From: Solirubrobacteraceae bacterium
GTDB taxonomy: Bacteria > Actinomycetota > Thermoleophilia > Solirubrobacterales > Solirubrobacteraceae
Assembly (NCBI GenBank): GCA_017882445.1
Contig: JADGPK010000003.1
Coordinates: forward strand, 1 to 64,000
Direction of reading: 5' to 3'
Length of the DNA stretch: 64,000 nt
The notes under the pieces are model-generated. The model did no database searches and was not told the DNA's origin. It saw only the letters and a list, made by a program, of their open reading frames with translations. Made by a program: the position numbers and the translations under genes. Shown here piece by piece: positions 1 to 64,000 of the stretch; the stretch's first letter is position 1, and each line of letters opens with the position of its first letter.

Positions 1-721
1 GCTGCTTCTTGAAGAGCTCGATCAGCGCGCCCTCTTCGGTGCGCGTGACTTCAGTGTCCGATTCGATCGTGTTGCGGATGTACAGCGAGTTCTCGAACAG
101 GCGGAGGATCTCCTCATCGCTCGCATAGCCCATCGCGCGCAGCAGCACCGTGACGGGCAGCTTGCGCTTGCGGTCGATGCGGACGAACACCTTGCCCTTC
201 TTGTCGATCTCCAGCTCGAGCCAGGAACCGCGGGCGGGCATCAGGTTGGCGATGAACACCTGCTTCTCGCGATCCTTGGGCTCCATCAGGTACGCCCCGG
301 GGGAGCGCACGAGCTGCGTGACGACCACGCGCTCGGTGCCGTTGATCACGAACGTGCCGCGCTCGGTCATCCACGGGAAGTCGCCCATGAACACCGACTG
401 CTCGCGGATCTCGCCCGTCTCGCGGTTGATGAACGCGACGGTCACCGTCAGGGGACGGGCGTAGGTCAGGTCCTTCTCGCGGCACTGCTCGAGCGAGGCG
501 ACCGGCTCGTCGAAGACGAACTCGCCGAATTGAACCGCAAGGTTGCCCGTGTAGTCCTCGATCGGTGAGATGTCGTCGATCGTCTCGCGCAGACCGCCGC
601 TGTCATGGTCGGTCAGCCACGCGAACGAGCGGCGCTGAATGTCGATCAGGTTGGGGACGTCAACTGTCTTATTCAGGCGCGCAAAGCTTCTACGCGTCCG
701 GAGAGCATCTACAGCAGCCAA
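1..721 (-). CDS. rpoB: DNA-directed RNA polymerase subunit beta, N-terminal part (cut by window edge)
   Basis: This is the first ~240 residues of the RNA polymerase beta subunit, covering the start of the protrusion and lobe domains. The frame reads VPNLIDIQRRSF near residue 25, then DISPIEDYTGN, VFMGDFPWMTERGTFVING and SPGAYL, all classic RpoB. The only start consistent with this frame is TTG at 719-721. It sits 7 nt behind a strong AAGGAG, and there is no in-frame ATG upstream of the conserved region. The 3' part, including the catalytic and rifampicin regions, lies outside the window. It is separated from rplL by 282 nt with a terminator and possibly its own promoter. Confidence 0.96.
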   Translation of the reverse strand, partial: MAAVDALRTRRSFARLNKTVDVPNLIDIQRRSFAWLTDHDSGGLRETIDDISPIEDYTGNLAVQFGEFVFDEPVASLEQCREKDLTYARPLTVTVAFINRETGEIREQSVFMGDFPWMTERGTFVINGTERVVVTQLVRSPGAYLMEPKDREKQVFIANLMPARGSWLELEIDKKGKVFVRIDRKRKLPVTVLLRAMGYASDEEILRLFENSLYIRNTIESDTEVTRTEEGALIELFKKQ

Positions 722-781
722 GAAATGACTCCTTCGGAGGGCGATACACGGGCAGAGGAGGGCGCCGAAGCGCGACTAAGA

Positions 782-799
782 AAGATAGCACAGGCTATC
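782..799 (-). promoter_or_regulatory. Possible extended -10 and dyad upstream of rpoB
   Basis: On the minus strand TGC-TATCTT (782-790) resembles an extended -10 about 60 nt upstream of the rpoB TTG. It overlaps a dyad GATAGC-ACAG-GCTATC (784-799). I see no convincing -35. With the terminator after rplL, it could let rpoB be transcribed separately from the ribosomal protein genes. Weak evidence. Confidence 0.3.
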
Positions 800-950
800 C
801 TCACCCCGAAGGGCAGCCAGCACTCACGGACCCCGCCCTTCGAGAATTCGCGTATGTGGCGCGACCTCGGCGTGTCGGACGGCTACGGCTATCGGCTAGC
901 GGAGCGCACTTTACCGGAAAACGCGGCAGTTTGTTAGCGGTGCATAAAGG

Positions 951-977
951 AAGGGCCCCGCCGTGGCGGGGCCCTTT
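951..977 (-). terminator. Rho-independent terminator or attenuator after rplL
   Basis: A perfect 12-bp stem AAGGGCCCCGCC / GGCGGGGCCCTT with a 2-3 nt loop lies 27 nt past the rplL stop. The downstream tract on the minus strand is only moderately T-rich (CCTTTATG). Between rplL and rpoB such elements usually attenuate rather than fully stop transcription, so some read-through into rpoB is expected. Confidence 0.75.
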
Positions 978-1003
978 CGGACAGGCGGGACGATGGCGAT
1001 CGC

Positions 1004-1393
1004 CTACTTGAGCTCGACCGACGCCCCCGCCTCCTCCAATTCCTGCTTGAGCTTGCCGGCCTCCTCGCGGTCGATGCCCTCCTTGACCGGCTTGGGAGCC
1101 TCGTCCACGAGCGCCTTGGCCTCTTTCAGGCCAAGGCCGGTCGCGGCACGCACGACCTTGATGACCTGGATCTTCTTGTCGCCCGATCCGGTGAGGACCA
1201 CGTCGACCGTGCTCGGTTCTTCGTCCTCTGCGCTCGCGCCGTCGCCTCCGCCGCCCGCCGGTGCCGCCGCCGGCGCCGCCATGGCGGCCGCCGAAACGCC
1301 GAACTCCTCCTCGAGCGCCTTGATCCGCTCAGCGAGCTCGAGCACCGAAATGCCCTTGAGCTCCTCAATCCAATCCTGTGTGCTGGTAGCCAT
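1004..1393 (-). CDS. rplL: 50S ribosomal protein L7/L12
   Basis: L7/L12 stalk protein, 129 aa, which recruits translational GTPases (EF-G, EF-Tu, IF2) to the ribosome. The N-terminal dimerisation helices (about 1-36, containing [20 protein letters not shown]) are followed by a flexible Ala/Pro/Gly hinge (37-52). The compact C-terminal domain has the highly conserved IKVVR and [19 protein letters not shown] segments. Length and layout are standard. The gene follows rplJ by 5 nt, so the pair is co-translated, which fits the L10:(L12)n stoichiometric complex. Confidence 0.97.
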
Positions 1394-1398
1394 AGCTT

Positions 1399-2235
1399 CT
1401 AGTCCTCCTTGGTGGGGTTCGTCTCGGCGTCCTCGGACTGGGCCTCAGCCGAGACGTCCGCCTGGTTGTCGTCTGCTTGCGCCGGCTCGTCCTTCTCCGG
1501 TTCAGTCTCGTCCTGCGGCGCGGCATCGGCCACCGCGTCGGCCTCGGCCTCGGACTGAGGCTGCTCCTCGACCTGCGCTGCGTCCTCGGCCTCGGGCTGC
1601 TCGACCTCGGCCGCCGTCGACTCCTCGGCCTGAGCCGACTCCTGCGCCGGCTCCTGCGCGGAAGCAGCCTCGGGCGCTGGTGCCTGCGCGGCCGCAGCAG
1701 CGCCGGCGGGGATCTCTCCGGACTGCTTCTTCTCGCTGACCTGGCCGAGCGCTACGGCGAGACCGCCGATGAGCGCGCCCAGGGTGCGAACGAGGCCGGA
1801 GATCGGCGAGGCCACGACGCCGACGAGCTGCGAGTAGAGCACTTCGCGCGAGGGCAGACGCGAGAGCGAGCGGATCTGCTCGACGTCCAGCGCGGCGCCG
1901 CCCATCAGGCCGCCCTTGAAGGGCAGTATCTGCGTCGCGCGGGCGTAGTCGGCGACCGCCTTGGCGGCGACGGCGATGTCGCCGCGGACGAACGTCAGCG
2001 CAGTGGGACCCGCGAGGAAATCCTTGAGCGCCTCCGCTCCAACCTGGTCGGCCGCACGCTCGGTGAGCGAGTTCTTGACCACCTGGAAGGTCGCGTCGCC
2101 CTCGCGCAGCTTGGCGCGCAGCTCCGCTATCTGAGCTACCGTGATGCCTCGGTAGTCCACGGCGAAGACCGCCTCGGACTCCTGGATGTGAGCGGCGATC
2201 TCCTCGATCGCCACGGCCTTCTGGTCTCGGTTCAT
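1399..2235 (-). CDS. rplJ: 50S ribosomal protein L10 with long acidic C-terminal tail
   Basis: L10 anchors the L7/L12 stalk to 23S rRNA. Residues 1 to about 175 match the L10 core: RNA-binding N-domain with [15 protein letters not shown] and KNSLTERA, then the [16 protein letters not shown] helix that binds L12. Residues ~176-278 are an unusual extra tail of about 100 aa, almost entirely Ala, Glu, Gln, Asp, Ser and Pro, so strongly acidic and disordered. A typical L10 is 165-180 aa. The start has AGGAG 8 nt upstream. The 90-nt gap to rplA is where an L10 autoregulatory leader normally lies, but I could not identify its fold. Confidence 0.95.
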
Positions 2236-2325
2236 TTGGGGCTCCTGTCCCGGGCTTCCGCGGCGCCGATCGAAGATCGGGCAGCGCCGCCGCCGGGGGT
2301 CTCTGGTGGCCTGTCGTCGGTGGCG

Positions 2326-3057
2326 CTAGGCGGCGATGTTCGCCGCGGGCGCCTCCTCGAGGATTTCGCGGGTGCGGCTGGAGTCGACCTTCACGCCCGG
2401 CCCCATCGTCGATGCGAGGGTGATCGAGCGCAGATAGCGGCCTTTCGCCGCCGACGGCTTGGCGCGCACGAGCTCTTCGACCACCGCTGCGTAGTTCTCC
2501 AACAGCTTGCGGTCGTCGAAGCTGGCCTTGCCGATGACCAGGTGCACGATCGCGGTGCGGTCGGTGCGGTATTCGACCTTGCCCGACTTGGACTCTTCGA
2601 CCGCTTTGGCGACGTCCATCGTCACCGTGCCGACTTTCGGGTTGGGCATCTTGCCGGACGGACCGAGCACGCGGCCCAGGCGTCCGACGATCGACATCAT
2701 GTCCGGCGTGGCGATCGTCACATCGAAGTCGTCGAAGCCCTCCTCGATGCGCTTGGCGAGATCCTCGCCGCCGACGAAGTCCGCGCCGGCCTCCTCGGCC
2801 TCGCGCGCCTTGTCGCCCTGTGCGAACACGGCGATCTTGACGTCTTTGCCCAGGCCGTTCGGCAGAGCGATCGTGCCGCGCAGCTGCTCGTCGGCGTGAC
2901 GCACGTTCAGACCGGTGCGGACGTGAACCTCGATCGACTCGTCGAACTTCGCGGCGGTCAGGCCGCGCACGAGCGCGATCGCCTCGGCCGGCTCGTACTC
3001 GCGCTCGCGATCGACCCTGGCGAGCGTCTCTGAGTAGCGGCGTCCGTGTTTGCTCAT
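2326..3057 (-). CDS. rplA: 50S ribosomal protein L1
   Basis: L1, 243 aa, forms the mobile L1 stalk near the E site, and in many bacteria its own mRNA is repressed by L1 binding. The signature [16 protein letters not shown] is intact near residue 130 and the C-terminal [15 protein letters not shown] matches the family. The start overlaps the rplK stop by 4 nt (ATGA), so the two are translationally coupled. Confidence 0.97.
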
Positions 3058-3479
3058 GACGCCACCTCGACGCCCATCGAGCGGGCGGTGCCGGCGATGA
3101 TCTTGGCCGCCTGCTCGATGTCGTGGGCGTTCAGGTCCTCGAGCTTGCGCTCCGCGATCTCGCGGAGTTGCGCCTGGGTGATGGTGCCGACCTTCACGCG
3201 GTTGGGCTCGCCCGAGCCCTTGGGGACCTTGATCGCCTGGCGGATAAGCACCGCGGCCGGCGGGGTCTTGGTCACGAAGGTGAACGAGCGGTCCTCATAG
3301 ACGGTGATCACGACCGGAATGACCGTTCCCGTTTCGCTCTGCGTCTGGGCGTTGAACGCCTTGCAGAACTCCATGATGTTGATCCCGTGCTGGCCCAGCG
3401 CAGGGCCGACCGGCGGGGCGGGGCTCGCCTGCCCGGCATTCGCCTGCAGCTTAATTGTCGTTAGAACCTTCTTAGCCAT
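3054..3479 (-). CDS. rplK: 50S ribosomal protein L11
   Basis: L11, 141 aa, part of the GTPase-associated centre with the 23S rRNA thiostrepton loop. The N-terminal domain contains the family signature ([20 protein letters not shown] near residue 13) and the C-terminal rRNA-binding domain ends with the conserved [10 protein letters not shown]. It heads the rplK-rplA pair, with a 194-nt gap after nusG that may hold a promoter. A tandem CAGACCGAA repeat sits just upstream of the start on the coding strand. Confidence 0.97.
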
Positions 3480-3673
3480 GTGTTGTCTTCTGTTCTATTC
3501 GGTCTGAAAAGTTCGGTCTGCGCTGTTGTTGGGTCCGACCGGCCGGCCTGCGCGTCTCAGGCAAATCGACCGGTGAGCCGGTCGAGGGCCAAGTCAGGCA
3601 AGGACGCAGGAAGCGAAGTGTGCTCCGCACACGAGCGCCCGAGGACGCCGCCTGACGCCGGTCATCGGCCGGC

Positions 3674-4195
3674 TCAGAGCTTCTTCACTTGGTCGAAGCC
3701 TACCTCGACAGGGGTCTCCCTGCCAAAGATTGATACCAGCACCTTGAGCCTCGCCGCGTCCTCGTTGATCTCGGAGATCTCTCCCGAGAAGTCCGAGAGC
3801 GGGCCGGAGACAACCTTGACGGACTCGCCGATCGTGAACTGGGCACGCGTCCGTGTGGCCGTCGCGACCTCCTTGTGGAGCAGCCGGTCGACCTCGGTCT
3901 GGGTCAGCGGAACCGGCTCCTGGGATGCACCCACGAACCCGGTGACGCCGGGGGTTCCCTTGACCACGCCCCATGAGTCCTCGTTGAGCTCCATGTTCAC
4001 GAGCACGTAGCCGGGCATCGTGCGCTTCTCGACCGTGATCTTCTGGTTGTCCTTCATCTCCGAGACCGCTTCGGTCGGGACGACGACGCTCCGGACAGCT
4101 CGCTGCTGACCCAGGGACACGAGCCGGTGCTCGAGGTTGTGCTTGACCTTGTTCTCGTGGCCGGAGTATGTGTTGACGACGTACCAACGAAACAT
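3674..4195 (-). CDS. nusG: Transcription termination/antitermination protein NusG
   Basis: NusG, 173 aa, binds RNA polymerase through its N-terminal NGN domain (about 1-110, with WYVVNTYSGHE and the conserved MPGYVLVNMEL) and Rho or S10 through its C-terminal KOW domain (about 118-173, GESVKVVSGPLSDFSGEI). It lacks the long acidic N-terminal extension of many actinobacterial NusG proteins. It lies between secE and rplK, the universal order. Confidence 0.96.
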   Translation of the reverse strand: MFRWYVVNTYSGHENKVKHNLEHRLVSLGQQRAVRSVVVPTEAVSEMKDNQKITVEKRTMPGYVLVNMELNEDSWGVVKGTPGVTGFVGASQEPVPLTQTEVDRLLHKEVATATRTRAQFTIGESVKVVSGPLSDFSGEISEINEDAARLKVLVSIFGRETPVEVGFDQVKKL

Positions 4196-4286
4196 TCAGA
4201 GTCCCTCGACAGATTCAGTGGCGGATGGAGAAGGCCGGCCGGTGGATGATGCGCTGTGGGGCTGCATCACGACGTCGGCACAGCAC

Positions 4287-4817
4287 TCAGAGTACGAATT
4301 CGACGATTTCTTTGGCCACATAGTCGGCCACGCCGAGATAGGCGCCGGCGATGGCGACGAAGCCGAGCACCACCGCTGTCGCCTGGGTGACCTGGCGCCG
4401 GTCGGGCCACTGCACGCGCTGGAGCTCTGCCCAGCTGGCGCGGAGAAAGCCAACGGCACGGTTGCCGCCACGTAGGGGAGCTCCGGACGGCCGCTCCTCG
4501 CCCGCACCGCCACCGCGTGCGCCGCCACCGGCCCCGCCGCCCGTGGGCGGAGCGCCGGGGGGCTGGAACTCCTGCAGTTCATCCTCGGTGGCAGCGTCGA
4601 GGTCGCTCCCGGGCGCCGCGGGAACGCCGCCGGCGCCTCGGACGAGCGCGGCGTCGAACTCGTCGACCTCTCCGGAGGCGTGGTCGAGCGCACCCGGGAG
4701 ATCTTCGCGGATAGGCTGGCTCGGCGTGGTCGCAGGAGCGCCTGACGAGCCACGCCGGCCCACGGCCGTCGCGCCGCGGGCGCGGCGCTGCTTTGCACGT
4801 TTACGGTCACGGGCCAC
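4287..4817 (-). CDS. secE: Preprotein translocase subunit SecE with long N-terminal extension
   Basis: SecE is the essential small subunit of the SecYEG channel. Only residues ~118-176 match: the amphipathic segment AELQRVQWPDRRQVTQAT followed by a single membrane helix (about VVLGFVAIAGAYLGVADYV). The first ~115 residues are a basic then Gly/Pro/Glu-rich, low-complexity cytosolic extension, making the protein 176 aa against 60-130 aa usually. The start MARDRKRAKQRRAR is kept because the frame is in register and 15 nt from rpmG. There is no shorter start that clearly fits better. Confidence 0.9.
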   Translation of the reverse strand: MARDRKRAKQRRARGATAVGRRGSSGAPATTPSQPIREDLPGALDHASGEVDEFDAALVRGAGGVPAAPGSDLDAATEDELQEFQPPGAPPTGGGAGGGARGGGAGEERPSGAPLRGGNRAVGFLRASWAELQRVQWPDRRQVTQATAVVLGFVAIAGAYLGVADYVAKEIVEFVL

Positions 4818-4832
4818 AGCAGCGCTCCCGCG

Positions 4833-4997
4833 CTAACGGGTCTCCCGGTGGCTGGTGTGCTTCTTGCACCAGCGGCAGTACTTACGCAGGGTCACCCGGT
4901 CGGGGTTGTTGCGCTTGCTCTTGTTGGTCTGGTAGTTGCGATGCTTGCACTCCTCGCACGCGAGGGTGATAGCGATTCGAACGTCTCCGCGAGCCAT
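4833..4997 (-). CDS. rpmG: 50S ribosomal protein L33
   Basis: A short gene of 54 codons beginning [20 protein letters not shown]. It carries two CxxC pairs (Cys14/17 and Cys41/44), so it is the zinc-binding C+ form of L33, and contains the typical [14 protein letters not shown] and [10 protein letters not shown] segments. It lies 15 nt upstream of secE in the operon order common to Actinobacteria and many Firmicutes. No tRNA-Trp is found next to it. Confidence 0.96.
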
Positions 4998-5202
4998 GAT
5001 CAGAAATCCCTGCGTCGGTGTGGACAGCGGCCTTGGGCGAAGAAAAACCCCGCCCAGGCGCGAGGTGCAGCCAGTCTAGCGTGTCTGGCCGGTCGGCGAA
5101 CCGTCCGATCCCCTTGACGGCGTCCGCCCCAGGCGCGAAGCTCACCGCGCCCATGTCCGCGGCCAGTTCTGACCCCGAGGCCGGCCCGAGCGACCGAGAT
5201 CC

Positions 5203-5220
5203 GTCCCGCCGCGGCGGGAC
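5203..5220. promoter_or_regulatory. 18-bp perfect palindrome just upstream of the AIM24 gene
   Basis: GTCCCGCC-GC-GGCGGGAC is perfectly self-complementary and ends about 10 nt before the AAGGAG ribosome-binding site of the next gene. It could be an operator or a 5'-UTR hairpin. There is no T-run, so it is not a normal terminator. The rest of 4998-5240 holds only weak promoter-like sequence (TTGACG at 5115). Confidence 0.45.
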
Positions 5221-5240
5221 GCGACAGACAAGGAGACACC

Positions 5241-6005
5241 ATGCACCTGCCCGAGCCGATCCCGCCGAGCGCGCACGACGAGTCGTTCGCGGGCGTGACC
5301 TACCATATCCGCGGCGAACTGGTCCCGGAGCTGCAGATCGAGATCTCAAACCAGGCGGTGATGTTCGAGCACCACGTGCTGCTGTGGAAGGAGACGCAGC
5401 TGAACGTCGAGCTGAAGAAACTGCCGGGCGCGATCAAGCGCAAGATCGCCGGTCTCGAGTTCTTCGTGACGCGCACCTCGGGCTCGGGACGGATCGCCTT
5501 CTCGCGGGACTCGCCCGGCCAGTGCGTGCCGCTGCACCTGCGCCAGGGCGAGGGCCTGGACGTGCGCGAGCACCAGTTCATCGCGGCCACGGACAACCTC
5601 GACTACAGCTTCGAACGCATCAAGGGCGTGCAGAACATGCTGCTCGGCGGGTCGGGCTTCTTCATGGACAAGTTCCGCGCGACCGACGGCGACGCGCTCG
5701 TGTGGCTGCACGGGCACGGCAACGTGTTCCTCGTCAACCTCGACGCCGGCGAGCAGATCGACGTGGAGGCGGGAGGCTGGCTGTACAAGGACCCGACGGT
5801 CAAGCTCGAGGCGGTCACGATGGGCCTGAAGACGGGCATCTTCGGCGGCGGCGGCAAGCTCACATGGAACCGCTTCACGGGTCCCGGCCGCCTCGCCATC
5901 CAGACGTTGTTCATCGCACCGCTCGAGGGCATCGAGAGCACCGCGGCGACGGCCGGGGCGGGCGGCATAGCCGGCGCGCTGATCGGCGGGCTCGCGCGCG
6001 GCTGA
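5241..6005 (+). CDS. AIM24 family protein
   Basis: 254-aa protein of the AIM24 (TIGR00266-type) family, built from a repeated beta-sandwich. Visible family features are the N-terminal ISNQAVMFEHHVLLWKE-type strand pattern, SGFFMDKFRATDGDALVWLHGHG, and a Gly/Ala-rich hydrophobic C-terminus. Molecular function in bacteria is unknown; the yeast namesake is mitochondrial. No signal peptide. The start has AAGGAG 8 nt upstream. It is divergent from rpmG and convergent with the antiporter, so transcribed alone. Confidence 0.8.
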   Translation: MHLPEPIPPSAHDESFAGVTYHIRGELVPELQIEISNQAVMFEHHVLLWKETQLNVELKKLPGAIKRKIAGLEFFVTRTSGSGRIAFSRDSPGQCVPLHLRQGEGLDVREHQFIAATDNLDYSFERIKGVQNMLLGGSGFFMDKFRATDGDALVWLHGHGNVFLVNLDAGEQIDVEAGGWLYKDPTVKLEAVTMGLKTGIFGGGGKLTWNRFTGPGRLAIQTLFIAPLEGIESTAATAGAGGIAGALIGGLARG

Positions 6006-6056
6006 GCCGACGCGGCGCGACGAGCGCGATTCGGTGCCCGACCAGCGGGCCGCTGG

Positions 6057-7139
6057 CTACTCGTAGATGGTGAGCGTCGCGAGGATCACGTAGAGCGCGA
6101 CGAGCGCCCATCCCTCGAACTCGGCTGCCTTGCCGTCGCCGGTGACCTGCCCGAGCACGAGCGCCGTGAGCACGAGCGCGCCGATGTAGACCGGCGCGAG
6201 GGCGAAGGTCAGCGTGGTGGCGAGCAGCAGGGAGACGAGCACGAGCAGCGGGAACAGGAAGGCGGCGATCTGCGCGACCGAGTTCTTCACGACGGAGATG
6301 GCCAGGTCGGCGCGGCCCTTGTAGGCGAGCACGAGCCCGGCGGTGTTCTCGACCGCGTTGCCGGCGATCGCGACGATCACGAGGCCGGCGAACGCCTGGG
6401 AGAGGTTCAGCGTGTGGATCGCCGGGGCCAGAGCGTTGATGAACCAGTCCGACACGAAGGCCGAGGCCGTCCCGGCGACGGCCAGCAGGGCGAGCGTCAG
6501 CCTCAGGCCGAGCCGCGGCGCGGGCCGGGTCTCATCGCCGGCCCCCGGGGGCGGGTCGGAGCGCAGGTAGGGCACGACCCAGGCGAGGTAGACGACCAGC
6601 AGGCAGACCGCGCCGACGATCGAGATCGCCTTGACGTGATGACTCGCGGGGTCGTGGGCGGCGAGCGAGAGGCCGAGCAGGACGATGATGAAGGCCGTGA
6701 CCTGCAGCAGCGTCGCGGTGTCCCTGGGCAGGCGCTTTGAGAAGCGCATCATCCCGTCGGGCGCGCGACGGGCGCCAACGACGATCACCAGGCCGAGCAC
6801 GAGCAGCGCGTTGGCGAAGATCGAGCCGACGAGCGCGGTCTGGGCGACGATCAGCTCGCCCTTCTGCAGCGCGAAGATCACCACGAACAGCTCAGGCAGG
6901 TTGCCGAGCGTCGACTGCATCATCCCGGTGACGCCCGGCCCGAAGCGCTCGCCGAGCTGCTCGGTGGCGAAGGACACGACCCAGGCGAGCCCCGCCAGGG
7001 CGAGCGTGGCGAGGGCGAAGCGCGGAACGGCGGCCCACGATTGACGGTCCGCCACGCCGGCCACCGCCGTCAGCAGCGCGATCGCCGCCAGCAGAAAGCG
7101 CTCGATCGGGGTCACGGCTGACATCCCTTCCGGCGCCAC
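6057..7139 (-). CDS. Calcium/cation:proton antiporter (CaCA superfamily)
   Basis: Integral membrane protein, 360 aa with about 11 hydrophobic segments. It has the two alpha-repeats that define CaCA exchangers: GNLPELFVVIFALQKGE near residue 80 and GNAVENTAGLVLAYKGR near 265. In each the acidic residue of the G-N-x-x-E motif is present. This layout matches the CAX/ChaA branch, which exports Ca2+ (or Na+) against protons. Start is GTG at 7139; an in-frame ATG five codons later (MSAVTP) has its GGAAGGG directly abutting it and is less likely. Confidence 0.85.
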   Translation of the reverse strand: MAPEGMSAVTPIERFLLAAIALLTAVAGVADRQSWAAVPRFALATLALAGLAWVVSFATEQLGERFGPGVTGMMQSTLGNLPELFVVIFALQKGELIVAQTALVGSIFANALLVLGLVIVVGARRAPDGMMRFSKRLPRDTATLLQVTAFIIVLLGLSLAAHDPASHHVKAISIVGAVCLLVVYLAWVVPYLRSDPPPGAGDETRPAPRLGLRLTLALLAVAGTASAFVSDWFINALAPAIHTLNLSQAFAGLVIVAIAGNAVENTAGLVLAYKGRADLAISVVKNSVAQIAAFLFPLLVLVSLLLATTLTFALAPVYIGALVLTALVLGQVTGDGKAAEFEGWALVALYVILATLTIYE

Positions 7140-7177
7140 TCCACCTGTGCGGAACTACGCGTCCCCACCGGAGCCGC

Positions 7178-7759
7178 TCAGTGGCTCTGCAGCACCCGGT
7201 CGACCAGGCCGTACTCGAGCGCCTGCTCAGCTGTGAAGAAGCGGTCGCGCTCCATGTCCTGGCGCACCTGCTCGGTCGGTTTTCCGGTGTGCTCGGCGTA
7301 GATCTCATCGATTCGCGCGCGAAGCTTGAGGATCTCGCGCGCGTGGATCTCGATGTCCGTCGACTGCCCCTCGAAGCCCGCGGAGGGCTGGTGGATGAGG
7401 ATCCTGGAGTTGGGCAGCACCGCGCGCTTGCCCTTGGCGCCCGCGGCCAGCAGCAGCGAGCCCATGGACATGGCGACGCCCACGCACATGGTTGCGACAT
7501 CCGGTTTGACGAATTTCATCGTGTCGTAGATCGCCAGCCCCGAGTAGATGCTGCCGCCGGGACAGTTGATATAGATCGAGATGTCCTTTTCGGGGTCCTC
7601 GCTCTCCAGGTGCAGCAGCTGCGCAACCACCAGGTTGGCCACCTGGTCGTCGATGGGCGTCCCCAGGAAGATGATTCGCTCGTTGAGCAGCCTCGAATAG
7701 ATGTCGAACTCGCGCTCGCCTCGCGCCGTTCGCTCGATGACCATGGGGATCAGCGGCAT
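7178..7759 (-). CDS. clpP: ATP-dependent Clp protease proteolytic subunit
   Basis: ClpP serine peptidase, 193 aa, which forms the tetradecameric chamber fed by ClpX/ClpC. The triad is intact: Ser98 in VAMSMGS, His123 in LIHQP, Asp172 in ERDRF; the spacing equals that of E. coli ClpP. It lacks a clear propeptide. Only one clpP is present here and no clpX adjoins it, whereas actinobacteria commonly have two or more paralogues. The start ATG is 6 nt behind TAGGGT, suggesting a leaderless mRNA. Confidence 0.96.
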
Positions 7760-7765
7760 GCCCGC

Positions 7766-7771
7766 ACCCTA
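7766..7771 (-). promoter_or_regulatory. Leaderless -10 element for clpP
   Basis: TAGGGT on the minus strand ends 6 nt before the clpP ATG, with no ribosome-binding site between. Transcription would start at or next to the A of the ATG. Confidence 0.5.
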
Positions 7772-7940
7772 GCGCTAGCTGCGCTCAGAGCGCGGGCGCG
7801 CCCGCGCGCGGATGCCCACGCGAGGCCGTTGGGCGGCTGCGGGAGGCGTGCGAGTGCGCGCGACGCAAAGCGTGTGGCCGCATGTGCGAAACGTTTGCCG
7901 CGCACTCGTGTTTGGGCCGAGCAATAACGATGTACGACCC

Positions 7941-8483
7941 GTGCGCCGCTCGGCCGTGAACCTCCGTCCCGCCCGCAGATGGCCGCGTGTTCCCGCGACG
8001 GTGGCCGTCGCGGCGCTGCTGGCAGCGCTGTGCGGGTCGGTGGGGGCCTTGGCGATGACCAGCCACGCCGGCTGGCCTGCGCCTCAAAATCTGGTCATGG
8101 ACCACGGCTCCGGCGGGCGCGCGAACACGCTCGCGGGCAGGCCCGGCGTGCACAACTACCTGCTGGGCGGCTACGGCAACGACACGATCTACGGCGGCAA
8201 CGGAGGCGACGTGATCTGGGGCGACTACCACGAGTCGGGCTGGCCCGCCTTCCAGGTCGCGGTCATCCACGCGGGCAACGGCAAGAACTTCATCTACGCC
8301 AACGACACCGTCAACTACGTGTGGACGGGCACAAACCCGGCGACGGTGGTTCACGCCCACGAGAACTCCGGCGTGATCCATTGCGAAAACCCCGCCGTCG
8401 TCGTCTTCACGAGCCATCACGCGCTGCCCCACTACCGGCTGCACGGCTGCCGGCACATCAGCTTCTACTCAGTCGGTTACTGA
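7941..8483 (+). CDS. Exported RTX-like (hemolysin-type calcium-binding) small protein
   Basis: About 180 aa with a basic N-terminus and a hydrophobic signal segment (PATVAVAALLAALCGSVGALA). A short run of glycine-rich nonapeptide-like repeats follows: LLGGYGNDTIYGGNGGDVI, then a degenerate HAGNGKNFIYAND. GGxGxD turns bind Ca2+ in RTX proteins, but here there are only two or three, far fewer than in toxins. Two Cys residues in the C-terminal part could form a disulphide. The start is uncertain: GTG 7941 is chosen as it directly precedes the signal peptide, while the frame is open from 7812. Confidence 0.65.
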   Translation: MRRSAVNLRPARRWPRVPATVAVAALLAALCGSVGALAMTSHAGWPAPQNLVMDHGSGGRANTLAGRPGVHNYLLGGYGNDTIYGGNGGDVIWGDYHESGWPAFQVAVIHAGNGKNFIYANDTVNYVWTGTNPATVVHAHENSGVIHCENPAVVVFTSHHALPHYRLHGCRHISFYSVGY

Positions 8484-8487
8484 GGAC

Positions 8488-9483
<996 letters not shown>

Positions 9484-9526
9484 GGCGCGGTTCCTTTCCG
9501 GTGAAGGTCGATGCGCGGCGGGCATA

Positions 9527-10090
9527 ATGTCCGCGGCCGTGTTTCCATTGAACCTACCCAATCTCCTGACGGTGATGCGGATCATGCTGGTGCCCGCGCT
9601 CGTGGTCGCGCTGCTCGGCAACACGCCGGCCGGAGACGTGCTCGCCGCGGTGGTGTTCGCGCTGGCCTCGCTGACGGACTTCGTCGACGGGTACCTCGCG
9701 CGGGCGCGCGGCTCGGTCACCACGTTCGGCAAGCTGATGGACCCGCTGGCCGACAAGCTGTTGATCGTGGCGGCGCTGATCGCCCTCGTGTCCCTCCACC
9801 GCCTCGCGGCATGGGTGGCGATGGTGATCATCACGCGCGAGCTGGCCGTGACCGTCCTGCGCCTTGCTGCCACCCAGGCCGGGGTCGTGATGGCCGCGAG
9901 CATGTTCGGGAAGGTCAAGACCTGCCTGCAGATCGCCGCGATCCTCGCGGTGATCGCCGTGCACGGCAAGCCGATGTGGGTCGCAGCATTGCTCTACCTC
10001 GCCGTTCTGGTGACGGTGCTCTCGGGCCTGGACTACTTCTTCGGTCTGCGCCGGCGGATGCAGCAGAGCCAGGCTCAGGCAGACGGTTGA
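9527..10090 (+). CDS. pgsA: CDP-alcohol phosphatidyltransferase (phosphatidylglycerophosphate synthase-like)
   Basis: 187-aa membrane enzyme of the CDP-OH-P transferase family, most like PgsA, which joins CDP-diacylglycerol and glycerol 3-phosphate. The signature D..DG..AR........G...D...D is complete, running from [13 protein letters not shown] to KLMDPLADK (about residues 50-77). The N-terminal [14 protein letters not shown] is typical of PgsA. Several hydrophobic helices follow. ATG 9527 is preferred over upstream codons that would overlap the divergent AKR gene. Its 3' end overlaps the convergent folE2 by 16 nt. Another CDP-OH acceptor cannot be excluded. Confidence 0.85.
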
Positions 10091-11100
10091 GTCCGGGCGC
10101 CTGAGTCCAGCCACTCCTCGAGACTCGTCTGGTGGGCCGCCGGCGTGCCCGTGGAGATCTCTGAGCGCAGCTCCTCCAGCAGGCCGTGACGTTCGGCGAC
10201 GACGTTGTGCTGGTGGATGGTCTCCAGGTTCTCCTGGCGCGCCGAGACGAAGCTCGCTCCGTCCAGGTCCGCAAACGCGTTGACCACGCCGGCGATCATC
10301 TCGCGCACGCAATCCTCCACGAAGCGCGGTCGGCGATGGGCCTTTTCGACGACCTCGACCTCATCGGATCGCTTCATCAGCTCGTAGATCTCCGAGGACA
10401 TGCTCCCCTCGGCTATCTCCAGCAGCACGGTGGCGTCGATCTCCGCGGAGCAGTCCTCGGCGCAGCCGATCTGAAGGGTCGCGAGGCCGCGCTGGTTGTG
10501 GGTGGCGAGGGGCACGCTCTCGAGGATCGCGTCGATCTGCTCGGCTGAGAAGTCGCGTGCGAGGAGTCGTTCCCGTGCGCGCGCCGCGACGAGCTCCTGG
10601 GCGCACGGGCACGCGGTCATGCCGGTGGCGGAAACGCCGACCGTGCGGCGGGTGCCGTGCTCGTAGGCCACCGCGCGGCCGTGCAGCGTGTAGATCTCCT
10701 GCGTCAGCACGCCCGACACCGGTGCAGGCCTGTGCTCGGGATAGCGCGCGGCGATCGTGACCTCTGCCCGCGCCGCTCCCTGGCGGGCACGCACGAGCTC
10801 TGCGATGTGCTGCGCGAGCGTCTCCGCCCGGAACGGGGACTCGCTGAGGACGACCTCGCCGATCGCATCGTTGATGACCTCGTCGAAGCGCGACATGTGC
10901 GCGCCCTTCTGGTTGCGGCTGAGATCCACGAAGCAGTCGAAGCGCGCCAGGAACAGCTCCTCGTGGATGCGCACGACCTTCTCGACGCCGCTGACGCCTA
11001 CGCGCGAGAGCCCGAGGGCTATCGCGGGGACGCGCGCCTGGACGTCGTCGCCGGCGCCGCGGGTTGGAGACGGCGTGGAGGTGGGCCGTGTCGCCTGCAC
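10075..11100 (-). CDS. folE2: GTP cyclohydrolase FolE2/MptA type (class IB)
   Basis: About 341 aa, a member of the COG1469 GTP cyclohydrolases that open GTP to start folate/pterin synthesis in place of zinc FolE. Family marks are SRVGVSGVEKVVRI near the N-terminus, ARFDCFVDL, QKGAHMSRF, and TGMTACPCAQE with the metal-binding Cys. The C-terminal FVEDCVREM and ARQENLETIHQHN also fit. GTG 11100 is chosen because TAGGCT lies 8 nt upstream; TTG 11109 is the alternative and would overlap that element. The bacterial FolE2 and archaeal MptA activities differ in product, and sequence alone does not settle which applies. Confidence 0.88.
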   Translation of the reverse strand: MQATRPTSTPSPTRGAGDDVQARVPAIALGLSRVGVSGVEKVVRIHEELFLARFDCFVDLSRNQKGAHMSRFDEVINDAIGEVVLSESPFRAETLAQHIAELVRARQGAARAEVTIAARYPEHRPAPVSGVLTQEIYTLHGRAVAYEHGTRRTVGVSATGMTACPCAQELVAARARERLLARDFSAEQIDAILESVPLATHNQRGLATLQIGCAEDCSAEIDATVLLEIAEGSMSSEIYELMKRSDEVEVVEKAHRRPRFVEDCVREMIAGVVNAFADLDGASFVSARQENLETIHQHNVVAERHGLLEELRSEISTGTPAAHQTSLEEWLDSGARTQPSA

Positions 11101-11108
11101 CGCAGCCA

Positions 11109-11114
11109 AGCCTA
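11109..11114 (-). promoter_or_regulatory. Leaderless -10 element for folE2
   Basis: TAGGCT on the minus strand, 8 nt upstream of GTG 11100; no ribosome-binding site intervenes. It argues against the TTG at 11109, which it overlaps. Confidence 0.4.
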
Positions 11115-11297
11115 GCGCGCCCGTGGCCGATCGCTGCTACCGCAGGGAAGGGGTATCCCCGACCGCGTATTCTGGTATCACTCCGCACTTGGCCCATCGA
11201 GACCGCCCGGTGGATTACGGGCGCTCAGGGCCAGAGGCCACGCAGAGACGCAACGAAACTGCCAGTACAAACGCAACGCACAGGAGGCTTAGCGTAG

Positions 11298-12599
11298 GTG
11301 AGGGGAGGTCGGGGCGGCTCGCCGCTCCGAGGGGAGACGGATCTGTTCCGGGGGATGCAAGTGAGTGACAAGCTTGACGGTCTTTTGACCACCACGGCTA
11401 CTGCCGTGGTGGAGATGGACGAGTTGCAGGGGATCATCGCCGAGGGCCACGAGAAGGGGTTCGTGTCCGTGGAGGCGCTCGACGCTGCGCTCGAGGAGGC
11501 GGAGCTCTCGAGTGCGCAGACGCAGGATCTGTTCAGCTATCTGGACGAGCATGGGATCGACGTGGTCGGTTCCGGCGATTCGGCGTCCGAGCTGCAGATG
11601 CACAGCGCGAGCAGGGACGAGATCGCCAGCGTCCGCGACGACGAGACCACCGACGACGCCGGCGTGCACTCGCTGGCGGGCGGGGGCGAGAGCGACGAAC
11701 GGGACGAGCAGATCCACGGCCTGCACACGCGCCTCGAGGAGCTCAAGCGTCCCGATGTGGATCTCACGGTCGAGCCGAGCCTCGACTCGCTGCGGCTGTA
11801 CCTGCACTCGATCGGTCGCGTGCCCCTGCTCAGCGCCGAAGAGGAGGTGTCGCTGGCCAAGCGGATCGAGCGCGGCGACGTCGCGGCCAAGCAGCACATG
11901 GTCGAGGCGAACCTGCGCCTGGTGGTGTCGATCGCCAAGGGCTACGCGGGGCGCGGACTGACACTGCTCGACCTGATCCAGGAGGGTTCGTTGGGATTGA
12001 TCAGGGCGGTGGAGAAGTTCGACTATCGCCGCGGCTACAAGTTCTCGACCTACGCCACCTGGTGGATACGCCAGGCGGTCACGCGCTCGCTCGCGGACAA
12101 GGGCCGCACCATCCGGATCCCCGTCCACATGGTCGAGCGGTTGAACAAGCTCATCCACGCCGAACGGCGGCTGATCCAGCAGCTCGGGCGCGAGCCGACA
12201 GCGACCGAGCTGGCCGACGAGCTCGAGTGCGAGGTGCACGAGGTGCGCGACATCATGCGCATCACCCAGCAGCCTGTCTCGCTCGAGAAGCCGATGGGCG
12301 AGGAGAACGATTCGGCGCTGGCGGACTTCGTGGAGGACGTCTCGGCGGAGTCGCCCTTCGAGATCGCGTCCGAGGCGCTTCGCCGCGAGAACGTCATGCG
12401 GGTGCTCTCGTGCCTGCCGCGGCGCGAGCGAGAGGTGATAGAGATGCGCTATGGAATCGTAGGCGGGCGTTCGCGCACGCTGGAGGAGGTCGGCCACGCG
12501 TTCAACATCACCCGCGAGCGGGTCCGCCAGATCGAGAACCGGACGCTGAAAAAGCTTCAGACGCTCCCCGACGCCCAGCAGCTGCGCGAGGCCTCCTGA
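11298..12599 (+). CDS. sigA: Principal RNA polymerase sigma factor (sigma-70, group 1)
   Basis: 433-aa sigma-70. Region 1.1-like N-terminus (residues ~40-95) contains a helical [20 protein letters not shown]. Region 1.2 is [20 protein letters not shown]. Region 2 carries [38 protein letters not shown], and [14 protein letters not shown] with the -10 recognition residues. Region 3 follows, and region 4 has [14 protein letters not shown] and the [19 protein letters not shown]. Region 1.1 plus the near-complete region 2-4 match marks it as the housekeeping factor rather than an alternative. Start GTG 11298 has AGGAGG 10 nt upstream; ATG 11355 is an alternative. Confidence 0.93.
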
Positions 12600-12627
12600 A
12601 CGCAGGGCGGCGCGTACCGTCCCAAGG

Positions 12628-12641
12628 CGAACGTATGTTTG
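12628..12641 (+). promoter_or_regulatory. LexA-type SOS box overlapping a leaderless -10
   Basis: CGAACGTATGTTTG fits the CGAACnnnnGTTYG pattern of Gram-positive/actinobacterial SOS boxes, as a dyad with one mismatch. Inside it TATGTT (12634-12639) lies 6 nt before the ATG of the next gene. A LexA dimer here would cover the -10, so the gene would be induced by DNA damage. No -35 match. Confidence 0.6.
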
Positions 12642-12645
12642 CACG

Positions 12646-13050
12646 ATGGAGCGGATGTCACCGCGAAGGCAGGGCGATCTCGGCGAGCTGTCGGCGATGG
12701 AGTGGCTGGGGTCGAAGGGTTACAAGCTCTGGTTGCCGGTGCTCCACAGCCCCGACTGCGACCTGATCGCAGAAGATGGCGATGAGCTGCTGCGGGTGCA
12801 GGTGAAGACCTCTACGCGATACCGGAACCGCCGCTGGGAAGTCATGATCTGCACAAGGGGTGGGAACCAGAGCTGGAGCGGCGTCTCGAAGCTGTTCAGT
12901 CCCTCACGCTGCGACCGGCTATTCGTGCTCGTCGGCGACGGACGCCGCTGGTTCATCCCGGCCGACGCGGTCGACGCGACCACCGGGCTGCGCCTGGGAG
13001 GGCCAAAGTACGCGGCGTTCGAGGTCGAGGTCGGACGGCCGCTGCGCTGA
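12646..13050 (+). CDS. PD-(D/E)XK nuclease-fold protein, SOS-controlled
   Basis: 134 aa, similar in pattern to the 'group I intron endonuclease' PD-(D/E)XK family (PF11645-like). The nuclease core is visible: Glu14 in GDLGELSAMEWL, Asp39 in SPDCDLIAED, then VQVKTS with Gln52 and Lys54 as the Q-x-K variant of the (D/E)-x-K. A hydrophobic strand follows (DRLFVLVGDGRRWFIP). It is a stand-alone domain between the sigma factor and tRNA-Tyr and is preceded by an SOS box, hinting at a DNA-repair or DNA-defence role. Start ATG 12646 or ATG 12655. Confidence 0.75.
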   Translation: MERMSPRRQGDLGELSAMEWLGSKGYKLWLPVLHSPDCDLIAEDGDELLRVQVKTSTRYRNRRWEVMICTRGGNQSWSGVSKLFSPSRCDRLFVLVGDGRRWFIPADAVDATTGLRLGGPKYAAFEVEVGRPLR

Positions 13051-13085
13051 GCTTGGGCGCTCCGATCGCTATGCTCGACGACCCT

Positions 13086-13167
13086 GGCGGGGTTCCCGAG
13101 CGGTCAAAGGGGTGTGGCTGTAAACCACATGGCTCTGCCTTCGCAGGTTCGAATCCTGCCCCCGCCA
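13086..13167 (+). tRNA. tRNA-Tyr (GTA)
   Basis: 82-nt class II tRNA. The acceptor GGCGGGG (13086-13092) pairs with CCCCGCC (13160-13166), discriminator A. The anticodon loop CTGTAAA gives GTA. A long variable arm and GGTTCGAATCC T-arm are present; CCA is not encoded. TATGCT (13070-13075) is a possible -10. Confidence 0.96.
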
Positions 13168-13254
13168 TATCGATGCGCCGACGGACCGGGATGTCCAGTA
13201 GACGCGCCGAACGTTCGTCGAGAAACGCGAGGGCCAGCCAACAATCGCGCCGGC

Positions 13255-13527
13255 ATGGCTCCGCAACGTTCTACAATCGCCATAGCCGAGTATGTGATTA
13301 CTCGCACAAGTGAATGGTTGGTTGTCATCAGGGGCGGCCTGATCAACGTCGCCCTCGAGCTGACCGCCTACGACCGCGAGCTGGCCTTTGACCGCGTCCG
13401 CGACATACAGGGCGTGCTCGCGAGGATACTTGCGCACAGCGAGCAGGCTTCGGTGACGCCGCTCGCAGCATCACTGGCGCTGGCGAGCGAGTGGCTCGCG
13501 ACCGCGGCCGACCACGATCATCAATGA
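13255..13527 (+). CDS. Hypothetical protein
   Basis: 90-aa frame starting MAPQRSTIAIAEYVITRTSEW, with normal codon bias for this genome (G/C in most third positions from the middle on) and a clean stop. It looks mostly helical (LASLALASEWLATAADH at the end), has no signal peptide or membrane helix and no recognised motif. No clear ribosome-binding site precedes the ATG. It lies between tRNA-Tyr and a transporter relic. I do not recognise the family. Confidence 0.5.
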   Translation: MAPQRSTIAIAEYVITRTSEWLVVIRGGLINVALELTAYDRELAFDRVRDIQGVLARILAHSEQASVTPLAASLALASEWLATAADHDHQ

Positions 13528-13606
13528 CGTCGAGAAGCCGCTGGCGTGCCATGCGCGCCGCGATGTCGCTCAGGATGCTTCGACGCGGTGACGGTGCGTG
13601 CGATGA

Positions 13607-13816
13607 CTGTCCAGGCAGATCCCGCTCGAAGTGTTCATCCTCTCCCGCATGCGCGAGGAGCACGACGGGACCGGCTCGACCGACACGGCTGTCGTGCGGG
13701 GCATCGTGATCTCCCTGTTCGGCCGCTGGAACTGGTGGCTGGGGCAGATGCCGGCGAGGCTGCTGCGGGTTGATCCGTCGCTGCCGGGGCGGCTGGCGAC
13801 CGAGGCGGAGGGATAG
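13607..13816 (+). pseudogene. Relic of an MMPL/RND-type membrane transporter with internal deletion
   Basis: The frame reads PLEVFILSRMREEHDGTGST-DTAVVRGI, the loop after TM9-10 of MMPL transporters. It then jumps directly to ISLFGRWNWWLGQMPARLLRV, which in intact members is the C-terminal end some 60 residues later. The intervening membrane helices are missing, and everything upstream is gone: a stop lies at 13604-13606 and no other MMPL segment is found in 13528-13606. The join falls where both flanks would encode VVRG(I), suggesting deletion between short repeats. It ends 2 nt before the ABC ATPase gene, so it may persist as a leader ORF (GTG 13631) of that operon. Confidence 0.6.
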
Positions 13817-13818
13817 CG

Positions 13819-14838
13819 ATGGGCACCGTCGGGGCGAACGGCGAGAACGGCATCGAGGTCGAAAGCCTCGTCCGCGACTTCAAGGGCGGCGTGCGCGCGG
13901 TCGACGGCATCGACCTGAGCGTCGCGCCGGGCGAGATCTACGGCTTCCTCGGCCCCAACGGGGCGGGCAAGTCGACGACGGTGCTGGTGCTCACCACGCT
14001 CCTCCCCCCCACCTCGGGCAGGGCGCGCGTGGCGGGCCTGGACGTGGTGCACCAGGGCGCGGAGGTGCGACGCGCGATCGGCGCCTCGCTGCAGGAGTCG
14101 GCGCTCGATCCCTTCCTGACCGGCCGCGAGCACATGCGCCTGCAGAGCGCGTTGCACGGGCTGGGCAGGGCCGAGCGCGATGAGCGCGGCACGGAGCTAC
14201 TCGAGCGGGTGGGGCTCTCGGACGCGGCGGACCGCAAGGTGGGCGGCTACTCGGGCGGGATGAAGCGCAGGCTCGATCTGGGCCTCGCGCTCGTGCACCG
14301 CCCGCGGCTGCTGTTCCTGGACGAGCCCACCACGGGACTTGACCCTCAGAGCCGCGCGGCGCTGTGGGACGAGGTCAGGCGACTGGCCAACGACGGCGTG
14401 ACCGTATTCCTCACGACCCAGTACCTGGAGGAGGCGGACGTGCTGGCGGACCGCGTGGGAATCATCGACCGCGGCAAGATCGTGGCCGAGGGCACCCCGT
14501 CGGAGCTGAAGGCGGCGATCGGGCGCCCGAGCGTCGAGGCGATCCCCGCGGACCCCGGCGACCGCGACCGCCTTGCCGCGGTGCTCGCCCGTTTCGGCGA
14601 GGCGGCCGCGGCGTCGCCCAACGGCGTTGCGGCGCGCCTTCCGGATGGCGTGAGCGACCTCGCGGAGATCGTGCGCGCGCTCGACTCCGAAGGACTGCGC
14701 ATAGCGGACCTTCGCCTGCACAGCCCCACGCTCGACGACGTGTTCCTGGCCAAGACCGGGCGGTCGCTCGAGGGCGCCGGCGATGAGGGCTCCGGCGAGG
14801 AGGACGAGTGGGCGACCGGCGCGGCGGCGGGCGCATGA
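13819..14838 (+). CDS. ABC-2 exporter ATP-binding protein (DrrA-like)
   Basis: 339-aa ATPase. Walker A GPNGAGKS at residues 45-52, Q-loop LQES near 91, signature YSGGM 143-147, Walker B LFLDEP 164-169, H-loop replaced by TTQYLEEAD with Gln where many families have His, as in drug exporters. A C-terminal ~80-aa domain after residue 240 is the DrrA/NatA-type extension. It is followed by two permeases, overlapping the first by ATGA. The operon probably exports a hydrophobic compound or antibiotic; substrate not inferable. Confidence 0.92.
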   Translation: MGTVGANGENGIEVESLVRDFKGGVRAVDGIDLSVAPGEIYGFLGPNGAGKSTTVLVLTTLLPPTSGRARVAGLDVVHQGAEVRRAIGASLQESALDPFLTGREHMRLQSALHGLGRAERDERGTELLERVGLSDAADRKVGGYSGGMKRRLDLGLALVHRPRLLFLDEPTTGLDPQSRAALWDEVRRLANDGVTVFLTTQYLEEADVLADRVGIIDRGKIVAEGTPSELKAAIGRPSVEAIPADPGDRDRLAAVLARFGEAAAASPNGVAARLPDGVSDLAEIVRALDSEGLRIADLRLHSPTLDDVFLAKTGRSLEGAGDEGSGEEDEWATGAAAGA

Positions 14839-15614
14839 GAGGCACGCTCTCCACCCAGGTGGGCGTGCTTGCCAGGCGCTCGATGCTCAAGACGCTGCGC
14901 CAGCCCTTCCAGCTCTTCCCGATCGTCTTCTTCCCGATGATCCTGCTGGCGGTGAACGCGAGCGGGCTGCGCGCGGCGACGCGCCTTCCGGGCTTTCCCA
15001 CTCACTCCTACGTGTCGTTTGCGATCGCCGTCGCGTTCATCCAGGGGGGCATGTTCGCGCTCATCAACACGGGCACCAACCTGGCGGAGGACATCGAGAG
15101 CGGCTTCTTCAACCGCCTGGCGCTCACGCCCCTGCGGCGGGTGTCGCTGATCGCCGGCCTGCTCGTGGGCGTGGCCGCGCTCGGGGCGCTGCAGTCGGCG
15201 GTGTACGTCGTCATGGGTCTGATCGTGGGCGCGCACCTGGACGCGGGCTTCGGCGGCGCGCTGGTGATCCTGGTGCTGGGCGCGCTCACGGCGGTGGCCT
15301 TCGGAGCGCTGGGCTGCGCCGCCGCCCTGCGCACCGGGTCGGGAGAGGCGGTGCAGGGCCTGTTCCCGCTGTTCTTCGTGTTCATCTTCCTGTCCTCGAG
15401 CAACCTCCCGCGGACGCTGCTGCGGACCGGCTGGTTCCACACGGTGGCCAACTGGAACCCGATCTCCTACCTGATCGAGGGCTTTCGCAGCCTGTTCATC
15501 TCCGGCTGGGACCCCACGGCGCTGTGGCGCGGCTTCGCGGTGGCCGTGGGCCTGCTGATCGTGTCGCTGCTGGCCGTGGAGGGCGCCATGCGCACGAGGT
15601 TGCAGCGGACATGA
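14835..15614 (+). CDS. ABC-2 type transporter permease 1
   Basis: 259 aa with about six membrane helices of the ABC2_membrane family (DrrB/YadH-like). Features: cytosolic N-terminus with RRSMLKTLRQPFQLFPIVFFP, the coupling segment AEDIESGFFNRLALTPLRRV, and the re-entrant SSSNLPRTLLRTGWFHTVANWNPISYLIEGFR near the end. ATG 14835 overlaps the ATPase stop (ATGA), so it is preferred over GTG 14808. Forms a heterodimer with the next permease, most likely. Confidence 0.88.
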   Translation: MRGTLSTQVGVLARRSMLKTLRQPFQLFPIVFFPMILLAVNASGLRAATRLPGFPTHSYVSFAIAVAFIQGGMFALINTGTNLAEDIESGFFNRLALTPLRRVSLIAGLLVGVAALGALQSAVYVVMGLIVGAHLDAGFGGALVILVLGALTAVAFGALGCAAALRTGSGEAVQGLFPLFFVFIFLSSSNLPRTLLRTGWFHTVANWNPISYLIEGFRSLFISGWDPTALWRGFAVAVGLLIVSLLAVEGAMRTRLQRT

Positions 15615-16405
15615 GCAGACCACCCAAGCAGGCGGGCGGCGGCCTGTGGCGCGTGGCGGGGACGATCGCCTGGCGAAGCCTTCACACCTACGTGCGCAGG
15701 CCAGACCTGTTCGTCCCCTCGCTGGTGTTCCCGCTCATCTTCCTGGCGAGCTTTGCGGGCGGGCTCTCGGTGCTCGGCTCGGTGCCGGGCTTCCACTTCC
15801 GCGCGGGCTACACGGCCTTCCAGTTCGTGTTCGTGCTGTGTCAGTCGGCGATGTTCGCGGGGCTGTTCACGGGCTTCACGCTGGCATTCGACTTCGAGAG
15901 CGGCTTCGCGCGGCGGCTGATGCTGGCGGCGGAGGACCGGCGCGGGATCGCGTTGGGCTATGCGCTCGTGGCGCTCTCGCGCGCGGCGATCACCCTGAGC
16001 CTGGTCTCGGCGGTAGCGCTGGCGATGGGGATGCGAATCACGGGCAGCGGCGTCGACATCTTCGGCCTGTACGGCATGGCGGCCCTGCTCGTGCTCGTGG
16101 GCTACGGCTGGGCTGCGGGGGTGGCGTTCCGATTCCGCACTATTCAGGCCGGCCCGCTGATGCAGACGCCGGTCTTCCTGATCATCTTCATGGCTCCGGT
16201 GTACGTGCCGCTGGGCCTGCTCAGGGGCTGGATCCACACGGTGGCGAGCTTCAACCCGGCGACGGCCTTCCTGGAGGCCGGACGGGGACTGATCTTGGGC
16301 GTGCACGAACACACGGGCCTGGCGTTCATCTGCGCAGTGGCGCTGATCGGCCTGTTCTCGATCTGGATGCTCACGGGCCTTCGCAACGCTGAAACGTCGG
16401 CGTAG
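15611..16405 (+). CDS. ABC-2 type transporter permease 2
   Basis: 264 aa, a diverged paralogue of permease 1 with six predicted helices: similar ESGFARRLMLAAEDRRG coupling segment, and VASFNPATAFLEAGRGL near the C-terminus in place of the NPISYLIEGFR seen in permease 1. ATG 15611 overlaps the previous stop (ATGA). Two non-identical half-permeases plus one ATPase indicate a heteromeric exporter. Confidence 0.88.
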   Translation: MSRPPKQAGGGLWRVAGTIAWRSLHTYVRRPDLFVPSLVFPLIFLASFAGGLSVLGSVPGFHFRAGYTAFQFVFVLCQSAMFAGLFTGFTLAFDFESGFARRLMLAAEDRRGIALGYALVALSRAAITLSLVSAVALAMGMRITGSGVDIFGLYGMAALLVLVGYGWAAGVAFRFRTIQAGPLMQTPVFLIIFMAPVYVPLGLLRGWIHTVASFNPATAFLEAGRGLILGVHEHTGLAFICAVALIGLFSIWMLTGLRNAETSA

Positions 16406-16470
16406 CGCCGGCCCGGCACCTCTGGCCCCGCCCAGCACCATGGGAGCCGTCAGCAGCGCGCTTTCCCCGC

Positions 16471-16812
16471 TCAGCGGCCCTCGAGCCGCCGCGCGAGCTC
16501 CGCGGCTTCGGGCGTGCTGACGAGCACCCGCCGCAGGGGCGCGTGGTTGCGCACGGTGAAGGACAGGCCGGGCACTCCGCGGCGCACGATGAAGGCCTCA
16601 TCGAGGCGGATCGTGCGCGCGATGTAGAGCAGCCAGGGCACGCGCAGCCCGGCTTTGATGCCGGTGCCCATGGCCTCGCGGACGGGGTTCTCGATGACCT
16701 GCACGTCGCTCACGTCGGGTAGCGCGACGCGGATGTTGCCGAGCAGCCCAAGCACCTTCTCCCACCCGGCGAGCTGCACTTCGAGAGAGTCCTCGCTGAG
16801 GTGCACGCGCAT
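16471..16812 (-). CDS. Conserved hypothetical protein, possible PH-like beta-barrel
   Basis: 113 aa with alternating strands (VHLSEDSLEVQLAGWEKVLGL, IRVALPDVSDVQVIENP, EAFIVRRGVPGLSFTVR) and a final helix PEAAELARRLEGR. This layout resembles small actinobacterial proteins with a pleckstrin-homology-like fold, but I base that on pattern memory only. No catalytic motif or signal peptide. ATG 16812 is supported by TAGGCT 7 nt upstream. Divergent from the Usp-like gene. Confidence 0.65.
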   Translation of the reverse strand: MRVHLSEDSLEVQLAGWEKVLGLLGNIRVALPDVSDVQVIENPVREAMGTGIKAGLRVPWLLYIARTIRLDEAFIVRRGVPGLSFTVRNHAPLRRVLVSTPEAAELARRLEGR

Positions 16813-16819
16813 GGCCGAC

Positions 16820-16825
16820 AGCCTA
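16820..16825 (-). promoter_or_regulatory. Leaderless -10 element
   Basis: TAGGCT on the minus strand, 7 nt upstream of ATG 16812, no ribosome-binding site between. Confidence 0.5.
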
Positions 16826-16988
16826 GCCACGAGCGCCTCGCACGGCCGCGACCGAGCGCCGGCGTGGCGCGTGCCGCGCCACCCTGGACACGACGATGAC
16901 AATTGGAGTAGAACAGGGGCGAGCACCGGGCGAGCGGCGAGCGCTTGAGCGGGTACGAGCCACCACGCATCAGAAGGGAGTCCCGATC

Positions 16989-17420
16989 ATGGAGTCCTCC
17001 GAGCCCACCAGAGTCCTTGTCGTGGCGCACAAGACGGCCGCAACCCAGCCCCTGCGAGATGCGGTGCGCGAGCGTGCTCTGCGCGGTCCCTGCAAGTTCA
17101 CGCTGCTCGTCCCCAACCCCGCGCATGGCCTACACAAGGTCGTGGACGCGGCGGACCAGGGGGTGGACGAGGCGCAGCAGACGCTCGACGACGCGCTGCC
17201 CGAGCTGACGGAGGCCGCCGGCACGCCGGTGCAGGGAATCGTGGGCGACCCGGATCCCTCGGCGGCGATCCAGGACGCGATCAACCTGCGGGGCTTCGAC
17301 GAGATCATCATCTCGACGCTCTCACCCAGAGTGTCGCGGTGGCTGAAGCTGGACCTGCCGAGCAAGGTCTCGGGCATGGGGCTACCCGTGACGACGGTCA
17401 CGCCGAGCGACGACGCGTAG
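16989..17420 (+). CDS. Universal-stress-like (Usp-fold) protein
   Basis: 143 aa. The Rossmann-like pattern is clear: RVLVVAHKTAATQPL first strand, KFTLLVPNPAHG second strand, DEIIISTLSPRVSRWLKLDLP and GLPVTTVTP last strand, as in actinobacterial Usp-like proteins. The ATP-binding G-2x-G-9x-G(S/T) motif is not obvious, so it may not bind nucleotide. ATG 16989 has GAAGGGAG 8 nt upstream. Followed by a hairpin terminator, so probably monocistronic. Role likely stress related, by family only. Confidence 0.65.
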   Translation: MESSEPTRVLVVAHKTAATQPLRDAVRERALRGPCKFTLLVPNPAHGLHKVVDAADQGVDEAQQTLDDALPELTEAAGTPVQGIVGDPDPSAAIQDAINLRGFDEIIISTLSPRVSRWLKLDLPSKVSGMGLPVTTVTPSDDA

Positions 17421-17469
17421 GCCGGGCGACTCGGCCCGTGCAAGTTCCACGCGGGGCTCGGATGCCCGC

Positions 17470-17495
17470 CGGCGCCCGCGTTCTCGCGGGCGCCG
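17470..17495 (+). terminator. Terminator-like hairpin after the Usp-like gene
   Basis: Perfect 11-bp stem CGGCGCCCGCG / CGCGGGCGCCG with a TTCT loop, 50 nt past the stop at 17420. The following ATACTTGTC is a weak T-tract. Confidence 0.6.
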
Positions 17496-17613
17496 ATACT
17501 TGTCATCACGATAGAGTGGCGTTTCTATTCCGCTCGCTGGACGCTGGCCGACTCGGCCGGTCGCAGACCGTGGTCTGTGGACGTTTCGTCTGCGCGGCGG
17601 GAAAGTTGGCGCC

Positions 17614-17832
17614 ATGGACACGGTCCGCACGCAATTCGCAGCCAATCTCCGCCAGCGCCGGATCGCTGCGGGCCTCTCCCAGGAGGCGCTAGCGGACATC
17701 TGCGATCTGCACCGCACCGAGATCAGCCTGCTGGAGCGCTGCAAGCGCTCTCCGCGTCTGGAGACGATCGTGATCCTCTCGCGAGGCCTCGGGCTCTCCT
17801 CCGCGAACGAGCTCCTGCAGGACATCAGCTGA
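17614..17832 (+). CDS. Small XRE-family helix-turn-helix regulator
   Basis: 72 aa that is almost only a Cro/C1-type HTH: AANLRQRRIAAGLSQEALAD (helices 1-2), then the recognition helix region LHRTEISLLERCKRSP and LETIVILSRGLGL. No extra sensor domain. Likely dimerises to repress or activate a nearby promoter; target unknown. It lies upstream of tRNA-Thr and downstream of a terminator, so it has its own promoter, perhaps GATAGAGT near 17512. Confidence 0.85.
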   Translation: MDTVRTQFAANLRQRRIAAGLSQEALADICDLHRTEISLLERCKRSPRLETIVILSRGLGLSSANELLQDIS

Positions 17833-17890
17833 CGGCAGCACCCGCGGCGGGCGATGAGCCGGCGCGCTACAGTGCCCTCTCGCCTTTCGC

Positions 17891-17963
<73 letters not shown>

Positions 17964-18005
17964 TGGCCTGAATCTCCTGTGGCGTTGCGCCCACGAGCGG
18001 GGGCG

Positions 18006-19217
18006 CTATCGAGCGCCGTCTTGTGAGGCACCGGCGTAGGCGGCGACGGTACCGGCTGCGATCTTGGCGCACGCCGCGACGGAGTCCCAGTTGACGTGCT
18101 CGGGCGTGTCGCCCGGATGGTGATAGTTGGGGAAGTAGCCCGGACCCATCGACAGCACCGACGCGCTCGGCAGACCGCGGTGCACGGCGAGGACAGGGTC
18201 CGTCCATGCGCCGATACGCCAGCGCTGGGGAGTCTGCAACCCCGCGATCGCGGCGCCCTCCTCCACGAGCGCGATGTCGCGCTCGGCATACCGCTGCTCG
18301 CGCATCGACCCCTCGCCTGTGCAGACGATCGGCGTGCCCGCGCCGAGGGTGTCCAAGCCCAGCACGAACGTCGCCTGCGGTTCCAGCTCGACAGCATGGC
18401 GATCGAGGAACGCCGCCATCCCGCCCATCCCGGCCTCCTCGCCGCCGGTGAGCGCCACGAGGACGTCCGTGTGCGCGAGCGGCTCCGCTGACAGCGCGCG
18501 CGTGAGATCGAGGCAGACAGCGACGCCGCTCGCGTTATCCGAGGCGCCGGGGACGGTCTCGCTGCGGCCCACATCCGCGTCGACCGCGGTCGCCAGCGCG
18601 AACATCGCCACGGCGAGCGCGCGTGCAGCGCGACCGACGCGAGAGCCGCGCCGGAGCAGCCCTCCGGCAGCGGCCAGGGAGAAGGCGAGCTCCAGCGGCG
18701 CCATGAACGGGTCCACCCGGCGGCGACGCACATGACGCTCGCCGCCGGCGGTGGCGAGCAGCGGGTGCCAGATCAGCCCCGTGTTGGCCGCGTCGTGGTG
18801 GGCGACGAGGACGAGCGTGGCTCGCCGCTCCCCCTTGGCGGGCACGCGCGCGAGGACGTTGAGCCCCTCGCCGCGCGGCAGCAGGCGGCGCAGCCACTGA
18901 GACGCCCCACTGACCTCCCGCTCGTAGGACCACAGCGTCGCTGCGGCCAGCGCCGCGCCGGAGGGTCCGCCGAGCGTGCACGCAGCCAGCCCCGCGGCGT
19001 TGTGGATGGCGTGTGCAAGCGCGTAGCTCTGCTGGTAGCGATATGACTCGAGCTGGACGTCTGCTATCCCGAGCTCGCCGAGCCGCCGCGCCAGCCACGC
19101 CGCCGAGCTGCGCTCGCCGGAGCGCAGCGACGATCGCTCCATCCCGGCCAGCGCCGCGACATCGCTACGAATGGCCTCGATGTCCGGCTCGTAGGCGCCC
19201 AGCGGCCGGGCGCTCAT
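18006..19217 (-). CDS. M28 family zinc metallopeptidase
   Basis: 403 aa with the five zinc ligands of M28 aminopeptidases recognisable: His141-Asp142 region (VAHHDAANTG), Asp227 (GASDNASG), catalytic Glu260/Glu261 (GGEEAG), Asp289 (LDTLGAG) and His366/367 (YHHPGDT). Between ligand 1 and 2 it carries an insert with hydrophobic stretches (about 66-95 and 171-213) that could be membrane helices, unusual for this family, so it may be membrane-bound with a periplasm- or cytosol-facing active site. No signal peptide. The start overlaps the stop of the upstream antitoxin-like gene by 4 nt. Confidence 0.87.
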   Translation of the reverse strand: MSARPLGAYEPDIEAIRSDVAALAGMERSSLRSGERSSAAWLARRLGELGIADVQLESYRYQQSYALAHAIHNAAGLAACTLGGPSGAALAAATLWSYEREVSGASQWLRRLLPRGEGLNVLARVPAKGERRATLVLVAHHDAANTGLIWHPLLATAGGERHVRRRRVDPFMAPLELAFSLAAAGGLLRRGSRVGRAARALAVAMFALATAVDADVGRSETVPGASDNASGVAVCLDLTRALSAEPLAHTDVLVALTGGEEAGMGGMAAFLDRHAVELEPQATFVLGLDTLGAGTPIVCTGEGSMREQRYAERDIALVEEGAAIAGLQTPQRWRIGAWTDPVLAVHRGLPSASVLSMGPGYFPNYHHPGDTPEHVNWDSVAACAKIAAGTVAAYAGASQDGAR

Positions 19218-19474
19218 GAGGTGGAACTCGTCGGTGGAGCGCCATCGTCGCCCGCGGCGTCCTCCACCCCCTCCTTCTGCGTCTGCTCGAGACCGTCGAC
19301 GAAACTGGCCGCCTTGTCACCGGCCTTCTGTATCTGCTCGTGATACCTGCCGCCGGTCCGCTTGTCGGCGGCGTCTCCGGCCTTCTGCACCGCCTGCTCG
19401 ATCTGGTCTTTGCGGTCGAGCACCGCATCCCCCGCCCTGTTGCGCAGATCCTTGAATTTGTCCGTGAGTGCCAT
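19214..19474 (-). CDS. MT0933/Rv0909-like antitoxin family protein
   Basis: 86 aa, highly charged and helical: MALTDKFKDLRNRAGDAV, then KAGDAADKRTGGRYHEQIQK and a flexible Ser/Thr tail. The KAGD..D..TGG pattern matches the MT0933 antitoxin family, whose best known member (Rv0909) is paired with the Rv0910 toxin. No Rv0910-like partner is next to it. Instead its stop overlaps the M28 peptidase start, making a two-gene operon. GAGGGAG lies upstream of the ATG. Such proteins may also simply be stress-related amphipathic proteins. Confidence 0.7.
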   Translation of the reverse strand: MALTDKFKDLRNRAGDAVLDRKDQIEQAVQKAGDAADKRTGGRYHEQIQKAGDKAASFVDGLEQTQKEGVEDAAGDDGAPPTSSTS

Positions 19475-19539
19475 GGCTCCCTCTCGCGAGCGTCGTCGTC
19501 CGCATCATGCTATTCCGCAACACACCCCGGCCGCCCCTG

Positions 19540-19545
19540 TACGCT
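19540..19545 (+). promoter_or_regulatory. Leaderless -10 element
   Basis: TACGCT, 6 nt upstream of ATG 19552; no ribosome-binding site. Confidence 0.5.
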
Positions 19546-19551
19546 GTTCGC

Positions 19552-19890
19552 ATGGATCCTGATCGCGCACGGCAACTGCTCGCACGCGAGCGTGAGCGGA
19601 TCGAGCAGGCGATCTCGAGCCTTGACGACGAGGCTCACGAAACGGGAGCTGAGCAGAGCGAACCCGGCGACAGAGGCTCGGAGGACCTCTACCAGAAGGA
19701 GTTCGACGCAGGCCTCGCCGCGGATCTCGCTGAGCAGCTCGCGGCGGTTGAGCGTGCCGAGGCTCGACTCGCCGCCGGCACCTTCGGGTTATCAGTCGAG
19801 AGCGGCGAGCCGATACCCGACCAGCGCCTCGAGGCCCTGCCGACAGCCGAGCGAACCGTCGAGGAGCAAGAGGCACGCGGGCTGCTGTAA
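19552..19890 (+). CDS. TraR/DksA-like protein lacking all four zinc cysteines
   Basis: 112 aa: an N-terminal coiled coil (DRARQLLARERERIEQAISS), an acidic loop DRGSEDLYQKEFDAG, then AAVERAEARLAAGTFG and EPIPDQRLEALPTAERT. The last part aligns with the DksA/TraR zinc finger (GTYG-C--CGEPIP..RLEA.P.A..C..C). Here the four cysteines are replaced by Ser, Ser, Thr and Glu, and the protein has no Cys. DksA acts in the RNA polymerase secondary channel with ppGpp; a zinc-less version could still do this, as in some 'DksA2-type' Cys-poor proteins. Confidence 0.8.
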   Translation: MDPDRARQLLARERERIEQAISSLDDEAHETGAEQSEPGDRGSEDLYQKEFDAGLAADLAEQLAAVERAEARLAAGTFGLSVESGEPIPDQRLEALPTAERTVEEQEARGLL

Positions 19891-19960
19891 CCGGGCGGCT
19901 TCAGCAGCCCGCGCTCGACGGGTAGCCCGCGGTCGATCGAGCTACCGGGACAGGCCCCGA

Positions 19961-20272
19961 TCACTGATAGGTGGCACCAGCCCCCGAACCGGGGTAGGCG
20001 GCACCCGCGCTCGAGCCCGATTCGCCGGCCGACGAGGAGCTACCGCTCGAGCGCGAACCCATCGAACCCATGTCTGGGCACGGGTGTTTCGTCGGTGACG
20101 CAGGTTTGCTCGGCGCAGCCGATTTCTGGGCGGGCGCTGAGGTCGGCGGCGTGGTGGGCGTCGAGGTCGTTGGAGCTGCCGCAGCTCCTGCGATGCCCGC
20201 GGCTGCGCCGCCGGCGGCGAGCGCGCCCGTGATCATCGTGGCTCTGAGCATGCTCGATATGGACATGTTCAT
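19961..20272 (-). CDS. Exported low-complexity protein
   Basis: 103 aa with a signal-like N-terminus (MNMSISSMLRATMITGALAA, then Gly/Ala to about residue 33). A Thr/Ser/Pro/Ala-rich region, KHPCPDMG, and a Ser/Gly/Ala C-terminus follow. Probably secreted or cell-wall exposed and glycosylated; no recognised domain. AGGAGG 9 nt before ATG 20272 fixes the start. Confidence 0.6.
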   Translation of the reverse strand: MNMSISSMLRATMITGALAAGGAAAGIAGAAAAPTTSTPTTPPTSAPAQKSAAPSKPASPTKHPCPDMGSMGSRSSGSSSSAGESGSSAGAAYPGSGAGATYQ

Positions 20273-20419
20273 GGGGTCGAACCTCCTTGTGGATGGGTGA
20301 GTACTGCTGTCGCCCATCATGTGTGCCGACGCTAAGTCCAGGTAGTGCTGCTCGTAGGGGTTCTGTAAGAGCGACGCCCACTGCACGAGCGCACGGCGCG
20401 CGTGTACGATGATCCGCGG

Positions 20420-20791
20420 ATGAGCACCTCCGAGCAATCCGCCGTTCGCCTCGTGGATGCCGGCGACCTCGGCGCCTCGCAGGTGGCCGTCGTCGAGGAA
20501 ACGCCGCATGGCGCCCTGGCGGTCGGCATCAGCGCGGGCAAGCCTTTCGCGGTGTCCAACCGCTGCCGCCACCTGTTCGCCTCGCTTGGCAAGGGGCACG
20601 TGACCGACGACGGTTGCCTTCAATGTCCCTGGCACGCCTCGCTCTACGACGTCGAGACCGGCAAGATGGTGCGCGGGCCCCAGGGCGCGTTCAAGCCGCT
20701 GGCCGGCGCTGTCAAGGCCACGGCCGGCGCCTGCAAGCTGAAGACCTACCCGGTCGAGCTGCGAGACGGCGCCATCTGGCTCCTCGGCTGA
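20420..20791 (+). CDS. Rieske [2Fe-2S] domain protein
   Basis: 123 aa, a single Rieske ferredoxin-like domain. The 2Fe-2S ligands are Cys49/His51 (NRCRHL) and Cys69/His72 (CLQCPWH), with WHASLYDVETG typical of Rieske folds. No oxygenase catalytic domain, so it is a small electron carrier or nitrite-reductase-small-subunit-like protein. ATG 20420 is used; TACGAT lies 9 nt upstream and GTG 20402 is an alternative. Electron partner not evident. Confidence 0.85.
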   Translation: MSTSEQSAVRLVDAGDLGASQVAVVEETPHGALAVGISAGKPFAVSNRCRHLFASLGKGHVTDDGCLQCPWHASLYDVETGKMVRGPQGAFKPLAGAVKATAGACKLKTYPVELRDGAIWLLG

Positions 20792-20897
20792 CGATCCGGG
20801 GGCATCGACGCCGGATGGCGCGCAGCAGCGACCGCTCGCTCCTCTGCCAGCTCTGCGGCCACTCCCGAACGAAGAGCGCCGTGATGGAAGCCCTCCG

Positions 20898-22115
20898 CTA
20901 TGAGCCGGGGGCGACGTTCTCGAATACCGCGCTCATCCCCTGTCCGCCGCCGATGCACATGGTCTCCAGGCCGTAGCGCCCGCCGCGGCGGTGCAGCTCG
21001 CGCAGCAGCGTCGTCATGATCCGCCCGCCGGTCGCTCCAATCGGGTGGCCCAGCGAGATGCCCGAGCCATGCACGTTGACGCGCTCGAGCCCGTCGGGGA
21101 GATCCCACTCGCGCAGGACGGCCAGCGCCTGCGCAGCGAACGCCTCGTTGAGCTCGATCAGGTCCATGTCTGCCAACGTCAGGCCGGCGCGCTCGAGCGC
21201 CCGGCGGGTCGCGGGGACGGGGCCGATGCCCATGGTCTCCGGCGCCACGCCGGCGACGGCCCAGGACACAAGGCGGGCGAACGGCTGCAGGCCGAGCTCG
21301 GCTGCCTTCTCGGCGTGCGTGACGATGCACAGCGCCGCGCCGTCGTTCTGGCCGCTCGCATTGCCGGCCGTGACGGTCGCCTCCGCGTCACTGGCCAGCA
21401 TCAACGGTCGTAGTTCGGCGAGCCGCTCGAGCGTCGTGTCGGGACGCGGGTGCTCGTCGGTGTCGATCAACCGCTCACCCTTGCGGCTCCTGACAACCAC
21501 CGGGACGATCTCCTCGGCGAACGTGCCGCTCTCGTGGGCCGCGACGGCGCGCCTGTGTGAGCGCAGCGCCAGTTCGTCCTGCTCGGAGCGCGGGATCGCG
21601 TACTGGCGGCGTAGGTTCTCCGCGGTTTCGATCATGCCGCCGGGAACCGGATGATTCAGGCCACCGGCCGTCACCCGCCCGCGCGCCAGGCGATCCTCCA
21701 GCTTCACCCCGCCGCCCTTGACGCCCCAGCGCATCCCCATCGCGTAGAACTCGGCCTGGCTCATGCTCTCTGCGCCGCCGGCCAGGACGAGGTCTGCCAC
21801 ACCTGTCTGGACCTGCATGCAGCCGAGCGTGATCGCCTGCAGGCCGGCGCCGCAGCGACGGTCCACCTGCAGTCCGGGCACCTCGACCGGCAGGCCGGCG
21901 TCGAGCGCGGCGACCCGCCCGATCGCCGGACACTCGCCGTTGGGGTATCCCTGACCAAGGATCACATCGTCGATCTCCGAGGCGGGCAGCGAGGTTCGCT
22001 GCACCAGCTCGCGAATCACGATGGCGGCCAGCTCGGTGGGCGGCACGTCGCGAAAGACGCCGCCGAAACCGCCGACGGCCGTCCTCAGGGGTTCGCAGAT
22101 CACAGCGTCGCGCAT
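20898..22115 (-). CDS. Thiolase (acetyl-CoA C-acyltransferase)
   Basis: 405 aa. All thiolase residues are present: nucleophile Cys88 (DRRCGAGLQA), His357 (GHPIGATGG), Cys387 (MCIGGGQG) and the NEAFAAQALA loop near 323. It catalyses CoA-dependent cleavage or condensation of 3-ketoacyl-CoA. Biosynthetic (AtoB) versus degradative (FadA/PcaF) role cannot be told from sequence. An enoyl-CoA hydratase at 23.2 kb suggests fatty or aromatic acid breakdown. It is followed by 71 nt then phzF-like in the same direction, so the two may be co-transcribed. Confidence 0.92.
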   Translation of the reverse strand: MRDAVICEPLRTAVGGFGGVFRDVPPTELAAIVIRELVQRTSLPASEIDDVILGQGYPNGECPAIGRVAALDAGLPVEVPGLQVDRRCGAGLQAITLGCMQVQTGVADLVLAGGAESMSQAEFYAMGMRWGVKGGGVKLEDRLARGRVTAGGLNHPVPGGMIETAENLRRQYAIPRSEQDELALRSHRRAVAAHESGTFAEEIVPVVVRSRKGERLIDTDEHPRPDTTLERLAELRPLMLASDAEATVTAGNASGQNDGAALCIVTHAEKAAELGLQPFARLVSWAVAGVAPETMGIGPVPATRRALERAGLTLADMDLIELNEAFAAQALAVLREWDLPDGLERVNVHGSGISLGHPIGATGGRIMTTLLRELHRRGGRYGLETMCIGGGQGMSAVFENVAPGS

Positions 22116-22186
22116 GCCCGGGAGCCTGCCACATATCCCGCTGCGAGGCCCTGTCGCTCGGGCCCGAAGGAGAACCGTCTGCTGCG

Positions 22187-23110
22187 CTACACCGCTTGCG
22201 AGAGCCGGAAATCGCCGCGGGCGACGATCACGGCCGAGCCACCCACGCTCACGCGCTCGATCTTCTCGGGCGAGCCGTCAGCGAAGGCGTACAGCAGCGA
22301 GGGTCGAGCTATCTCGACGCCCTGGCGAATCTCCACCTCCGCGCCGAACGCGATCCGGCCGTGACGGCTGAGATGCACCGCGAGGGGGCCCGCCGCCGAT
22401 CCCGTGGCGGGATCCTCGGGCACCCCGAGAGCCGGCAGGAACATGCGGGTCTTCCAGTGCCGCCCCGAGCCCGCGAAGCAGTTCGCGCCGACATCGCCGA
22501 GCTCAGACAGGGCCTGCAGGTTCGGCTCGAGCGCCGCCACGGCCTCCTCGCTCTCCAGCTCCACATACACGTGGCGCAGCCCGTTCTCATAGACCTCCAC
22601 CGGCAGGCCCGAGCGCTCGACGCCGAGCGCATCCAGCAGCTCGGCCTCGTGCTCGTAGGGGGCCCATGTGGGAACCGGCTGGTCCATCCATCCGGAGACC
22701 ACGAGACCGTCCTCGCTGCGCAGCCGCACCGCCACCGGGCCGATCGTGGTCTCCAGGGTGACGGCGTCCCGGCGCAGGGCGTTTCCCAACGCGATCGCCG
22801 CACCGAGCACCGGATGCCCCGCGAACGGCAGCTCGGCGACTGGAGTGAATATCCGGATCGCCACATCGCCCCCCTGCCGGGGCGGGAGCACGAACACGGT
22901 CTCTGACAGATTCAGCTCCCGCGCCAGAGGCTGCATCTGCTGCTCGGCGATGGTCCGCGCGTCGGTGAACACCGCCAGCTGGTTGCCCTCCAGCGGAACG
23001 TCGGTGAATACGTCGAGCAGGACGTAGCGGCCGCAGCCGCCCACACGCGGCTCGCCGCCCACCGAGCCGAGCGGATCGAAGGCGGAGAGGATGTCGATTG
23101 GCTCGGTCAT
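22187..23110 (-). CDS. PhzF family isomerase/epimerase-like protein
   Basis: 307 aa, diaminopimelate-epimerase fold. Marks: DVFTDVPLEGNQLAVF, the catalytic Glu70 in NLSETVFV, IRIFTPVAELPFAGHP, and DPATGSAAGPLAVHL near the C-terminus. PhzF isomerises trans-2,3-dihydro-3-hydroxyanthranilate in phenazine pathways, but most relatives have unknown substrates and no phenazine genes are near. Start ATG 23110 (MTEPIDIL); an upstream open frame lacks family similarity. TAGAGT 16 nt upstream may be a -10. Confidence 0.88.
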   Translation of the reverse strand: MTEPIDILSAFDPLGSVGGEPRVGGCGRYVLLDVFTDVPLEGNQLAVFTDARTIAEQQMQPLARELNLSETVFVLPPRQGGDVAIRIFTPVAELPFAGHPVLGAAIALGNALRRDAVTLETTIGPVAVRLRSEDGLVVSGWMDQPVPTWAPYEHEAELLDALGVERSGLPVEVYENGLRHVYVELESEEAVAALEPNLQALSELGDVGANCFAGSGRHWKTRMFLPALGVPEDPATGSAAGPLAVHLSRHGRIAFGAEVEIRQGVEIARPSLLYAFADGSPEKIERVSVGGSAVIVARGDFRLSQAV

Positions 23111-23192
23111 GGCGCGCGGGCTGCGGACTCTAGGCCCTACCCCGTAAGCTCGCACGCAACAGGGTGCGCAAAGAGCGGGAGGAGCACAGGAC

Positions 23193-23981
23193 ATGGACGA
23201 GGCGGTCTACAAGCAGGTGCAGGACGGCGTGGCGGTGCTGACGCTCAACCGGCCGGACAGGCTGAACGCTTGGACGGCGGAGATGGAGCACGCATACTTC
23301 AAGCTGCTCGACGAGTGCGCAAGCTCCGCGGACGTGCGCGTGATCGTCGTGACCGGCGCCGGCAGGGGGTTCTGCGCGGGAGCGGACATGCACGACCTGC
23401 AGGCGATCGGCAACGGCAGCCTAGAGATCTCCGACGGCGCGCTCGAGCGCCGGGCGCAGAGCCACCCGCTGTCGATCCCCAAGCCGATCGTCGCGGCGAT
23501 CAACGGCGCCTGCGCGGGTATCGGCCTGGTGCAGGCGCTGATGTGCGACGTGCGTTTCGCCGCCGCGGGCGCCAAGTTCACGACCGCCTTCGCTCGGCGC
23601 GGGCTGGTTGCCGAGCACGGCATCTCGTGGGTCCTGCCGAGGCTCATCGGCCCCGCCCGCGCGTTGGACCTGCTGCTGTCGGGCCGCGTGGTGCTGGCTG
23701 AGGAGGCGCAGGAGCTGGGTCTGGTCAACCGCGTATTGAAGCCCGACACGCTGCTCGAGCAGACGATTGACTACGCGCGCGAGCTCGCGCTGAACTGCTC
23801 TCCGACGAGCATGGCGACGATGAAGCGACAGGTCTACGCCGACCTCGAGCGCAGCCTTTCCGACGCCACCGCCGAGGCCGACCGGCTGATGCTCGAGTCG
23901 TTCACCGCTCCCGACTTCGTCGAGGGCGTCACGAGCTTCCTGGAGCGGCGCGACCCGCGCTTCGCTTCACTCGGCGTCTAG
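23193..23981 (+). CDS. Enoyl-CoA hydratase/isomerase family protein
   Basis: 262-aa crotonase-fold enzyme. The oxyanion-hole motif GRGFCAGADMHDL (about 50-62) and GACAGIGLVQALMCDVRFA are standard, and AEHGISWVLPRLIG holds the usual catalytic Glu of the group. Adds water to enoyl-CoA in beta-oxidation or a related step. GGGAGGAG precedes the ATG. Divergent from the phzF-like gene and convergent with the VOC gene, which it overlaps by 4 nt. Confidence 0.9.
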   Translation: MDEAVYKQVQDGVAVLTLNRPDRLNAWTAEMEHAYFKLLDECASSADVRVIVVTGAGRGFCAGADMHDLQAIGNGSLEISDGALERRAQSHPLSIPKPIVAAINGACAGIGLVQALMCDVRFAAAGAKFTTAFARRGLVAEHGISWVLPRLIGPARALDLLLSGRVVLAEEAQELGLVNRVLKPDTLLEQTIDYARELALNCSPTSMATMKRQVYADLERSLSDATAEADRLMLESFTAPDFVEGVTSFLERRDPRFASLGV

Positions 23982-24721
23982 CCGGGCGTCGCGGTACGTC
24001 GCAGGCGCACGCCGCCGAGCTCGATCGCCCCAGGACCACCGCGCAGCTCTCGCGGGAGATCGATCGCGATCTCTACGAGCCCTTCGTCGTGCTCGCCCGC
24101 GGCCTTTGCGAATCTGACCTCCCCGCCGTCCAGACGCATCACCGAGCCATCCTCCTGCTCGCCGAGCGCAACGCCCAGCACCTCGCCCCAGCGGGCCGCC
24201 ACGGCGGCCGGGTCGCCGACCGCGATCGTGACGCCCGCCAGGCGGCCCGCCGCGCCGGTACCCGTCCGTCCCGTCCATTGCGGGCCGCCCCAGCGCCAGG
24301 TGCCGTAGGGCTCGGAGCGGTCGAGTGAGACGATCGCACCGCGCATGTCCGCCGGGTGAAGGTGGGTGCCGGAGATGTCCGGCAGGTCGACCTGCCAGAC
24401 CACGCGAACTCCCAGCGCAGCGGCGCGCCGCCTCGCTCCGTCGAGATCCTCGAGATCGAAGATCACCATGTAGCCGCCGTCGCCGTTGTGACGCGCCAGG
24501 TAGCGCCCGGCGGCGGTGTCCGGCGTGATCGGGGACACGATCTCGAGAAAGCAGTCGCCCAGCGCGAACACCGTGTTCGCCAGCCCGAACAGGCCGACGC
24601 CGGGATCGCGAAACGGCTCGTCGAGGTCGAGCGCGGAGCGCAGCGCCGAAGCCACCGGCTCGAGCTCCGAGGCGACGAGCACCGCCTGGCGCAGCCTGAC
24701 TCTCGATGCACCTGCGCCCAT
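23978..24721 (-). CDS. VOC/glyoxalase-like domain protein
   Basis: 247 aa with two VOC-type halves: an N-terminal Glyoxalase_3-like part (RLRQAVLVASELEPVAS, LGDCFLEIVSPI, GYMVIFDLEDLD) and a second half beginning LAGVTIAVGDPAAVAARW. Metal ligand candidates are Glu in FLEIVS and His in GTHLHPADM. The substrate is unknown. Start ATG 24721 is preferred to an upstream in-frame ATG because TAGCCT lies 7 nt before it. Confidence 0.75.
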   Translation of the reverse strand: MGAGASRVRLRQAVLVASELEPVASALRSALDLDEPFRDPGVGLFGLANTVFALGDCFLEIVSPITPDTAAGRYLARHNGDGGYMVIFDLEDLDGARRRAAALGVRVVWQVDLPDISGTHLHPADMRGAIVSLDRSEPYGTWRWGGPQWTGRTGTGAAGRLAGVTIAVGDPAAVAARWGEVLGVALGEQEDGSVMRLDGGEVRFAKAAGEHDEGLVEIAIDLPRELRGGPGAIELGGVRLRRTATPG

Positions 24722-24728
24722 CGGCCAA

Positions 24729-24734
24729 AGGCTA
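24729..24734 (-). promoter_or_regulatory. Leaderless -10 element
   Basis: TAGCCT on the minus strand, 7 nt upstream of ATG 24721. Confidence 0.5.
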
Positions 24735-24921
24735 CCAATCGGCCTGGGAAGGGCAGCCCGCACACTGCGCGCCCTCGCCTGCTCGCTAGATCCATATCCA
24801 GGGCATGGTCAAGATAGTGGATGATGCGTGTAGACAAAACATCGCTGACATGCGATCATTCCCGACGCTGGATCATATGACACCGATCGTCTGGCTCGAA
24901 CGAGCTATTTGGGGAGGTCGA

Positions 24922-26304
24922 ATGCCAACAAGAGGCGGAGCGTCGTTCTCGCAACGCGGCAGGCGCACGGGTGCCGGCGTGAGTCCATCGGCGATCACCC
25001 CCATCTACAAGCGCCTGCCGTATGGCCCGCACAGGCTGGCGCGCCACGAGGTCATCCTCCATCAGCGCGGCCGCATCCATGGGGCGATGGTCGAGGCGGT
25101 CGCGCAGAACGGCTACGAGCGCACGAGCGTCAAGCAGGTGATCGGCCTCGCGGGCGTGTCGCGCCGATCCTTCTATGAGCAGTTCGCCAACAAGGAAGGG
25201 TGCTTCCTGGCGACCTTCGACCTGATCGCACGCCGAGACATCCAGCAGATCATGGAGGCCTACCTGGCCACCGAAGGCAGCCTCGAAGACCGCCTGCGGG
25301 CCGCCTTCGTCAAGTTCGTCGAGAAAGCCAAGGACAGCCGCAAGGCAACGCTGCTGGTGCTCGTCGAGGCGCAGACCGCCGGAGCGGCCGGCACGCTGCG
25401 TCTGCGCAAGGCGACCGCGACCTGCGAGCAGCTGCTCGCGAGGAGCTTCATCGAGTCGCCTGACGCGAGCGCTCTGCCGAAGCCGATCGTGAGAGGCATC
25501 ACGGGCGGCCTGCACGGCGCGGCCTCAAAGCTCTTGAGAGAGACCCGATCAGCGCAGGACGCCGACGGCCTGGCCGAGGAGATGCTGGGCTGGACACTGC
25601 TCTTTCAGACCCCGGCGGCCGAGCAGATGGCCGAGTGCATGGCGGCCCGGCTGCGGAGGCGCATGCGCGAGATCTCCCTCGCCAGCGCCCACCAGCAGGC
25701 GGACGCGCACGCACCGGATCGCGATGACCGCGCGCGGCTTCTGCACCACGCCCTGCGTCTGGCGGCGCTGCACGACTACCGTGAGCTGAGCGCCCCGCAG
25801 ATCGCCGACGAGGCACGCGTCCCGATCGACGTGTTCCTGGAACTGTTCGCCGACAAGGACAGCTGCTTCCTCGCCGGGCTGGACATGATCGGCGACGAGC
25901 TCACGGAGATCGCGACCGACGCCGACCTCCTCGGCGGGAACTGGCCCCGGGCCGTGCGCCGAGTGGTCGGCGAGATCATGGGCTACCTGGCCGAGCGGCC
26001 GCTCTACGCGCGCACGATCGCGCACGAGGCATTCTGTGCCGGAGCGTGCGCGGCCGAGCGGAACCTCGAGCTCGCGCTTGGTATTGCCACGTTGCTGACC
26101 GAGGGCGCCCCCTCACAGGCGCGCAGCGGCTTGGCCGTCGACGAGATCGCGGGCGCCTTCGTGCACATGATCCGCTGCCAGGTGACGGACGGACGGATTG
26201 AACTCCTGGCGACCCTGTCGGACTACTTCGCCTACATCGTCCTCGCGCCGTTCATCGGAGCCGACGCGGCGATCGAGATCCTGACCGCGGACCCCGACCT
26301 CTAG
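24922..26304 (+). CDS. Double-domain TetR family regulator
   Basis: 460 aa with two complete TetR-like units in tandem. Unit 1 HTH: RIHGAMVEAVAQNGYERTSV then SRRSFYEQFANKEGCFLATFD (about residues 51-100). Unit 2 HTH: RARLLHHALRLAALHDYREL then VPIDVFLELFADKDSCFLAGLD (about 272-320). Each is followed by a helical ligand/dimer domain. Typical TetR proteins are ~200 aa dimers. GGGAGG lies 4-5 nt before ATG 24922; the frame is open further upstream to 24805 without family similarity. Target unknown; divergent from the VOC gene. Confidence 0.85.
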   Translation: MPTRGGASFSQRGRRTGAGVSPSAITPIYKRLPYGPHRLARHEVILHQRGRIHGAMVEAVAQNGYERTSVKQVIGLAGVSRRSFYEQFANKEGCFLATFDLIARRDIQQIMEAYLATEGSLEDRLRAAFVKFVEKAKDSRKATLLVLVEAQTAGAAGTLRLRKATATCEQLLARSFIESPDASALPKPIVRGITGGLHGAASKLLRETRSAQDADGLAEEMLGWTLLFQTPAAEQMAECMAARLRRRMREISLASAHQQADAHAPDRDDRARLLHHALRLAALHDYRELSAPQIADEARVPIDVFLELFADKDSCFLAGLDMIGDELTEIATDADLLGGNWPRAVRRVVGEIMGYLAERPLYARTIAHEAFCAGACAAERNLELALGIATLLTEGAPSQARSGLAVDEIAGAFVHMIRCQVTDGRIELLATLSDYFAYIVLAPFIGADAAIEILTADPDL

Positions 26305-26571
26305 CTAGCGGCGCTTGCGAGAGGCGCGATCCGCGAAGTACGTGAGCACGATCCCCACCAGCAGGGAGATCACGATCACGATGATCAGCGGTGCGCGGCC
26401 CGACCCGAAGATCCAGTGGACCTTGACTTCGTCGAGGTTGAGCACGGCGAAGAGCGTGATCAGGATCGCCAGCACCACGAGCCCGCCGGTGCGCGCCGTC
26501 TCCCCCGGGCTGCGCCCCTCGGTCTTCGCCTGACCGTCCCCGCCTGGTATCTGTCCTGTGGGAGCGGCCAT
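26305..26571 (-). CDS. LapA-domain (DUF1049) membrane protein
   Basis: 88 aa with two membrane helices (TGGLVVLAILITLFAVLNLD and APLIIVIVISLLVGIVLTYF) separated by VKVHWIFGSG, the LapA/YciS pattern (N..V.....F). C-terminus basic (DRASRKRR). Role unknown; LapA of E. coli works with LapB in LPS assembly, which does not apply in an actinobacterium. ATG 26571 used; TTG 26583 is an alternative. Last gene of the MFS-TetR-LapA run. Confidence 0.75.
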   Translation of the reverse strand: MAAPTGQIPGGDGQAKTEGRSPGETARTGGLVVLAILITLFAVLNLDEVKVHWIFGSGRAPLIIVIVISLLVGIVLTYFADRASRKRR

Positions 26572-26585
26572 CGCGTCTGTCAATG

Positions 26586-27221
26586 CTAGCTCGGTCGGTC
26601 CGCCCGCAGCTCGTCCTGCACCCAGTCACACCCGACCGACAGATCCTCGACACCGAGGGCGGCCGCCACGTTGAGCGCCATGCCGTGGCGGAAGAAGTCA
26701 TCCATGCGCTCTGGCTCCGCGCCGGAGAGCTCGCGGGTGAGCTCCACCAGCTCGGCGTAGCGGTGTCGCACGTACGCGCGGACCACCTCGTCGTCGCAGG
26801 CCGCGTAGGACTGGTGCTGGAGCATCAGATGATCGCGGTCGCTGAGAAGAAGCTCCTTGTAGGCGCGACCCATCACCTCCAGCGCATCCTCGCACTCAGC
26901 CGGCGCGCGGCCGTCGCGATATTCGGCCGCTCCGCGCTCGAAGGTTTCGGCGACGCGTTGAAAGCTCCGCTCGATCGCCGCCAGGAACAGCTCGCGCTTG
27001 TTGGAGAAGAGACTGAACACGTACGGCTGGGCGACGCCGACGCGACGCGCGATGCGCTCCACCGCGGTGCCATGCAGCCCCCCGCGGGCGAACTCGTGGA
27101 CGGCCGCCGAGATCAGCTCCTCGCGACGCTCGGCCGCGGGGACGCGCCGGCGTGTCTGCTCGCCGCCCGAGGCAACCGCCGGGACGGGAGGGCGCGTTTT
27201 CCCCGACAGTTCGGGAGTCAC
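26586..27221 (-). CDS. TetR family repressor of the adjacent MFS pump
   Basis: 211 aa. HTH at about 28-75: REELISAAVHEFARGGLHGT, ARRVGVAQPYVFSLFSNKRELF. C-terminal ligand-binding helices include DDEVVRAYVRHRYAELVELT. Start GTG 27221 overlaps the MFS stop (GTGA), which shows co-translation with the pump. The palindromes at 28707-28737 upstream of the pump are the likely operator, giving drug-inducible autoregulation. Confidence 0.88.
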   Translation of the reverse strand: MTPELSGKTRPPVPAVASGGEQTRRRVPAAERREELISAAVHEFARGGLHGTAVERIARRVGVAQPYVFSLFSNKRELFLAAIERSFQRVAETFERGAAEYRDGRAPAECEDALEVMGRAYKELLLSDRDHLMLQHQSYAACDDEVVRAYVRHRYAELVELTRELSGAEPERMDDFFRHGMALNVAAALGVEDLSVGCDWVQDELRADRPS

Positions 27222-28681
27222 GCTGTGTCTCCGGCCAGCACTCCTCGCGGGCCCTCCGCGCGACCCTCCTCGCCGGCGCGAGCCATCCCGCGCGGGGACG
27301 CCTCCTGGGCCGCTTCGCGCGTGTGGAAGGGAAACGCCAGCACCACGAGCGCACCGAAGGCGAGCACCGCCACACCGACCCACATCGCGGGCAGCAGGCC
27401 GTGGAGGAACAGCTCGGGCGATCCGTACCCGCCCGCGCCGGAGAACACCGAGGCGAGCACCGCCACACCTAGCACGCCGCCCACCTCGCGGATCGCGTTG
27501 TTCGCGCCCGAGGCCTGGCCCGCCTGCTGGGCGGACACAGACGACAGCACCGCGTTCGCGGACGGCGCGAACACGAGCGCCATGCCCGAGCCGGCCATGA
27601 TGAACGGGACGATCATCTGTGAGTAGTGCATGTGGGTGGAGAGCATCCCGGCAAGCCACGCCAGCGCTCCCGCCTGCAGCGAGAGGCCGGCGATCATGAA
27701 CGGGCGGCTGCCGAGTCGCTCAGAGAATACGCCCGCCAGAGGCGCCACCACCATCGAGGCGCCGGTCCACACGAGCAGCTTCATACCGGCCTGAAGCGGC
27801 GTGTAGCCGAGCACGTCCTGCATGTATTGCGAGAGGAAGAAGATCGAGCCGAACATCCCGAAGTACATGCTCAAGGACGCCACATTCGTGACCGCGAAGG
27901 AGCGCTTGGCGAAGAACGCCATCGGCAGCATCGGCTCGGCGGCTCGAAGCTCCCAGACGACGAACCCGCCCAGCAGGACTGCGCCCGCGATCAGACTCAC
28001 AAGCACAGTCGGGCTCGTCCAGCCCAGCGACTGCGAGCGGACGAGGCCGAAGACGATCCCGAACGCGCCGCCGCACGCGAGCAGGAGACCGGGGATGTCG
28101 AGGGCGCCGTACGGTCCGCGGCTCTCCGCGAGCATGCGCGCGGCGAGCGGGATCAGGCAGATACCGATCGGGACGTTGATCCAGAAGATCCAGTGCCAGG
28201 AGATGCCCTGCACCACGGCGCCGCCGACCAACGGGCCGAGCGCGACGGCGATGCCGCTGATGCCCGACCACACGCCGATCGCCATCCCCCGTCGCTCGTT
28301 GGGAAAGGCTTCGGCGAGCAGGGTGAGGGTCAGCGGCGTAACCACCGCCGCGCCGGTTCCCTGGATGGCGCGCGCGATGATCAGAAGCTCAGTGCTCGGC
28401 GCCAGCGCCGCCAGCGCCGAGGCCGCCGTGAAGACGGCCATGCCGGCGAGGAACATGCGCTTTCGCCCGAACCGGTCCCCGAGCGCGGCGCCGGTGAGCA
28501 ACAGGACGGCGTAGGCGAGCACATATGCGTTGACCGTCCACTCGAGCGACTGGATCGAGGCTCCCAGGTCGCGATGGATCGTCGGAAGCGCCACGCTGAC
28601 CACGAGGTTGTCCAATACCACCATGAACAACGCGACCGAGACGATCCCCAGGGTCCAGCCGTTCCTGCGCGATCCGCTCAT
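27218..28681 (-). CDS. MFS transporter, DHA2 (EmrB/QacA) drug efflux family
   Basis: 487 aa, 14 predicted membrane helices. Marks: motif A as GDRFGRKRMFLAG after TM2, TM1 FMVVLDNLVVSVALPTI with the Asp of the DHA2 family, and motif C-like ISGIAVALGPLVGGAVV in TM5. Exports drugs or toxic lipids using the proton gradient. AGGAG 8 nt before ATG. It leads an operon with tetR and probably the LapA gene. Confidence 0.92.
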   Translation of the reverse strand: MSGSRRNGWTLGIVSVALFMVVLDNLVVSVALPTIHRDLGASIQSLEWTVNAYVLAYAVLLLTGAALGDRFGRKRMFLAGMAVFTAASALAALAPSTELLIIARAIQGTGAAVVTPLTLTLLAEAFPNERRGMAIGVWSGISGIAVALGPLVGGAVVQGISWHWIFWINVPIGICLIPLAARMLAESRGPYGALDIPGLLLACGGAFGIVFGLVRSQSLGWTSPTVLVSLIAGAVLLGGFVVWELRAAEPMLPMAFFAKRSFAVTNVASLSMYFGMFGSIFFLSQYMQDVLGYTPLQAGMKLLVWTGASMVVAPLAGVFSERLGSRPFMIAGLSLQAGALAWLAGMLSTHMHYSQMIVPFIMAGSGMALVFAPSANAVLSSVSAQQAGQASGANNAIREVGGVLGVAVLASVFSGAGGYGSPELFLHGLLPAMWVGVAVLAFGALVVLAFPFHTREAAQEASPRGMARAGEEGRAEGPRGVLAGDTA

Positions 28682-28706
28682 CGCCTACGCTCCTTGCTTA
28701 GCCGCC

Positions 28707-28737
28707 GCTAATTTGAAGTAGATTAGCACTCACTAAT
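28707..28737. promoter_or_regulatory. Probable TetR operator cluster upstream of the MFS pump
   Basis: An AT-rich island in a GC-rich region with three half-sites: GCTAAT (28707-28712), ATTAGC (28722-28727) and CTAAT (28733-28737). They form two overlapping dyads, GCTAAT-9-ATTAGC and ATTAG-6-CTAAT. They lie 26-56 nt upstream of the pump ATG, where the promoter must be. Confidence 0.6.
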
Positions 28738-28839
28738 AAGTCTGTCTCGTCCCCCGACTTCCGGGCGGCCGTCGACGAAACGATGTGGCCAGTGAGGCGA
28801 GCACGCGCCAGTTCGAGGAGGAGCCAGGTGCGCGACGAA

Positions 28840-28845
28840 TACCAT
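28840..28845 (+). promoter_or_regulatory. Leaderless -10 element for the lipoprotein gene
   Basis: TACCAT, 7 nt upstream of ATG 28853. It argues for the second of two in-frame ATGs. Confidence 0.45.
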
Positions 28846-28852
28846 GGGTGCG

Positions 28853-29530
28853 ATGAAGCGGACCCTGCTCGGAGGATCAACGACGCTCGCGCTCGCGCTC
28901 GGGCTCTTATGCGGGGCCTTGCTCGGCGGATGCGGCTCGCAGACGAAGACCGTGTCCGCGGCGGGCTCACCGGCACCGGCGCAGACGGGCGCGTCCACCA
29001 CACCGCCCACCACGGGCACATCCACCACGCACGCGACGTCGACGAGCACGACGCCGCTCCAGACGACCACCAACGGCGGCACGTCCGTGCCCGGCACCAC
29101 GCGCACGGCGCCCGAGCCGGCCTTCGCGCAGCAGGAAACGCACGCCGAAGGGGTCAGCGGCGCCGCGGCTGTCGTGCGCTCGAGGGGCTACACGCCGAAC
29201 GACACCTCCACATACCACCCCGAACAGACCCTGCGGGTACTCGTGGGGACGCGGACCGGCTCCGGCGACGGGTTCGGCCAGCAGGCGTTCTTCTTTGTCA
29301 ACGGCCGCTACATCGGCACGGACGCCAAGGAACCGAGCGCAATGGTGAAGATCGTCTCCCAGAGCGACACGGAGGTGACGCTCGCCTACCCGCTCTACCG
29401 GAAGAGCGATCCGCTGTGTTGCCCGGGCGCCGGGCAGGCCATCGTGCAGTTTCAGCTCAACAACGGCAAGCTTACGCCCGTGGGGCACATTCCCCCCGCC
29501 AGTTCGAGCAGCGGCCTCAGTCGCTACTAG
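28853..29530 (+). CDS. LppP/LprE-like lipoprotein
   Basis: 225 aa. Signal peptide MKRTLLGGSTTLALALGLL ending in lipobox GALLGGC, so the Cys is lipid-modified. A 60-residue Thr/Ser linker follows, then a domain with GYTPNDTSTYHPEQTLRVLV, GFGQQAFFFVNGRYIGTD and PLYRKSDPLCCPGAGQA, the LppP/LprE family pattern known from mycobacteria. Function is unknown; LprE has been linked to virulence. The paired Cys in CC may form disulphides outside the cell. ATG 28844 is an alternative start. Confidence 0.82.
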   Translation: MKRTLLGGSTTLALALGLLCGALLGGCGSQTKTVSAAGSPAPAQTGASTTPPTTGTSTTHATSTSTTPLQTTTNGGTSVPGTTRTAPEPAFAQQETHAEGVSGAAAVVRSRGYTPNDTSTYHPEQTLRVLVGTRTGSGDGFGQQAFFFVNGRYIGTDAKEPSAMVKIVSQSDTEVTLAYPLYRKSDPLCCPGAGQAIVQFQLNNGKLTPVGHIPPASSSSGLSRY

Positions 29531-29575
29531 CAGCACGCGGACGCGGGCGTCCTCGCGCCGGTCGCGCTGGAGGAG

Positions 29576-29605
29576 TTGGCGCCCGGACGGGAGAGGTCCT
29601 ATGTT
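29576..29605 (+). promoter_or_regulatory. Probable sigma-70 promoter of the PPOX gene
   Basis: TTGGCG (29576-29581) and TATGTT (29600-29605) with an 18-nt spacer, giving a leader of about 35 nt that contains AAAGGG before ATG 29645. Confidence 0.45.
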
Positions 29606-29644
29606 GGTGTGCAGACACCACCCAACGTGAGAAAGGGTTCGCTG

Positions 29645-30046
29645 ATGAGCGTGAGAATCGAAGGTCGCGCCGAGGAGCTGTTGAAGGGCAGGAACTTCTG
29701 CAACGTCGCCACCCTGCGCCCCGACGGCTCGGTGCACAGCGCGCCCGTGTGGGTGGACGTGCAGGACGGGCGCCCGGTCCTCAACACGGCCGAGGGACGA
29801 GCGTGGCCGCGCAACCTCGAGCGCGATCCGCGCGTGACGCTGACGGTCCAGAACATGGAGAACCCATACGAGTACCTCGAGATCCGAGGCCGTGTGGCCG
29901 AGCGCACCCACGAGGGCGCCGACGAGCACATCGACGCACTGGCGAAGAAGTACATGGACAAGGACGTCTACCCCCTCCGTCAGCCCGGAGAACAGCGCCT
30001 GATCATCCGCGTGGAGCCCGAGCACGCTCACGTGTGGGGAAGCTGA
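29645..30046 (+). CDS. PPOX-class (pyridoxamine 5'-phosphate oxidase-like) F420- or flavin-binding protein
   Basis: 133 aa split-barrel protein: FCNVATLRPDGSVHSAPVWVDV is the typical first strand pair, followed by NTAEGRAWPRNLERDPRVTL and a C-terminal EPEHAHVWGS. This is the 'PPOX class F420-dependent' family common in actinobacteria, which reduces small substrates with F420H2 or flavin. Lys/Arg in GRAWPRNLERDPR could bind the cofactor phosphate. Start fixed by AAAGGG and the family N-terminus. Confidence 0.88.
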   Translation: MSVRIEGRAEELLKGRNFCNVATLRPDGSVHSAPVWVDVQDGRPVLNTAEGRAWPRNLERDPRVTLTVQNMENPYEYLEIRGRVAERTHEGADEHIDALAKKYMDKDVYPLRQPGEQRLIIRVEPEHAHVWGS

Positions 30047-30095
30047 CCGGACTCCCCACGGCGACAGCGCCCAGGGCCATGGACGAGTCGCGGCC

Positions 30096-30371
30096 TCAGG
30101 CGCGTCGCAGCAGCCGCCTCCACAGCGACGGCGGCTTGGGCTGCGCGCGCAGCCACTCGTCCCTCAGCACCAGTTCACCCCGGGAGCGGGCCTTCAGCAC
30201 GCACTCGGTGTGGGCGTGGCGGCGCCGGCGCGAGTCGCCCTCGGGGGCGATCAGCATATGCTCGCTCAGAGCGGGCAGATGATGAGCGCAGATAGGACAG
30301 CGATACGTCGCAGGCTTACGGTTGGCCGCGCGGCGCACCGTCCACCATGGAGCGGGCGGAAGGCTGGGCAT
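30096..30371 (-). CDS. Small zinc-ribbon-like hypothetical protein
   Basis: 91 aa beginning MPSLPPAPWWTVRRAANRKP. A CPICAHHLPALSEH segment and a later HAHTEC give Cys/His spacing able to bind one zinc (C-x2-C-x2-H...H-x-H-x2-C). C-terminus is basic (PPSLWRRLLRRA). Function unknown. Its start overlaps the open frame of the divergent CHAD gene, so exact starts of both are uncertain. Confidence 0.6.
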   Translation of the reverse strand: MPSLPPAPWWTVRRAANRKPATYRCPICAHHLPALSEHMLIAPEGDSRRRRHAHTECVLKARSRGELVLRDEWLRAQPKPPSLWRRLLRRA

Positions 30372-30413
30372 CGCTCCATTGTCGCGCCGCTCGCGGCCAC
30401 ACTGGCCGCGACC

Positions 30414-31496
30414 ATGGCCGTGGGGGTCGGCGTGGTGATCGCAAAGGCCGAGCGCGAGCGCCGGGCGTCGCGCCGGCGAAGCACGGATCACCGGCTCGGC
30501 CTGCTGGCAGACGAGCTACTCGCGGGAGGCCTGAAGCGCACGGCTGTCGGCCAGCTCGATCTCGCCATCGAGATGCTCGAGCGCGGCAACGGGAGCGTTG
30601 ACGGCGGGAAGGCGGTGCACGAGACGCGCAAGGCGCTCAAGCGCCTGCGCGCACTGCTCAGGCTCGTGAGGGCGCAGCTCGGAGAGACGGCTTTCGCACG
30701 CGAGGATGGGGTGCTGTCCTGCGTCGGTCGCGCTCTCTCCGGAGCACGCGACGCAGACGTGATCCTCGCCACGCTCGACCAGCTGATCGCGCGCCATCCG
30801 CGCAAGCTCGCCGGCCGCAGCGGCGTCTCCCGCCTGCGCGCACGTTTGGTGGCCGATCAACAGCAGGCGGCCCGCGCGGCCCTCGGGGAGGAATCCACCC
30901 GCGCACAGGCGCTGGCCGATCTGCACGCCTGCAGGGAGCGCATGGGCGCGTGGAGCCTGCCCGAGCGCGGAGGCTTCGAGCTCGTGGAGCCCGGTCTGCT
31001 GCGGTCCTATCAACAGGGGCGACAGCGCCTGCGACGCGCGGCCCGCAGCAAGGGCGAGGACATGCGCAGGATGCACGCATGGCGCAAACGCGTGAAGGAC
31101 CTGCGCTACGCCGTGGAAATGCTCCAGCGCCGAGACTCCCCAGACTCAACCGGCGCGCACGAGCTGAGGGGCAAGCGCGCGCGGCGCAGGCGCGCGCAGG
31201 CGCACAAGGACGCCGCGCGCCTGCGACGCCTGGCCCGCAGCGCCGAGCAGCTGGGGGAAATGCTGGGCGAGGACCACGACCTGGCCGTGCTCGCCGGCTT
31301 GATCCGCTCCGCCGGAAAGCGCGGCGGCGGTGACACCGCCCGGATCGGCCGTGGCACGCGAAAGACGCTGCTGAAGCTGATATCCCGGCGCCGGCGAGAG
31401 CTGCGCAGGAGAGCGCTTCGGGAGGGCGAGCGCCTCTACCGCCGCACTCCCAAGAAGTTCGTGCGCCGCATCGGCGCAGCGCTGGAACGCCGCTGA
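30414..31496 (+). CDS. CHAD domain protein
   Basis: About 360 aa. CHAD domains are histidine-rich, helical and bind polyphosphate. Marks are VHETRKALKRLRALLRLVR (first helix), GALSGARDADVIL-like RALSGARDADV, MHAWRKRVKDLRYAVEML (second repeat) and LGEDHDLAVLAGLI. A hydrophobic N-terminal stretch (AVGVGVVIAK) could anchor it. The usual CYTH partner domain is absent. ATG 30414 is provisional; the frame is open from 30210. Confidence 0.85.
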   Translation: MAVGVGVVIAKAERERRASRRRSTDHRLGLLADELLAGGLKRTAVGQLDLAIEMLERGNGSVDGGKAVHETRKALKRLRALLRLVRAQLGETAFAREDGVLSCVGRALSGARDADVILATLDQLIARHPRKLAGRSGVSRLRARLVADQQQAARAALGEESTRAQALADLHACRERMGAWSLPERGGFELVEPGLLRSYQQGRQRLRRAARSKGEDMRRMHAWRKRVKDLRYAVEMLQRRDSPDSTGAHELRGKRARRRRAQAHKDAARLRRLARSAEQLGEMLGEDHDLAVLAGLIRSAGKRGGGDTARIGRGTRKTLLKLISRRRRELRRRALREGERLYRRTPKKFVRRIGAALERR

Positions 31497-31502
31497 GGGC
31501 GG

Positions 31503-31979
31503 TCAGCTGACGCTGACGACCGTGAGGGTGCGCTTGCCCTTGGGCAGCGACACCGAGGTCTTCTCGCCGGGCGCGCACCCGAGCAGAGCGACCGCGACGG
31601 GAGATTCGGCCGACAGGCGGCCATCCCCCGGAGCCGCGTCGTGAGAGCTGACGATCCGCCAGGTCTGCTCGACGCCCTCGGGATCGCGCACGACGACCGT
31701 GGAGCCGAAGCCGACCACCCCGCCCGCGCCCGCGCTCTCCTCCTCGACGATCGCCGCATTGGCGATCTTCTCGCGCAGCCTGGCGATCTTGGTCTCGAGG
31801 TGCGCCTGGTCGTTCTTGGCGTCGTGATACTCGCTGTTCTCCTTCAGATCGCCCCACTCGCGCGCGGTCTTGATGCGCTCGGCGATCTCGCGGCGCCCCT
31901 GGCCCTCGAGCGCCTCCAGATCCGCGTTGAGGGCATCGAGCCCCTCGGCCGTGATCAGGTTGGTCGCCTCGTGAACCAC
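31503..31979 (-). CDS. greA: Transcription elongation factor GreA
   Basis: 158 aa. GreA rescues backtracked RNA polymerase by stimulating transcript cleavage. N-terminal coiled coil with the tip acidic pair in REWGDLKENSEYHDAKNDQ (Asp and Glu near residues 43-46), then the FKBP-like C-domain VVVRDPEGVEQTWRIVSS and SPVAVALLGCAPGE. GTG 31979 is the only start near the family N-terminus; AGGAG lies 12 nt upstream, a long spacing. Confidence 0.93.
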   Translation of the reverse strand: MVHEATNLITAEGLDALNADLEALEGQGRREIAERIKTAREWGDLKENSEYHDAKNDQAHLETKIARLREKIANAAIVEEESAGAGGVVGFGSTVVVRDPEGVEQTWRIVSSHDAAPGDGRLSAESPVAVALLGCAPGEKTSVSLPKGKRTLTVVSVS

Positions 31980-32044
31980 ATCTGCAGCGTACTCCTCCCG
32001 TACCTCCCGCCGGACCGTGAGCGCGAGCCGGACGTGATCTGCAC

Positions 32045-33454
32045 TTAGAAGTAGGTGCTCGCGGGCGAGGACAGCAGCGCGTAGATCTGGACGATCGCCG
32101 CCTGCACCAACAGCTGCGCGGAAGCGGGGGAGCCGGCCACGAACAGGTTGCTGTTCAGACGCAGGTGCTGCCAGGCATAGTCGACATAGGCCTGGGCGAT
32201 CGTCGGACCCGGCGGATCGTGGGTCACCGAGTCGAGGTACAGCAGGTTGCGGAAGTAGACCGCCGGGAAGAAGGGGTTCTCCGACCCGAGTCGTTCGGGC
32301 GTGAAGTAGGCGAGCGCGGCCTTGGCGGTCTGGCGGGCCTGGTAGAGGTAGGCCGCGTTGCCGGTCGCTCTGAACAGCAGCGTGCCCGCGCCGATCATCG
32401 TCCCCTGGTTGTAGCTCCAGAGCATCGGTTCGACGACGCCCTTGCGGTCGATGTGGTCGGCGTACAGCGAGCTCGGTTGCAACAGGCATGCGCGCACCCA
32501 TTCGTAGGCCATCTCGGCGAACTGCAGGTACTGGACGTTGCCGGTGATCCGGTAGAGCTGGACTCCCAGCTCGGCCGCCGGAGCCGTGGTGACGGTGTTG
32601 CGGTCGGTGTCTTCAGCGTCGTTTGAGAACGGCAGACCGCCCGGACAGGGCAGTTCGGGACTCGTCTGCCAACCGGCCATCTCGAACGCCATGATCGCCT
32701 CGGCGTCGCTGAGGGCGGTGGGGTCGCGATCGAGCCTGTACAGGCGAGCCAGCTCGATCCCGACCCAGTCGTTGTCGTCGTAGTACTTGGTCCCGCCCCG
32801 GCCTGCTGGAGGCGCCACCCTCCCGTCGAAGGCCGCCAGCGTGCTCGTATACGTCCCTTCTGGCGCACCCGAGTTGTTGGTGTCCAGGTAGGAGCGCAGA
32901 CCGAACATCTCGGCGTGGATCTCGCGCGCGAATGAGACCCCCGAGTGAGGGATGCTCGCCATGCTGATCGTGGCGGCGAGCGCCTGGGAGAAGGGCCACA
33001 GATAGGAGAACGGTTCGCCGTCGTACAGGCCCGAGCCGGGTATGTAGTAGGCCCTCTGCATCGCCTGGAAGGCGAGCAGCGCCCGCGCGGGGTTGCCGCG
33101 CAGCCCGGGCTTGCGGCGCTTCCTGCGGGCCTTTGCGGTGGATCGTGCGACGGCGTGCGCGCCCGCACGCCGGCCGTACGGGCCGGCCCGCGCAAAATCA
33201 GACGGCTTGGGACGGATCGACGGGCGCGTGGCGCCCGCCGGGTAGACCGACGCAGGAGCGCCATCAGCGGCCGTCAGGACGGGCGCAGCGACGCGCGCCG
33301 CGTGCGCGACGCGGGCGCCACCGAGGGACGTCGCCGCGCACAGCAGCAGCGAGCCGCACAGGGCCCTGATCTCGCGTCGGTGAGGAAAGCTGACGATGAT
33401 GGAACTCTGAGCAAGCACAACAACCGAAGGGGGCATTCGTTTTGGTATACGCAT
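32045..33454 (-). CDS. Secreted glycoside hydrolase family 76-like protein
   Basis: 469 aa with an export signal (RALCGSLLLCAATSLGGARVAHA) and a basic linker (KARRKRRK). The (alpha/alpha)6-barrel domain shows the GH76 catalytic Asp pair in KYYDDNDWVGIELARL and a later MLWSYNQGTMIGAG. GH76 enzymes are endo-alpha-1,6-mannanases or transglycosidases acting on mannan or lipoglycans. The start is uncertain: ATG 33454 or 33436, and either leaves a long n-region before the signal helix. Confidence 0.8.
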   Translation of the reverse strand: MRIPKRMPPSVVVLAQSSIIVSFPHRREIRALCGSLLLCAATSLGGARVAHAARVAAPVLTAADGAPASVYPAGATRPSIRPKPSDFARAGPYGRRAGAHAVARSTAKARRKRRKPGLRGNPARALLAFQAMQRAYYIPGSGLYDGEPFSYLWPFSQALAATISMASIPHSGVSFAREIHAEMFGLRSYLDTNNSGAPEGTYTSTLAAFDGRVAPPAGRGGTKYYDDNDWVGIELARLYRLDRDPTALSDAEAIMAFEMAGWQTSPELPCPGGLPFSNDAEDTDRNTVTTAPAAELGVQLYRITGNVQYLQFAEMAYEWVRACLLQPSSLYADHIDRKGVVEPMLWSYNQGTMIGAGTLLFRATGNAAYLYQARQTAKAALAYFTPERLGSENPFFPAVYFRNLLYLDSVTHDPPGPTIAQAYVDYAWQHLRLNSNLFVAGSPASAQLLVQAAIVQIYALLSSPASTYF

Positions 33455-33533
33455 ACCCAGTGACCGGGCAGCTCAGCGCGGGTGCCCGTCCAGACAGGCC
33501 TCGGCCCATCGTCTCACACGCCCCGCGCAGAGG

Positions 33534-34394
33534 GTGAACCCGGCCTTGCACTACGACTACACCACCGTCGGGCACGTGACGATCGACGTGCTGGACGACG
33601 GCTCTCGCCGCGCCGGGGGCACCGCGCTCTATGCCGCGCTGCAGGCCTCGCGGCTCGGGCTGCGGGCGTTGATCATCACGCAGGGCGTGGCGGGTGAGAT
33701 CGAGGAGCTGATCGAGCCCTTCCGGGGAGAGCTGGAGCTCGAGATCCTGCCGGCGGAGCGGACGACCACGCTTCGCACCACGGGCTCGCGCTTGACGCGC
33801 ACGCAGCGGGTGCTGGCCTGGGCGGGTCCGATCGCCGTGGATCTGGCGCTAGACACCGCGATCCTGCATCTGGCGCCGGTCGCCCGCGAGTGTCCCACGC
33901 GATGGCGGGGCACACCCGGGTTCGTCGCGTTGACCCCGCAGGGCCTCGCGAGGCAGTGGACCGGGCCCGACGGCGAGATCTCGCTGACGCGGCCGGCAGA
34001 CACGGCCGAGCGGCTGGCGGAGAGATGCGACGCGCTGGTGGTGAGCGAGCACGAGCACGCGAGCTGCGCCGCGCTGATCTCACGCGCCACGGCGGCCGGC
34101 GCGGTCGTGGCGGTCACCGACGGACCCCACCCGAACACGATCCTCCTGCCCCGCCGGGGCAGCGTGGCTGTGGAGGTCCCGGGCATCGCGACTCCGCGTG
34201 ACGATCTCGGCGCGGGCGACGTGTTCGCGGCTGCGTTCTTCGTGGCACTGGAGCAGGGAGGATCGCCGCAGGACGCCGCGGGGTTCGCCACAGCGGCGGC
34301 CGCCGTGCGAATGCAGGGAGCCGGCGCCGGTGCGATCGGCGATCGAACGGCGATCGAGGCCCGGCTCAGAGACGTCGCGGGCTCGCGCGGCTGA
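33534..34394 (+). CDS. PfkB family carbohydrate kinase
   Basis: 286 aa ribokinase-like fold. Marks: TTVGHVTIDVL at the start, RAGGTALYAALQASRLGLR (substrate-binding GG), and the C-terminal anion-hole/catalytic motif DDLGAGDVFAAAFFVAL with the catalytic Asp. The middle lacks the usual lid length. Could phosphorylate a sugar or nucleoside; substrate unknown. GTG 33534 start directly after GAGG. Divergent from the GH76 gene and convergent with the GlcNAc kinase-like gene. Confidence 0.85.
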   Translation: MNPALHYDYTTVGHVTIDVLDDGSRRAGGTALYAALQASRLGLRALIITQGVAGEIEELIEPFRGELELEILPAERTTTLRTTGSRLTRTQRVLAWAGPIAVDLALDTAILHLAPVARECPTRWRGTPGFVALTPQGLARQWTGPDGEISLTRPADTAERLAERCDALVVSEHEHASCAALISRATAAGAVVAVTDGPHPNTILLPRRGSVAVEVPGIATPRDDLGAGDVFAAAFFVALEQGGSPQDAAGFATAAAAVRMQGAGAGAIGDRTAIEARLRDVAGSRG

Positions 34395-34401
34395 CGCGCG
34401 A

Positions 34402-35436
34402 TCAGCCGGCGAGCGCCCGCGCGATCAGCGGCGAGAGCTCGGCGGCCGTCAGCTCGCGCCCGGCGCCGCAGGCGCGCAGCGCAAGCAAGAGGCTTCCGCC
34501 GACGGGCGCCATCTCCACACGCTTCACCTGCGCGGCGGGTGCGTACCCGTGCACGGCCCTCGTGAGCGGCTCGACGAAGATCGGGCCGGCCTTGAAGGCG
34601 CTGCCGATCAGGCCCACGGGAAAGGAGCCGGTGCGGTCGGCCAGGCCCGTCCGGTCGATCACGGCCGCGATCTGCCCGCCCAACTCCCTGGCTCCGCGCT
34701 CGTAGAGCTCGCAGGCGACCGCGTCGCCGTGCTCGGCGAGCTTGCCGGTCTCGATCGCGAACGCCGCGATCTCGCCCTTGGTCAGCGGCTTGGAGTAGAC
34801 GAGGCTTGCGAGTGCCTCGACACTCGACACTCCGAAGAACGCCGGCGCCGCGTCGCTGAGCGCCGTCTCGGGGCCGGAGGCCTCGCGGTCTCGCAGCGCG
34901 GCCTTGATCGACTGAACACCCAGCCAGTAGCCCGAGCCCTCATCGCCGAGCAGATGACCCCACCCTCCCGCTCGCCAGGCCCGGCCGTCGGGGCCGACGC
35001 CGAAGACGTTGGAGCCGGTGCCGGAGATCACGGCCACGCCGGGACCGGCGCCCGTGGCGGTGGCCCAGGCTCCCACGACGTCGTTGACCACGATCCAGGC
35101 GTCGTTGCGCGCTGAACGCACGTGCGCCGCGATGGACTCGGTGTTGGTGCCCGCGATGGCGAGCACCGCGGCGCCGAGCTGATCGCGGGTGATGCCGGCC
35201 CGCTTGATCGCGTCCTCAGCGGCGCCCAGCAGGGCCTGCACGGCGGCCGTGGCGCCCACGGCGTCCTCGTTGCTGGGCCCCCCGCGCGCGAGATGCAGGA
35301 CGTTCGTCTCGAGGTCGAGCACCGCGGCGAGCGTCTTGGTCGCGCCCCCGTCGATCCCCATCACAAAGCGTGCGCCTGCGCCAGCGCGGGGACGCGTGAG
35401 CGTGGCGGGCAGCTCGACCAGTGGATGGCGCTCCAT
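34402..35436 (-). CDS. N-acetylglucosamine kinase-like (BadF/BadG/BcrA/BcrD ATPase family)
   Basis: 344 aa actin-fold kinase. Phosphate 1 motif FVMGIDGGATKTLAAVLD (about 25-42), VVNDVVGAWATATG with catalytic Asp, phosphate 2 VAVISGTGSNVFGV, and GWGHLLGDEGSGYWLG, the typical GlcNAc-kinase signature. C-terminal VGLIGSAFKAGPIF and EMAPVGGSLLLAL complete the fold. Probably salvages amino sugars from cell wall or chitin. GAGAGGAT upstream of ATG. Confidence 0.9.
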   Translation of the reverse strand: MERHPLVELPATLTRPRAGAGARFVMGIDGGATKTLAAVLDLETNVLHLARGGPSNEDAVGATAAVQALLGAAEDAIKRAGITRDQLGAAVLAIAGTNTESIAAHVRSARNDAWIVVNDVVGAWATATGAGPGVAVISGTGSNVFGVGPDGRAWRAGGWGHLLGDEGSGYWLGVQSIKAALRDREASGPETALSDAAPAFFGVSSVEALASLVYSKPLTKGEIAAFAIETGKLAEHGDAVACELYERGARELGGQIAAVIDRTGLADRTGSFPVGLIGSAFKAGPIFVEPLTRAVHGYAPAAQVKRVEMAPVGGSLLLALRACGAGRELTAAELSPLIARALAG

Positions 35437-35469
35437 CGCGGGATCCTCTCAGGATTCGCACATCGTGGT

Positions 35470-35475
35470 TAGGAT
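35470..35475 (+). promoter_or_regulatory. Leaderless -10 element
   Basis: TAGGAT, 7 nt upstream of ATG 35483. Confidence 0.5.
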
Positions 35476-35482
35476 CACCGCG

Positions 35483-36463
35483 ATGGATACCGAGGCTGTC
35501 TTCCAGCGCGCACGAATGCGCACCGGGATGTACGAGTCCTTCTATCTGCGCGCCGTGTCCCCTCAGGAGCCCGTGGGCGCGTGGATTCGCTACACCGTTC
35601 ACAAGCCGCCCGGGCGCGCGCCCACCGGCTCGGTGTGGTGCACGGTGTTCGACGCCCGTCGCGGACGTCCGTTCATGCAGAAGCTGACAAGCGATGAGCT
35701 GTCCGTCCCCACGGGAGGATGGATCGCGATCGGCGCAGAGGCCAGCATGGGCCCTGGACAGGCCGAGGGAGGCTGTGGGGAGGCGCACTGGTCGCTGCGC
35801 GTCGCCGCAGATCAGCCGCCGCTCTTCCACCTGTCTCCCCCATGGCTCTATCGCGCGCCGCTGCCGCGCACCAAGCTCACGAGCCCCGCGCCCGCTGCCC
35901 GCTTCGACGGTGTCCTCGAGCTGGCGGGACGCAGCGCGATCGAGCTGCGCGGCTGGCGGGGGATGGTCGGCCACAACTGGGGCTCCGAGCACGCCGAGCG
36001 ATGGATCTGGCTGCATGGGATCGGCTTCGCCGAGGAACCCGACGCGTGGATCGACGTCGCCATCGGGCGGTTGAGGGTGGCGGGCAGGATGACACCGTGG
36101 GTGGCAAACGGCGCGCTGTCGCTCGACGGGCACCGTCATCGACTGGGTGGTCTCTCAGCGCGCGGAGTGTCTGTGTCTGAGAGCGCCAGCGGATGCACGC
36201 TGGAGCTGGCGGGCGAGCGCGGCCTCAGGGTGCGGGCTGACGTGGAGGTACCCGCGGACTCGGCGGCGGGCTGGCGTTACGCGAACCCAAGCGGCGGGGA
36301 GCACGACGTCGTGAACTGCTCGGTCGCGTCCCTCGAGCTCGCCATCCGGACTTCCGGCGGCGGGGCGAGCAGGACGCTGCGCACGGAGCACGGCGGCGCC
36401 TACGAGCTGGGGATGCGAGAGCGCGACCACGGCGTGCCGATCGCCCCATTCGCGGACGGCTGA
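35483..36463 (+). CDS. Lipocalin-like (CrtC/tocopherol-cyclase-like) protein
   Basis: 326 aa, mostly beta-strand. The motif GWRGMVGHNWGSEHAERWIWLHGIGF is shared with hydroxyneurosporene hydratase CrtC-, AttH- and tocopherol-cyclase-like lipocalin pairs (key residues G-HNWG and W-W-H). N-terminal FYLRAVSPQEPVGAWIRYTV also fits. The start is fixed by TAGGAT 7 nt upstream. No signal peptide, so cytosolic. Ligand or substrate probably an isoprenoid or lipid; no carotenoid genes nearby. Confidence 0.7.
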   Translation: MDTEAVFQRARMRTGMYESFYLRAVSPQEPVGAWIRYTVHKPPGRAPTGSVWCTVFDARRGRPFMQKLTSDELSVPTGGWIAIGAEASMGPGQAEGGCGEAHWSLRVAADQPPLFHLSPPWLYRAPLPRTKLTSPAPAARFDGVLELAGRSAIELRGWRGMVGHNWGSEHAERWIWLHGIGFAEEPDAWIDVAIGRLRVAGRMTPWVANGALSLDGHRHRLGGLSARGVSVSESASGCTLELAGERGLRVRADVEVPADSAAGWRYANPSGGEHDVVNCSVASLELAIRTSGGGASRTLRTEHGGAYELGMRERDHGVPIAPFADG

Positions 36464-36544
36464 GCATCGACTCGGCCGCGAGCGACACTCGACTTTCACG
36501 CCCCGCGAGGAGTTCGGGGTCGAGCCCTCCGTGGGATGTGGGCG

Positions 36545-36562
36545 TCAGCGACGCGTCGCTGA
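36545..36562. repeat. 18-bp perfect palindrome
   Basis: TCAGCGACG-CGTCGCTGA, 82 nt after the stop of the lipocalin-like gene and 158 nt before the AT-rich exported gene. No T-run follows. It could be an operator or a weak bidirectional terminator. Otherwise 36464-36719 shows only a possible extended -10 (TGC-TAGATT near 36606). Confidence 0.45.
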
Positions 36563-36719
36563 GCGCGACAAGAGGCGTCTGACCTCCAAGTCACGGCGCG
36601 TTTCTGCTAGATTCGGGCGGAATGGCTTCCGGGACCGTCCGGGGCCAGCAAGCGCGTTCTTGGCTCAGAGGGCCGCCGCGCGGTCGTTCTAGAGATGAGC
36701 GAAAGGGTGGAGATAGACC

Positions 36720-37403
36720 ATGAGAAGCATCAGATTTGTAGTCGCTCTCGCGGCAATCGCGTGCATGGTGGGCGTTGGCGCAGCGTCTTCATACGCAAGC
36801 GAATTCGAAAGCAAGTATAACACAGCACTGTCGGGTAAACAGATCGGGACGGAAGAATTCACGGTGTACCCGATGATAATCTCGTGCAACAAAGCGACCT
36901 CGAAAGGCTCAACGCCTGTGGGGCTCAAACCAAGCTTCGAAATCACCACCACATACAGCATTTGTACGACGCTGGCGGGCGCCATAAAAGCCACCGTGTC
37001 CCCCGCCGTGTGGGAATACGAAGCCCAAAACGCAGTCACCCTCAAACCGGCGATAGCGCTCAAGAACGAAGTCATCATCAAACCGACTATTGGTACCGGT
37101 TGCAAGTACATAATCCCTCCACAGGCACAGGCATCGCACACTGCCGAAGTCGTTTTATATGAAGATGGATTCCTTGCTCCGACCGGCGTAGGTAATTTCA
37201 AGACCGAAGGACAAAAGAAGCTCAGCGCATACACGAAATTCAGTGGCTTGATATACGAAGCAATCGGTTGGCCGTGCACCGGACCGAAAAGCTTAGAAGA
37301 ATTGAAAGAACAAAAAACTGAAACATCATCCGGCGAAGGCGGAAAATTCGTCGGCCAGACCAAAATTGAAGTCGTCAGCGGCGACCTCACCTGGATCCGA
37401 TAG
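36720..37403 (+). CDS. Exported protein of atypical, AT-richer composition
   Basis: 227 aa with a clear signal peptide (MRSIRFVVALAAIACMVGVG..SYA, cleavage near residue 26). The mature part is Lys/Thr/Glu/Ile-rich, mostly beta-predicted, with four Cys (ISCNKAT, SICTTL, GCKYII, WPCTGP) that may form two disulphides. Codon use is strikingly different from all neighbours, with many AAA, GAA, ATA and AAT codons. GGAG 7 nt upstream of ATG and a good terminator show an intact gene. Possibly acquired or a fast-evolving surface protein. Family not recognised. Confidence 0.75.
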   Translation: MRSIRFVVALAAIACMVGVGAASSYASEFESKYNTALSGKQIGTEEFTVYPMIISCNKATSKGSTPVGLKPSFEITTTYSICTTLAGAIKATVSPAVWEYEAQNAVTLKPAIALKNEVIIKPTIGTGCKYIIPPQAQASHTAEVVLYEDGFLAPTGVGNFKTEGQKKLSAYTKFSGLIYEAIGWPCTGPKSLEELKEQKTETSSGEGGKFVGQTKIEVVSGDLTWIR

Positions 37404-37430
37404 TCACGTAGCCTAGACTCACCGAGTTAG

Positions 37431-37457
37431 GGAACGGGCGCTGATGGCGCCCGTTCC
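37431..37457 (+). terminator. Rho-independent terminator
   Basis: Perfect 11-bp stem GGAACGGGCGC / GCGCCCGTTCC, loop TGATG, then TGTTTCTGC, 28 nt after the AT-rich gene's stop. Confidence 0.85.
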
Positions 37458-37561
37458 TGTTTCTGCTTCACAGGTTCGCGGTTTGCCGCACGGAAGCCTG
37501 GCATCTTGCCAGCGCCACGCGTAGACAACGGTCGCTGCGCCTGCCGGCCGGGAGTTTGCGA

Positions 37562-37635
<74 letters not shown>

Positions 37636-37740
37636 ACAACGACGCAGTCTAGTTGGCCTTGCGGGACATTGCCGTGGTCTTCATGTCGAGGGGACGCGCG
37701 CCCAATCCAGACGGCCAGCGCAAACCCGACCCGACGTGGG

Positions 37741-38201
37741 CTACTTGATCACGCGGACCCGCTCGACACGGACCGTCGTGGCTGATACCGCTGACTGCGA
37801 AGCGCCGGGCGGATCCCAGCTCTGCATGCACGTCAGCTGGCTGGCGGGAACGCTGCAGTCGGTGACGAAGCCGACCGGATACTTGACCTGGCTCGGCACG
37901 GTACCGATCGCGAACGCGTATTTCACGTGGCTGGAGTCGGGTTTCGGCGGAACCACCGAGTTGGCCATCAACTCGCTGCCGCCTTCACCCGGGGGAGCGG
38001 CGAAGGCCCCGGAGCAGGCCGCCCCGCCGCCGGCCGGCCAGCTCACCATGTGGCAGTTTTCGTCGTAGGCGTAGCCGGAGAACGCATAGGGGCGCCCTTG
38101 GACCCGCTGACGCGGAAGCACAACGCGCTCGAGGTCGCCGGCAGCAACATGAGCACCATCGGGACCCCGAGAGCCGCAATTGACGCACCTGCTCTGCGCA
38201 C
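37741..38201 (-). CDS. Exported protein with an apparent frameshift after the signal peptide
   Basis: GTG 38201, 7 nt after TAGAGT, opens a textbook signal peptide (VRRAGASIAALGVPMVLMLL then PATSSA). That frame stops after about 45 codons. From about 38121 a different frame, shifted by -1/+2, runs to the TAG at 37741 and encodes a Cys-containing mature region (AFSGYAYDENCHMVSWPAGG, FVTDCSVPASQLTCMQSW). Signal and mature parts in different frames suggest a one-base indel near 38090-38150, either a real mutation or a sequencing error. No domain recognised. Confidence 0.5.
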
Positions 38202-38208
38202 GGCGCTG

Positions 38209-38214
38209 ACTCTA
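38209..38214 (-). promoter_or_regulatory. Leaderless -10 element
   Basis: TAGAGT on the minus strand, 7 nt before GTG 38201, supporting that GTG as the true start of the frameshifted exported protein. Confidence 0.45.
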
Positions 38215-38236
38215 TTCGATGACCTCGACGCCGAAA

Positions 38237-38325
38237 CGGAGAGGGAGGGATTCGAACCCTCGAACGAGGTTTCCCCCGTTACGCGATTTCCAGTCGCGCC
38301 CGTTCAACCGCTCCGGCACCTCTCC
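38237..38325 (-). tRNA. tRNA-Ser (GGA)
   Basis: 89-nt class II tRNA on the minus strand. Acceptor GGAGAGG / CCTCTCC, anticodon stem CGCGA/TCGCG with loop CTGGAAA (GGA, Ser), long variable arm, T-arm GGGTTCGAATCCC. CCA not encoded. Confidence 0.96.
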
Positions 38326-38397
38326 ATGCTCATGTCCGCCGAGCCGTGCTCGGCGGTGGCCGCTCCTAGGCTACGACACCTGCGCGTCTCGCGTTGG

Positions 38398-38403
38398 TAG
38401 GCT
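38398..38403 (+). promoter_or_regulatory. Leaderless -10 element
   Basis: TAGGCT, 6 nt upstream of ATG 38410. Confidence 0.5.
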
Positions 38404-38409
38404 GCCTGC

Positions 38410-38586
38410 ATGCTCCTCGCCTCCAGCGAAGCCCTCTCAAAGACGATCGGCCTGATCGCGACCTTCGGCGGGATCGGCGTGGTCGTCAACGTGATCGTCG
38501 TCTACATCGCCGTCCAGGTCCGCGGCGAGCGCCGGCAGAACCGGGAATATCTCGCGTCCGGCCGCCCGCCCGCCGGACTCAGATGA
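38410..38586 (+). CDS. Small single-pass membrane protein
   Basis: 58 codons: a short N-terminus (MLLASSEALSKT), one hydrophobic helix (IGLIATFGGIGVVVNVIVVY), then a basic RGERRQNREYLASG tail, so N-out/C-in is expected. It has a leaderless promoter, biased third positions and a clean stop. It ends inside the 3' end of the convergent L,D-transpeptidase gene (8-nt overlap). Function unknown. Confidence 0.6.
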   Translation: MLLASSEALSKTIGLIATFGGIGVVVNVIVVYIAVQVRGERRQNREYLASGRPPAGLR

Positions 38587-39661
38587 TGTAGACCGGCGTG
38601 CCCACCGGGGTGTGGGCGTAGAGATCGATCACGTCCGGTATGCGCATGCGCACGCAGCCGTGCGAGGCGTCGTGGCCGATCGAGGAGTACTCGCTCGGGT
38701 CGATGCCGTGGATGCCCGCGCCGCCGTCGAAGGACATGAAGCGCGCCTTCAGCGGGTCCGCGGGTCCCGGTGGGACGACCGTGCCCGCAAGTGCGCCCGC
38801 CCACGCTTTCTTCGGCACGTACCAGGGCGGGTTCACCTGCTCCCACTGGATGTGGTACATGCCGGCGGGCGTTTCGAGCCCTTCCATGCCCACCGCGATT
38901 TCGTACGTTTTGGCGAGTTTCAGGTGGTCGTAGAAGCGCAGGCGGAAGCTCGCGCGGTCAATGACGATGAAGGCCGGGTTCTTCGCGGCCAGCTGCGCGG
39001 TCGTCACCTTCGGCTCGACGTGGTGCGCCGGCACGGTGACCGTGCGACTCGCCGTCGCGCCGATCAGAGCCCGGTCGATGCTCGCCCCCAGGCTCGCGCT
39101 GTCGACCGTCAGGCCCACCTGGCTGGGAACCGACGTCAGGCCGGTCACGCTCGGCTGCACCGTCGCGTCGTGCGGCGCACGGTTCACTTCCGCGCGAACG
39201 TTGGCCGTCAGGTTGCGCACCGCCTGATGGGAGTAGCTCACGAGGAGCGGTATGTCTCGCTTCACGCTGCCGCCGAACAGCCCGCGCACGGTTCGCGTCA
39301 CGATCGATCCTTCCCGGCTCACGCTCACGGCCTGCCCGAGCATGCTGGTCAAATCGACGCTGACATGCGCCTGGCGCGCATCCAGCGTCCAGGCGTGCGA
39401 ACCCGAGCGCACGGTCACGTGCTGAGTCAGCCGGGCGATCAGGCTGCGCTCCAGCTTCCTGCGCGCCGCTGACTCGCGCATCCCGCCCACGGCCACGCCG
39501 TCGATCGTGATTCCGTTCGCGATCACATCGCGCCGCGAGTGGTCGTAGAGGTATGTGCCCCCCGCGACGGCGAGCGCCAGGATCGCCACGACGATCGCCG
39601 CGATCGGTCCGAAACCCAGACCGGCCACCGCACCACGACGACCTAGCGAAGATGCAGCCAT
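38579..39661 (-). CDS. L,D-transpeptidase (YkuD) with PG-binding domain
   Basis: 360 aa. An N-terminal membrane anchor (AAIVVAILALAVAGGTYLY) is followed by a VanW/PG_binding_4-like region (IDGVAVGGMRESAARRKLE, residues ~55-210). The YkuD domain (~225-360) has the catalytic signature HGIDPSEYSSIGHDASHGCVRM with His and Cys. It makes 3-3 cross-links in peptidoglycan or attaches proteins. GAGGG before ATG 39661. Divergent from the alkane operon. Confidence 0.93.
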   Translation of the reverse strand: MAASSLGRRGAVAGLGFGPIAAIVVAILALAVAGGTYLYDHSRRDVIANGITIDGVAVGGMRESAARRKLERSLIARLTQHVTVRSGSHAWTLDARQAHVSVDLTSMLGQAVSVSREGSIVTRTVRGLFGGSVKRDIPLLVSYSHQAVRNLTANVRAEVNRAPHDATVQPSVTGLTSVPSQVGLTVDSASLGASIDRALIGATASRTVTVPAHHVEPKVTTAQLAAKNPAFIVIDRASFRLRFYDHLKLAKTYEIAVGMEGLETPAGMYHIQWEQVNPPWYVPKKAWAGALAGTVVPPGPADPLKARFMSFDGGAGIHGIDPSEYSSIGHDASHGCVRMRIPDVIDLYAHTPVGTPVYII

Positions 39662-39789
39662 GGGACCCTCACACGAGTTCGCCGGGAACGGATGCCAACC
39701 ATCGGATTGTATCGACCCGGCGGGCCGTGCAGGCCGTCTTGCATTCCCACGATCCGGAGGGGCGATCCCTTGTTTGCAAAGACAAGCGG

Positions 39790-39830
39790 CATGTAAGTAT
39801 GCTTGACACGCATGCACATACATGTAAAGT
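39790..39830 (+). promoter_or_regulatory. Promoter and putative operator of the alkane operon
   Basis: TTGACA (39803-39808) and TAAAGT (39825-39830) with a 16-nt spacer, a near-consensus sigma-70 promoter in an unusually AT-rich patch. Inverted arms CATGTA (39790-39795) and TACATG (39819-39824) bracket the -35 and abut the -10, a likely site for the TetR encoded in the operon. Confidence 0.65.
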
Positions 39831-39876
39831 AGGCGACCGAGAGCACAAGGACTCGAGACCCAGAGGAGCCACACGC

Positions 39877-41088
39877 ATGTCAGTCGCCCCAGCCGCCACC
39901 GGCGCACACGAGCTGCACGACCACTCCCCCGCGGGCGACCAGCTCGAGGCCACCACCTGGCGCGATCCCAAGCGCTACGCCTGGCTGCTCGGCCTGCTGA
40001 TCCCCACCCTCCCCTTCCTCGCCTGGGGGTTGGTCCACGCGACCGGCCTGGCGGTGTTCTGGCTCTACGGGCCGATCCTCGTGTTCGGGATCTTCCCGCT
40101 GCTCGACCTCGCCATCGGTATGGACGCGCGCAACCCCCCCGACAGCGTGATCAAGTGGCTCGAACAGGACCGCTACTACCGCTGGTGCACCTACGTGTAC
40201 CTGCCGATCCAGTACGCCGGGCTCGTGTTCGCCTGCTGGCTGTGGTCCAACGGGCAGCTGTCGAGCATCGACAGCGTCGGCCTGGCGCTGACCGTCGCGA
40301 TGGTCAGCGGGATCGCCATCAACACAGCCCACGAGCTCGGGCACAAGCGCGCGAGCCTCGAGCGCTGGCTGAGCAGGGTGGCGCTGGCGCAGAGTGGCTA
40401 CGGGCATTTCTTCATCGAGCACAACCGTGGACACCACGTCCGCGTGGCCACGCCCGAGGACCCCGCGAGCGCGCGCCTGGGCGAGAGCTTCTATGCGTTC
40501 CTACCGCGCACCGTGATCGGCAGCGTTCGCTCCGCCTGGGAGCTCGAGCGCACCCGCCTGCACCGGCTCGACAGATCGCCCTGGAGCCCGGGCAACGACA
40601 TCCTGGGTGCATGGGCCATGACAGTCGTGCTGTTCGCCGCGCTGACCGCCGGCTTCGGGCTCATCGTCCTGCCCTACCTGCTGATCCAGGCGGTCGTCGG
40701 GTTCTCGCTGCTGGAGGTCGTCAACTACCTCGAGCATTACGGACTGCTGCGCCAGAAGCGAGAGGACGGGCGTTACGAGCGCACACGGCCCGAGCACAGC
40801 TGGAACAGCAACAGCGCCGCCTCCAACGTGCTCCTCTACCACCTCCAGCGCCACTCCGACCACCACGCCAATCCCATCCGCCGCTACCAGGCGCTGCGCC
40901 ACGTCGATGAGGCGCCGCAACTCCCCACCGGCTATGCGGGCATGATCCTCCTCGCGGTCATCCCGCCGATCTGGCGGCGGGTCATGGACCACCGTGTCCT
41001 CGCCCACTACCAGGGCGAGCTCACGCAGGCGAACCTCAAGCCGGGATTGCGCAGGCGAGCGCTGAGGCGCTACCGGACGGCCGCATGA
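39877..41088 (+). CDS. alkB: Alkane 1-monooxygenase (AlkB type)
   Basis: 403-aa non-haem di-iron membrane hydroxylase that converts n-alkanes to 1-alkanols. Six or so membrane helices. All histidine boxes are intact: HELGH 152-156, EHNRGHH 181-187, LQRHSDHHA 323-331, plus the AlkB-diagnostic NYLEHYG 283-289. GAGGAG about 10 nt before ATG 39877. The rubredoxin gene overlaps its stop (ATGA), forming a minimal alkane operon. A rubredoxin reductase is not in the window. Confidence 0.96.
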   Translation: MSVAPAATGAHELHDHSPAGDQLEATTWRDPKRYAWLLGLLIPTLPFLAWGLVHATGLAVFWLYGPILVFGIFPLLDLAIGMDARNPPDSVIKWLEQDRYYRWCTYVYLPIQYAGLVFACWLWSNGQLSSIDSVGLALTVAMVSGIAINTAHELGHKRASLERWLSRVALAQSGYGHFFIEHNRGHHVRVATPEDPASARLGESFYAFLPRTVIGSVRSAWELERTRLHRLDRSPWSPGNDILGAWAMTVVLFAALTAGFGLIVLPYLLIQAVVGFSLLEVVNYLEHYGLLRQKREDGRYERTRPEHSWNSNSAASNVLLYHLQRHSDHHANPIRRYQALRHVDEAPQLPTGYAGMILLAVIPPIWRRVMDHRVLAHYQGELTQANLKPGLRRRALRRYRTAA

Positions 41089-41249
41089 GCCGCTATCGCT
41101 GCCCCGCCTGCGGCTACACCTACGACGAGGAGACGGGGCACCCGCGCGAGGGGTTCCCGCCCGGCACCTCTTGGAGCGAGGTCCCCGACGATTGGGCCTG
41201 TCCGGACTGCGGGGTGCGCGACAAGGTCGACTTCGAGCCGCAGGAGTGA
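41085..41249 (+). CDS. rubA: Rubredoxin (AlkG/RubA type)
   Basis: 54 aa, one iron bound by Cys6, Cys9, Cys39 and Cys42 (RCPACGYTYDEETG and WACPDCGVRDKVDF). Donates electrons to AlkB. The second CxxCG motif in AlkG-2-type proteins is followed by V.K..FE, as seen here. Overlaps alkB by 4 nt and precedes tetR by 2 nt, so co-expressed. Length is typical for actinobacterial RubA. Confidence 0.96.
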   Translation: MSRYRCPACGYTYDEETGHPREGFPPGTSWSEVPDDWACPDCGVRDKVDFEPQE

Positions 41250-41251
41250 CG

Positions 41252-41902
41252 ATGCCAGCCCCGCTGGTCGACGTGGTGAAGGGAGCGTCCGCCACTGAAG
41301 AGCGCATCCCATACTCGGTCGCCGCGCGCGAGCTGCTGCACACGAGCCTGCTGGACGCCGCCTGCCACGAGCTGCAGAGCCGCCGCTGGGCCAACATCAC
41401 GATGGCGGACGTCGCGCTGACCGCCGGTGTCAGCCGGCAGACCCTCTACAACGAGTTCGGCACGCGCAACCAGTTCGCGCAGGTGTTGGTCATGCGCGAG
41501 GCCGACAGCCTCCTCGACGCGGTCGGCCGCGCCGTCAACACTCACCACGACGATCCCGTCAAGGCCCTGGCGGCAGCGTTCGACGTCTCCCTGACCGCCG
41601 CCGCGGAGAACCCGCTCCTCCACACGATCGTCCGCGGAGAGGGAGCCGAGGATCTGCTCGCGCTCTTCACCACCCAGGGCCAGCCCCTGGTCGAGCGCGC
41701 TGCCGAGTACCTGGCGGGCGTGATGCTCGCCGCCTGGCCGCTGCTCACGCGCCACGACGCCGAGCTCCTCAGCGAGTGCCTGGTCCGCCTGGCGATCAGC
41801 TACGCCGCCCTGCCCAAAGGCCCCCCGACCATGACCGCATCCTCGATCGCCGAGCTGCTCGGTCCCTACCTCGAGCGCCTCGGCACCCAGGGCGCCGAGT
41901 AG
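41252..41902 (+). CDS. TetR family regulator of the alkane operon
   Basis: 216 aa. HTH around 48-70: WANITMADVALTAGVSRQTL then YNEFGTRNQFAQVLV. The position right after alkB and rubredoxin matches the AlkU/AlkX-type regulators of Rhodococcus and relatives. It probably binds the inverted arms at 39790-39824 and is released by alkanes or acids. A 30-bp palindrome 105 nt downstream may end the operon. Confidence 0.9.
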   Translation: MPAPLVDVVKGASATEERIPYSVAARELLHTSLLDAACHELQSRRWANITMADVALTAGVSRQTLYNEFGTRNQFAQVLVMREADSLLDAVGRAVNTHHDDPVKALAAAFDVSLTAAAENPLLHTIVRGEGAEDLLALFTTQGQPLVERAAEYLAGVMLAAWPLLTRHDAELLSECLVRLAISYAALPKGPPTMTASSIAELLGPYLERLGTQGAE

Positions 41903-41938
41903 GCCGCTCGGCCTCAGGCGGGAGTCGCGCCTTCGTGG

Positions 41939-41990
41939 CTCGCCATCTGCGCAAGTCAAGGTTGACGTCGCGCAGCGCGGTGATCGGGCT
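41939..41990 (-). pseudogene. Fragment resembling the start of a sugar ABC ATPase gene
   Basis: The minus strand reads SPITALRDVNLDLR. The DNA here is closely similar, with only scattered mismatches, to the stretch encoding PTTALRDVNLHLRK in the sugar ABC ATPase at 52.1-53.0 kb. No Walker A follows, so at most ~50 nt of a decayed or duplicated ATPase gene remains. The rest of 41903-42195 holds only the palindrome. Confidence 0.35.
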
Positions 41991-42006
41991 TCGGCAGTAA
42001 GGCCTG

Positions 42007-42036
42007 CTCGGAGATCGCGTCGACGCGATCTCCGAG
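42007..42036. repeat. 30-bp perfect palindrome
   Basis: Arms CTCGGAGATCGCGTC and GACGCGATCTCCGAG, no spacer, no mismatch. It lies between the alkane operon and the plus-strand pentose operon. No T-run. Either a strong bidirectional stem-loop/terminator or an operator for the sugar operon. Confidence 0.7.
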
Positions 42037-42195
42037 CCCGAGACCGGCAAGGTGGCTAGTGCCTAGAACCCCAAGCAGTGGCCGCACCTGTTCGATTGCA
42101 GGGACGACACGCGTGCCATTCGTGCGCAACCGCGGCCCGGGCCCGCAGAAACTACTGTTCAGTGTCGCGCGGGCAGGCCCTAAGATGGACCTCCC

Positions 42196-43161
42196 ATGAG
42201 GCTCGGCCTTCTCTCGACGGCGCGGATCAACGAGCTGCTCGTCGCGGGGGCGCGCCAGGCGCGCGGCGTCGAGGTCGTCGCGATCGGCTCGCGCGATCTC
42301 GCGCGAGCCGAGGCTCAGGCGCAGGCGCTCGGCGTCCCACGCGCGCATGGCTCCTACGAGGCGCTGCTCGCCGATCCGGACGTCGAGGCGGTCTACGTTG
42401 CGCTGCCCAACTCACTCCACGTCGAGTGGTCGCTGCGCGCACTGCAAGCCGGCAGGCATGTGCTCTGCGAGAAGCCACTGTCGCGTCACCCCGACGACGT
42501 GGCGCGAGCTTTCGACGAGGCGGAACGTGGCGGCCTCGTACTCGCCGAGGGGTTCATGTGGCGCCATCACCCGCAGGCGCGCCGGCTCGTCGAGCTGCTC
42601 GAGGAGATCGGCGAGATGCGCTTGATCCGGGCGTCGTTCTCGTTTCTGCTCGAGCGCAGCGGCGACCTGCGCCTGCAGAAAGCGCTCGAGGGCGGCGCGC
42701 TGATGGACGTGGGCTGCTACTGCATCAGCGCCGCGCGGCTGCTCGCCGGCGAGCCGATCGCATTCAGCGCTCAGCAGGTGCGGGGCGCCGACGGCGTCGA
42801 CGTGCGCCTCACCGGGTTGCTGCGTTTCTCCGGCGACGTGCTCGCGACGATCGACTGCGGCCTCGATCTGGCGGCGCGCGACGAGCTCGAGGTGACGGGC
42901 ACGCGCGGTGTCCTCTGGCTCGACGATCCATGGCACTCCCGCAACCCCGCGATCGAGCTGCGCCGCGCGGACGGCTCGGTCGAGCAGATCGCAGTCGAGC
43001 CGCTGGACCCCTACGCGTGCGAGCTCGAGGATTTCGCCGCGGCCGTCGCGGGCGAGCGGGCGCCGCGCTACGGACGCGAGGACGCGGTCGCACAGGCGCG
43101 CGCGATCGCCGCGATCTACGCGAGCGCCGAAGCCAACGAACCGACGGAGGTAGAACCATGA
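42196..43161 (+). CDS. Gfo/Idh/MocA family oxidoreductase
   Basis: 321 aa NAD(P)-dependent sugar dehydrogenase family. N-terminal Rossmann part (LLSTARINELLVAGA rather than the classic GxGxxG), the substrate lysine in VLCEKPLSRH near residue 95, WRHHPQ, and the C-domain with GGALMDVGCYCISAARLL. First gene of the plus-strand sugar operon; ATGA overlap with the next. Family members oxidise or isomerise sugars and inositols, so a pentose or its lactone is plausible. TAAGAT lies 9 nt before ATG. Confidence 0.88.
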   Translation: MRLGLLSTARINELLVAGARQARGVEVVAIGSRDLARAEAQAQALGVPRAHGSYEALLADPDVEAVYVALPNSLHVEWSLRALQAGRHVLCEKPLSRHPDDVARAFDEAERGGLVLAEGFMWRHHPQARRLVELLEEIGEMRLIRASFSFLLERSGDLRLQKALEGGALMDVGCYCISAARLLAGEPIAFSAQQVRGADGVDVRLTGLLRFSGDVLATIDCGLDLAARDELEVTGTRGVLWLDDPWHSRNPAIELRRADGSVEQIAVEPLDPYACELEDFAAAVAGERAPRYGREDAVAQARAIAAIYASAEANEPTEVEP

Positions 43162-44162
43162 AGACGAGTCTCGGCATCTGGGCGTTCGGCCCGATGATCA
43201 CGCGCTTCGTTCCCGGCGGCTACCAGCCCGCGCACGCCTATGACGCTGAACCCGTCGCGGAGAAGGTGCACCGTGCGGTCGAGGGCCTCGGCGATCTGAT
43301 CGACGGCTACGAGTTCCACTACCCACTGGAGCTCTCCCACGAGAACATCAGCGACGTGCACGATGCGCTCGGCGGGCACGACGTCTATTGCGTCGCCACC
43401 GGCCTGCACCTCGACCCGCGCTTCGGGCGCGGCGGCCTCGTGAACCCCGATGAGCACGTCCGTGCGGAGGCGCGGCGGATCGTGTGCGAGGGCGCGGAGT
43501 TCGCCGGCGGGCTGGGTGCGAACCTGATTGTCTGGCCGGGTATCGAGGGCTACAACTACCCGTTCCAGACCCCCTACGTGGACTCGTGGCACTGGCTGAT
43601 CGACGGCATCGGTGAGGCCGCCGACGTCTGCAAGCGCCACGGGGTCAAGCTGTTCCTCGAGCACAAGAACTCCGAGCCGGCGATGAAGATCCTGATGCGC
43701 AACATGGGGATGACGATCTACGTCGCCAACAAGCTGCGCGCAGAGGGGCTCGACAACGTCCAGATCAACATGGACTGGCAGCACCTGTTGATGAACGACG
43801 AGCACCTCCCGGAGTACGCCGCGCTGCTCCACTCCGAGGGACTGCTCGGCCACCAGCACGGCAACTCCGGCTGGGGCACCTTCGACGACGACAACATGCT
43901 CGGCGCGACGGCGTTCATGGAGACCATCGAGCTGGCGCTCGAGCTGCGCCGCTGCGACTACGGCGCCAACGGCGAACGCCTCGGCCTCGACCTCTACCCC
44001 TACACCGAGGATCAGATCGGCGCGGTCAAGCGCTCGGTGATTCAGTGGAACTTCATCGACTCGGTCGCCGCGCGGATCGACGATGCGGCGCTGCGAGAGG
44101 CGCAGGCCCGCAAGGACGCTGTGTCCGCGTACGAGCTCGTTTACGCCGCTTTGGGCGCGTGA
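43158..44162 (+). CDS. XylA-like sugar isomerase (short TIM-barrel form)
   Basis: 334 aa. FLEHKNSEP near residue 174 mimics the XylA metal/catalytic segment (E.K.NEP), VQINMDWQHLL matches the Glu/Asp-His ligand strand, and LGHQHGNSGWGTFDDDN matches HIDLN...FDQD. Canonical xylose isomerase is about 390 aa with a C-terminal dimerisation arm; this is ~55 aa shorter. It is followed immediately by a xylulokinase, so it likely supplies xylulose from xylose or a similar aldose. ATGA overlap with the upstream gene. Confidence 0.8.
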   Translation: MKTSLGIWAFGPMITRFVPGGYQPAHAYDAEPVAEKVHRAVEGLGDLIDGYEFHYPLELSHENISDVHDALGGHDVYCVATGLHLDPRFGRGGLVNPDEHVRAEARRIVCEGAEFAGGLGANLIVWPGIEGYNYPFQTPYVDSWHWLIDGIGEAADVCKRHGVKLFLEHKNSEPAMKILMRNMGMTIYVANKLRAEGLDNVQINMDWQHLLMNDEHLPEYAALLHSEGLLGHQHGNSGWGTFDDDNMLGATAFMETIELALELRRCDYGANGERLGLDLYPYTEDQIGAVKRSVIQWNFIDSVAARIDDAALREAQARKDAVSAYELVYAALGA

Positions 44163-45614
44163 GTGGCGGCGACGCTCCGCGCACCAGATGTGAGCGTGTT
44201 CGGGCTGGATGTCGGGACGAGTGGCGTCAAGGGGCTCGCCCTTGACGCCGACGGCGGTGTGGTTGCGGCTGCGGAGGCCGGGTATCCATTGTCGACGCCG
44301 CGGCCTGGGTGGGCGGAGCAGGATCCGGAGGATTGGTGGCGTGCGGCGGCGGTGGTGCTCGCGCGGTTGCGGGCGGCAGCCGGCCCGCCGCAGGGCATCG
44401 GGCTCTCGGGGCAGATGCATGGTCTGGTGGCGCTCGACTCCGATGACCGCGTCCTGCGACCGGCGATCCTCTGGAACGACCAGCGCACCGCCACGGAGTG
44501 CAGCGAGATCGAGGCGACGCTCGGGCTCGAGCGGCTGATCGCGCTGACCGGCAACCGCGCGCTGCCCGGATTCACGGCGCCGAAGCTGCTCTGGCTGCGG
44601 CGCCACGAGCCGGATGTGTTCGCGCGTATCGCGCGGATCGCGCTGCCCAAGGACTACGTCCGGCTGCGCCTCTGCGGCGAGCACGCGACCGACGTCACGG
44701 ACGCCTCCGGGACGCTGCTGCTGGACGTCGCCAAGCGGCGCTGGAGCGACGAGGTGCTCGACGCGCTCGCGCTCGAGCACGCATGGCTGCCGCGCGTGCT
44801 CGAGAGCCCCCAGGTCAGCGGCGTGACCGCCGACGGTGTCCCCGTTGCCGCCGGCGCCGGCGACCAGGCAGCCGGCGCTCTCGGCGTCGGCGTCGATCGC
44901 CCGGGGCCGGTGTCGGTCGTGCTCGGGACCTCCGGTGTCGTGTTCGCCGCGCTCGAGCGCTACGCCGCCGACCCGCAGGTGCGCGTGCAAACCTTCTGCC
45001 ATGCGATTCCGGGCACGTGGCACGCGATGGGCGTGATGCTCTCGGCGGCAGGCTCGCTGCGCTGGCTGCAGGCGATCCTCGGCGCCGACTACGACGTGCT
45101 CACCGCCGAGGCGAGCGGCTGGGCGCCGACGACCGAGGGGCTCACATTCCTGCCCTATCTCGCCGGCGAGCGCACACCGCACGACGACCCCGACGCGCGT
45201 GGCTCCTACACCGGCCTCAGCCTGCGCCACGACCGCGGCGCGCTCGTGCGCGCGCTGCTCGAGGGCGTCGCCTTCGGCCTGCGCGACTCGCTCGATCTGA
45301 TCTGCGAGCTCGGCCGGCGCCCGGCGCTCGGGCGTGTCTCGGGCGGCGGCGCGCGCAGCGAGGAGTGGCTGCGAATCGTCGCCTCGGTGCTGGAGCTGCC
45401 GCTCGAGCGTGTCGCAGTCGAGGACGCGGCCGCCTTCGGCGCCGCGCTGCTCGGCGGCGTCGCCGGCGGCGTCTGGCCAGACGTCCCGGCGGCGGTCGCA
45501 GCGACGGTGCGTCCACGCGAGCTGATCGAGCCGGTGCCCGAGTGGATCGCGCCGTACCAGGCTGCGCACGAGCGCTTCCGTGACCTCTACCCGGCGCTGC
45601 GCGCATGCCGCTGA
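44163..45614 (+). CDS. xylB: Xylulokinase (FGGY family)
   Basis: 483 aa. FGGY kinase with phosphate-binding FGLDVGTSGVKGLALD near the N-terminus, the XylB-type GLSGQMHGLVAL, ILWNDQRTATEC, catalytic Asp in GAGDQAAGALGVG, and LPYLAGERTPHDDPDARG and RVSGGGARSEEW near the C-terminus. The GQMHG motif is specific for xylulokinases. Makes D-xylulose 5-P. GTG start directly after the previous TGA; GTG 44192 also possible. Confidence 0.92.
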   Translation: MAATLRAPDVSVFGLDVGTSGVKGLALDADGGVVAAAEAGYPLSTPRPGWAEQDPEDWWRAAAVVLARLRAAAGPPQGIGLSGQMHGLVALDSDDRVLRPAILWNDQRTATECSEIEATLGLERLIALTGNRALPGFTAPKLLWLRRHEPDVFARIARIALPKDYVRLRLCGEHATDVTDASGTLLLDVAKRRWSDEVLDALALEHAWLPRVLESPQVSGVTADGVPVAAGAGDQAAGALGVGVDRPGPVSVVLGTSGVVFAALERYAADPQVRVQTFCHAIPGTWHAMGVMLSAAGSLRWLQAILGADYDVLTAEASGWAPTTEGLTFLPYLAGERTPHDDPDARGSYTGLSLRHDRGALVRALLEGVAFGLRDSLDLICELGRRPALGRVSGGGARSEEWLRIVASVLELPLERVAVEDAAAFGAALLGGVAGGVWPDVPAAVAATVRPRELIEPVPEWIAPYQAAHERFRDLYPALRACR

Positions 45615-46231
45615 CACCGCGCGCGGACGGCGCGATCTTCGACTTCGACGGCGTGATCATCGACTCCCTGCCGCCGGTCGAGACGGCCATCAACGGCTCT
45701 CTCCTCGCCCACGGCTTCCCGCCGCGCACGACCGCCGAGGTCAAGCGCTTCATCGGCCCGCCGGCGTTGAGCGCGTTCGCCGAGCTCACCGGCGCCGCCG
45801 AGGACTCGGAGACCGTCGCGGCGGCGGTCGCCACCTACCATGAGATTTACTCGCGCGTGTATCTCGAGCAGACGCGGCTGATCGACGGGATGCTCGATCT
45901 GCTGGACAGCCTGACGTTGCCGCTCGCGCTCGCGACCTCGAAGACGCGCGAGTTCGTCGCCCCCTTGCTCGAGCACTTCGGGATCGCCTTCGCAGTGGTC
46001 AGCGCACCGGAGCTCTCCGAGCCGAAGGCGCAGACCGTCGCGCGCGCGCAGCAGGCGCTCGCCGCGCGTGATCCCGTCGTCGTCGGCGACCGCTTCTACG
46101 ACATCGACGCCGCGCGCGCATGCGATCTGCGCGTGATCGGCGTCACCTGGGGCGTCGGCGACCGCGAGGAGTTGCGCGGCGCCGACATCATCGTCGCGCA
46201 GCCAGCGGAGCTCTACGCACTGCTCTCCTAG
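45605..46231 (+). CDS. HAD-family phosphatase (AraL/PGP-like role possible)
   Basis: 208 aa. HAD motif I FDFDGVIIDS (Asp nucleophile and Asp+2), cap helices, motif II LALATSKTREF, motif III Lys in EPKAQTV, and motif IV VVVGDRFYDIDAA. Dephosphorylates small sugar phosphates. It overlaps the xylB end by 10 nt. An AraL-like housekeeping phosphatase next to pentose genes is also seen in the Bacillus subtilis ara operon, which holds araL and araM. Confidence 0.88.
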   Translation: MPLTPRADGAIFDFDGVIIDSLPPVETAINGSLLAHGFPPRTTAEVKRFIGPPALSAFAELTGAAEDSETVAAAVATYHEIYSRVYLEQTRLIDGMLDLLDSLTLPLALATSKTREFVAPLLEHFGIAFAVVSAPELSEPKAQTVARAQQALAARDPVVVGDRFYDIDAARACDLRVIGVTWGVGDREELRGADIIVAQPAELYALLS

Positions 46232-46266
46232 CGCCTCGCGGGCCGACCTGCGACGATTGCGATCCG

Positions 46267-47244
46267 ATGGAACAGCGCCGCATCGAACGCCTCGCCCGCA
46301 GCGTCAGCGTCGTCGGTCTCGGCACCTGGCAGCTCGGCGCCGATTGGGGCACGGTCACGCCGCAGGCAGCGCATGCCGTGCTCGAGGCGGCCGTCGACGC
46401 CGGGGTCACCTTCGTCGATACGGCCGACGTCTACGGCGACGGACGCAGCGAGCAGTTCTGCGGTGAGCTGCGTGCGCGTCACCCGGAGATCTTCGTCGCG
46501 ACGAAGATGGGCCGGCGCGTCGAGCAGCTGGCAGAGAACTACAACCGCGAGGCGTTCCGCGCCTGGAACGCGCGCTCGCGCGCGAACCTCGCGCTGGAGC
46601 GGATCGATCTCGTGCAGCTTCACTGCCCGCCCGACGAGGTCTATGAGGACGATGCCGTCTTCGCGGCGCTCGATGAGCTCGTTGACGACGGCCGCATCAG
46701 CGCCTACGGCGTCTCGGTCGAGACCTGCGCCCAGGCGCTGCGCGCGATCGCGCGGCCGCGCGTGGCGAGCGTGCAGATCATCCTCAACTGCTTCCGGCTC
46801 AAGCCGCTCGAGCAGGTGGTGCCCGCGGCGCGCGAGGCCGGCGTCGGGATCATCGCTCGCGTGCCGCTCGCGTCGGGTCTGCTGTCGGGGCGCTATGACG
46901 AGCACACGACGTTCGCGCCCGAGGACCATCGCAGCTACAACCGCCACGGCGAGGCCTTCGACGTCGGCGAGACGTTCGCGGGCGTGCCCTACGAGACGGG
47001 GCTGGCCGCAGCGCGTGAGCTGGGGCAGCTGCTCGACGGCGGAACTACGCTCGCCCAGTTCGCGCTGCGCTGGGTGATCGATCAGCCGGGCGTGAGCACC
47101 GTGATCCCCGGCGCGCGCAACGTCGAGCAGGTGCGCCAGAACGTCGCCGCCGCCACGCTGGCGCCACTGCGCCCCGACCAGCGCGAGGGTGTCGCGGAGA
47201 TCTATGACCGGCTGATCCGCGAGCACGTCCACGGGCGCTGGTAG
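46267..47244 (+). CDS. Aldo/keto reductase
   Basis: 325 aa AKR of the AKR12-like group. Tetrad: Asp and Tyr in DTADVYGDGRSE, Lys in VATKMG, His in LHCPPD. C-terminal VIPGARNVEQVRQN binds the cofactor phosphate. Last gene of the plus sugar operon; could reduce or oxidise a sugar aldehyde. Its end is 4 nt from the convergent araM end, so the two operons share no terminator. Confidence 0.9.
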   Translation: MEQRRIERLARSVSVVGLGTWQLGADWGTVTPQAAHAVLEAAVDAGVTFVDTADVYGDGRSEQFCGELRARHPEIFVATKMGRRVEQLAENYNREAFRAWNARSRANLALERIDLVQLHCPPDEVYEDDAVFAALDELVDDGRISAYGVSVETCAQALRAIARPRVASVQIILNCFRLKPLEQVVPAAREAGVGIIARVPLASGLLSGRYDEHTTFAPEDHRSYNRHGEAFDVGETFAGVPYETGLAAARELGQLLDGGTTLAQFALRWVIDQPGVSTVIPGARNVEQVRQNVAAATLAPLRPDQREGVAEIYDRLIREHVHGRW

Positions 47245-47247
47245 CGC

Positions 47248-48426
47248 CTACAGCGCGAAGTCGAGCGCCTCATCGAGCACGCCCTGGCCCTCGAGGAAGT
47301 CGACGACGGTGTAGCGCGAGCGCAGCCGAGCGCCGTAGCGCAGCCCGGCGCGCAGCATCGCCGCGTCGATTCCGAGATAGCCGGCCTCGAGATCGGGGAT
47401 GCCGGCGCGCCGCAGCGCGTCGGCGACCGCGTCGAAGCGCTGCAGCGATGGCTCCAGGCGCACGCGCAGCGCGGCCCAGCGCGTCTCCTCGTCGGGCCAC
47501 GAAGCGGGCACCGCGGCGATCAGGCGCTGCTTTTCGGCGATCGCGACGAGGACATCCGGCGGCGGCTCGCCGAGCCACGCGCGCGCGGCGGCGTCGAGCG
47601 GCTCCGCCACGGGCTGCGGCCGTCGCGGCAACGCAACGCCGCCGCCGAACGCGAAGCGCTGCAGGCGCATCGCGAACCCCGTCGCATAGCCGACCTGGAG
47701 CCCGTGCAGCGCCCGCGGCCGCGCGCCGCGGCCGGCGAGCAGGTCCCAGAAGTGCGAGGCGTGGTGCTCGCAGCCGCTCGCTGGGCGCGAGCTACCGACC
47801 GCGGCCATCGCGAGCCCCGACTCGATCAATGCGCGCAGCAGCCCCGCGACGGCCTCGACATCTCCGGCGAGCAGCGCCGCGACATCGGGCTCGGGCAGTG
47901 GCTGCAGCGCGCGCCAGTCCTCGCCGTAGAGCAGGTGCGCCGCGAGCCAGTCGACGCGGGCGGTCGTCTTCGCGAGCATGTCGCCGATGCCCGCCCGCGT
48001 CAGCTCGATCGGCGCGGCCGCGGCGATCCGCGGGTCGGCGAAGATCGACGCGGGTGCGCGCGCCGGCAGCGTCAGCTTGACGCCGTCGCGCTCGAGCGCC
48101 GCGACGCTCGAGGCGTAGCCGTCCATCGACGCCGCCGTCGGGACGCTGACGAAGTCGCAGCCGGCGCTGTGCGCGGCGTAGCGGACGATGTCGGTCAGCG
48201 TCCCCGAGCCGACGGCGACCAGGCCATCACGCAGCTGCTCCCGCACCTGCGCGGCGGCATCCTCGGTCGCGTGCAGATCCGCCGGGAGGCACAGCACGTC
48301 GGCGCCGAGCTCCCGTGCCACGCGCGCGCCGGCCACCGCTTCGGTGTTGTCGTCCATCACCACCAACGCCGGCCGCGGCACGTAGGCCGCGAGGCGGTCG
48401 AGCGCTCCCTGTTCGACGAAGATCAC
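47248..48426 (-). CDS. araM: sn-Glycerol-1-phosphate dehydrogenase (AraM/EgsA family)
   Basis: 392 aa, iron-containing-alcohol-dehydrogenase-like fold. VAVGSGTLTDIVRYAAHSAG and FVSVPTAASMDGYAS are the family marks for NAD(H) and metal binding, followed by AGIGDMLAKTTARVDW and CEHHASHFWD (His/Asp metal ligands). AraM in Bacillus makes G1P from DHAP and sits in the ara operon, as here. GTG 48426 overlaps the araD stop (GTGA). Role in an actinobacterium not known; no archaeal-type lipid genes seen. Confidence 0.9.
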   Translation of the reverse strand: MIFVEQGALDRLAAYVPRPALVVMDDNTEAVAGARVARELGADVLCLPADLHATEDAAAQVREQLRDGLVAVGSGTLTDIVRYAAHSAGCDFVSVPTAASMDGYASSVAALERDGVKLTLPARAPASIFADPRIAAAAPIELTRAGIGDMLAKTTARVDWLAAHLLYGEDWRALQPLPEPDVAALLAGDVEAVAGLLRALIESGLAMAAVGSSRPASGCEHHASHFWDLLAGRGARPRALHGLQVGYATGFAMRLQRFAFGGGVALPRRPQPVAEPLDAAARAWLGEPPPDVLVAIAEKQRLIAAVPASWPDEETRWAALRVRLEPSLQRFDAVADALRRAGIPDLEAGYLGIDAAMLRAGLRYGARLRSRYTVVDFLEGQGVLDEALDFAL

Positions 48427-49085
48427 TGCCCGTAGTAGGCGTTCCGCCCGTGCTTGCGCTCGAAGTGCTTGCGGCGGATCGCATCGGCGAGCGACGGGGC
48501 GTCGGGGGCGAGCGCGGTCGTCAACAGCGCCAGGCGCGCCACCTGCTCGAGCGTGACCGCGGCCTCGACTGCGGCGGCCGGCGAGGCGCCCCACGCGAAG
48601 GGGCCGTGGCCGCGCACGAGCGCGCAGCAGTCGTGCTCGGTCGTTGCCTGCACGAGCGCGCGGCCGGTCGCCCCCTCGTAGTCCTCCTCGACCTCGGCCT
48701 CGGTCAACGGGCGTGTGAGCGGGATCGGCCGGGCGCTGAGGTCGGCGTGCGTCGTCCCGAGCAGCGGAATCTCGCGCTCCGCCTGCGCCCAGGCCGTCGC
48801 CCATGTCGAGTGCGTGTGCACGATGCCGCCGATCCACTCACGAGCGCGGTAGAGCTCGAGGTGCGTCGGGGTGTCGGTGGACGGGCGCCGCTCACCCCCG
48901 ACGACGCTGCCGTCCAGGTCCACGAGCACGATGTCCTCCGCCGTCATCGACTCGTAGGGCACGCCGCTCGGCTTGATCGCGACGAGCCCACGCTCGCGGT
49001 CGATGCCGCTGACGTTGCCCCACGTGAGCGTGACGAGCCCATGCGCCGGCAGCGCAAGGTTCGCCGCGAGCACGGCCTCGCGCAT
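48423..49085 (-). CDS. araD: L-ribulose-5-phosphate 4-epimerase
   Basis: 220 aa, class II aldolase fold. Zn ligands are the two His in VHTHSTWATAWAQ (about 90-102) and a third His in RGHGPFAWG. LTWGNVSGID near residue 20 and KPSGVPYESM bind phosphate. C-terminal HFERKHGRNAYYGQ is diagnostic of AraD. Converts L-ribulose 5-P to D-xylulose 5-P. Start overlaps the araA stop by 1 nt. Confidence 0.94.
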   Translation of the reverse strand: MREAVLAANLALPAHGLVTLTWGNVSGIDRERGLVAIKPSGVPYESMTAEDIVLVDLDGSVVGGERRPSTDTPTHLELYRAREWIGGIVHTHSTWATAWAQAEREIPLLGTTHADLSARPIPLTRPLTEAEVEEDYEGATGRALVQATTEHDCCALVRGHGPFAWGASPAAAVEAAVTLEQVARLALLTTALAPDAPSLADAIRRKHFERKHGRNAYYGQ

Positions 49086-50473
49086 CAGAGCTCCTCGATC
49101 TCGAGGTCGAGCAGCTCTGCCAGCCGCCGCCAGCGCCCGCCGTGGCTACCGAGATTCGTGACGAAGTGGTGTGGTCCGCCGAGGCGAAGCCAGTCGTCCA
49201 TGAAGTCCTTCACGCCGGCCTGTGGCCGGAAGTGGAAGTAGGGCATCTCGACGTTCGGCAGCTCGGGCGTGTCGAGGACCTCTCCGTGCCCGACCAGCAG
49301 GCGGTACTCCTCGCCCTCGAGCGGCACGAGCGCAGCGGTCGTCGCGGGTCCCGGCTGCGCCGAGAAGACCGTCGTCGGCGGGTTGCCGAGGCCGCCGATG
49401 CCGAGCTCCCGGTCGATCAGCCGCACCGGGCGATCGCCCCGCGCCACCTTCCAGTTGCCCTCGCCCATGTGGCTGACGAGCACCGAGCCCAGCTCGAAGT
49501 CCATCGCGTACATCTCTGAGAAGTTGGCGTCGCCGATCAGCGTCTGCGCTGCGCACATCAACGTCGCGGTGTTGGTGTCGCCCTCGGCGGCGTAGCCGTA
49601 GCCGTCGGCCATGAGGTTCGAGGCGGCGAGCAGGGGCAGCTGCTCGAAGCGGCCATCGCCGCCGATCGAGTCGAAGTGCGCCGAGAATGCGCGGTAGTCC
49701 TTCTCCTCGAGCAGGTCGCGCAGGGCGAGCTCATAGCGCGCCGCGTAGGCGTGCGCCGCGTGCGGCAGTGCCGGGTCGATCTCGAACAGCTCGCCGTGCC
49801 GCGCGATCAGCGCCTCGATCCGATCGTCGGCGACGCCCTGCATCCGCGCGTAGAGCGCGCCCAGGTCCTCGGCGACGACGAGCGCGCCGAGCCGCCGCAG
49901 CAGCGCCGGCGGGTCGTAGAGGATGTCGCCCATCCCGTTCATCGGGTAGCCGAGCAGCGCGATCCGCGTCGAGCGCAGCGCCGTCACGGTCGCTGCGGCG
50001 CGAGCCCAGTCGCCGAACTCCCTGGAGAACTCGTCCGAGTCCCACTCGCCGGTGATCACCGAGAACGGGATCCCTGCGCGCACGAGCGCGTTCGCCTGAT
50101 CCTGGGCGCCGTGGATGCCCTGGTTGTAGGTCAGGTCGCCCATGTCCCACGCGGCCGTAACCGCGCGCTCGGGCTGGATGTTGGCGAGCATCAGCGGCAG
50201 CCTCGTCTCCAGCAGCGCGCGCACCGAGCGCATCGCCGGACCGTAGGTGAGCATCACGATCGCGATGCCGTCGAGCCCGCGCGCGCCGTACTCGCGCACG
50301 ATCTCCTCGATGTCCTCGCGGTTGCGCGCCGGGCGGATGAAGTCGACCTCGGCGACCTCGGCGAGTCGCGAGGAGACCGCACGCGCGTACTCGGCCTGAT
50401 GCTCGGTGATCCCCGGGAGCATCTCGTCGTAGAGCTCCTGCATGATCCCGAGCAGTCCGATCCGGGGTTTCAC
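49085..50473 (-). CDS. araA: L-arabinose isomerase family protein
   Basis: 462 aa. The active-site Glu and His are recognisable in AAEGDTNTATLM, MYAMDFELGSVLVSHMGEGN and LGGPHHFVTNLGSHGG, with GLLGIMQELYDEMLPG at the N-terminus. Classical AraA is about 500 aa; this ~460-aa branch is common in actinobacteria. It isomerises L-arabinose to L-ribulose. Within the operon it lies between ribulokinase and araD. Overlaps araB by ATGA. Confidence 0.9.
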   Translation of the reverse strand: MKPRIGLLGIMQELYDEMLPGITEHQAEYARAVSSRLAEVAEVDFIRPARNREDIEEIVREYGARGLDGIAIVMLTYGPAMRSVRALLETRLPLMLANIQPERAVTAAWDMGDLTYNQGIHGAQDQANALVRAGIPFSVITGEWDSDEFSREFGDWARAAATVTALRSTRIALLGYPMNGMGDILYDPPALLRRLGALVVAEDLGALYARMQGVADDRIEALIARHGELFEIDPALPHAAHAYAARYELALRDLLEEKDYRAFSAHFDSIGGDGRFEQLPLLAASNLMADGYGYAAEGDTNTATLMCAAQTLIGDANFSEMYAMDFELGSVLVSHMGEGNWKVARGDRPVRLIDRELGIGGLGNPPTTVFSAQPGPATTAALVPLEGEEYRLLVGHGEVLDTPELPNVEMPYFHFRPQAGVKDFMDDWLRLGGPHHFVTNLGSHGGRWRRLAELLDLEIEEL

Positions 50474-52119
50474 GACATGCTCCTTTCGGTGTGGATGCGC
50501 TTCAGCCCATGAAGCAGCTCGACGTCCGTGCGCCCGAGCCGCTCGTACAGGCTGCGATAGATCGCGTAGACCCGATCGTAGATCGCCTTGGCATCGGCGT
50601 CCGGCGCGTAGCTGCGCGCGATGCTCGGCCGGGTCGCGGCGATCGCGCTGCCGATGTCGGGAAAGGCGCCGGCGGCGACGGCGCCGAACAGCGCCGCCCC
50701 CCGCGCGGGGACCTGCGTCGAGTCGGGGACGCTGACGCGCAGGCCGCTGGTGTCGGCGAGCAGCTGCATCGTCAGCGGGCTCTTCTCTGCGATCCCGCCG
50801 CAGGCGACGATCTCCTTCAGAGCGAGGCCGTGCTCATCGAAGTTCTCGATGATCCGCCGGTTGCCGAACGCGATCGACTCGAGCAGCGCGCGATAGATCT
50901 GCTCGCGCGTCGTCTGCAGCGTCAGTCCGAGGAGCGCGCCGCTGAGGTCGGCGTCGGCGAGGATCGTGCGGTTGCCGTTCCACCAGTCGAGCGCCACCAG
51001 GCCGCTCGCCCCGGGACCGATGGCGGCAGCCGCGCGCTCGAGCGAGGCGTGCTCGGCGCCGGGCGGCGCGAGCGTTTGCACGAACCACGCGAGCATGTCG
51101 CCGACCGCGGCCTGCCCCGCCTCATAGCCGTAGAGGCCCGGGAGGATGCCGTCGCGCACGACGCCCGTGATCCCCGGCAGGCGCACCTCGACCGGGTCGA
51201 TCACCAGATCGCAGATCGAGGTTCCCACGACCATCACGAAGATCCCGGGGGACTCCACGCCGGCGCCCGGGACCGAGACGAACGAGTCGACGTTGCCCAC
51301 CGCCACCGCTACCGACTCGGGCAGGCCGAAGCGCGTTGCGAGCTGCGGCCGCAGCGTGCCCGCGCACGTACCGAGCGGCGCGAACTCGGTCCCGAGCTTT
51401 GCCGCGGGCCGGTCGAACCCGGGGTAGGCGGCCTCGAAGAAATCGGGGGACGGCAGCCCTTCCTCCTGCGACCACATCGCCTTGTAGCCCGCTGTGCAGC
51501 TCTGGCGGCGCTCGTTGCCCGTCAGGTACCACACGATCCAGTCGGTCGCCTCGATGAAGCCGTCGCAGGCATCGTAGACCTCGCGATCCTCGAGCCACAG
51601 CTCGATCAGCTTGGGGAAGTACCACTCCGAGGAGATCCGCCCGCCGTAGCGCTCGAGAAAGGCCTCGCCGCGGGCCGCTGCGACCTCGTTGAGCCGGTCG
51701 GCGATCGGCTGCGCCGCATGGTGCTTCCAGAGCTTCGGCCACGCGTGGCGCCGTGAGCTCCAGCCCTCCTGCGTGAACAGCGGCACCCCGTCCGCGGTCA
51801 CCGGCAGCACGGTGCAGGAGGTGAAGTCGACGCCGAGCCCGACCACACCGTCGCGCGCCTGCGGCACCTGCTCGAGCACCGCCGGGATCGCGGTGTCGAG
51901 CACGGCGAGCCAGTCGTCGGAGTGCTGCAGCGCCCAGTCGGGCGGCAGCTGGCCGATCTCCGATTCCTCGCCGCCCTGCGGCAGCTCGCGGTCGATCACG
52001 CCGTGCGCATAGGCGACCTCGCTGACCGCCGCCTCCTCGCCGGTGCGCAGGTCGAGCAGCAGTGCCCGGCCGGACTCCGTTCCGAAGTCGACGCCGAGCG
52101 CATATGCGGGCCGGGTCAC
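50470..52119 (-). CDS. araB: L-ribulokinase-like FGGY kinase
   Basis: 549 aa. N-terminal LGVDFGTESGRALLLDL, then LGVDFTSCTVLPV, ISSEWYFPKLIELWLED, EATDWIVWYLTGN and the C-terminal half GTSICDLVIDP and CGGIAEKSPLTMQ match AraB-type ribulokinases, which phosphorylate L-ribulose. Length matches (about 550-570). Between araA and the ABC genes; overlaps both by ATGA. Confidence 0.93.
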   Translation of the reverse strand: MTRPAYALGVDFGTESGRALLLDLRTGEEAAVSEVAYAHGVIDRELPQGGEESEIGQLPPDWALQHSDDWLAVLDTAIPAVLEQVPQARDGVVGLGVDFTSCTVLPVTADGVPLFTQEGWSSRRHAWPKLWKHHAAQPIADRLNEVAAARGEAFLERYGGRISSEWYFPKLIELWLEDREVYDACDGFIEATDWIVWYLTGNERRQSCTAGYKAMWSQEEGLPSPDFFEAAYPGFDRPAAKLGTEFAPLGTCAGTLRPQLATRFGLPESVAVAVGNVDSFVSVPGAGVESPGIFVMVVGTSICDLVIDPVEVRLPGITGVVRDGILPGLYGYEAGQAAVGDMLAWFVQTLAPPGAEHASLERAAAAIGPGASGLVALDWWNGNRTILADADLSGALLGLTLQTTREQIYRALLESIAFGNRRIIENFDEHGLALKEIVACGGIAEKSPLTMQLLADTSGLRVSVPDSTQVPARGAALFGAVAAGAFPDIGSAIAATRPSIARSYAPDADAKAIYDRVYAIYRSLYERLGRTDVELLHGLKRIHTERSMS

Positions 52120-52961
52120 TGCGAAGCCGTCGCCGCGGCAGCCCGCGCCGCGGTGTCTTCCGCGATCGCGGCCTGGCGCGCGCGGCGGTACTCCTCGACG
52201 ACGATCTCGTTGAGCTCCTCCACCGATGTCTCGGTGATCTGCTTGTCGAGCGCGATCACCCCGTCCTGGAGGAGGTTGACGCGGTCGCAGGTCGCGAACA
52301 CGTGCGCGTAGTTGTGCAGGATCATCATCACCGAGACCTCACCCTCCTCTTTGAGGCGCTGGATCACCTCGAGGATCATCCCGCCCTCCTTCGCGCCCAT
52401 CGCCGCGAGCGGCTCGTCGAGCAACAGGATGTTGGCCTCCCCCGAGACGGTGCGCGCGACCGCGATCGCCTGGCGCTGGCCGCCGGAGAGGCGCGCGACC
52501 GGCACGTCCAGCCGTGGGATGTTGATCCCGATGTCGTCGAGCGCTTTGCGCGTCTCACGGCGCATCAAGGCGTTGTTGAGGAGCGGGACCGGCACGTGCA
52601 CGCGCTCACGCCGCAGGAACATGTTGTGGTAGACCGACAGCTCGTCGACCAGCGCCAGGTCCTGATAGACGGTGTCGATCCCCTGGGCGCGCGCGTCGTC
52701 GACGCTCTTCGGCTCGTAGGGCTCGCCGTGCAGGAACATCTGACCGCTGTCCTGCTTCTGGAACCCGCAGATGATCTTGATCAGCGTCGACTTGCCCGAG
52801 CCGTTGTCGCCGAGCAGGCCGAGCACCTCGCCCTTGCGCAGGTGCAGGTTGACGTCGCGCAGCGCCGTCGTCGGGCCGAAGCTCTTGGAGATGTGCTCGA
52901 CGCGCAGCACATCATCCGGCGCCGAGGTCGGCGGGACGATCTTCTCGCCAGGCTCAGCCAA
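52116..52961 (-). CDS. Sugar ABC importer ATP-binding protein (single-domain CUT2 type)
   Basis: 281 aa. Walker A GDNGSGKST, Q-loop VYQDLAL, signature LSGGQRQAIAVAR, Walker B ILLLDEPLAAMG, H-loop MMILHNYAH. The family that pairs with RbsC-type permeases usually has a duplicated ~500-aa ATPase (RbsA, XylG); this one has a single domain, as FrcA does. Overlaps the permease by 8 nt and araB by 4. Confidence 0.92.
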   Translation of the reverse strand: MAEPGEKIVPPTSAPDDVLRVEHISKSFGPTTALRDVNLHLRKGEVLGLLGDNGSGKSTLIKIICGFQKQDSGQMFLHGEPYEPKSVDDARAQGIDTVYQDLALVDELSVYHNMFLRRERVHVPVPLLNNALMRRETRKALDDIGINIPRLDVPVARLSGGQRQAIAVARTVSGEANILLLDEPLAAMGAKEGGMILEVIQRLKEEGEVSVMMILHNYAHVFATCDRVNLLQDGVIALDKQITETSVEELNEIVVEEYRRARQAAIAEDTAARAAAATASQ

Positions 52962-54015
52962 GGCCCGACCCCGTGCGCACGCGTTGGACGTAGACGTTCA
53001 CCGACATCGCGATCAGGATCGCGAGGCCCAGGTAGAGGTCCAGGTAGTTGGCGCTCACGCCCTTGATTATCAACCCGTCGTGGAGCACGCCGAGGAACAA
53101 GGCGCCGATCAGGGCGCCGACGACCGTGCCCGACCCGCCACGCAGCAGCGTCCCCCCGATCACGGCCGAGGCGATCCCCTGAAACAGGATTTCGTTCGAG
53201 CCCGACGGGTCGGGAGTCGCAGTCACGGCGCGCACCGCCTCGAGGATGCCAACCAGGCCGGCGCAGGTCGCGCACAGCACGAAGTTGCGGATCAGCACGA
53301 GGCGCACGCGGATGCCTGCCTCGGCGGCGCCGAGGCGGTTGCCGCCGACCGCGACCGTGTAGACGCCCCAGCGCGTGAACGTCAGCACCGCCTGCAGGAC
53401 CACGACGATGACGAGCGCCCAGATCAGCTCAGAGTAGGTGCCGCCGCCGAATACCTGCGCGAATGAGTTGACGTGGAGTGCGGAGGTGCCCGGCGTTGGC
53501 ACAGGTGCGGTGTGAGAGATGATCAGCGTCAGGCCGTCGAGCGTGAACAGCATCCCGAGCGTCGTGACGAACGACGAGATGCCGACGACGGCGATGAAGA
53601 AGCCGTTGATCGCACCGACTGCCATGCTGACGAAGAGCGACAGGACCACGGCCGGGACCAGCGGGATGCCGGCCTGGTTCAGCTTGTAGAAGACGAACGG
53701 CGAGAGCAGGTATACGGCGCCGATCGAGAGGTCGATCTCGCCGTTGATCATCACGAACACCTCGCCCGCTCCGAGGATCGCGAGCGGCGCGAAGTACGGC
53801 AGCAGCGTCTTGAAGTTCGACAGTGTCGCGAAGTTCGTGGCGTTCGCCGAGAAGTACACCGTCGTCACGATCGCGACGACGATGATGCTGCCCTCGCGCA
53901 GCGTCAGGAAGCCGCGGACGAGCTTCAGCGCGCGTCCCCCGAGGGCCCGGCTCGTGCTCGCCGGACCCGCGGGTGGAGACTGCGCCGGAACCTCGCTGCC
54001 GGACGCGACCGCCAC
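52954..54015 (-). CDS. Sugar ABC importer permease (RbsC/XylH-like)
   Basis: 353 aa, about 9-10 membrane helices. EVFVMINGEIDLSIGAVYLLSPF and the later GGNRLGAAEAGIRV, with ASAVIGGTLLRGGSGTVVGALIGALFLGVLHDGL, are standard for CUT2 permeases. A single permease likely homodimerises. 11 nt after the binding-protein gene. Confidence 0.93.
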   Translation of the reverse strand: MAVASGSEVPAQSPPAGPASTSRALGGRALKLVRGFLTLREGSIIVVAIVTTVYFSANATNFATLSNFKTLLPYFAPLAILGAGEVFVMINGEIDLSIGAVYLLSPFVFYKLNQAGIPLVPAVVLSLFVSMAVGAINGFFIAVVGISSFVTTLGMLFTLDGLTLIISHTAPVPTPGTSALHVNSFAQVFGGGTYSELIWALVIVVVLQAVLTFTRWGVYTVAVGGNRLGAAEAGIRVRLVLIRNFVLCATCAGLVGILEAVRAVTATPDPSGSNEILFQGIASAVIGGTLLRGGSGTVVGALIGALFLGVLHDGLIIKGVSANYLDLYLGLAILIAMSVNVYVQRVRTGSGLG

Positions 54016-54026
54016 GACCTCTGCGC

Positions 54027-55130
54027 CTACGCGACGCCGGCAGCCGTTGCGGTGCCCTCGTAGCGGCTCTTCGTGCTGTTGTACGGCTTGACCGTTTCTT
54101 CGGTCAGGAACTTCAGGCCGGTGTTGACGTCGGCGATGCCCGAAAGCGTCTTCGACGCCTGGTAGAGGTACAGCTCGAGGATCGGCAGGAAGCCCTGGAG
54201 GTAGGGCTGCTGGTCGATCGTGAACTGGATCTCGCCGGAGGCGAGCAGCTGCTCGGTGATTTCCAGCAGGTCATAGCCGCCGCCCTTCACCTTCCCCTTG
54301 AGACCGTGCTTCTGGATCGTCTGGGCGACGCTCTGAGTCGAGCCGGCGTCGACTGCGAACATGCCCTTCGTGTTCGGGTGGCCGGTGATGTAGGAGTCGA
54401 CCGCGGAGAGCTCCGCCGGAACCGCGGCGCCGGTCGCGATCACGTGCGTGGTGATCCCCGGCTTGCCTTTGAGCGTCTTCAGCGCGCCGTCGATCCGCGG
54501 CTGGATGTTGAGCGAGCCCGGCGTCGCGATGAACAGCGCCACGTCGCCCGAGGGCACGAGGCTCGCGATGTGTTCGCCCATCTTTTCGCCCGAGACGAAC
54601 AGGTCCTGGCCGATGTACGCCATGCGCGGGTTGGTCTTCGCGTCGGCGTTGTAGGCGACCACCGGGATCTTCGCCGACAGCGCCGCCGCCACCGGTGCGT
54701 TGAACGCCGTTTCATCGACCAACGAGACCGCGATCCCGTCGACGCCGGCGCTGACCGCGCTGTTGACGGCGTTGACCATCTCGGAGACGTTGCTCGACTG
54801 CGAGCCGGCCCACTGGTAGGAGCAGCCGAGCAGCTTGCACGCGTCGGCGGCGCCGTACTGGGTCGGGACGAAGAACGGGTTCGTCGTCACGTGGTTGACG
54901 AAGGTGAATTTGTAGCTCTTGCTCGAGGCGAAGATGCTGTTCGCGCCGCTGCCGGAAGACGCGCTCGAACCGCAGGCAGCCAGCAGCGTGCTGACCGAAC
55001 CGGCCGCCACGCCTGTGAGCGCGGTTCGTCGCAGAAACGCGCGCCGGTCGAATCCTGGTCGGTCGATCTCTGTCCGCTCGGCGTAGTCGAGACGCTCCAC
55101 AGCTTCGTGGGCCTGAGTGGTGTCTGACAT
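54027..55130 (-). CDS. Sugar ABC importer substrate-binding lipoprotein
   Basis: 367 aa periplasmic-binding protein type I (RbsB-like). Twin-arginine signal FDRRAFLRRTALTG followed by lipobox LLAAC, so a Tat-exported lipoprotein. The domain starts YKFTFVNHVTTNPFFVPTQY and contains VSAGVDGIAVSLVDETAF, VVAYNADAKTNPRMAYIGQD and a C-terminal GEIQFTIDQQPYLQGFLPI. Ligand probably arabinose, from context. AAGGAGG before ATG 55130. Confidence 0.93.
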   Translation of the reverse strand: MSDTTQAHEAVERLDYAERTEIDRPGFDRRAFLRRTALTGVAAGSVSTLLAACGSSASSGSGANSIFASSKSYKFTFVNHVTTNPFFVPTQYGAADACKLLGCSYQWAGSQSSNVSEMVNAVNSAVSAGVDGIAVSLVDETAFNAPVAAALSAKIPVVAYNADAKTNPRMAYIGQDLFVSGEKMGEHIASLVPSGDVALFIATPGSLNIQPRIDGALKTLKGKPGITTHVIATGAAVPAELSAVDSYITGHPNTKGMFAVDAGSTQSVAQTIQKHGLKGKVKGGGYDLLEITEQLLASGEIQFTIDQQPYLQGFLPILELYLYQASKTLSGIADVNTGLKFLTEETVKPYNSTKSRYEGTATAAGVA

Positions 55131-55155
55131 GTGATCCTCCTTCTGGCTTGAAGGG

Positions 55156-55259
55156 CTGCGCAATGCTGGCGCAGCGTCGGTCCTACAATCCCGCCATTCG
55201 CAACAATAGTCAATAACCAGGTCATCGGAAACTCCGTAGTCATCGCTTCGGAAAATCCG
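55156..55259 (-). promoter_or_regulatory. Control region of the ara/ABC operon
   Basis: On the minus strand TTGACT (55208-55213) and GATTGT (55185-55190) with a 17-nt spacer form a plausible promoter in an AT-rich patch. Upstream lie two near-identical dyads, CGGAAACTCCG (55226-55236) and CGGAAAATCCG (55249-55259), 23 bp apart centre to centre (two helical turns), a likely regulator site. A 6-bp stem CTGCGC/GCGCAG (55156-55174) lies in the leader. Confidence 0.55.
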
Positions 55260-55293
55260 AGATCTCGGCTCATCCCGACGTCTCTTTATGGCT

Positions 55294-55329
55294 GCCATTC
55301 ACCGATGGCCTATACGCTCGGTGAATGGC
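55294..55329. promoter_or_regulatory. 12-bp inverted repeat over the gal operon start
   Basis: GCCATTCACCGA (55294-55305) and TCGGTGAATGGC (55318-55329) are perfectly complementary around a 12-nt spacer. The right arm begins at the last base of TACGCT (55313-55318, a leaderless -10) and contains the ATG at 55325. It could be an operator that blocks the promoter or, if transcribed, a start-codon hairpin. Confidence 0.6.
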
Positions 55330-55501
55330 CGGGAAACCCACCGAGCCGCCCCCAGCCGAACGGTCGGAGGTCGGTCGTCGCGCAGATGGGCGCGAGCGCG
55401 AGCGGCGAGGCGAGCGCACCGGTCCCGTCGCGATCACACGGCTGGTCAAAGACGATGGTCGCGCGCTGATCCTCTACACCGCCCAGGAAGGCCGCGCGTG
55501 A
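55325..55501 (+). CDS. Small conserved-type protein upstream of galT
   Basis: 58 aa: a charged, disordered N-terminus (GRRADGRERERRGER) then GPVAITRLVKDDGRALILYT. The RLVKDDGRALILY box is a pattern I recall in other small actinobacterial proteins, function unknown. The gene has its own leaderless -10 (TACGCT) and its stop overlaps the galT GTG (GTGA), so it could act as a leader gene coupling galT translation. Confidence 0.55.
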   Translation: MAGKPTEPPPAERSEVGRRADGRERERRGERTGPVAITRLVKDDGRALILYTAQEGRA

Positions 55502-56487
55502 GCGACCGATCGAAGATCGAGGAGCGCTTCAACGAGCTGCGCGGCGAGGAGGTCGTCTACGCGATCCACCGCCAGGACCGCACGTTCCTCCCCACGCGCA
55601 AGCACTGTCCGCTCTGCCCCACCCGACCGGACGGGCGGGCTGGCGGGCGGGCGGGCGCAGATACGGAGATCCCGGTTCCCGCCTTCGAGATCGCCGTATT
55701 CGACAACCGCTTCCCCGCCTTCCAGGCGCCACGCGGCGCGGCCGAGGTCGTCGTCTACACAGACGATCACGACGCCTCCTTCGGCACGCTCGCACCCGAG
55801 CGCGCCGAGGCGCTGATGTGGGTCTGGCGCCACCGCTATGAGGAACTCGGCGCGCGCGCGGACGTCCAGTACGTGTTCATCTTCGAGAACCGCGGAGTGG
55901 AGGTCGGCGTGACCCTCCACCATCCGCATGGCCAGATCTACGGCTACCCCTTCGTGCCGCCCGTACCCACGCTTGAGCTCGCCGCCGACGCCCGCCTGGG
56001 GGGCTGTGCGCCGTGCTCGCTGCTCGCTGGCGAGCTCGAGGACGGACGGCGGGTCCTCCACCAGAACGAAGCGGTCGTGGCATACGTCCCCCGCGCGGCC
56101 CGCTGGCCCTATGAAGCGCACGTGACCATGCGCGAGCACCGGGCGAGCCTGCTCGAGTGCGACCCGCAGGAGCTGCGCATGCTCGCGGGCGCCCTGCAGG
56201 CGCTCGTCCGCGGGTATGACGCCCTGTTCGACCGGCCCTTTCCCTACGTCATGGCGATCCACCAGGCGCCGACCACGACACGCGCCGCCGGCGATCCGCC
56301 GGCCCTCGCCGCGGGCGCAGCCGCGGCCGGTGGACACCTGCACGTCGAGTTCTACCCGCCGCTTCGCACCGCCGAGAAGCTCAAGTACCCCGCCGGATCC
56401 GAGCAGGGCGCCGGGACGTTCATCTCCGACGTGCTGCCCGAGGAGTCGGCCGCCGAGTTGCGCGAGGCGATCGTCCGTGGGACGTGA
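55498..56487 (+). CDS. galT: Galactose-1-phosphate uridylyltransferase
   Basis: 329 aa, HIT superfamily. The active-site histidine motif [11 protein letters not shown] has the nucleophilic His, and [11 protein letters not shown] gives zinc Cys. [13 protein letters not shown] and the later [15 protein letters not shown] complete the second half. Leloir pathway: UDP-glucose + Gal-1-P to UDP-galactose + Glc-1-P. GTG 55498 overlaps the upstream small gene; its end overlaps galK by 11 nt. galE is not in the window. Confidence 0.94.
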
Positions 56488-57598
56488 GCGCAGCAGCGCG
56501 TTCGCGCCGGGACGCGTGAACCTGATCGGAGAGCACACCGACTACAACCAGGGGCTGGCGCTCCCGTTCGCCATCGCCGAGGGTGTCACTGTGCACGCCG
56601 ACGCGTCGGGCGCGCACTCCAGCGCGGGCGGCCTCATCCGCGCGCACGCTCGCGATCTCGGAGAGCGCGATGAGTTCACGCCCGAGCGGATCGAGCCAGC
56701 ACAGGGATGGCGGGCATTCGTGCGGGGCACCGTCGCCGAGCTCCTCAGCGCCGGCTTGCAGATCACACACGCGCGCCTCGAGATCAGCGGCGACGTCCCG
56801 CGGGGGGCCGGCCTGTCCTCCTCGGCGGCGCTCGAGGTCGCGCTGTGCCTGGCGCTGAGCGACCTCTGCGCCGGCGGTCCTCGCGGCGAGCGCACGGCAA
56901 TGGAGCGCATGGAGATCGCCCGCCTGTGCGCGCGCGTGGAGAACGACTGGGTCGGCGCCCACACCGGTCTGCTCGACCAGCTGACCTCGCTCTACGGCGC
57001 GCCAGACACAGCGCTCTGCATCGACTTCCGCACGCTCCGGATCGACCCCGTCCCGCTGGAGCTCGACGGCTGGCGACTGGTCGTGCTCGACTCCGGCGAG
57101 CGCCACGCCCACGCGAGCTCCGGATACAACGAACGGCGAGCCGAATGTGCCACCGCCTGCAAGCTGCTCGGCGTGGAGTCGCTGCGGGTAGCCGGCGCCG
57201 ACGCTGCCGCCGAGCTGCGCGACCCGCTGGACCGCCGCGCCGCGCACGTCATCGAGGAGAACCAGCGGGTACGCGACGCCGTCGCCGCGCTGCGCGCCGG
57301 GGACCTGCCCGCGCTGGGGCCCCTGTTGGACGCATCGCAGGAGAGCCTGCGCGACCAATACGAGGTCTCCACGCCCGCGGTCGAGGCCACCGTCGAGCGC
57401 ATGCGCCGGGCGGGAGCAGCCGGCGCGCGGATGGTCGGCGGCGGCTTCGGGGGCAGCGTCCTCGGCCTGTTCGCGCCCGACGCGCTGCCACCCGAGGGCG
57501 CGCGCGAGGTGCGTCCCGGTCCGGGCGCGCACCTGCTCGAGAGCCAACCGCCGGCCGTCAGCGTCAGAGGCGGGCCGCCAGGAGCGCGCAGGCGGTGA
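56477..57598 (+). CDS. galK: Galactokinase
   Basis: 373 aa GHMP kinase. Signature GRVNLIGEHTDYNQGLALP at the N-terminus, the phosphate loop GDVPRGAGLSSSAALEVAL, the catalytic Asp in GLLDQLTSLYG and motif 3 GARMVGGGFGGSVLGL. Phosphorylates galactose. GTG 56477 lies inside galT. The 3' end overlaps the convergent UbiA-like gene by 35 nt. Confidence 0.95.
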   Translation: MGRERSSAFAPGRVNLIGEHTDYNQGLALPFAIAEGVTVHADASGAHSSAGGLIRAHARDLGERDEFTPERIEPAQGWRAFVRGTVAELLSAGLQITHARLEISGDVPRGAGLSSSAALEVALCLALSDLCAGGPRGERTAMERMEIARLCARVENDWVGAHTGLLDQLTSLYGAPDTALCIDFRTLRIDPVPLELDGWRLVVLDSGERHAHASSGYNERRAECATACKLLGVESLRVAGADAAAELRDPLDRRAAHVIEENQRVRDAVAALRAGDLPALGPLLDASQESLRDQYEVSTPAVEATVERMRRAGAAGARMVGGGFGGSVLGLFAPDALPPEGAREVRPGPGAHLLESQPPAVSVRGGPPGARRR

Positions 57599-58307
57599 TC
57601 GCCATCGCCAGCGACAGCGCCGCGAGCGCGCCGTCGAGCGGCCTGAGCAGACCGGCAAGCGACAGGGGCTCGGTGCTGCCATCCCGCAACGTGCGTGTAC
57701 CGTTCACGGCCAGCGTGCGGCGGCGCAACTCGCGCGCGGGCGAGCTCAGCCGCCGCTGCGCCACGCTCATCGCCAGGCAACCCACCGCGATCAGCAGGCC
57801 CGGGAGCGCCACGGTCTCGGAGTTGACGAAGTAGCCCGTGAAGGCCGGGAAGGCCCCCCACCCGACCGCGAAGGAGACGTCGTTGTGGAAGCGCCCGCCC
57901 GCCAGCTCGAGGTTGTAGGCGGGCACGAGCAGGCCGCCCGCGAGCACCAGCGGCGCCAGCCAAAGAGACACACTCAGCACTCCCCCCACCCCGATCGCCA
58001 CCGCGCCCAGGAGGCTCGCCACCGCCAGGCAGATGAGCGTCCGGTCGCTCAGGCTCGTGCGCAGCGGCCGATCCTTGAGCTCGTCGAGCGCGTGTGCCGC
58101 TACGCCGACCGCCAGCGCAAACGCCGCCAGACCCCACAGCAGTCGGTCCGGATGGAGCTTTGGGGCGACCGCCGCCCCCATCACGAAGTAGCTCAGGTGC
58201 CAGATCGTGTAGGGCGGGTGCAGCAGCGTGAGCGCCTCGCCCGCACGGCCGCGCCCGAGCGCATAGAACGCCGGCCGCTCAGGCGTGGCGGGCATCGGCG
58301 CGCTCAC
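57564..58307 (-). CDS. UbiA-like integral membrane protein with degenerate aspartate motif
   Basis: 247 aa, about 8 helices. The first loop reads AAHALDELKDRP where UbiA prenyltransferases have (N/D)D..D...D, so the first Asp is replaced. A second Asp-rich loop is not clear (YNLELAGGRFHNDVSF). Followed in the same operon by a UbiE-like methyltransferase (start of this gene overlaps its stop by 4 nt). It may be a lipid-modifying UbiA relative or a non-catalytic membrane protein. Confidence 0.6.
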   Translation of the reverse strand: MSAPMPATPERPAFYALGRGRAGEALTLLHPPYTIWHLSYFVMGAAVAPKLHPDRLLWGLAAFALAVGVAAHALDELKDRPLRTSLSDRTLICLAVASLLGAVAIGVGGVLSVSLWLAPLVLAGGLLVPAYNLELAGGRFHNDVSFAVGWGAFPAFTGYFVNSETVALPGLLIAVGCLAMSVAQRRLSSPARELRRRTLAVNGTRTLRDGSTEPLSLAGLLRPLDGALAALSLAMAITACALLAARL

Positions 58308-59095
58308 ACCTCCAGGGCGCTACCGCCCGCGGACGGGGCGCCGGCGCTCGCGGCGCCCTTTCTCGCGTGCATGACGATGCCGCCGCCGAGGCTCATCCGG
58401 CGGACCTGGACATCCTCCAGCCCGGCCTGCAGCCAGTAGCCGACGATCCGCTGCACCGGATGGCGCTCGTAGAAGCCGCGGATGCTGGGTCCGAGGAAGC
58501 GGCCGACCTCCGCCCACTCGCGTGAGGCCATCCTCCCGAGCGTCGGCAGCCCGACCGCGGTGTAGAGACGCCATGCCGCACGCGCCGGCGCCAGCGGGGG
58601 CACCCCGAACTCCAGCGAGGCGACGCGTCCGCCCGGGCGCACGACGCGCGCCAGCTCGCGCATCGTCGACGGCGGGTCATCGACATAGCGGAGCAGGTAT
58701 GTGAAGGTGAGCGCGTCGAAGCTCGCATCGGCGAACGGCAGCGCCTCGGCCTGCCCTTCGAGGAGCTCGACACGGGAGTCCTCGCGGGAGGCGAAGCGCG
58801 CGCTGGCAGCCGAGAGCATCGCGGCGCTCTGGTCGATGCCGACCACCGAGCACTCGCAGCGCGAGAGCAGCTCGGCCGCGACCATGCCAGTCCCCGTCGC
58901 CACGTCGAGCACGCGATCGCCTGGCTCAGGCGCCGCGGCGCTCACGAGCGCGCGGCGCCAACGTGGGTCCTGCCAGAAGCTGAACGCAGCCGACAGCGCG
59001 TCATAGCGGCTGGGAAGGCCGTGGAACAGCTCGAGCGCCTGGCGCTTGCGGGGAGAGGCGATAGGGTCGACGTCGCTGGGCGCGGGAGAGCTCAT
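58304..59095 (-). CDS. UbiE/MenG-like SAM-dependent methyltransferase
   Basis: 263 aa class I methyltransferase. SAM motif I VLDVATGTGMVAAELL, motif II GIDQSAAMLSAASARF, motif III ALPFADASFDALTFTYLLRYVDDP and RVVRPGGRVASLEFGVP, all as in UbiE/Coq5. Menaquinone methylation is the likely reaction in an actinobacterium. The upstream partner encodes a UbiA-like protein, supporting a quinone or lipid pathway. ATG 59095 is used. Confidence 0.82.
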   Translation of the reverse strand: MSSPAPSDVDPIASPRKRQALELFHGLPSRYDALSAAFSFWQDPRWRRALVSAAAPEPGDRVLDVATGTGMVAAELLSRCECSVVGIDQSAAMLSAASARFASREDSRVELLEGQAEALPFADASFDALTFTYLLRYVDDPPSTMRELARVVRPGGRVASLEFGVPPLAPARAAWRLYTAVGLPTLGRMASREWAEVGRFLGPSIRGFYERHPVQRIVGYWLQAGLEDVQVRRMSLGGGIVMHARKGAASAGAPSAGGSALEV

Positions 59096-59168
59096 CGTGC
59101 TGGCTATCTGACAGGCTAACTTGCCTGCGCTCACCCCGTCCCGCTCCCACCATCGACACGAGGAAGTC

Positions 59169-60020
59169 ATGCCAGGACACATCCACTCTCCAGCTCGACC
59201 GCGCGTGATGCTCGTCACCGGCGCATCCAGCGGCATCGGAGAGGCCACCGCCCGCCGTCTCGCGCGCGAGCCGGGATCCTCGCTCGTGCTCGTCGCGCGG
59301 CGGGAGGAGCGCCTCAGCGCCCTCGCCGCCGCGCTCGGCGGCGAGCACGTGAGCTTCCTCGCCGCCGACCTGCTCGACGCCGACGCGCCAGAGCGGATCC
59401 GCGATCACGTGCTCGAGCGTCACGGACGGCTCGACCTGCTCGTGAACAACGCCGGCGCCGCCTGGCGCGCGCGCTTCGCCGACGGCGGCTATGAGAACGT
59501 CCGGCGCACGATGGCGATCAACTTCGACGCCCAGCTGCGGCTCACCGAGGCGTTGTTGCCGCTGCTGCGGGACTCAGCGCCGAGCGCGATCGTCAACGTG
59601 TCCTCCACGGCCGCGCGGGTGGCGCGCGCCGGGACGGGCGCATACAGCGCGTCGAAGTTCGCCCTGACCGGCTGGTCGGACGCGCTGTGGGCCGAGGAGC
59701 GGGCCAACGGCGTGCACGTCGGGCTGGTCCTCCCCGGCTTCATCTCAACCGAGGGCTTCCCGCAGTCGGAGCTCACGGCCAAGCCATGGACACGCTGGAT
59801 CGTCTCCACGCCCGAGCGGGCCGCCGAGGCGATCTTCCAGGCCGGTATCGGACGCCGTCCCGAACGTTACGTGCCGCGCGCGTACGCGCTCGCGGCGGTG
59901 CTCCGCGTCGTCGCCCCGGGCCTGGTACGCCGGGTGATCGGCGGTGGCGTCGCGTCGGTGATGACCACCACGACCGGTGGCGATCTGAGCGACCGGCGCA
60001 ACGGCGGGGGCGGCGGCTAG
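59169..60020 (+). CDS. Short-chain dehydrogenase/reductase
   Basis: 283 aa classical SDR. NAD(P) motif TGASSGIGEATARRLA, NNAGAAWRA, catalytic Ser (IVNVSSTAARVA), Tyr and Lys (GAYSASKFALTG). C-terminal region is longer than average (MTTTTGGDLSDRR). Substrate unknown. GAGGAAG before ATG 59169. Divergent from the UbiE-like gene. Confidence 0.92.
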   Translation: MPGHIHSPARPRVMLVTGASSGIGEATARRLAREPGSSLVLVARREERLSALAAALGGEHVSFLAADLLDADAPERIRDHVLERHGRLDLLVNNAGAAWRARFADGGYENVRRTMAINFDAQLRLTEALLPLLRDSAPSAIVNVSSTAARVARAGTGAYSASKFALTGWSDALWAEERANGVHVGLVLPGFISTEGFPQSELTAKPWTRWIVSTPERAAEAIFQAGIGRRPERYVPRAYALAAVLRVVAPGLVRRVIGGGVASVMTTTTGGDLSDRRNGGGGG

Positions 60021-60038
60021 CTCGCCGGGTCAGCGTCG

Positions 60039-60272
60039 ATGGCTCGCGAGATACCGATCCGGGAGGAGACGATCAGGCTCGGGCAGCTGCTGAAGCTCGC
60101 CGGACTCGTCGACAGCGGCAGCGAGGTCAAGGCGCTCCTGGCCGTGCAGCCCGCGTGGGTCAACGGTGAGCGCGAGGCGCGTCGCGGTCGTCAGGTGCGC
60201 CGCGGCGACACCGTGCGGATAGGTGAGGACGAGCTGCGGATCACAGCGAGCTCTCCCCCCGCCGGGCGGTAG
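60039..60272 (+). CDS. S4-domain RNA-binding protein
   Basis: 77 aa, just one S4 domain: IRLGQLLKLAGLVDSGSEVK, then WVNGEREARRGRQVRRGDTV. Like YbcJ/YaaA small S4 proteins that bind rRNA or tRNA. 19 nt after the SDR, probably co-transcribed. ATG start 60039; GGG-type SD weak. Confidence 0.88.
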   Translation: MAREIPIREETIRLGQLLKLAGLVDSGSEVKALLAVQPAWVNGEREARRGRQVRRGDTVRIGEDELRITASSPPAGR

Positions 60273-60301
60273 ACTCCCGCCACATTCCGGGGAGGAGTCC
60301 G

Positions 60302-60739
60302 ATGCACGAACCGACGTTGTTCCGCGACCGTGCGCGTCCCGCGCAGATCGCCCTAGGTGGTGTCGTGCCGGCGGTAGCCGGAGCGATTGCCGGGGTCCTC
60401 GTCGGGGTTTCCAGCGGCGCGTACTGGGGGTTTGGGGCGGTCGCTGCGATCGGAGGCTTCCTGGCGGGCTTCGAGCATCAGGACGGATGGGGCGGCGCGG
60501 ACCGCGGTCTGGTGGCCGGAGCGGTCTACGGCACCGCCCTGCTCCTGGCGCACGCGATCGTCGGCACCCACGCCAAGGTCTCGCTCGGCAGCTTTCCGCC
60601 CTTTCTCGCGGTGATCACCGCGATCGTCGGCATGTTGCTGACCGCTGCCGGCGGCCGGATCGCCCGCTTGCGGCGAGAGCGCAGCGCATCTCCGGCGGAC
60701 TCTCCGGCGGACTCTCCGGAGGACTCTCCGGCAGAATGA
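60302..60739 (+). CDS. Hypothetical membrane protein with repeated tail
   Basis: 145 aa with four hydrophobic helices (IALGGVVPAVAGAIAGVLVG; AYWGFGAVAAIGGFLAGF; GLVAGAVYGTALLLAHAIVG; PPFLAVITAIVGMLLTAA). The tail SPADSPADSPEDSPAE is encoded by a 12-bp tandem repeat. GGAGGAG before ATG. Function unknown. Confidence 0.65.
   Translation: MHEPTLFRDRARPAQIALGGVVPAVAGAIAGVLVGVSSGAYWGFGAVAAIGGFLAGFEHQDGWGGADRGLVAGAVYGTALLLAHAIVGTHAKVSLGSFPPFLAVITAIVGMLLTAAGGRIARLRRERSASPADSPADSPEDSPAE
60689..60734 (+). repeat. 12-bp tandem repeat, about 3.8 copies
   Basis: TCTCCGGCGGAC at 60689-60700, 60701-60712, then TCTCCGGAGGAC 60713-60724 and a partial TCTCCGGCAG. It encodes (SPAD)n at the C-terminus and is in frame, so copy number changes do not break the gene. 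Confidence 0.85.
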
Positions 60740-60742
60740 CGC

Positions 60743-61480
60743 TCACTCGGTGCGGCGCCGCAACGTGACGGCACCGAGCGCGACCGCGACGATCGCAAAC
60801 GCCGCGACGACGCCCAGATCGCCCCACAGCTCCCACCCTATGCGCGTTTCGCGGCTCAGGTGGTGCACGGCGTCCACCGCGTAGGACATCGGCAGCACGT
60901 CGGAGATGGTGCGCAGAACTCCCTGCATGCGCTGGCGGGGCGTGAGCAGTCCGCACAAGAGCAACTGGGGGGTGATCGTGGCGGGGAAGAACTGAACGAC
61001 CTGGAACTCGGTGCGCGCAAAGGCGCTGGCGAGCAGGCCGAGCCCCATTCCGAGCAGCGCGATGAGCACACACAGCAGCGCGAGAACGAGCTTGCTCGCG
61101 GCCACGTGCAGCCCGAGAGGCCCGAGGCTGACGCTGAACGCGATCGTCACCTGGAGCGTCGCGAGGATGGCGAAAGCGAGCCCGTAGCCGAGCAGCAGCT
61201 CGAGCTTGCCCAGCGGCGTCGTCAGCAGACGCTCGAGGGTCCCCGTCGTGCGCTCGCGCAGCAGCGCGACCGATGTCACGAGGAACATCGTCATGAGGGG
61301 AAACAGGGCGAGCAGCGGCGCACCCGCGGCGTCGAACACCTGCGGTCGCCCCTCGTAGACAAAACGCAGGAGGGTCATCAGCACGCACGGCACCAGCAGG
61401 ACCAGGGCGACGGTGCGGGGGTCGTGGCGGAGCTGCTCGAGCACGCGCCGGGCCGTGCCCAGCACGTTGCGGGCGCTCAT
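60743..61480 (-). CDS. ABC-2 type exporter permease
   Basis: 245 aa, six helices. RTTGTLERLLTTPLGKLELL coupling segment and VQFFPATITPQLLLCGLLTPRQRMQGVLRTISDVLPMSYAVDA mark the ABC2_membrane_3-type family (YhaP/YadH-like). ATG 61480 overlaps the ATPase stop by 4 nt. The preceding (plus) gene ends 4 nt away. Confidence 0.88.
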   Translation of the reverse strand: MSARNVLGTARRVLEQLRHDPRTVALVLLVPCVLMTLLRFVYEGRPQVFDAAGAPLLALFPLMTMFLVTSVALLRERTTGTLERLLTTPLGKLELLLGYGLAFAILATLQVTIAFSVSLGPLGLHVAASKLVLALLCVLIALLGMGLGLLASAFARTEFQVVQFFPATITPQLLLCGLLTPRQRMQGVLRTISDVLPMSYAVDAVHHLSRETRIGWELWGDLGVVAAFAIVAVALGAVTLRRRTE

Positions 61481-62199
61481 CCGGAGCCGTCCTTGAGGAC
61501 GAGGCGCAGGAAGGCCTCGTCGAGATCCTCCGTTCCGGTTCGCCGCGCGAGCTCGGCGGGGGAGCCACGGGCGATCAGCTCCCCGTCGCGCAGCAGCAGC
61601 ACCTCGTCACACCGCCGCGCCTCGTCCATGACGTGCGAGGAGACCAGCAGCGTCGCGCCCCCCTCGGCCAGCTCGGCGAACAGCCGCCACAGCTCCCCGC
61701 GCAGCACGGGATCCAGCCCAACGGTCGGCTCGTCCAGCACCAGCATCTCAGGCCCACCGAGCAGCGCGCTGGCGAGCGACACCCGTGCCTGCTCGCCACC
61801 GGACAGCCGACGCACCACCCTGCCCGCCATCCCCGCCAGCTCGACGCGTCGCAGGGCCTCCTCGACCTCTGCCGCTCCCACATCGAGAATCGACGCGAAG
61901 TAGTCGAGGTTCTCCCGGACCGTCAGGTCGCCGTACACCGACGGGGCCTGCGTGAGGTAGGCGACACGACGACGCAGCGGCGGGCGCCCCGCCTCGGTCC
62001 CGAGGACGCTCAGGGTCCCGGACACATTGCGCTGGACCCCCACCAGCGCCCGCATCAGGGTTGTCTTGCCGCAGCCGCTCGGCCCGAGCAGCCCTGTGAC
62101 CCGCCCTGCGGCGATCGTGAAGGACAGACCGTGCAGCACCTCGACCCCGCCGCGCGAGACAGTCAGACGGTCGGCCTTGACCGCTCGTGTCTCAGCCAT
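61477..62199 (-). CDS. ABC-2 exporter ATP-binding protein
   Basis: 240 aa. Walker A GPSGCGKTTL, Q-loop LTQAPS, signature LSGGEQARVSLASALL, Walker B MLVLDEPTVGLD, H-loop SSHVMDEA. Exporter class (ABC-type multidrug/lipid). TAGCCT lies 6 nt before the ATG, so leaderless. Co-transcribed with the permease. Confidence 0.92.
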   Translation of the reverse strand: MAETRAVKADRLTVSRGGVEVLHGLSFTIAAGRVTGLLGPSGCGKTTLMRALVGVQRNVSGTLSVLGTEAGRPPLRRRVAYLTQAPSVYGDLTVRENLDYFASILDVGAAEVEEALRRVELAGMAGRVVRRLSGGEQARVSLASALLGGPEMLVLDEPTVGLDPVLRGELWRLFAELAEGGATLLVSSHVMDEARRCDEVLLLRDGELIARGSPAELARRTGTEDLDEAFLRLVLKDGSG

Positions 62200-62205
62200 C
62201 GCCAG

Positions 62206-62211
62206 AGGCTA
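62206..62211 (-). promoter_or_regulatory. Leaderless -10 element
   Basis: TAGCCT on the minus strand, 6 nt upstream of ATG 62199. Confidence 0.5.
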
Positions 62212-62269
62212 TTGCCAGCGCCTGTACGGCGTATCCGCGGATTTCCGCCGAGCAGACCGGGAAATCCCG

Positions 62270-62275
62270 TAGCCT
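62270..62275 (+). promoter_or_regulatory. Leaderless -10 element
   Basis: TAGCCT, 7 nt upstream of ATG 62283. With 62206-62211 it forms a pair of divergent leaderless promoters. Confidence 0.5.
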
Positions 62276-62282
62276 CTCGTGC

Positions 62283-62630
62283 ATGAACGAAACCACGAAG
62301 GATCCGGAGCTCGGCTATCACCTCCTGCTCGACCTCGATGAGGTGCCGGTTGCCGCCGGCGCGCTGCGCCTGCTCATCTCCGACGAGGCGCACGAGCCTC
62401 AGATCCGCCGGCTGGCCCGCGATGTCCTGGCCGGGCTCGAGCAGACTCCGGATGAGCGGGGCATCGTGACGCTGTCGCTCGAGCCGCAGCAGATGAAGAT
62501 CACACACAGCGCCGTAAGGCTGCTGCTGAACGACCTCCAGCGCGAGCAGGCCTCCGAGCGCGAGGTCCTGCGCCACATCCTGGACAAGCTCCCGGATGAG
62601 CACACGATGCGCGCGATCGCGATCGAGTAA
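62283..62630 (+). CDS. Conserved-type hypothetical protein
   Basis: 115 aa, soluble and helical: MNETTKDPELGYHLLLDLDE, then LISDEAHEPQIRRLARDVLAGLEQ and LLLNDLQREQASEREVLRHIL. Start fixed by TAGCCT 7 nt upstream. No motif recognised, no membrane helix. Divergent from the ABC ATPase and convergent with the GltD-like gene. Confidence 0.6.
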   Translation: MNETTKDPELGYHLLLDLDEVPVAAGALRLLISDEAHEPQIRRLARDVLAGLEQTPDERGIVTLSLEPQQMKITHSAVRLLLNDLQREQASEREVLRHILDKLPDEHTMRAIAIE

Positions 62631-62667
62631 CTCGAGGCGCCGCGAAGGCGGGCACCCGCGGCTGCGC

Positions 62668-64000
62668 TCAGGTCGGCTCGGGCACCATCTCGATCGCTCC
62701 GCACGGGCACTCACGCACGCAGATCCCGCACCCCTTGCAGTAGTCGTAGTCGATCTCGTATCGCCGTCCCCGCTCAAGCTTGATGACCGCGTTGTCCGGA
62801 CACAGCCCATAGCAGTTGTCGCATTCGAAGCAGTTGCCGCAGGACAGGCAGCGCCGCGCCTCGAACAGGGCGTTCTGCTCGTCGAGGCCGAGCTGCACCT
62901 CGGCGAAGTTGGACTGACGCCGCACAGCGTCGAGGCGGGGAGCGATCGTCCTGGGAGCGTCAGCGTAGTACCACGTGTTCAGGCCCTCGAAGCTCGCGAG
63001 CTGGTGGGCCGCGCCGGTCGCCGGCTCATCGCCTGCCAGCCATGCGTCGATGTGTCGCGCGGCCTTCTTGCCGTGGCCGACGCCGACTGTCACCGAGCGC
63101 TCGGCGGGCACCATGTCGCCGCCCGCAAAGATGCCTGGGTGGCCCGTCATCATGTTCGCGGCGACCTTCACCACGCCGTCCTCGATCTCGAGTCCGGCCA
63201 CGCCCTCGAGCAGCGACAGGTCGGCTTCCTGGCCGAGGGCGAGCACCAGGGAGTCGGCCCGGAGCTCTTCGAACTCACCGGTCGGCTGCGGGAAGCCCGT
63301 GTCGTCGAGGTCCATCTTCTCGAGCATCAGGCTGCCCTCGCCGGCGCTCGTGATGGTGGACAGCCACTTCATGACCACGCCCTCCTCGAGGGCTTCCTGA
63401 ACCTCGAAGTCGTGCGCGGGCATTCGCTCGCGCGTGCGGCGGTAGACCACGATCGCGTCGCTCGCCCCGAGTCGCTTGGCGGTCCTGGCCGCGTCCATCG
63501 CCGTGTCCCCGCCTCCGTAGACGACCACGCGCCGCCCCAACATCGGCTTCTCCTCGCCCTCCATCCCGCGCAGCAGTGAGACAGCGTCGAGGATGTGCGC
63601 GGCCTCCCCGGCCGGGATGTACGCGCGCTTGCCGATGTGCGCACCCACGGCCAGGAAGGCCGCGTCGAAGCTGCCGTCCTTCATCTCCTGAAGGACGTCG
63701 GTGACCTTGCAGTCGCACCGCAGGGTCACGCCGAGGTCGAGTATCCGCTGGATCTCCGCCTGCAACACCTCGCGCGGGAGCCGGTAGGTGGGGATGCCGA
63801 AACGCATCATGCCCCCGGGAAGCGGTCCGGCGTCATGGATCACCACCTCGTGTCCGAGGCGGGCGAGGTGATAGGCCGCGGACAGCCCGGAGGGTCCAGC
63901 GCCGACGATGAGCACACGCTTGCCCGAGTGCTCCGCGCCGGTGTCGGGCTTCCATCCCTGCCTGATCGCCTCGTCCCCGAGGAAGCGCTCGACCGAGTTG
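62668..64000 (-). CDS. NAD(P)H/FAD oxidoreductase with ferredoxin domain (GltD-like), 5' part cut
   Basis: At least 443 aa, running off the window. The frame at the edge (VERFLGDEAIRQGWKPDT) continues into the FAD-binding VLIVGAGPSGLSAAYHLARL, then MMRFGIPTYRLPREVL and the NADPH motif VVVYGGGDTAMDAARTAKRL, all as in the glutamate-synthase small subunit family. The C-terminus adds a Cys cluster CLSCGNCFECDNCYGLCP and a second 4Fe-4S set CKGCGICVRECP. Such fusions feed electrons to 2-oxoacid oxidoreductases or GltB. The partner gene is outside the window. Confidence 0.88.
   Translation of the reverse strand, partial: NSVERFLGDEAIRQGWKPDTGAEHSGKRVLIVGAGPSGLSAAYHLARLGHEVVIHDAGPLPGGMMRFGIPTYRLPREVLQAEIQRILDLGVTLRCDCKVTDVLQEMKDGSFDAAFLAVGAHIGKRAYIPAGEAAHILDAVSLLRGMEGEEKPMLGRRVVVYGGGDTAMDAARTAKRLGASDAIVVYRRTRERMPAHDFEVQEALEEGVVMKWLSTITSAGEGSLMLEKMDLDDTGFPQPTGEFEELRADSLVLALGQEADLSLLEGVAGLEIEDGVVKVAANMMTGHPGIFAGGDMVPAERSVTVGVGHGKKAARHIDAWLAGDEPATGAAHQLASFEGLNTWYYADAPRTIAPRLDAVRRQSNFAEVQLGLDEQNALFEARRCLSCGNCFECDNCYGLCPDNAVIKLERGRRYEIDYDYCKGCGICVRECPCGAIEMVPEPT

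What the first reader, a model, noticed from the sequence alone, without database searches (positions are those of the whole stretch)
12628..13050. SOS box fused to a leaderless promoter of a PD-(D/E)XK protein beside tRNA-Tyr
CGAACGTATGTTTG contains the -10 TATGTT, and the gene begins 6 nt after it, so LexA would directly occlude the -10. The product is a small stand-alone PD-(D/E)XK fold with Glu14, Asp39 and Q-x-K. A DNA-damage-induced nuclease-like protein of unknown role would be new to the SOS regulon.
Basis: partly seen in the sequence, partly recalled or inferred. Interest (0 to 1): 0.6.

Follow-up and report, generated by a model that had tools for sequence, protein, structure and literature searches.

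The report
DNA-damage-controlled, tRNA-partnered homing-type nuclease
The small gene beside tRNA-Tyr looks like a free-standing relative of the tRNA-intron homing endonuclease I-Ssp6803I; across Actinomycetota and in phages its family nearly always sits next to tRNA genes, each branch with its own tRNA, and here it carries a double DNA-damage promoter, so it is probably a selfish or domesticated nuclease aimed at tRNA genes and switched on by DNA damage.

Summary
CGAACGTATGTTTG (12628-12641) overlaps a -10 (TATGTT) 6 nt before the ATG of a 134-aa PDDEXK_5 protein, 34 nt upstream of tRNA-Tyr. Alone in 64 kb the box is not significant, but it recurs at orthologues, matches lexA's own boxes, and sits at the same place in a second clade. 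So the promoter appears doubly DNA-damage controlled and leaderless.

The larger finding is the tRNA link. In Thermoleophilia and other Actinomycetota, 75 of 81 strong family members lie within 150 nt of a tRNA gene. Protein clades keep their tRNA partner (Tyr, Ala-GGC, Ala-TGC, Thr, Arg), yet side and strand change within clades. Empty sites, relics and broken copies are common. Phage relatives sit in tRNA arrays or directly after DNA polymerase. The model's best structural match is I-Ssp6803I, the homing endonuclease of a tRNA-fMet intron. Best explanation: a free-standing homing endonuclease specific for tRNA genes, held down by LexA and fired with recombination. Cleavage, homing and induction were not tested.

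The parts
12615..12623 (+). TACCGTCCC, window version of the upstream element TTCCGTCCG; its GTC (12619-12621) lies exactly 15 nt before the -10
   Evidence: GTC at this spacing in 24 of 30 family promoters with a LexA box of 9/10 or better and in most recA promoters of relatives, the own genome's included
12628..12641 (+). LexA (SOS) box CGAACGTATGTTTG, 9 of 10 consensus positions
   Evidence: lexA upstream regions of relatives carry CGAACNNNNGTTCG
12634..12639 (+). -10 element TATGTT inside the LexA box
   Evidence: sequence; same register in orthologues
12646..13050 (+). 134-aa PDDEXK_5 protein, apparently leaderless (ATG 6 nt after the -10); active-site candidates E14, D39, Q52, K54
   Evidence: PF11645 33.3 bits; profile hits 2OST in PDB; AlphaFold2 pLDDT 84.5 with 2OST as best Foldseek match
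13070..13075 (+). TATGCT, candidate -10 of tRNA-Tyr's own promoter, kept in carriers and in some empty sites
   Evidence: upstream sequences of carriers and non-carriers; inference
13085..13168 (+). tRNA-Tyr(GTA), the partner gene of this clade
   Evidence: beside all Tyr-clade copies with enough flank
11298..12599 (+). sigma-70 family gene (RpoD-like) upstream; in most non-carriers of the genus it runs almost directly into tRNA-Tyr (empty site)
   Evidence: Pfam sigma-70 regions; synteny

Best explanation
The gene is a stand-alone homing-type endonuclease of the I-Ssp6803I (PDDEXK_5) family whose target is most likely the tRNA-Tyr gene. It sits against that gene because homing (a cut in a copy lacking the gene, then repair from a copy with it) places it there. 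LexA normally represses it by covering the -10 and start. DNA damage would remove LexA and activate a recA-type promoter element, so the nuclease would be made just when RecA recombination is available to copy it. Shown: family, predicted fold, promoter anatomy and its conservation, tRNA partnership, empty sites, relics, phage relatives. Inferred: the target, cutting, homing and induction.
For: Fold and family: PF11645 above cut-off; PDB profile hit 2OST; Foldseek best four are the 2OST chains, E 8e-7 to 1e-5, TM 0.69-0.77. tRNA link: 75 of 81 strong members within 150 nt of a tRNA, recA control 0 of 27; partner is clade-specific, 8 changes with a minimum of 7 and a shuffled mean of 42, while side and strand change inside clades. 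Same sigma/tRNA-Tyr locus is empty, or holds the gene on the 5' side, or reversed on the 3' side. Relics and broken copies. Phage relatives lie flush in tRNA arrays or directly after DNA polymerase. Intact copies are under purifying selection, dN about 0.2-0.4 against dS about 1. Regulation: LexA boxes in two clades; GTC 15 nt before the -10 in 24 of 30, as at recA.
Against: No cleavage or homing was observed. No tRNA-Tyr position separates carriers from non-carriers, so how the donor's own tRNA gene escapes cutting is unexplained. Purifying selection and a conserved elaborate promoter would also fit a host function. One genome per species is held, so homing within a species cannot be seen. 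Some broken copies may be assembly errors in metagenome-assembled genomes.
Confidence: 0.58

Rival explanations
1. Domesticated nuclease: descended from a homing endonuclease but kept for the host, for example to cut phage or integrating-element DNA that carries or targets tRNA genes, and induced as part of the DNA-damage response.
For: dN well below dS in intact copies; two damage-control elements conserved across clades; many phages carry tRNA genes and relatives of this nuclease.
Against: Patchy presence (about 5 of 24 genomes in the genus), relics and broken copies, and retention beside the tRNA, which a trans-acting defence would not need.
Confidence: 0.22
2. Damage-induced tRNA-cutting RNase (growth-arrest toxin) that recognises the tRNA encoded next door.
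For: Partner-specific clades; induction by damage would fit a toxin.
Against: The nearest solved relative is a DNA homing endonuclease; phage relatives after DNA polymerase genes have no tRNA nearby; a trans-acting RNase need not sit beside its tRNA; no antitoxin gene is evident.
Confidence: 0.08
3. SOS repair nuclease of general role; the tRNA neighbour is incidental.
For: LexA box and recA-type promoter.
Against: tRNA adjacency in nearly all members, with different tRNAs in different clades and on different sides; frequent loss.
Confidence: 0.05
4. tRNA flanks are common integration sites and the genes are passengers of integrative elements.
For: tRNA genes are classical attachment sites (general knowledge).
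Against: No integrase seen in the window neighbourhood; the empty-site difference is about one gene long; partner specificity follows the nuclease tree.
Confidence: 0.05

Closest known systems
I-Ssp6803I (PDB 2OST), PD-(D/E)XK homing endonuclease of the Synechocystis tRNA-fMet group I intron
   Same: Same Pfam family and predicted fold; D39/Q52/K54 align with its D and Q-x-K residues in the profile alignment; linked to a tRNA gene (intron location from general knowledge)
   Different: No intron here (Rfam finds only tRNAs); free-standing, beside rather than inside the tRNA; LexA and recA-type promoter
SegB, free-standing GIY-YIG homing endonuclease of T-even phages, often beside tRNA genes (PMC13096335)
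   Same: Free-standing gene co-located with tRNA genes; shown there to drive tRNA-segment amplification
   Different: Unrelated fold (general knowledge); phage genes; co-location without isotype preference, whereas here clades keep one tRNA
Mycobacterial RecA-independent (PafBC) promoter motif tTGTCRgtg-8nt-TannnT (PMC5656591)
   Same: GTC and TANNNT in the same register; a 797-aa ORF with two WYL domains, like a fused PafBC, exists in the genome
   Different: Consensus here is TTCCGTCCG-N10-TANNNT; a LexA box is laid over the -10
UPF0102/YraN
   Same: PD-(D/E)XK fold, weak similarity (13.3 bits)
   Different: Below Pfam cut-off; a YraN-like hit found by the profile has no tRNA neighbour (L012)

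Membership tests
PF11645 PDDEXK_5 | Profile score above curated cut-off | tested here: met
   33.3 vs 26.1 bits
PF11645 PDDEXK_5 | PD-(D/E)XK core with catalytic residues | tested here: met
   E14, D39 and K54 invariant, Q or E at 52; model matches 2OST
I-Ssp6803I-type intron homing endonuclease | Encoded inside a group I intron of a tRNA gene | tested here: not met
   No group I intron in window 10500-18500; tRNA-Tyr uninterrupted
Free-standing homing endonuclease | Gene lies beside a conserved gene, with empty alleles in relatives | tested here: met
Free-standing homing endonuclease | Sequence-specific DNA cleavage and transfer of its own gene | not testable with these tools
   Needs biochemistry and strain crosses
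LexA (SOS) regulon | LexA present and box of that LexA's type at the promoter | tested here: met
   lexA at C17 with its own box; box 9/10 and conserved in many orthologues, degraded in some
LexA (SOS) regulon | LexA binding and induction by DNA damage | not testable with these tools
   Needs gel shift, ChIP-seq and RNA-seq
PafBC-type regulon | RecA-NDp motif at the promoter and a PafBC homologue | tested here: inconclusive
   Register and GTC match, shared with recA; consensus differs from tTGTCRgtg; one double-WYL ORF present
UPF0102/YraN | Profile score above cut-off | tested here: not met
   13.3 vs 23.6 bits

The most novel reading that the evidence does not exclude
A phylum-wide family of chromosomal, intron-free homing nucleases in which each lineage is specific for one tRNA gene, coupled to the host's two DNA-damage circuits so that damage-induced cutting replaces sequence immunity: the donor tolerates its own target because the nuclease is only made when RecA repair is running.
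Probability: 0.3. Interest if true: 0.85.

Novelty: new variant of a known kind. Interest (0 to 1): 0.7.

Why it matters
It would show that bacterial chromosomes carry free-standing homing endonucleases specialised on individual tRNA genes, explain many 'hypothetical' genes beside tRNAs, suggest how I-Ssp6803I-type nucleases came to sit in a tRNA intron, and give a case in which a mobile gene is wired to both LexA and a recA-type promoter. It also yields a concrete DNA-damage promoter model for Thermoleophilia, a class with few cultivated members.

Tried and rejected
Box significance from the window alone: not significant, so comparison was needed. Carrier-specific changes in tRNA-Tyr: none fixed; anticodon-stem variants looked suggestive in the genus (most non-carriers share ACGCG, the four intact carriers do not), but intact carriers L071 and L077 elsewhere have ACGCG, so it was dropped. 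lexA as an adjacency control: unsuitable, since 11 of 26 lexA loci have a tRNA neighbour; recA used instead. Group I intron: absent. Relatives in plasmids: none with a 49-residue query, which is weak evidence because I retyped the start of that query. A first recA-element pattern had the wrong spacing and was repeated correctly. Papers: no report found of tRNA adjacency for PF11645 or of an SOS-controlled homing endonuclease in the held library; subscription journals are mostly missing.

Full report
1. Observation. The box CGAACGTATGTTTG lies at 12628-12641, TATGTT at 12634-12639 and the ATG at 12646. The ORF 12646-13050 encodes 134 residues and tRNA-Tyr(GTA) follows at 13085-13168. Within the window alone the box is not significant. 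In the genome, CGAACNNNNGTTYG occurs 27 times on both strands against 10 for the reversed pattern. The sites include lexA (lexA at C17:49413-50030, box at 50074), uvrA, and an ORF I read as an ImuB-like polymerase. Of 30 lexA loci from the genome and its relatives, about four in five carry such a box near lexA. Named relatives place the organism in Solirubrobacterales, Thermoleophilia.

2. Protein. PF11645 PDDEXK_5 scores 33.3 bits, above its cut-off of 26.1; UPF0102 is below its own. A profile of orthologues finds 2OST (I-Ssp6803I) in the PDB at E 7.8e-4, aligning D39 and Q52-V-K54 with its D and Q-V-K. AlphaFold2 gives pLDDT 84.5 and pTM 0.81, and the four best Foldseek matches are the chains of 2OST, ahead of archaeal Holliday junction resolvases. 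Q9, G10, D11, G13, E14, D39, V53 and K54 are invariant in 15 relatives. Pairwise dN is 0.15-0.38 and dS about 0.8-1.5, near saturation, so intact copies are under purifying selection.

3. tRNA partnership. All Tyr-clade loci with enough flank have tRNA-Tyr beside the gene. Of 40 further loci taken from remote hits of the class search, 38 have a tRNA in the fetched stretch, mostly flush with the gene: Ala(GGC), Ala(TGC), Thr(TGT) or Arg(CCG). The two exceptions are a contig edge (L123) and a YraN-like protein (L150). In a sample of 296 Actinomycetota genomes, PF11645 hits again lie beside tRNAs, including Arg(TCT), Thr(CGT), Tyr and, further off at about 420 nt, Pro(GGG); the weakest hits do not. 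Measured from the domain ends, 75 of 81 strong members lie within 150 nt of a tRNA, against 0 of 27 recA loci. Many reading frames run into the tRNA gene and some appear to take their stop codon from it.

4. Partner specificity. On a tree of 78 proteins the tRNA partner changes 8 times, with a minimum of 7 and a shuffled mean of 42. Ala(GGC) is the one large group that is split. Side and strand relative to the same tRNA change within clades. At the orthologous sigma/tRNA-Tyr locus, most non-carriers have the sigma gene ending about 30-230 nt before the tRNA. Carriers of the genus have the nuclease between them. G297 and G311 have it reversed on the 3' side. The link is therefore with the tRNA gene and not with one inherited neighbourhood. 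Relics and broken copies exist in about a dozen genomes, among them an in-frame loss of the catalytic core in G012. The window's own genome has a relic beside tRNA-Ala(GGC).

5. Phage relatives. A tblastn search found 70 phage records. In Acinetobacter phage CP14 the gene ends 1 nt before tRNA-Tyr. In Vibrio phage Pylo it abuts tRNA-Pro. It lies in tRNA arrays of Vibrio phage Morian, Streptomyces phage Navo and Mycobacterium phage Wilder. In Kluyvera phage Kvp1 (gene 5.3), Pseudoalteromonas phage Slicky01 and Pseudomonas phage Emajogi it directly follows DNA polymerase. In Escherichia phage UPEC06 and Klebsiella phage K54 no tRNA is annotated nearby. Sitting beside highly conserved genes is the usual habit of free-standing homing endonucleases (general knowledge; compare SegB, PMC13096335).

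6. Promoter. Near-perfect LexA boxes lie at the start of many Tyr- and Ala(GGC)-clade genes, with the start codon a few nucleotides downstream; the reversed control never exceeds 8/10. Of 30 promoters with a box of at least 9/10, 24 have GTC exactly 15 nt before the -10, and no other offset occurs more than twice, although the box itself shifts its register. The GAACAT form of the -10 was recognised after the fact, so that subset is weaker evidence. The same element, TTCCGTCCG then TANNNT, precedes recA in most relatives and in the own genome. Its register equals the mycobacterial motif tTGTCRgtg-8nt-TannnT (PMC5656591). The genome has one 797-aa ORF with two WYL domains, as in fused PafBC proteins (PMC6789036). 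The window copy reads TACCGTCCC, a variant, with the GTC kept.

7. Mechanism. Shown by sequence: family, fold prediction, promoter anatomy, tRNA partnership, empty and filled sites, decay. Inferred: LexA blocks the -10; damage releases it and a PafBC-like activator acts at the upstream element; the nuclease cuts the partner tRNA gene in a copy lacking it; repair copies the gene in. The open difficulty is self-protection: tRNA-Tyr shows no fixed difference between carriers and non-carriers. Expression limited to damage, when repair is active, might stand in for sequence immunity; this is speculation.

8. Limits. Most genomes are metagenome-assembled, so some frameshifts may be errors. The relatives were gathered mainly with a Tyr-clade profile and PF11645. 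One genome per species hides homing within species. No induction, binding or cleavage was tested. The literature search covers open-licence papers only.

Noticed in passing
L200 (own genome C216:40728-40928, minus strand): Truncated PDDEXK_5 relic about 25 nt from tRNA-Ala(GGC) in the window's own genome.
   Followed up: partly
L037-L066 (lexA loci of relatives): 11 of 26 lexA loci have a tRNA gene within 150 nt of lexA; reason unknown.
   Followed up: no
L035 (own genome C222:7335): Perfect LexA box CGAACATATGTTCG between ORFs that look like rplI and dnaB, suggesting SOS control of the replicative helicase.
   Followed up: no
L033 (own genome C205:65846): Perfect LexA box 3 nt before the ATG of a helix-turn-helix protein, a second apparently leaderless SOS gene.
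   Followed up: no
L028 and L029 (own genome C112:9856 and 9891): Two LexA boxes 35 nt apart, one identical to the window's box, with no clear gene downstream.
   Followed up: no
window 13085-13168 and relatives L152-L181: Anticodon-stem sequence of tRNA-Tyr varies between closely related genomes, with pairing kept by changes on both sides.
   Followed up: partly
L140, L134, L006 and others: Nuclease reading frames continue through the downstream tRNA gene, so tRNA processing might leave mRNA without a stop codon.
   Followed up: no
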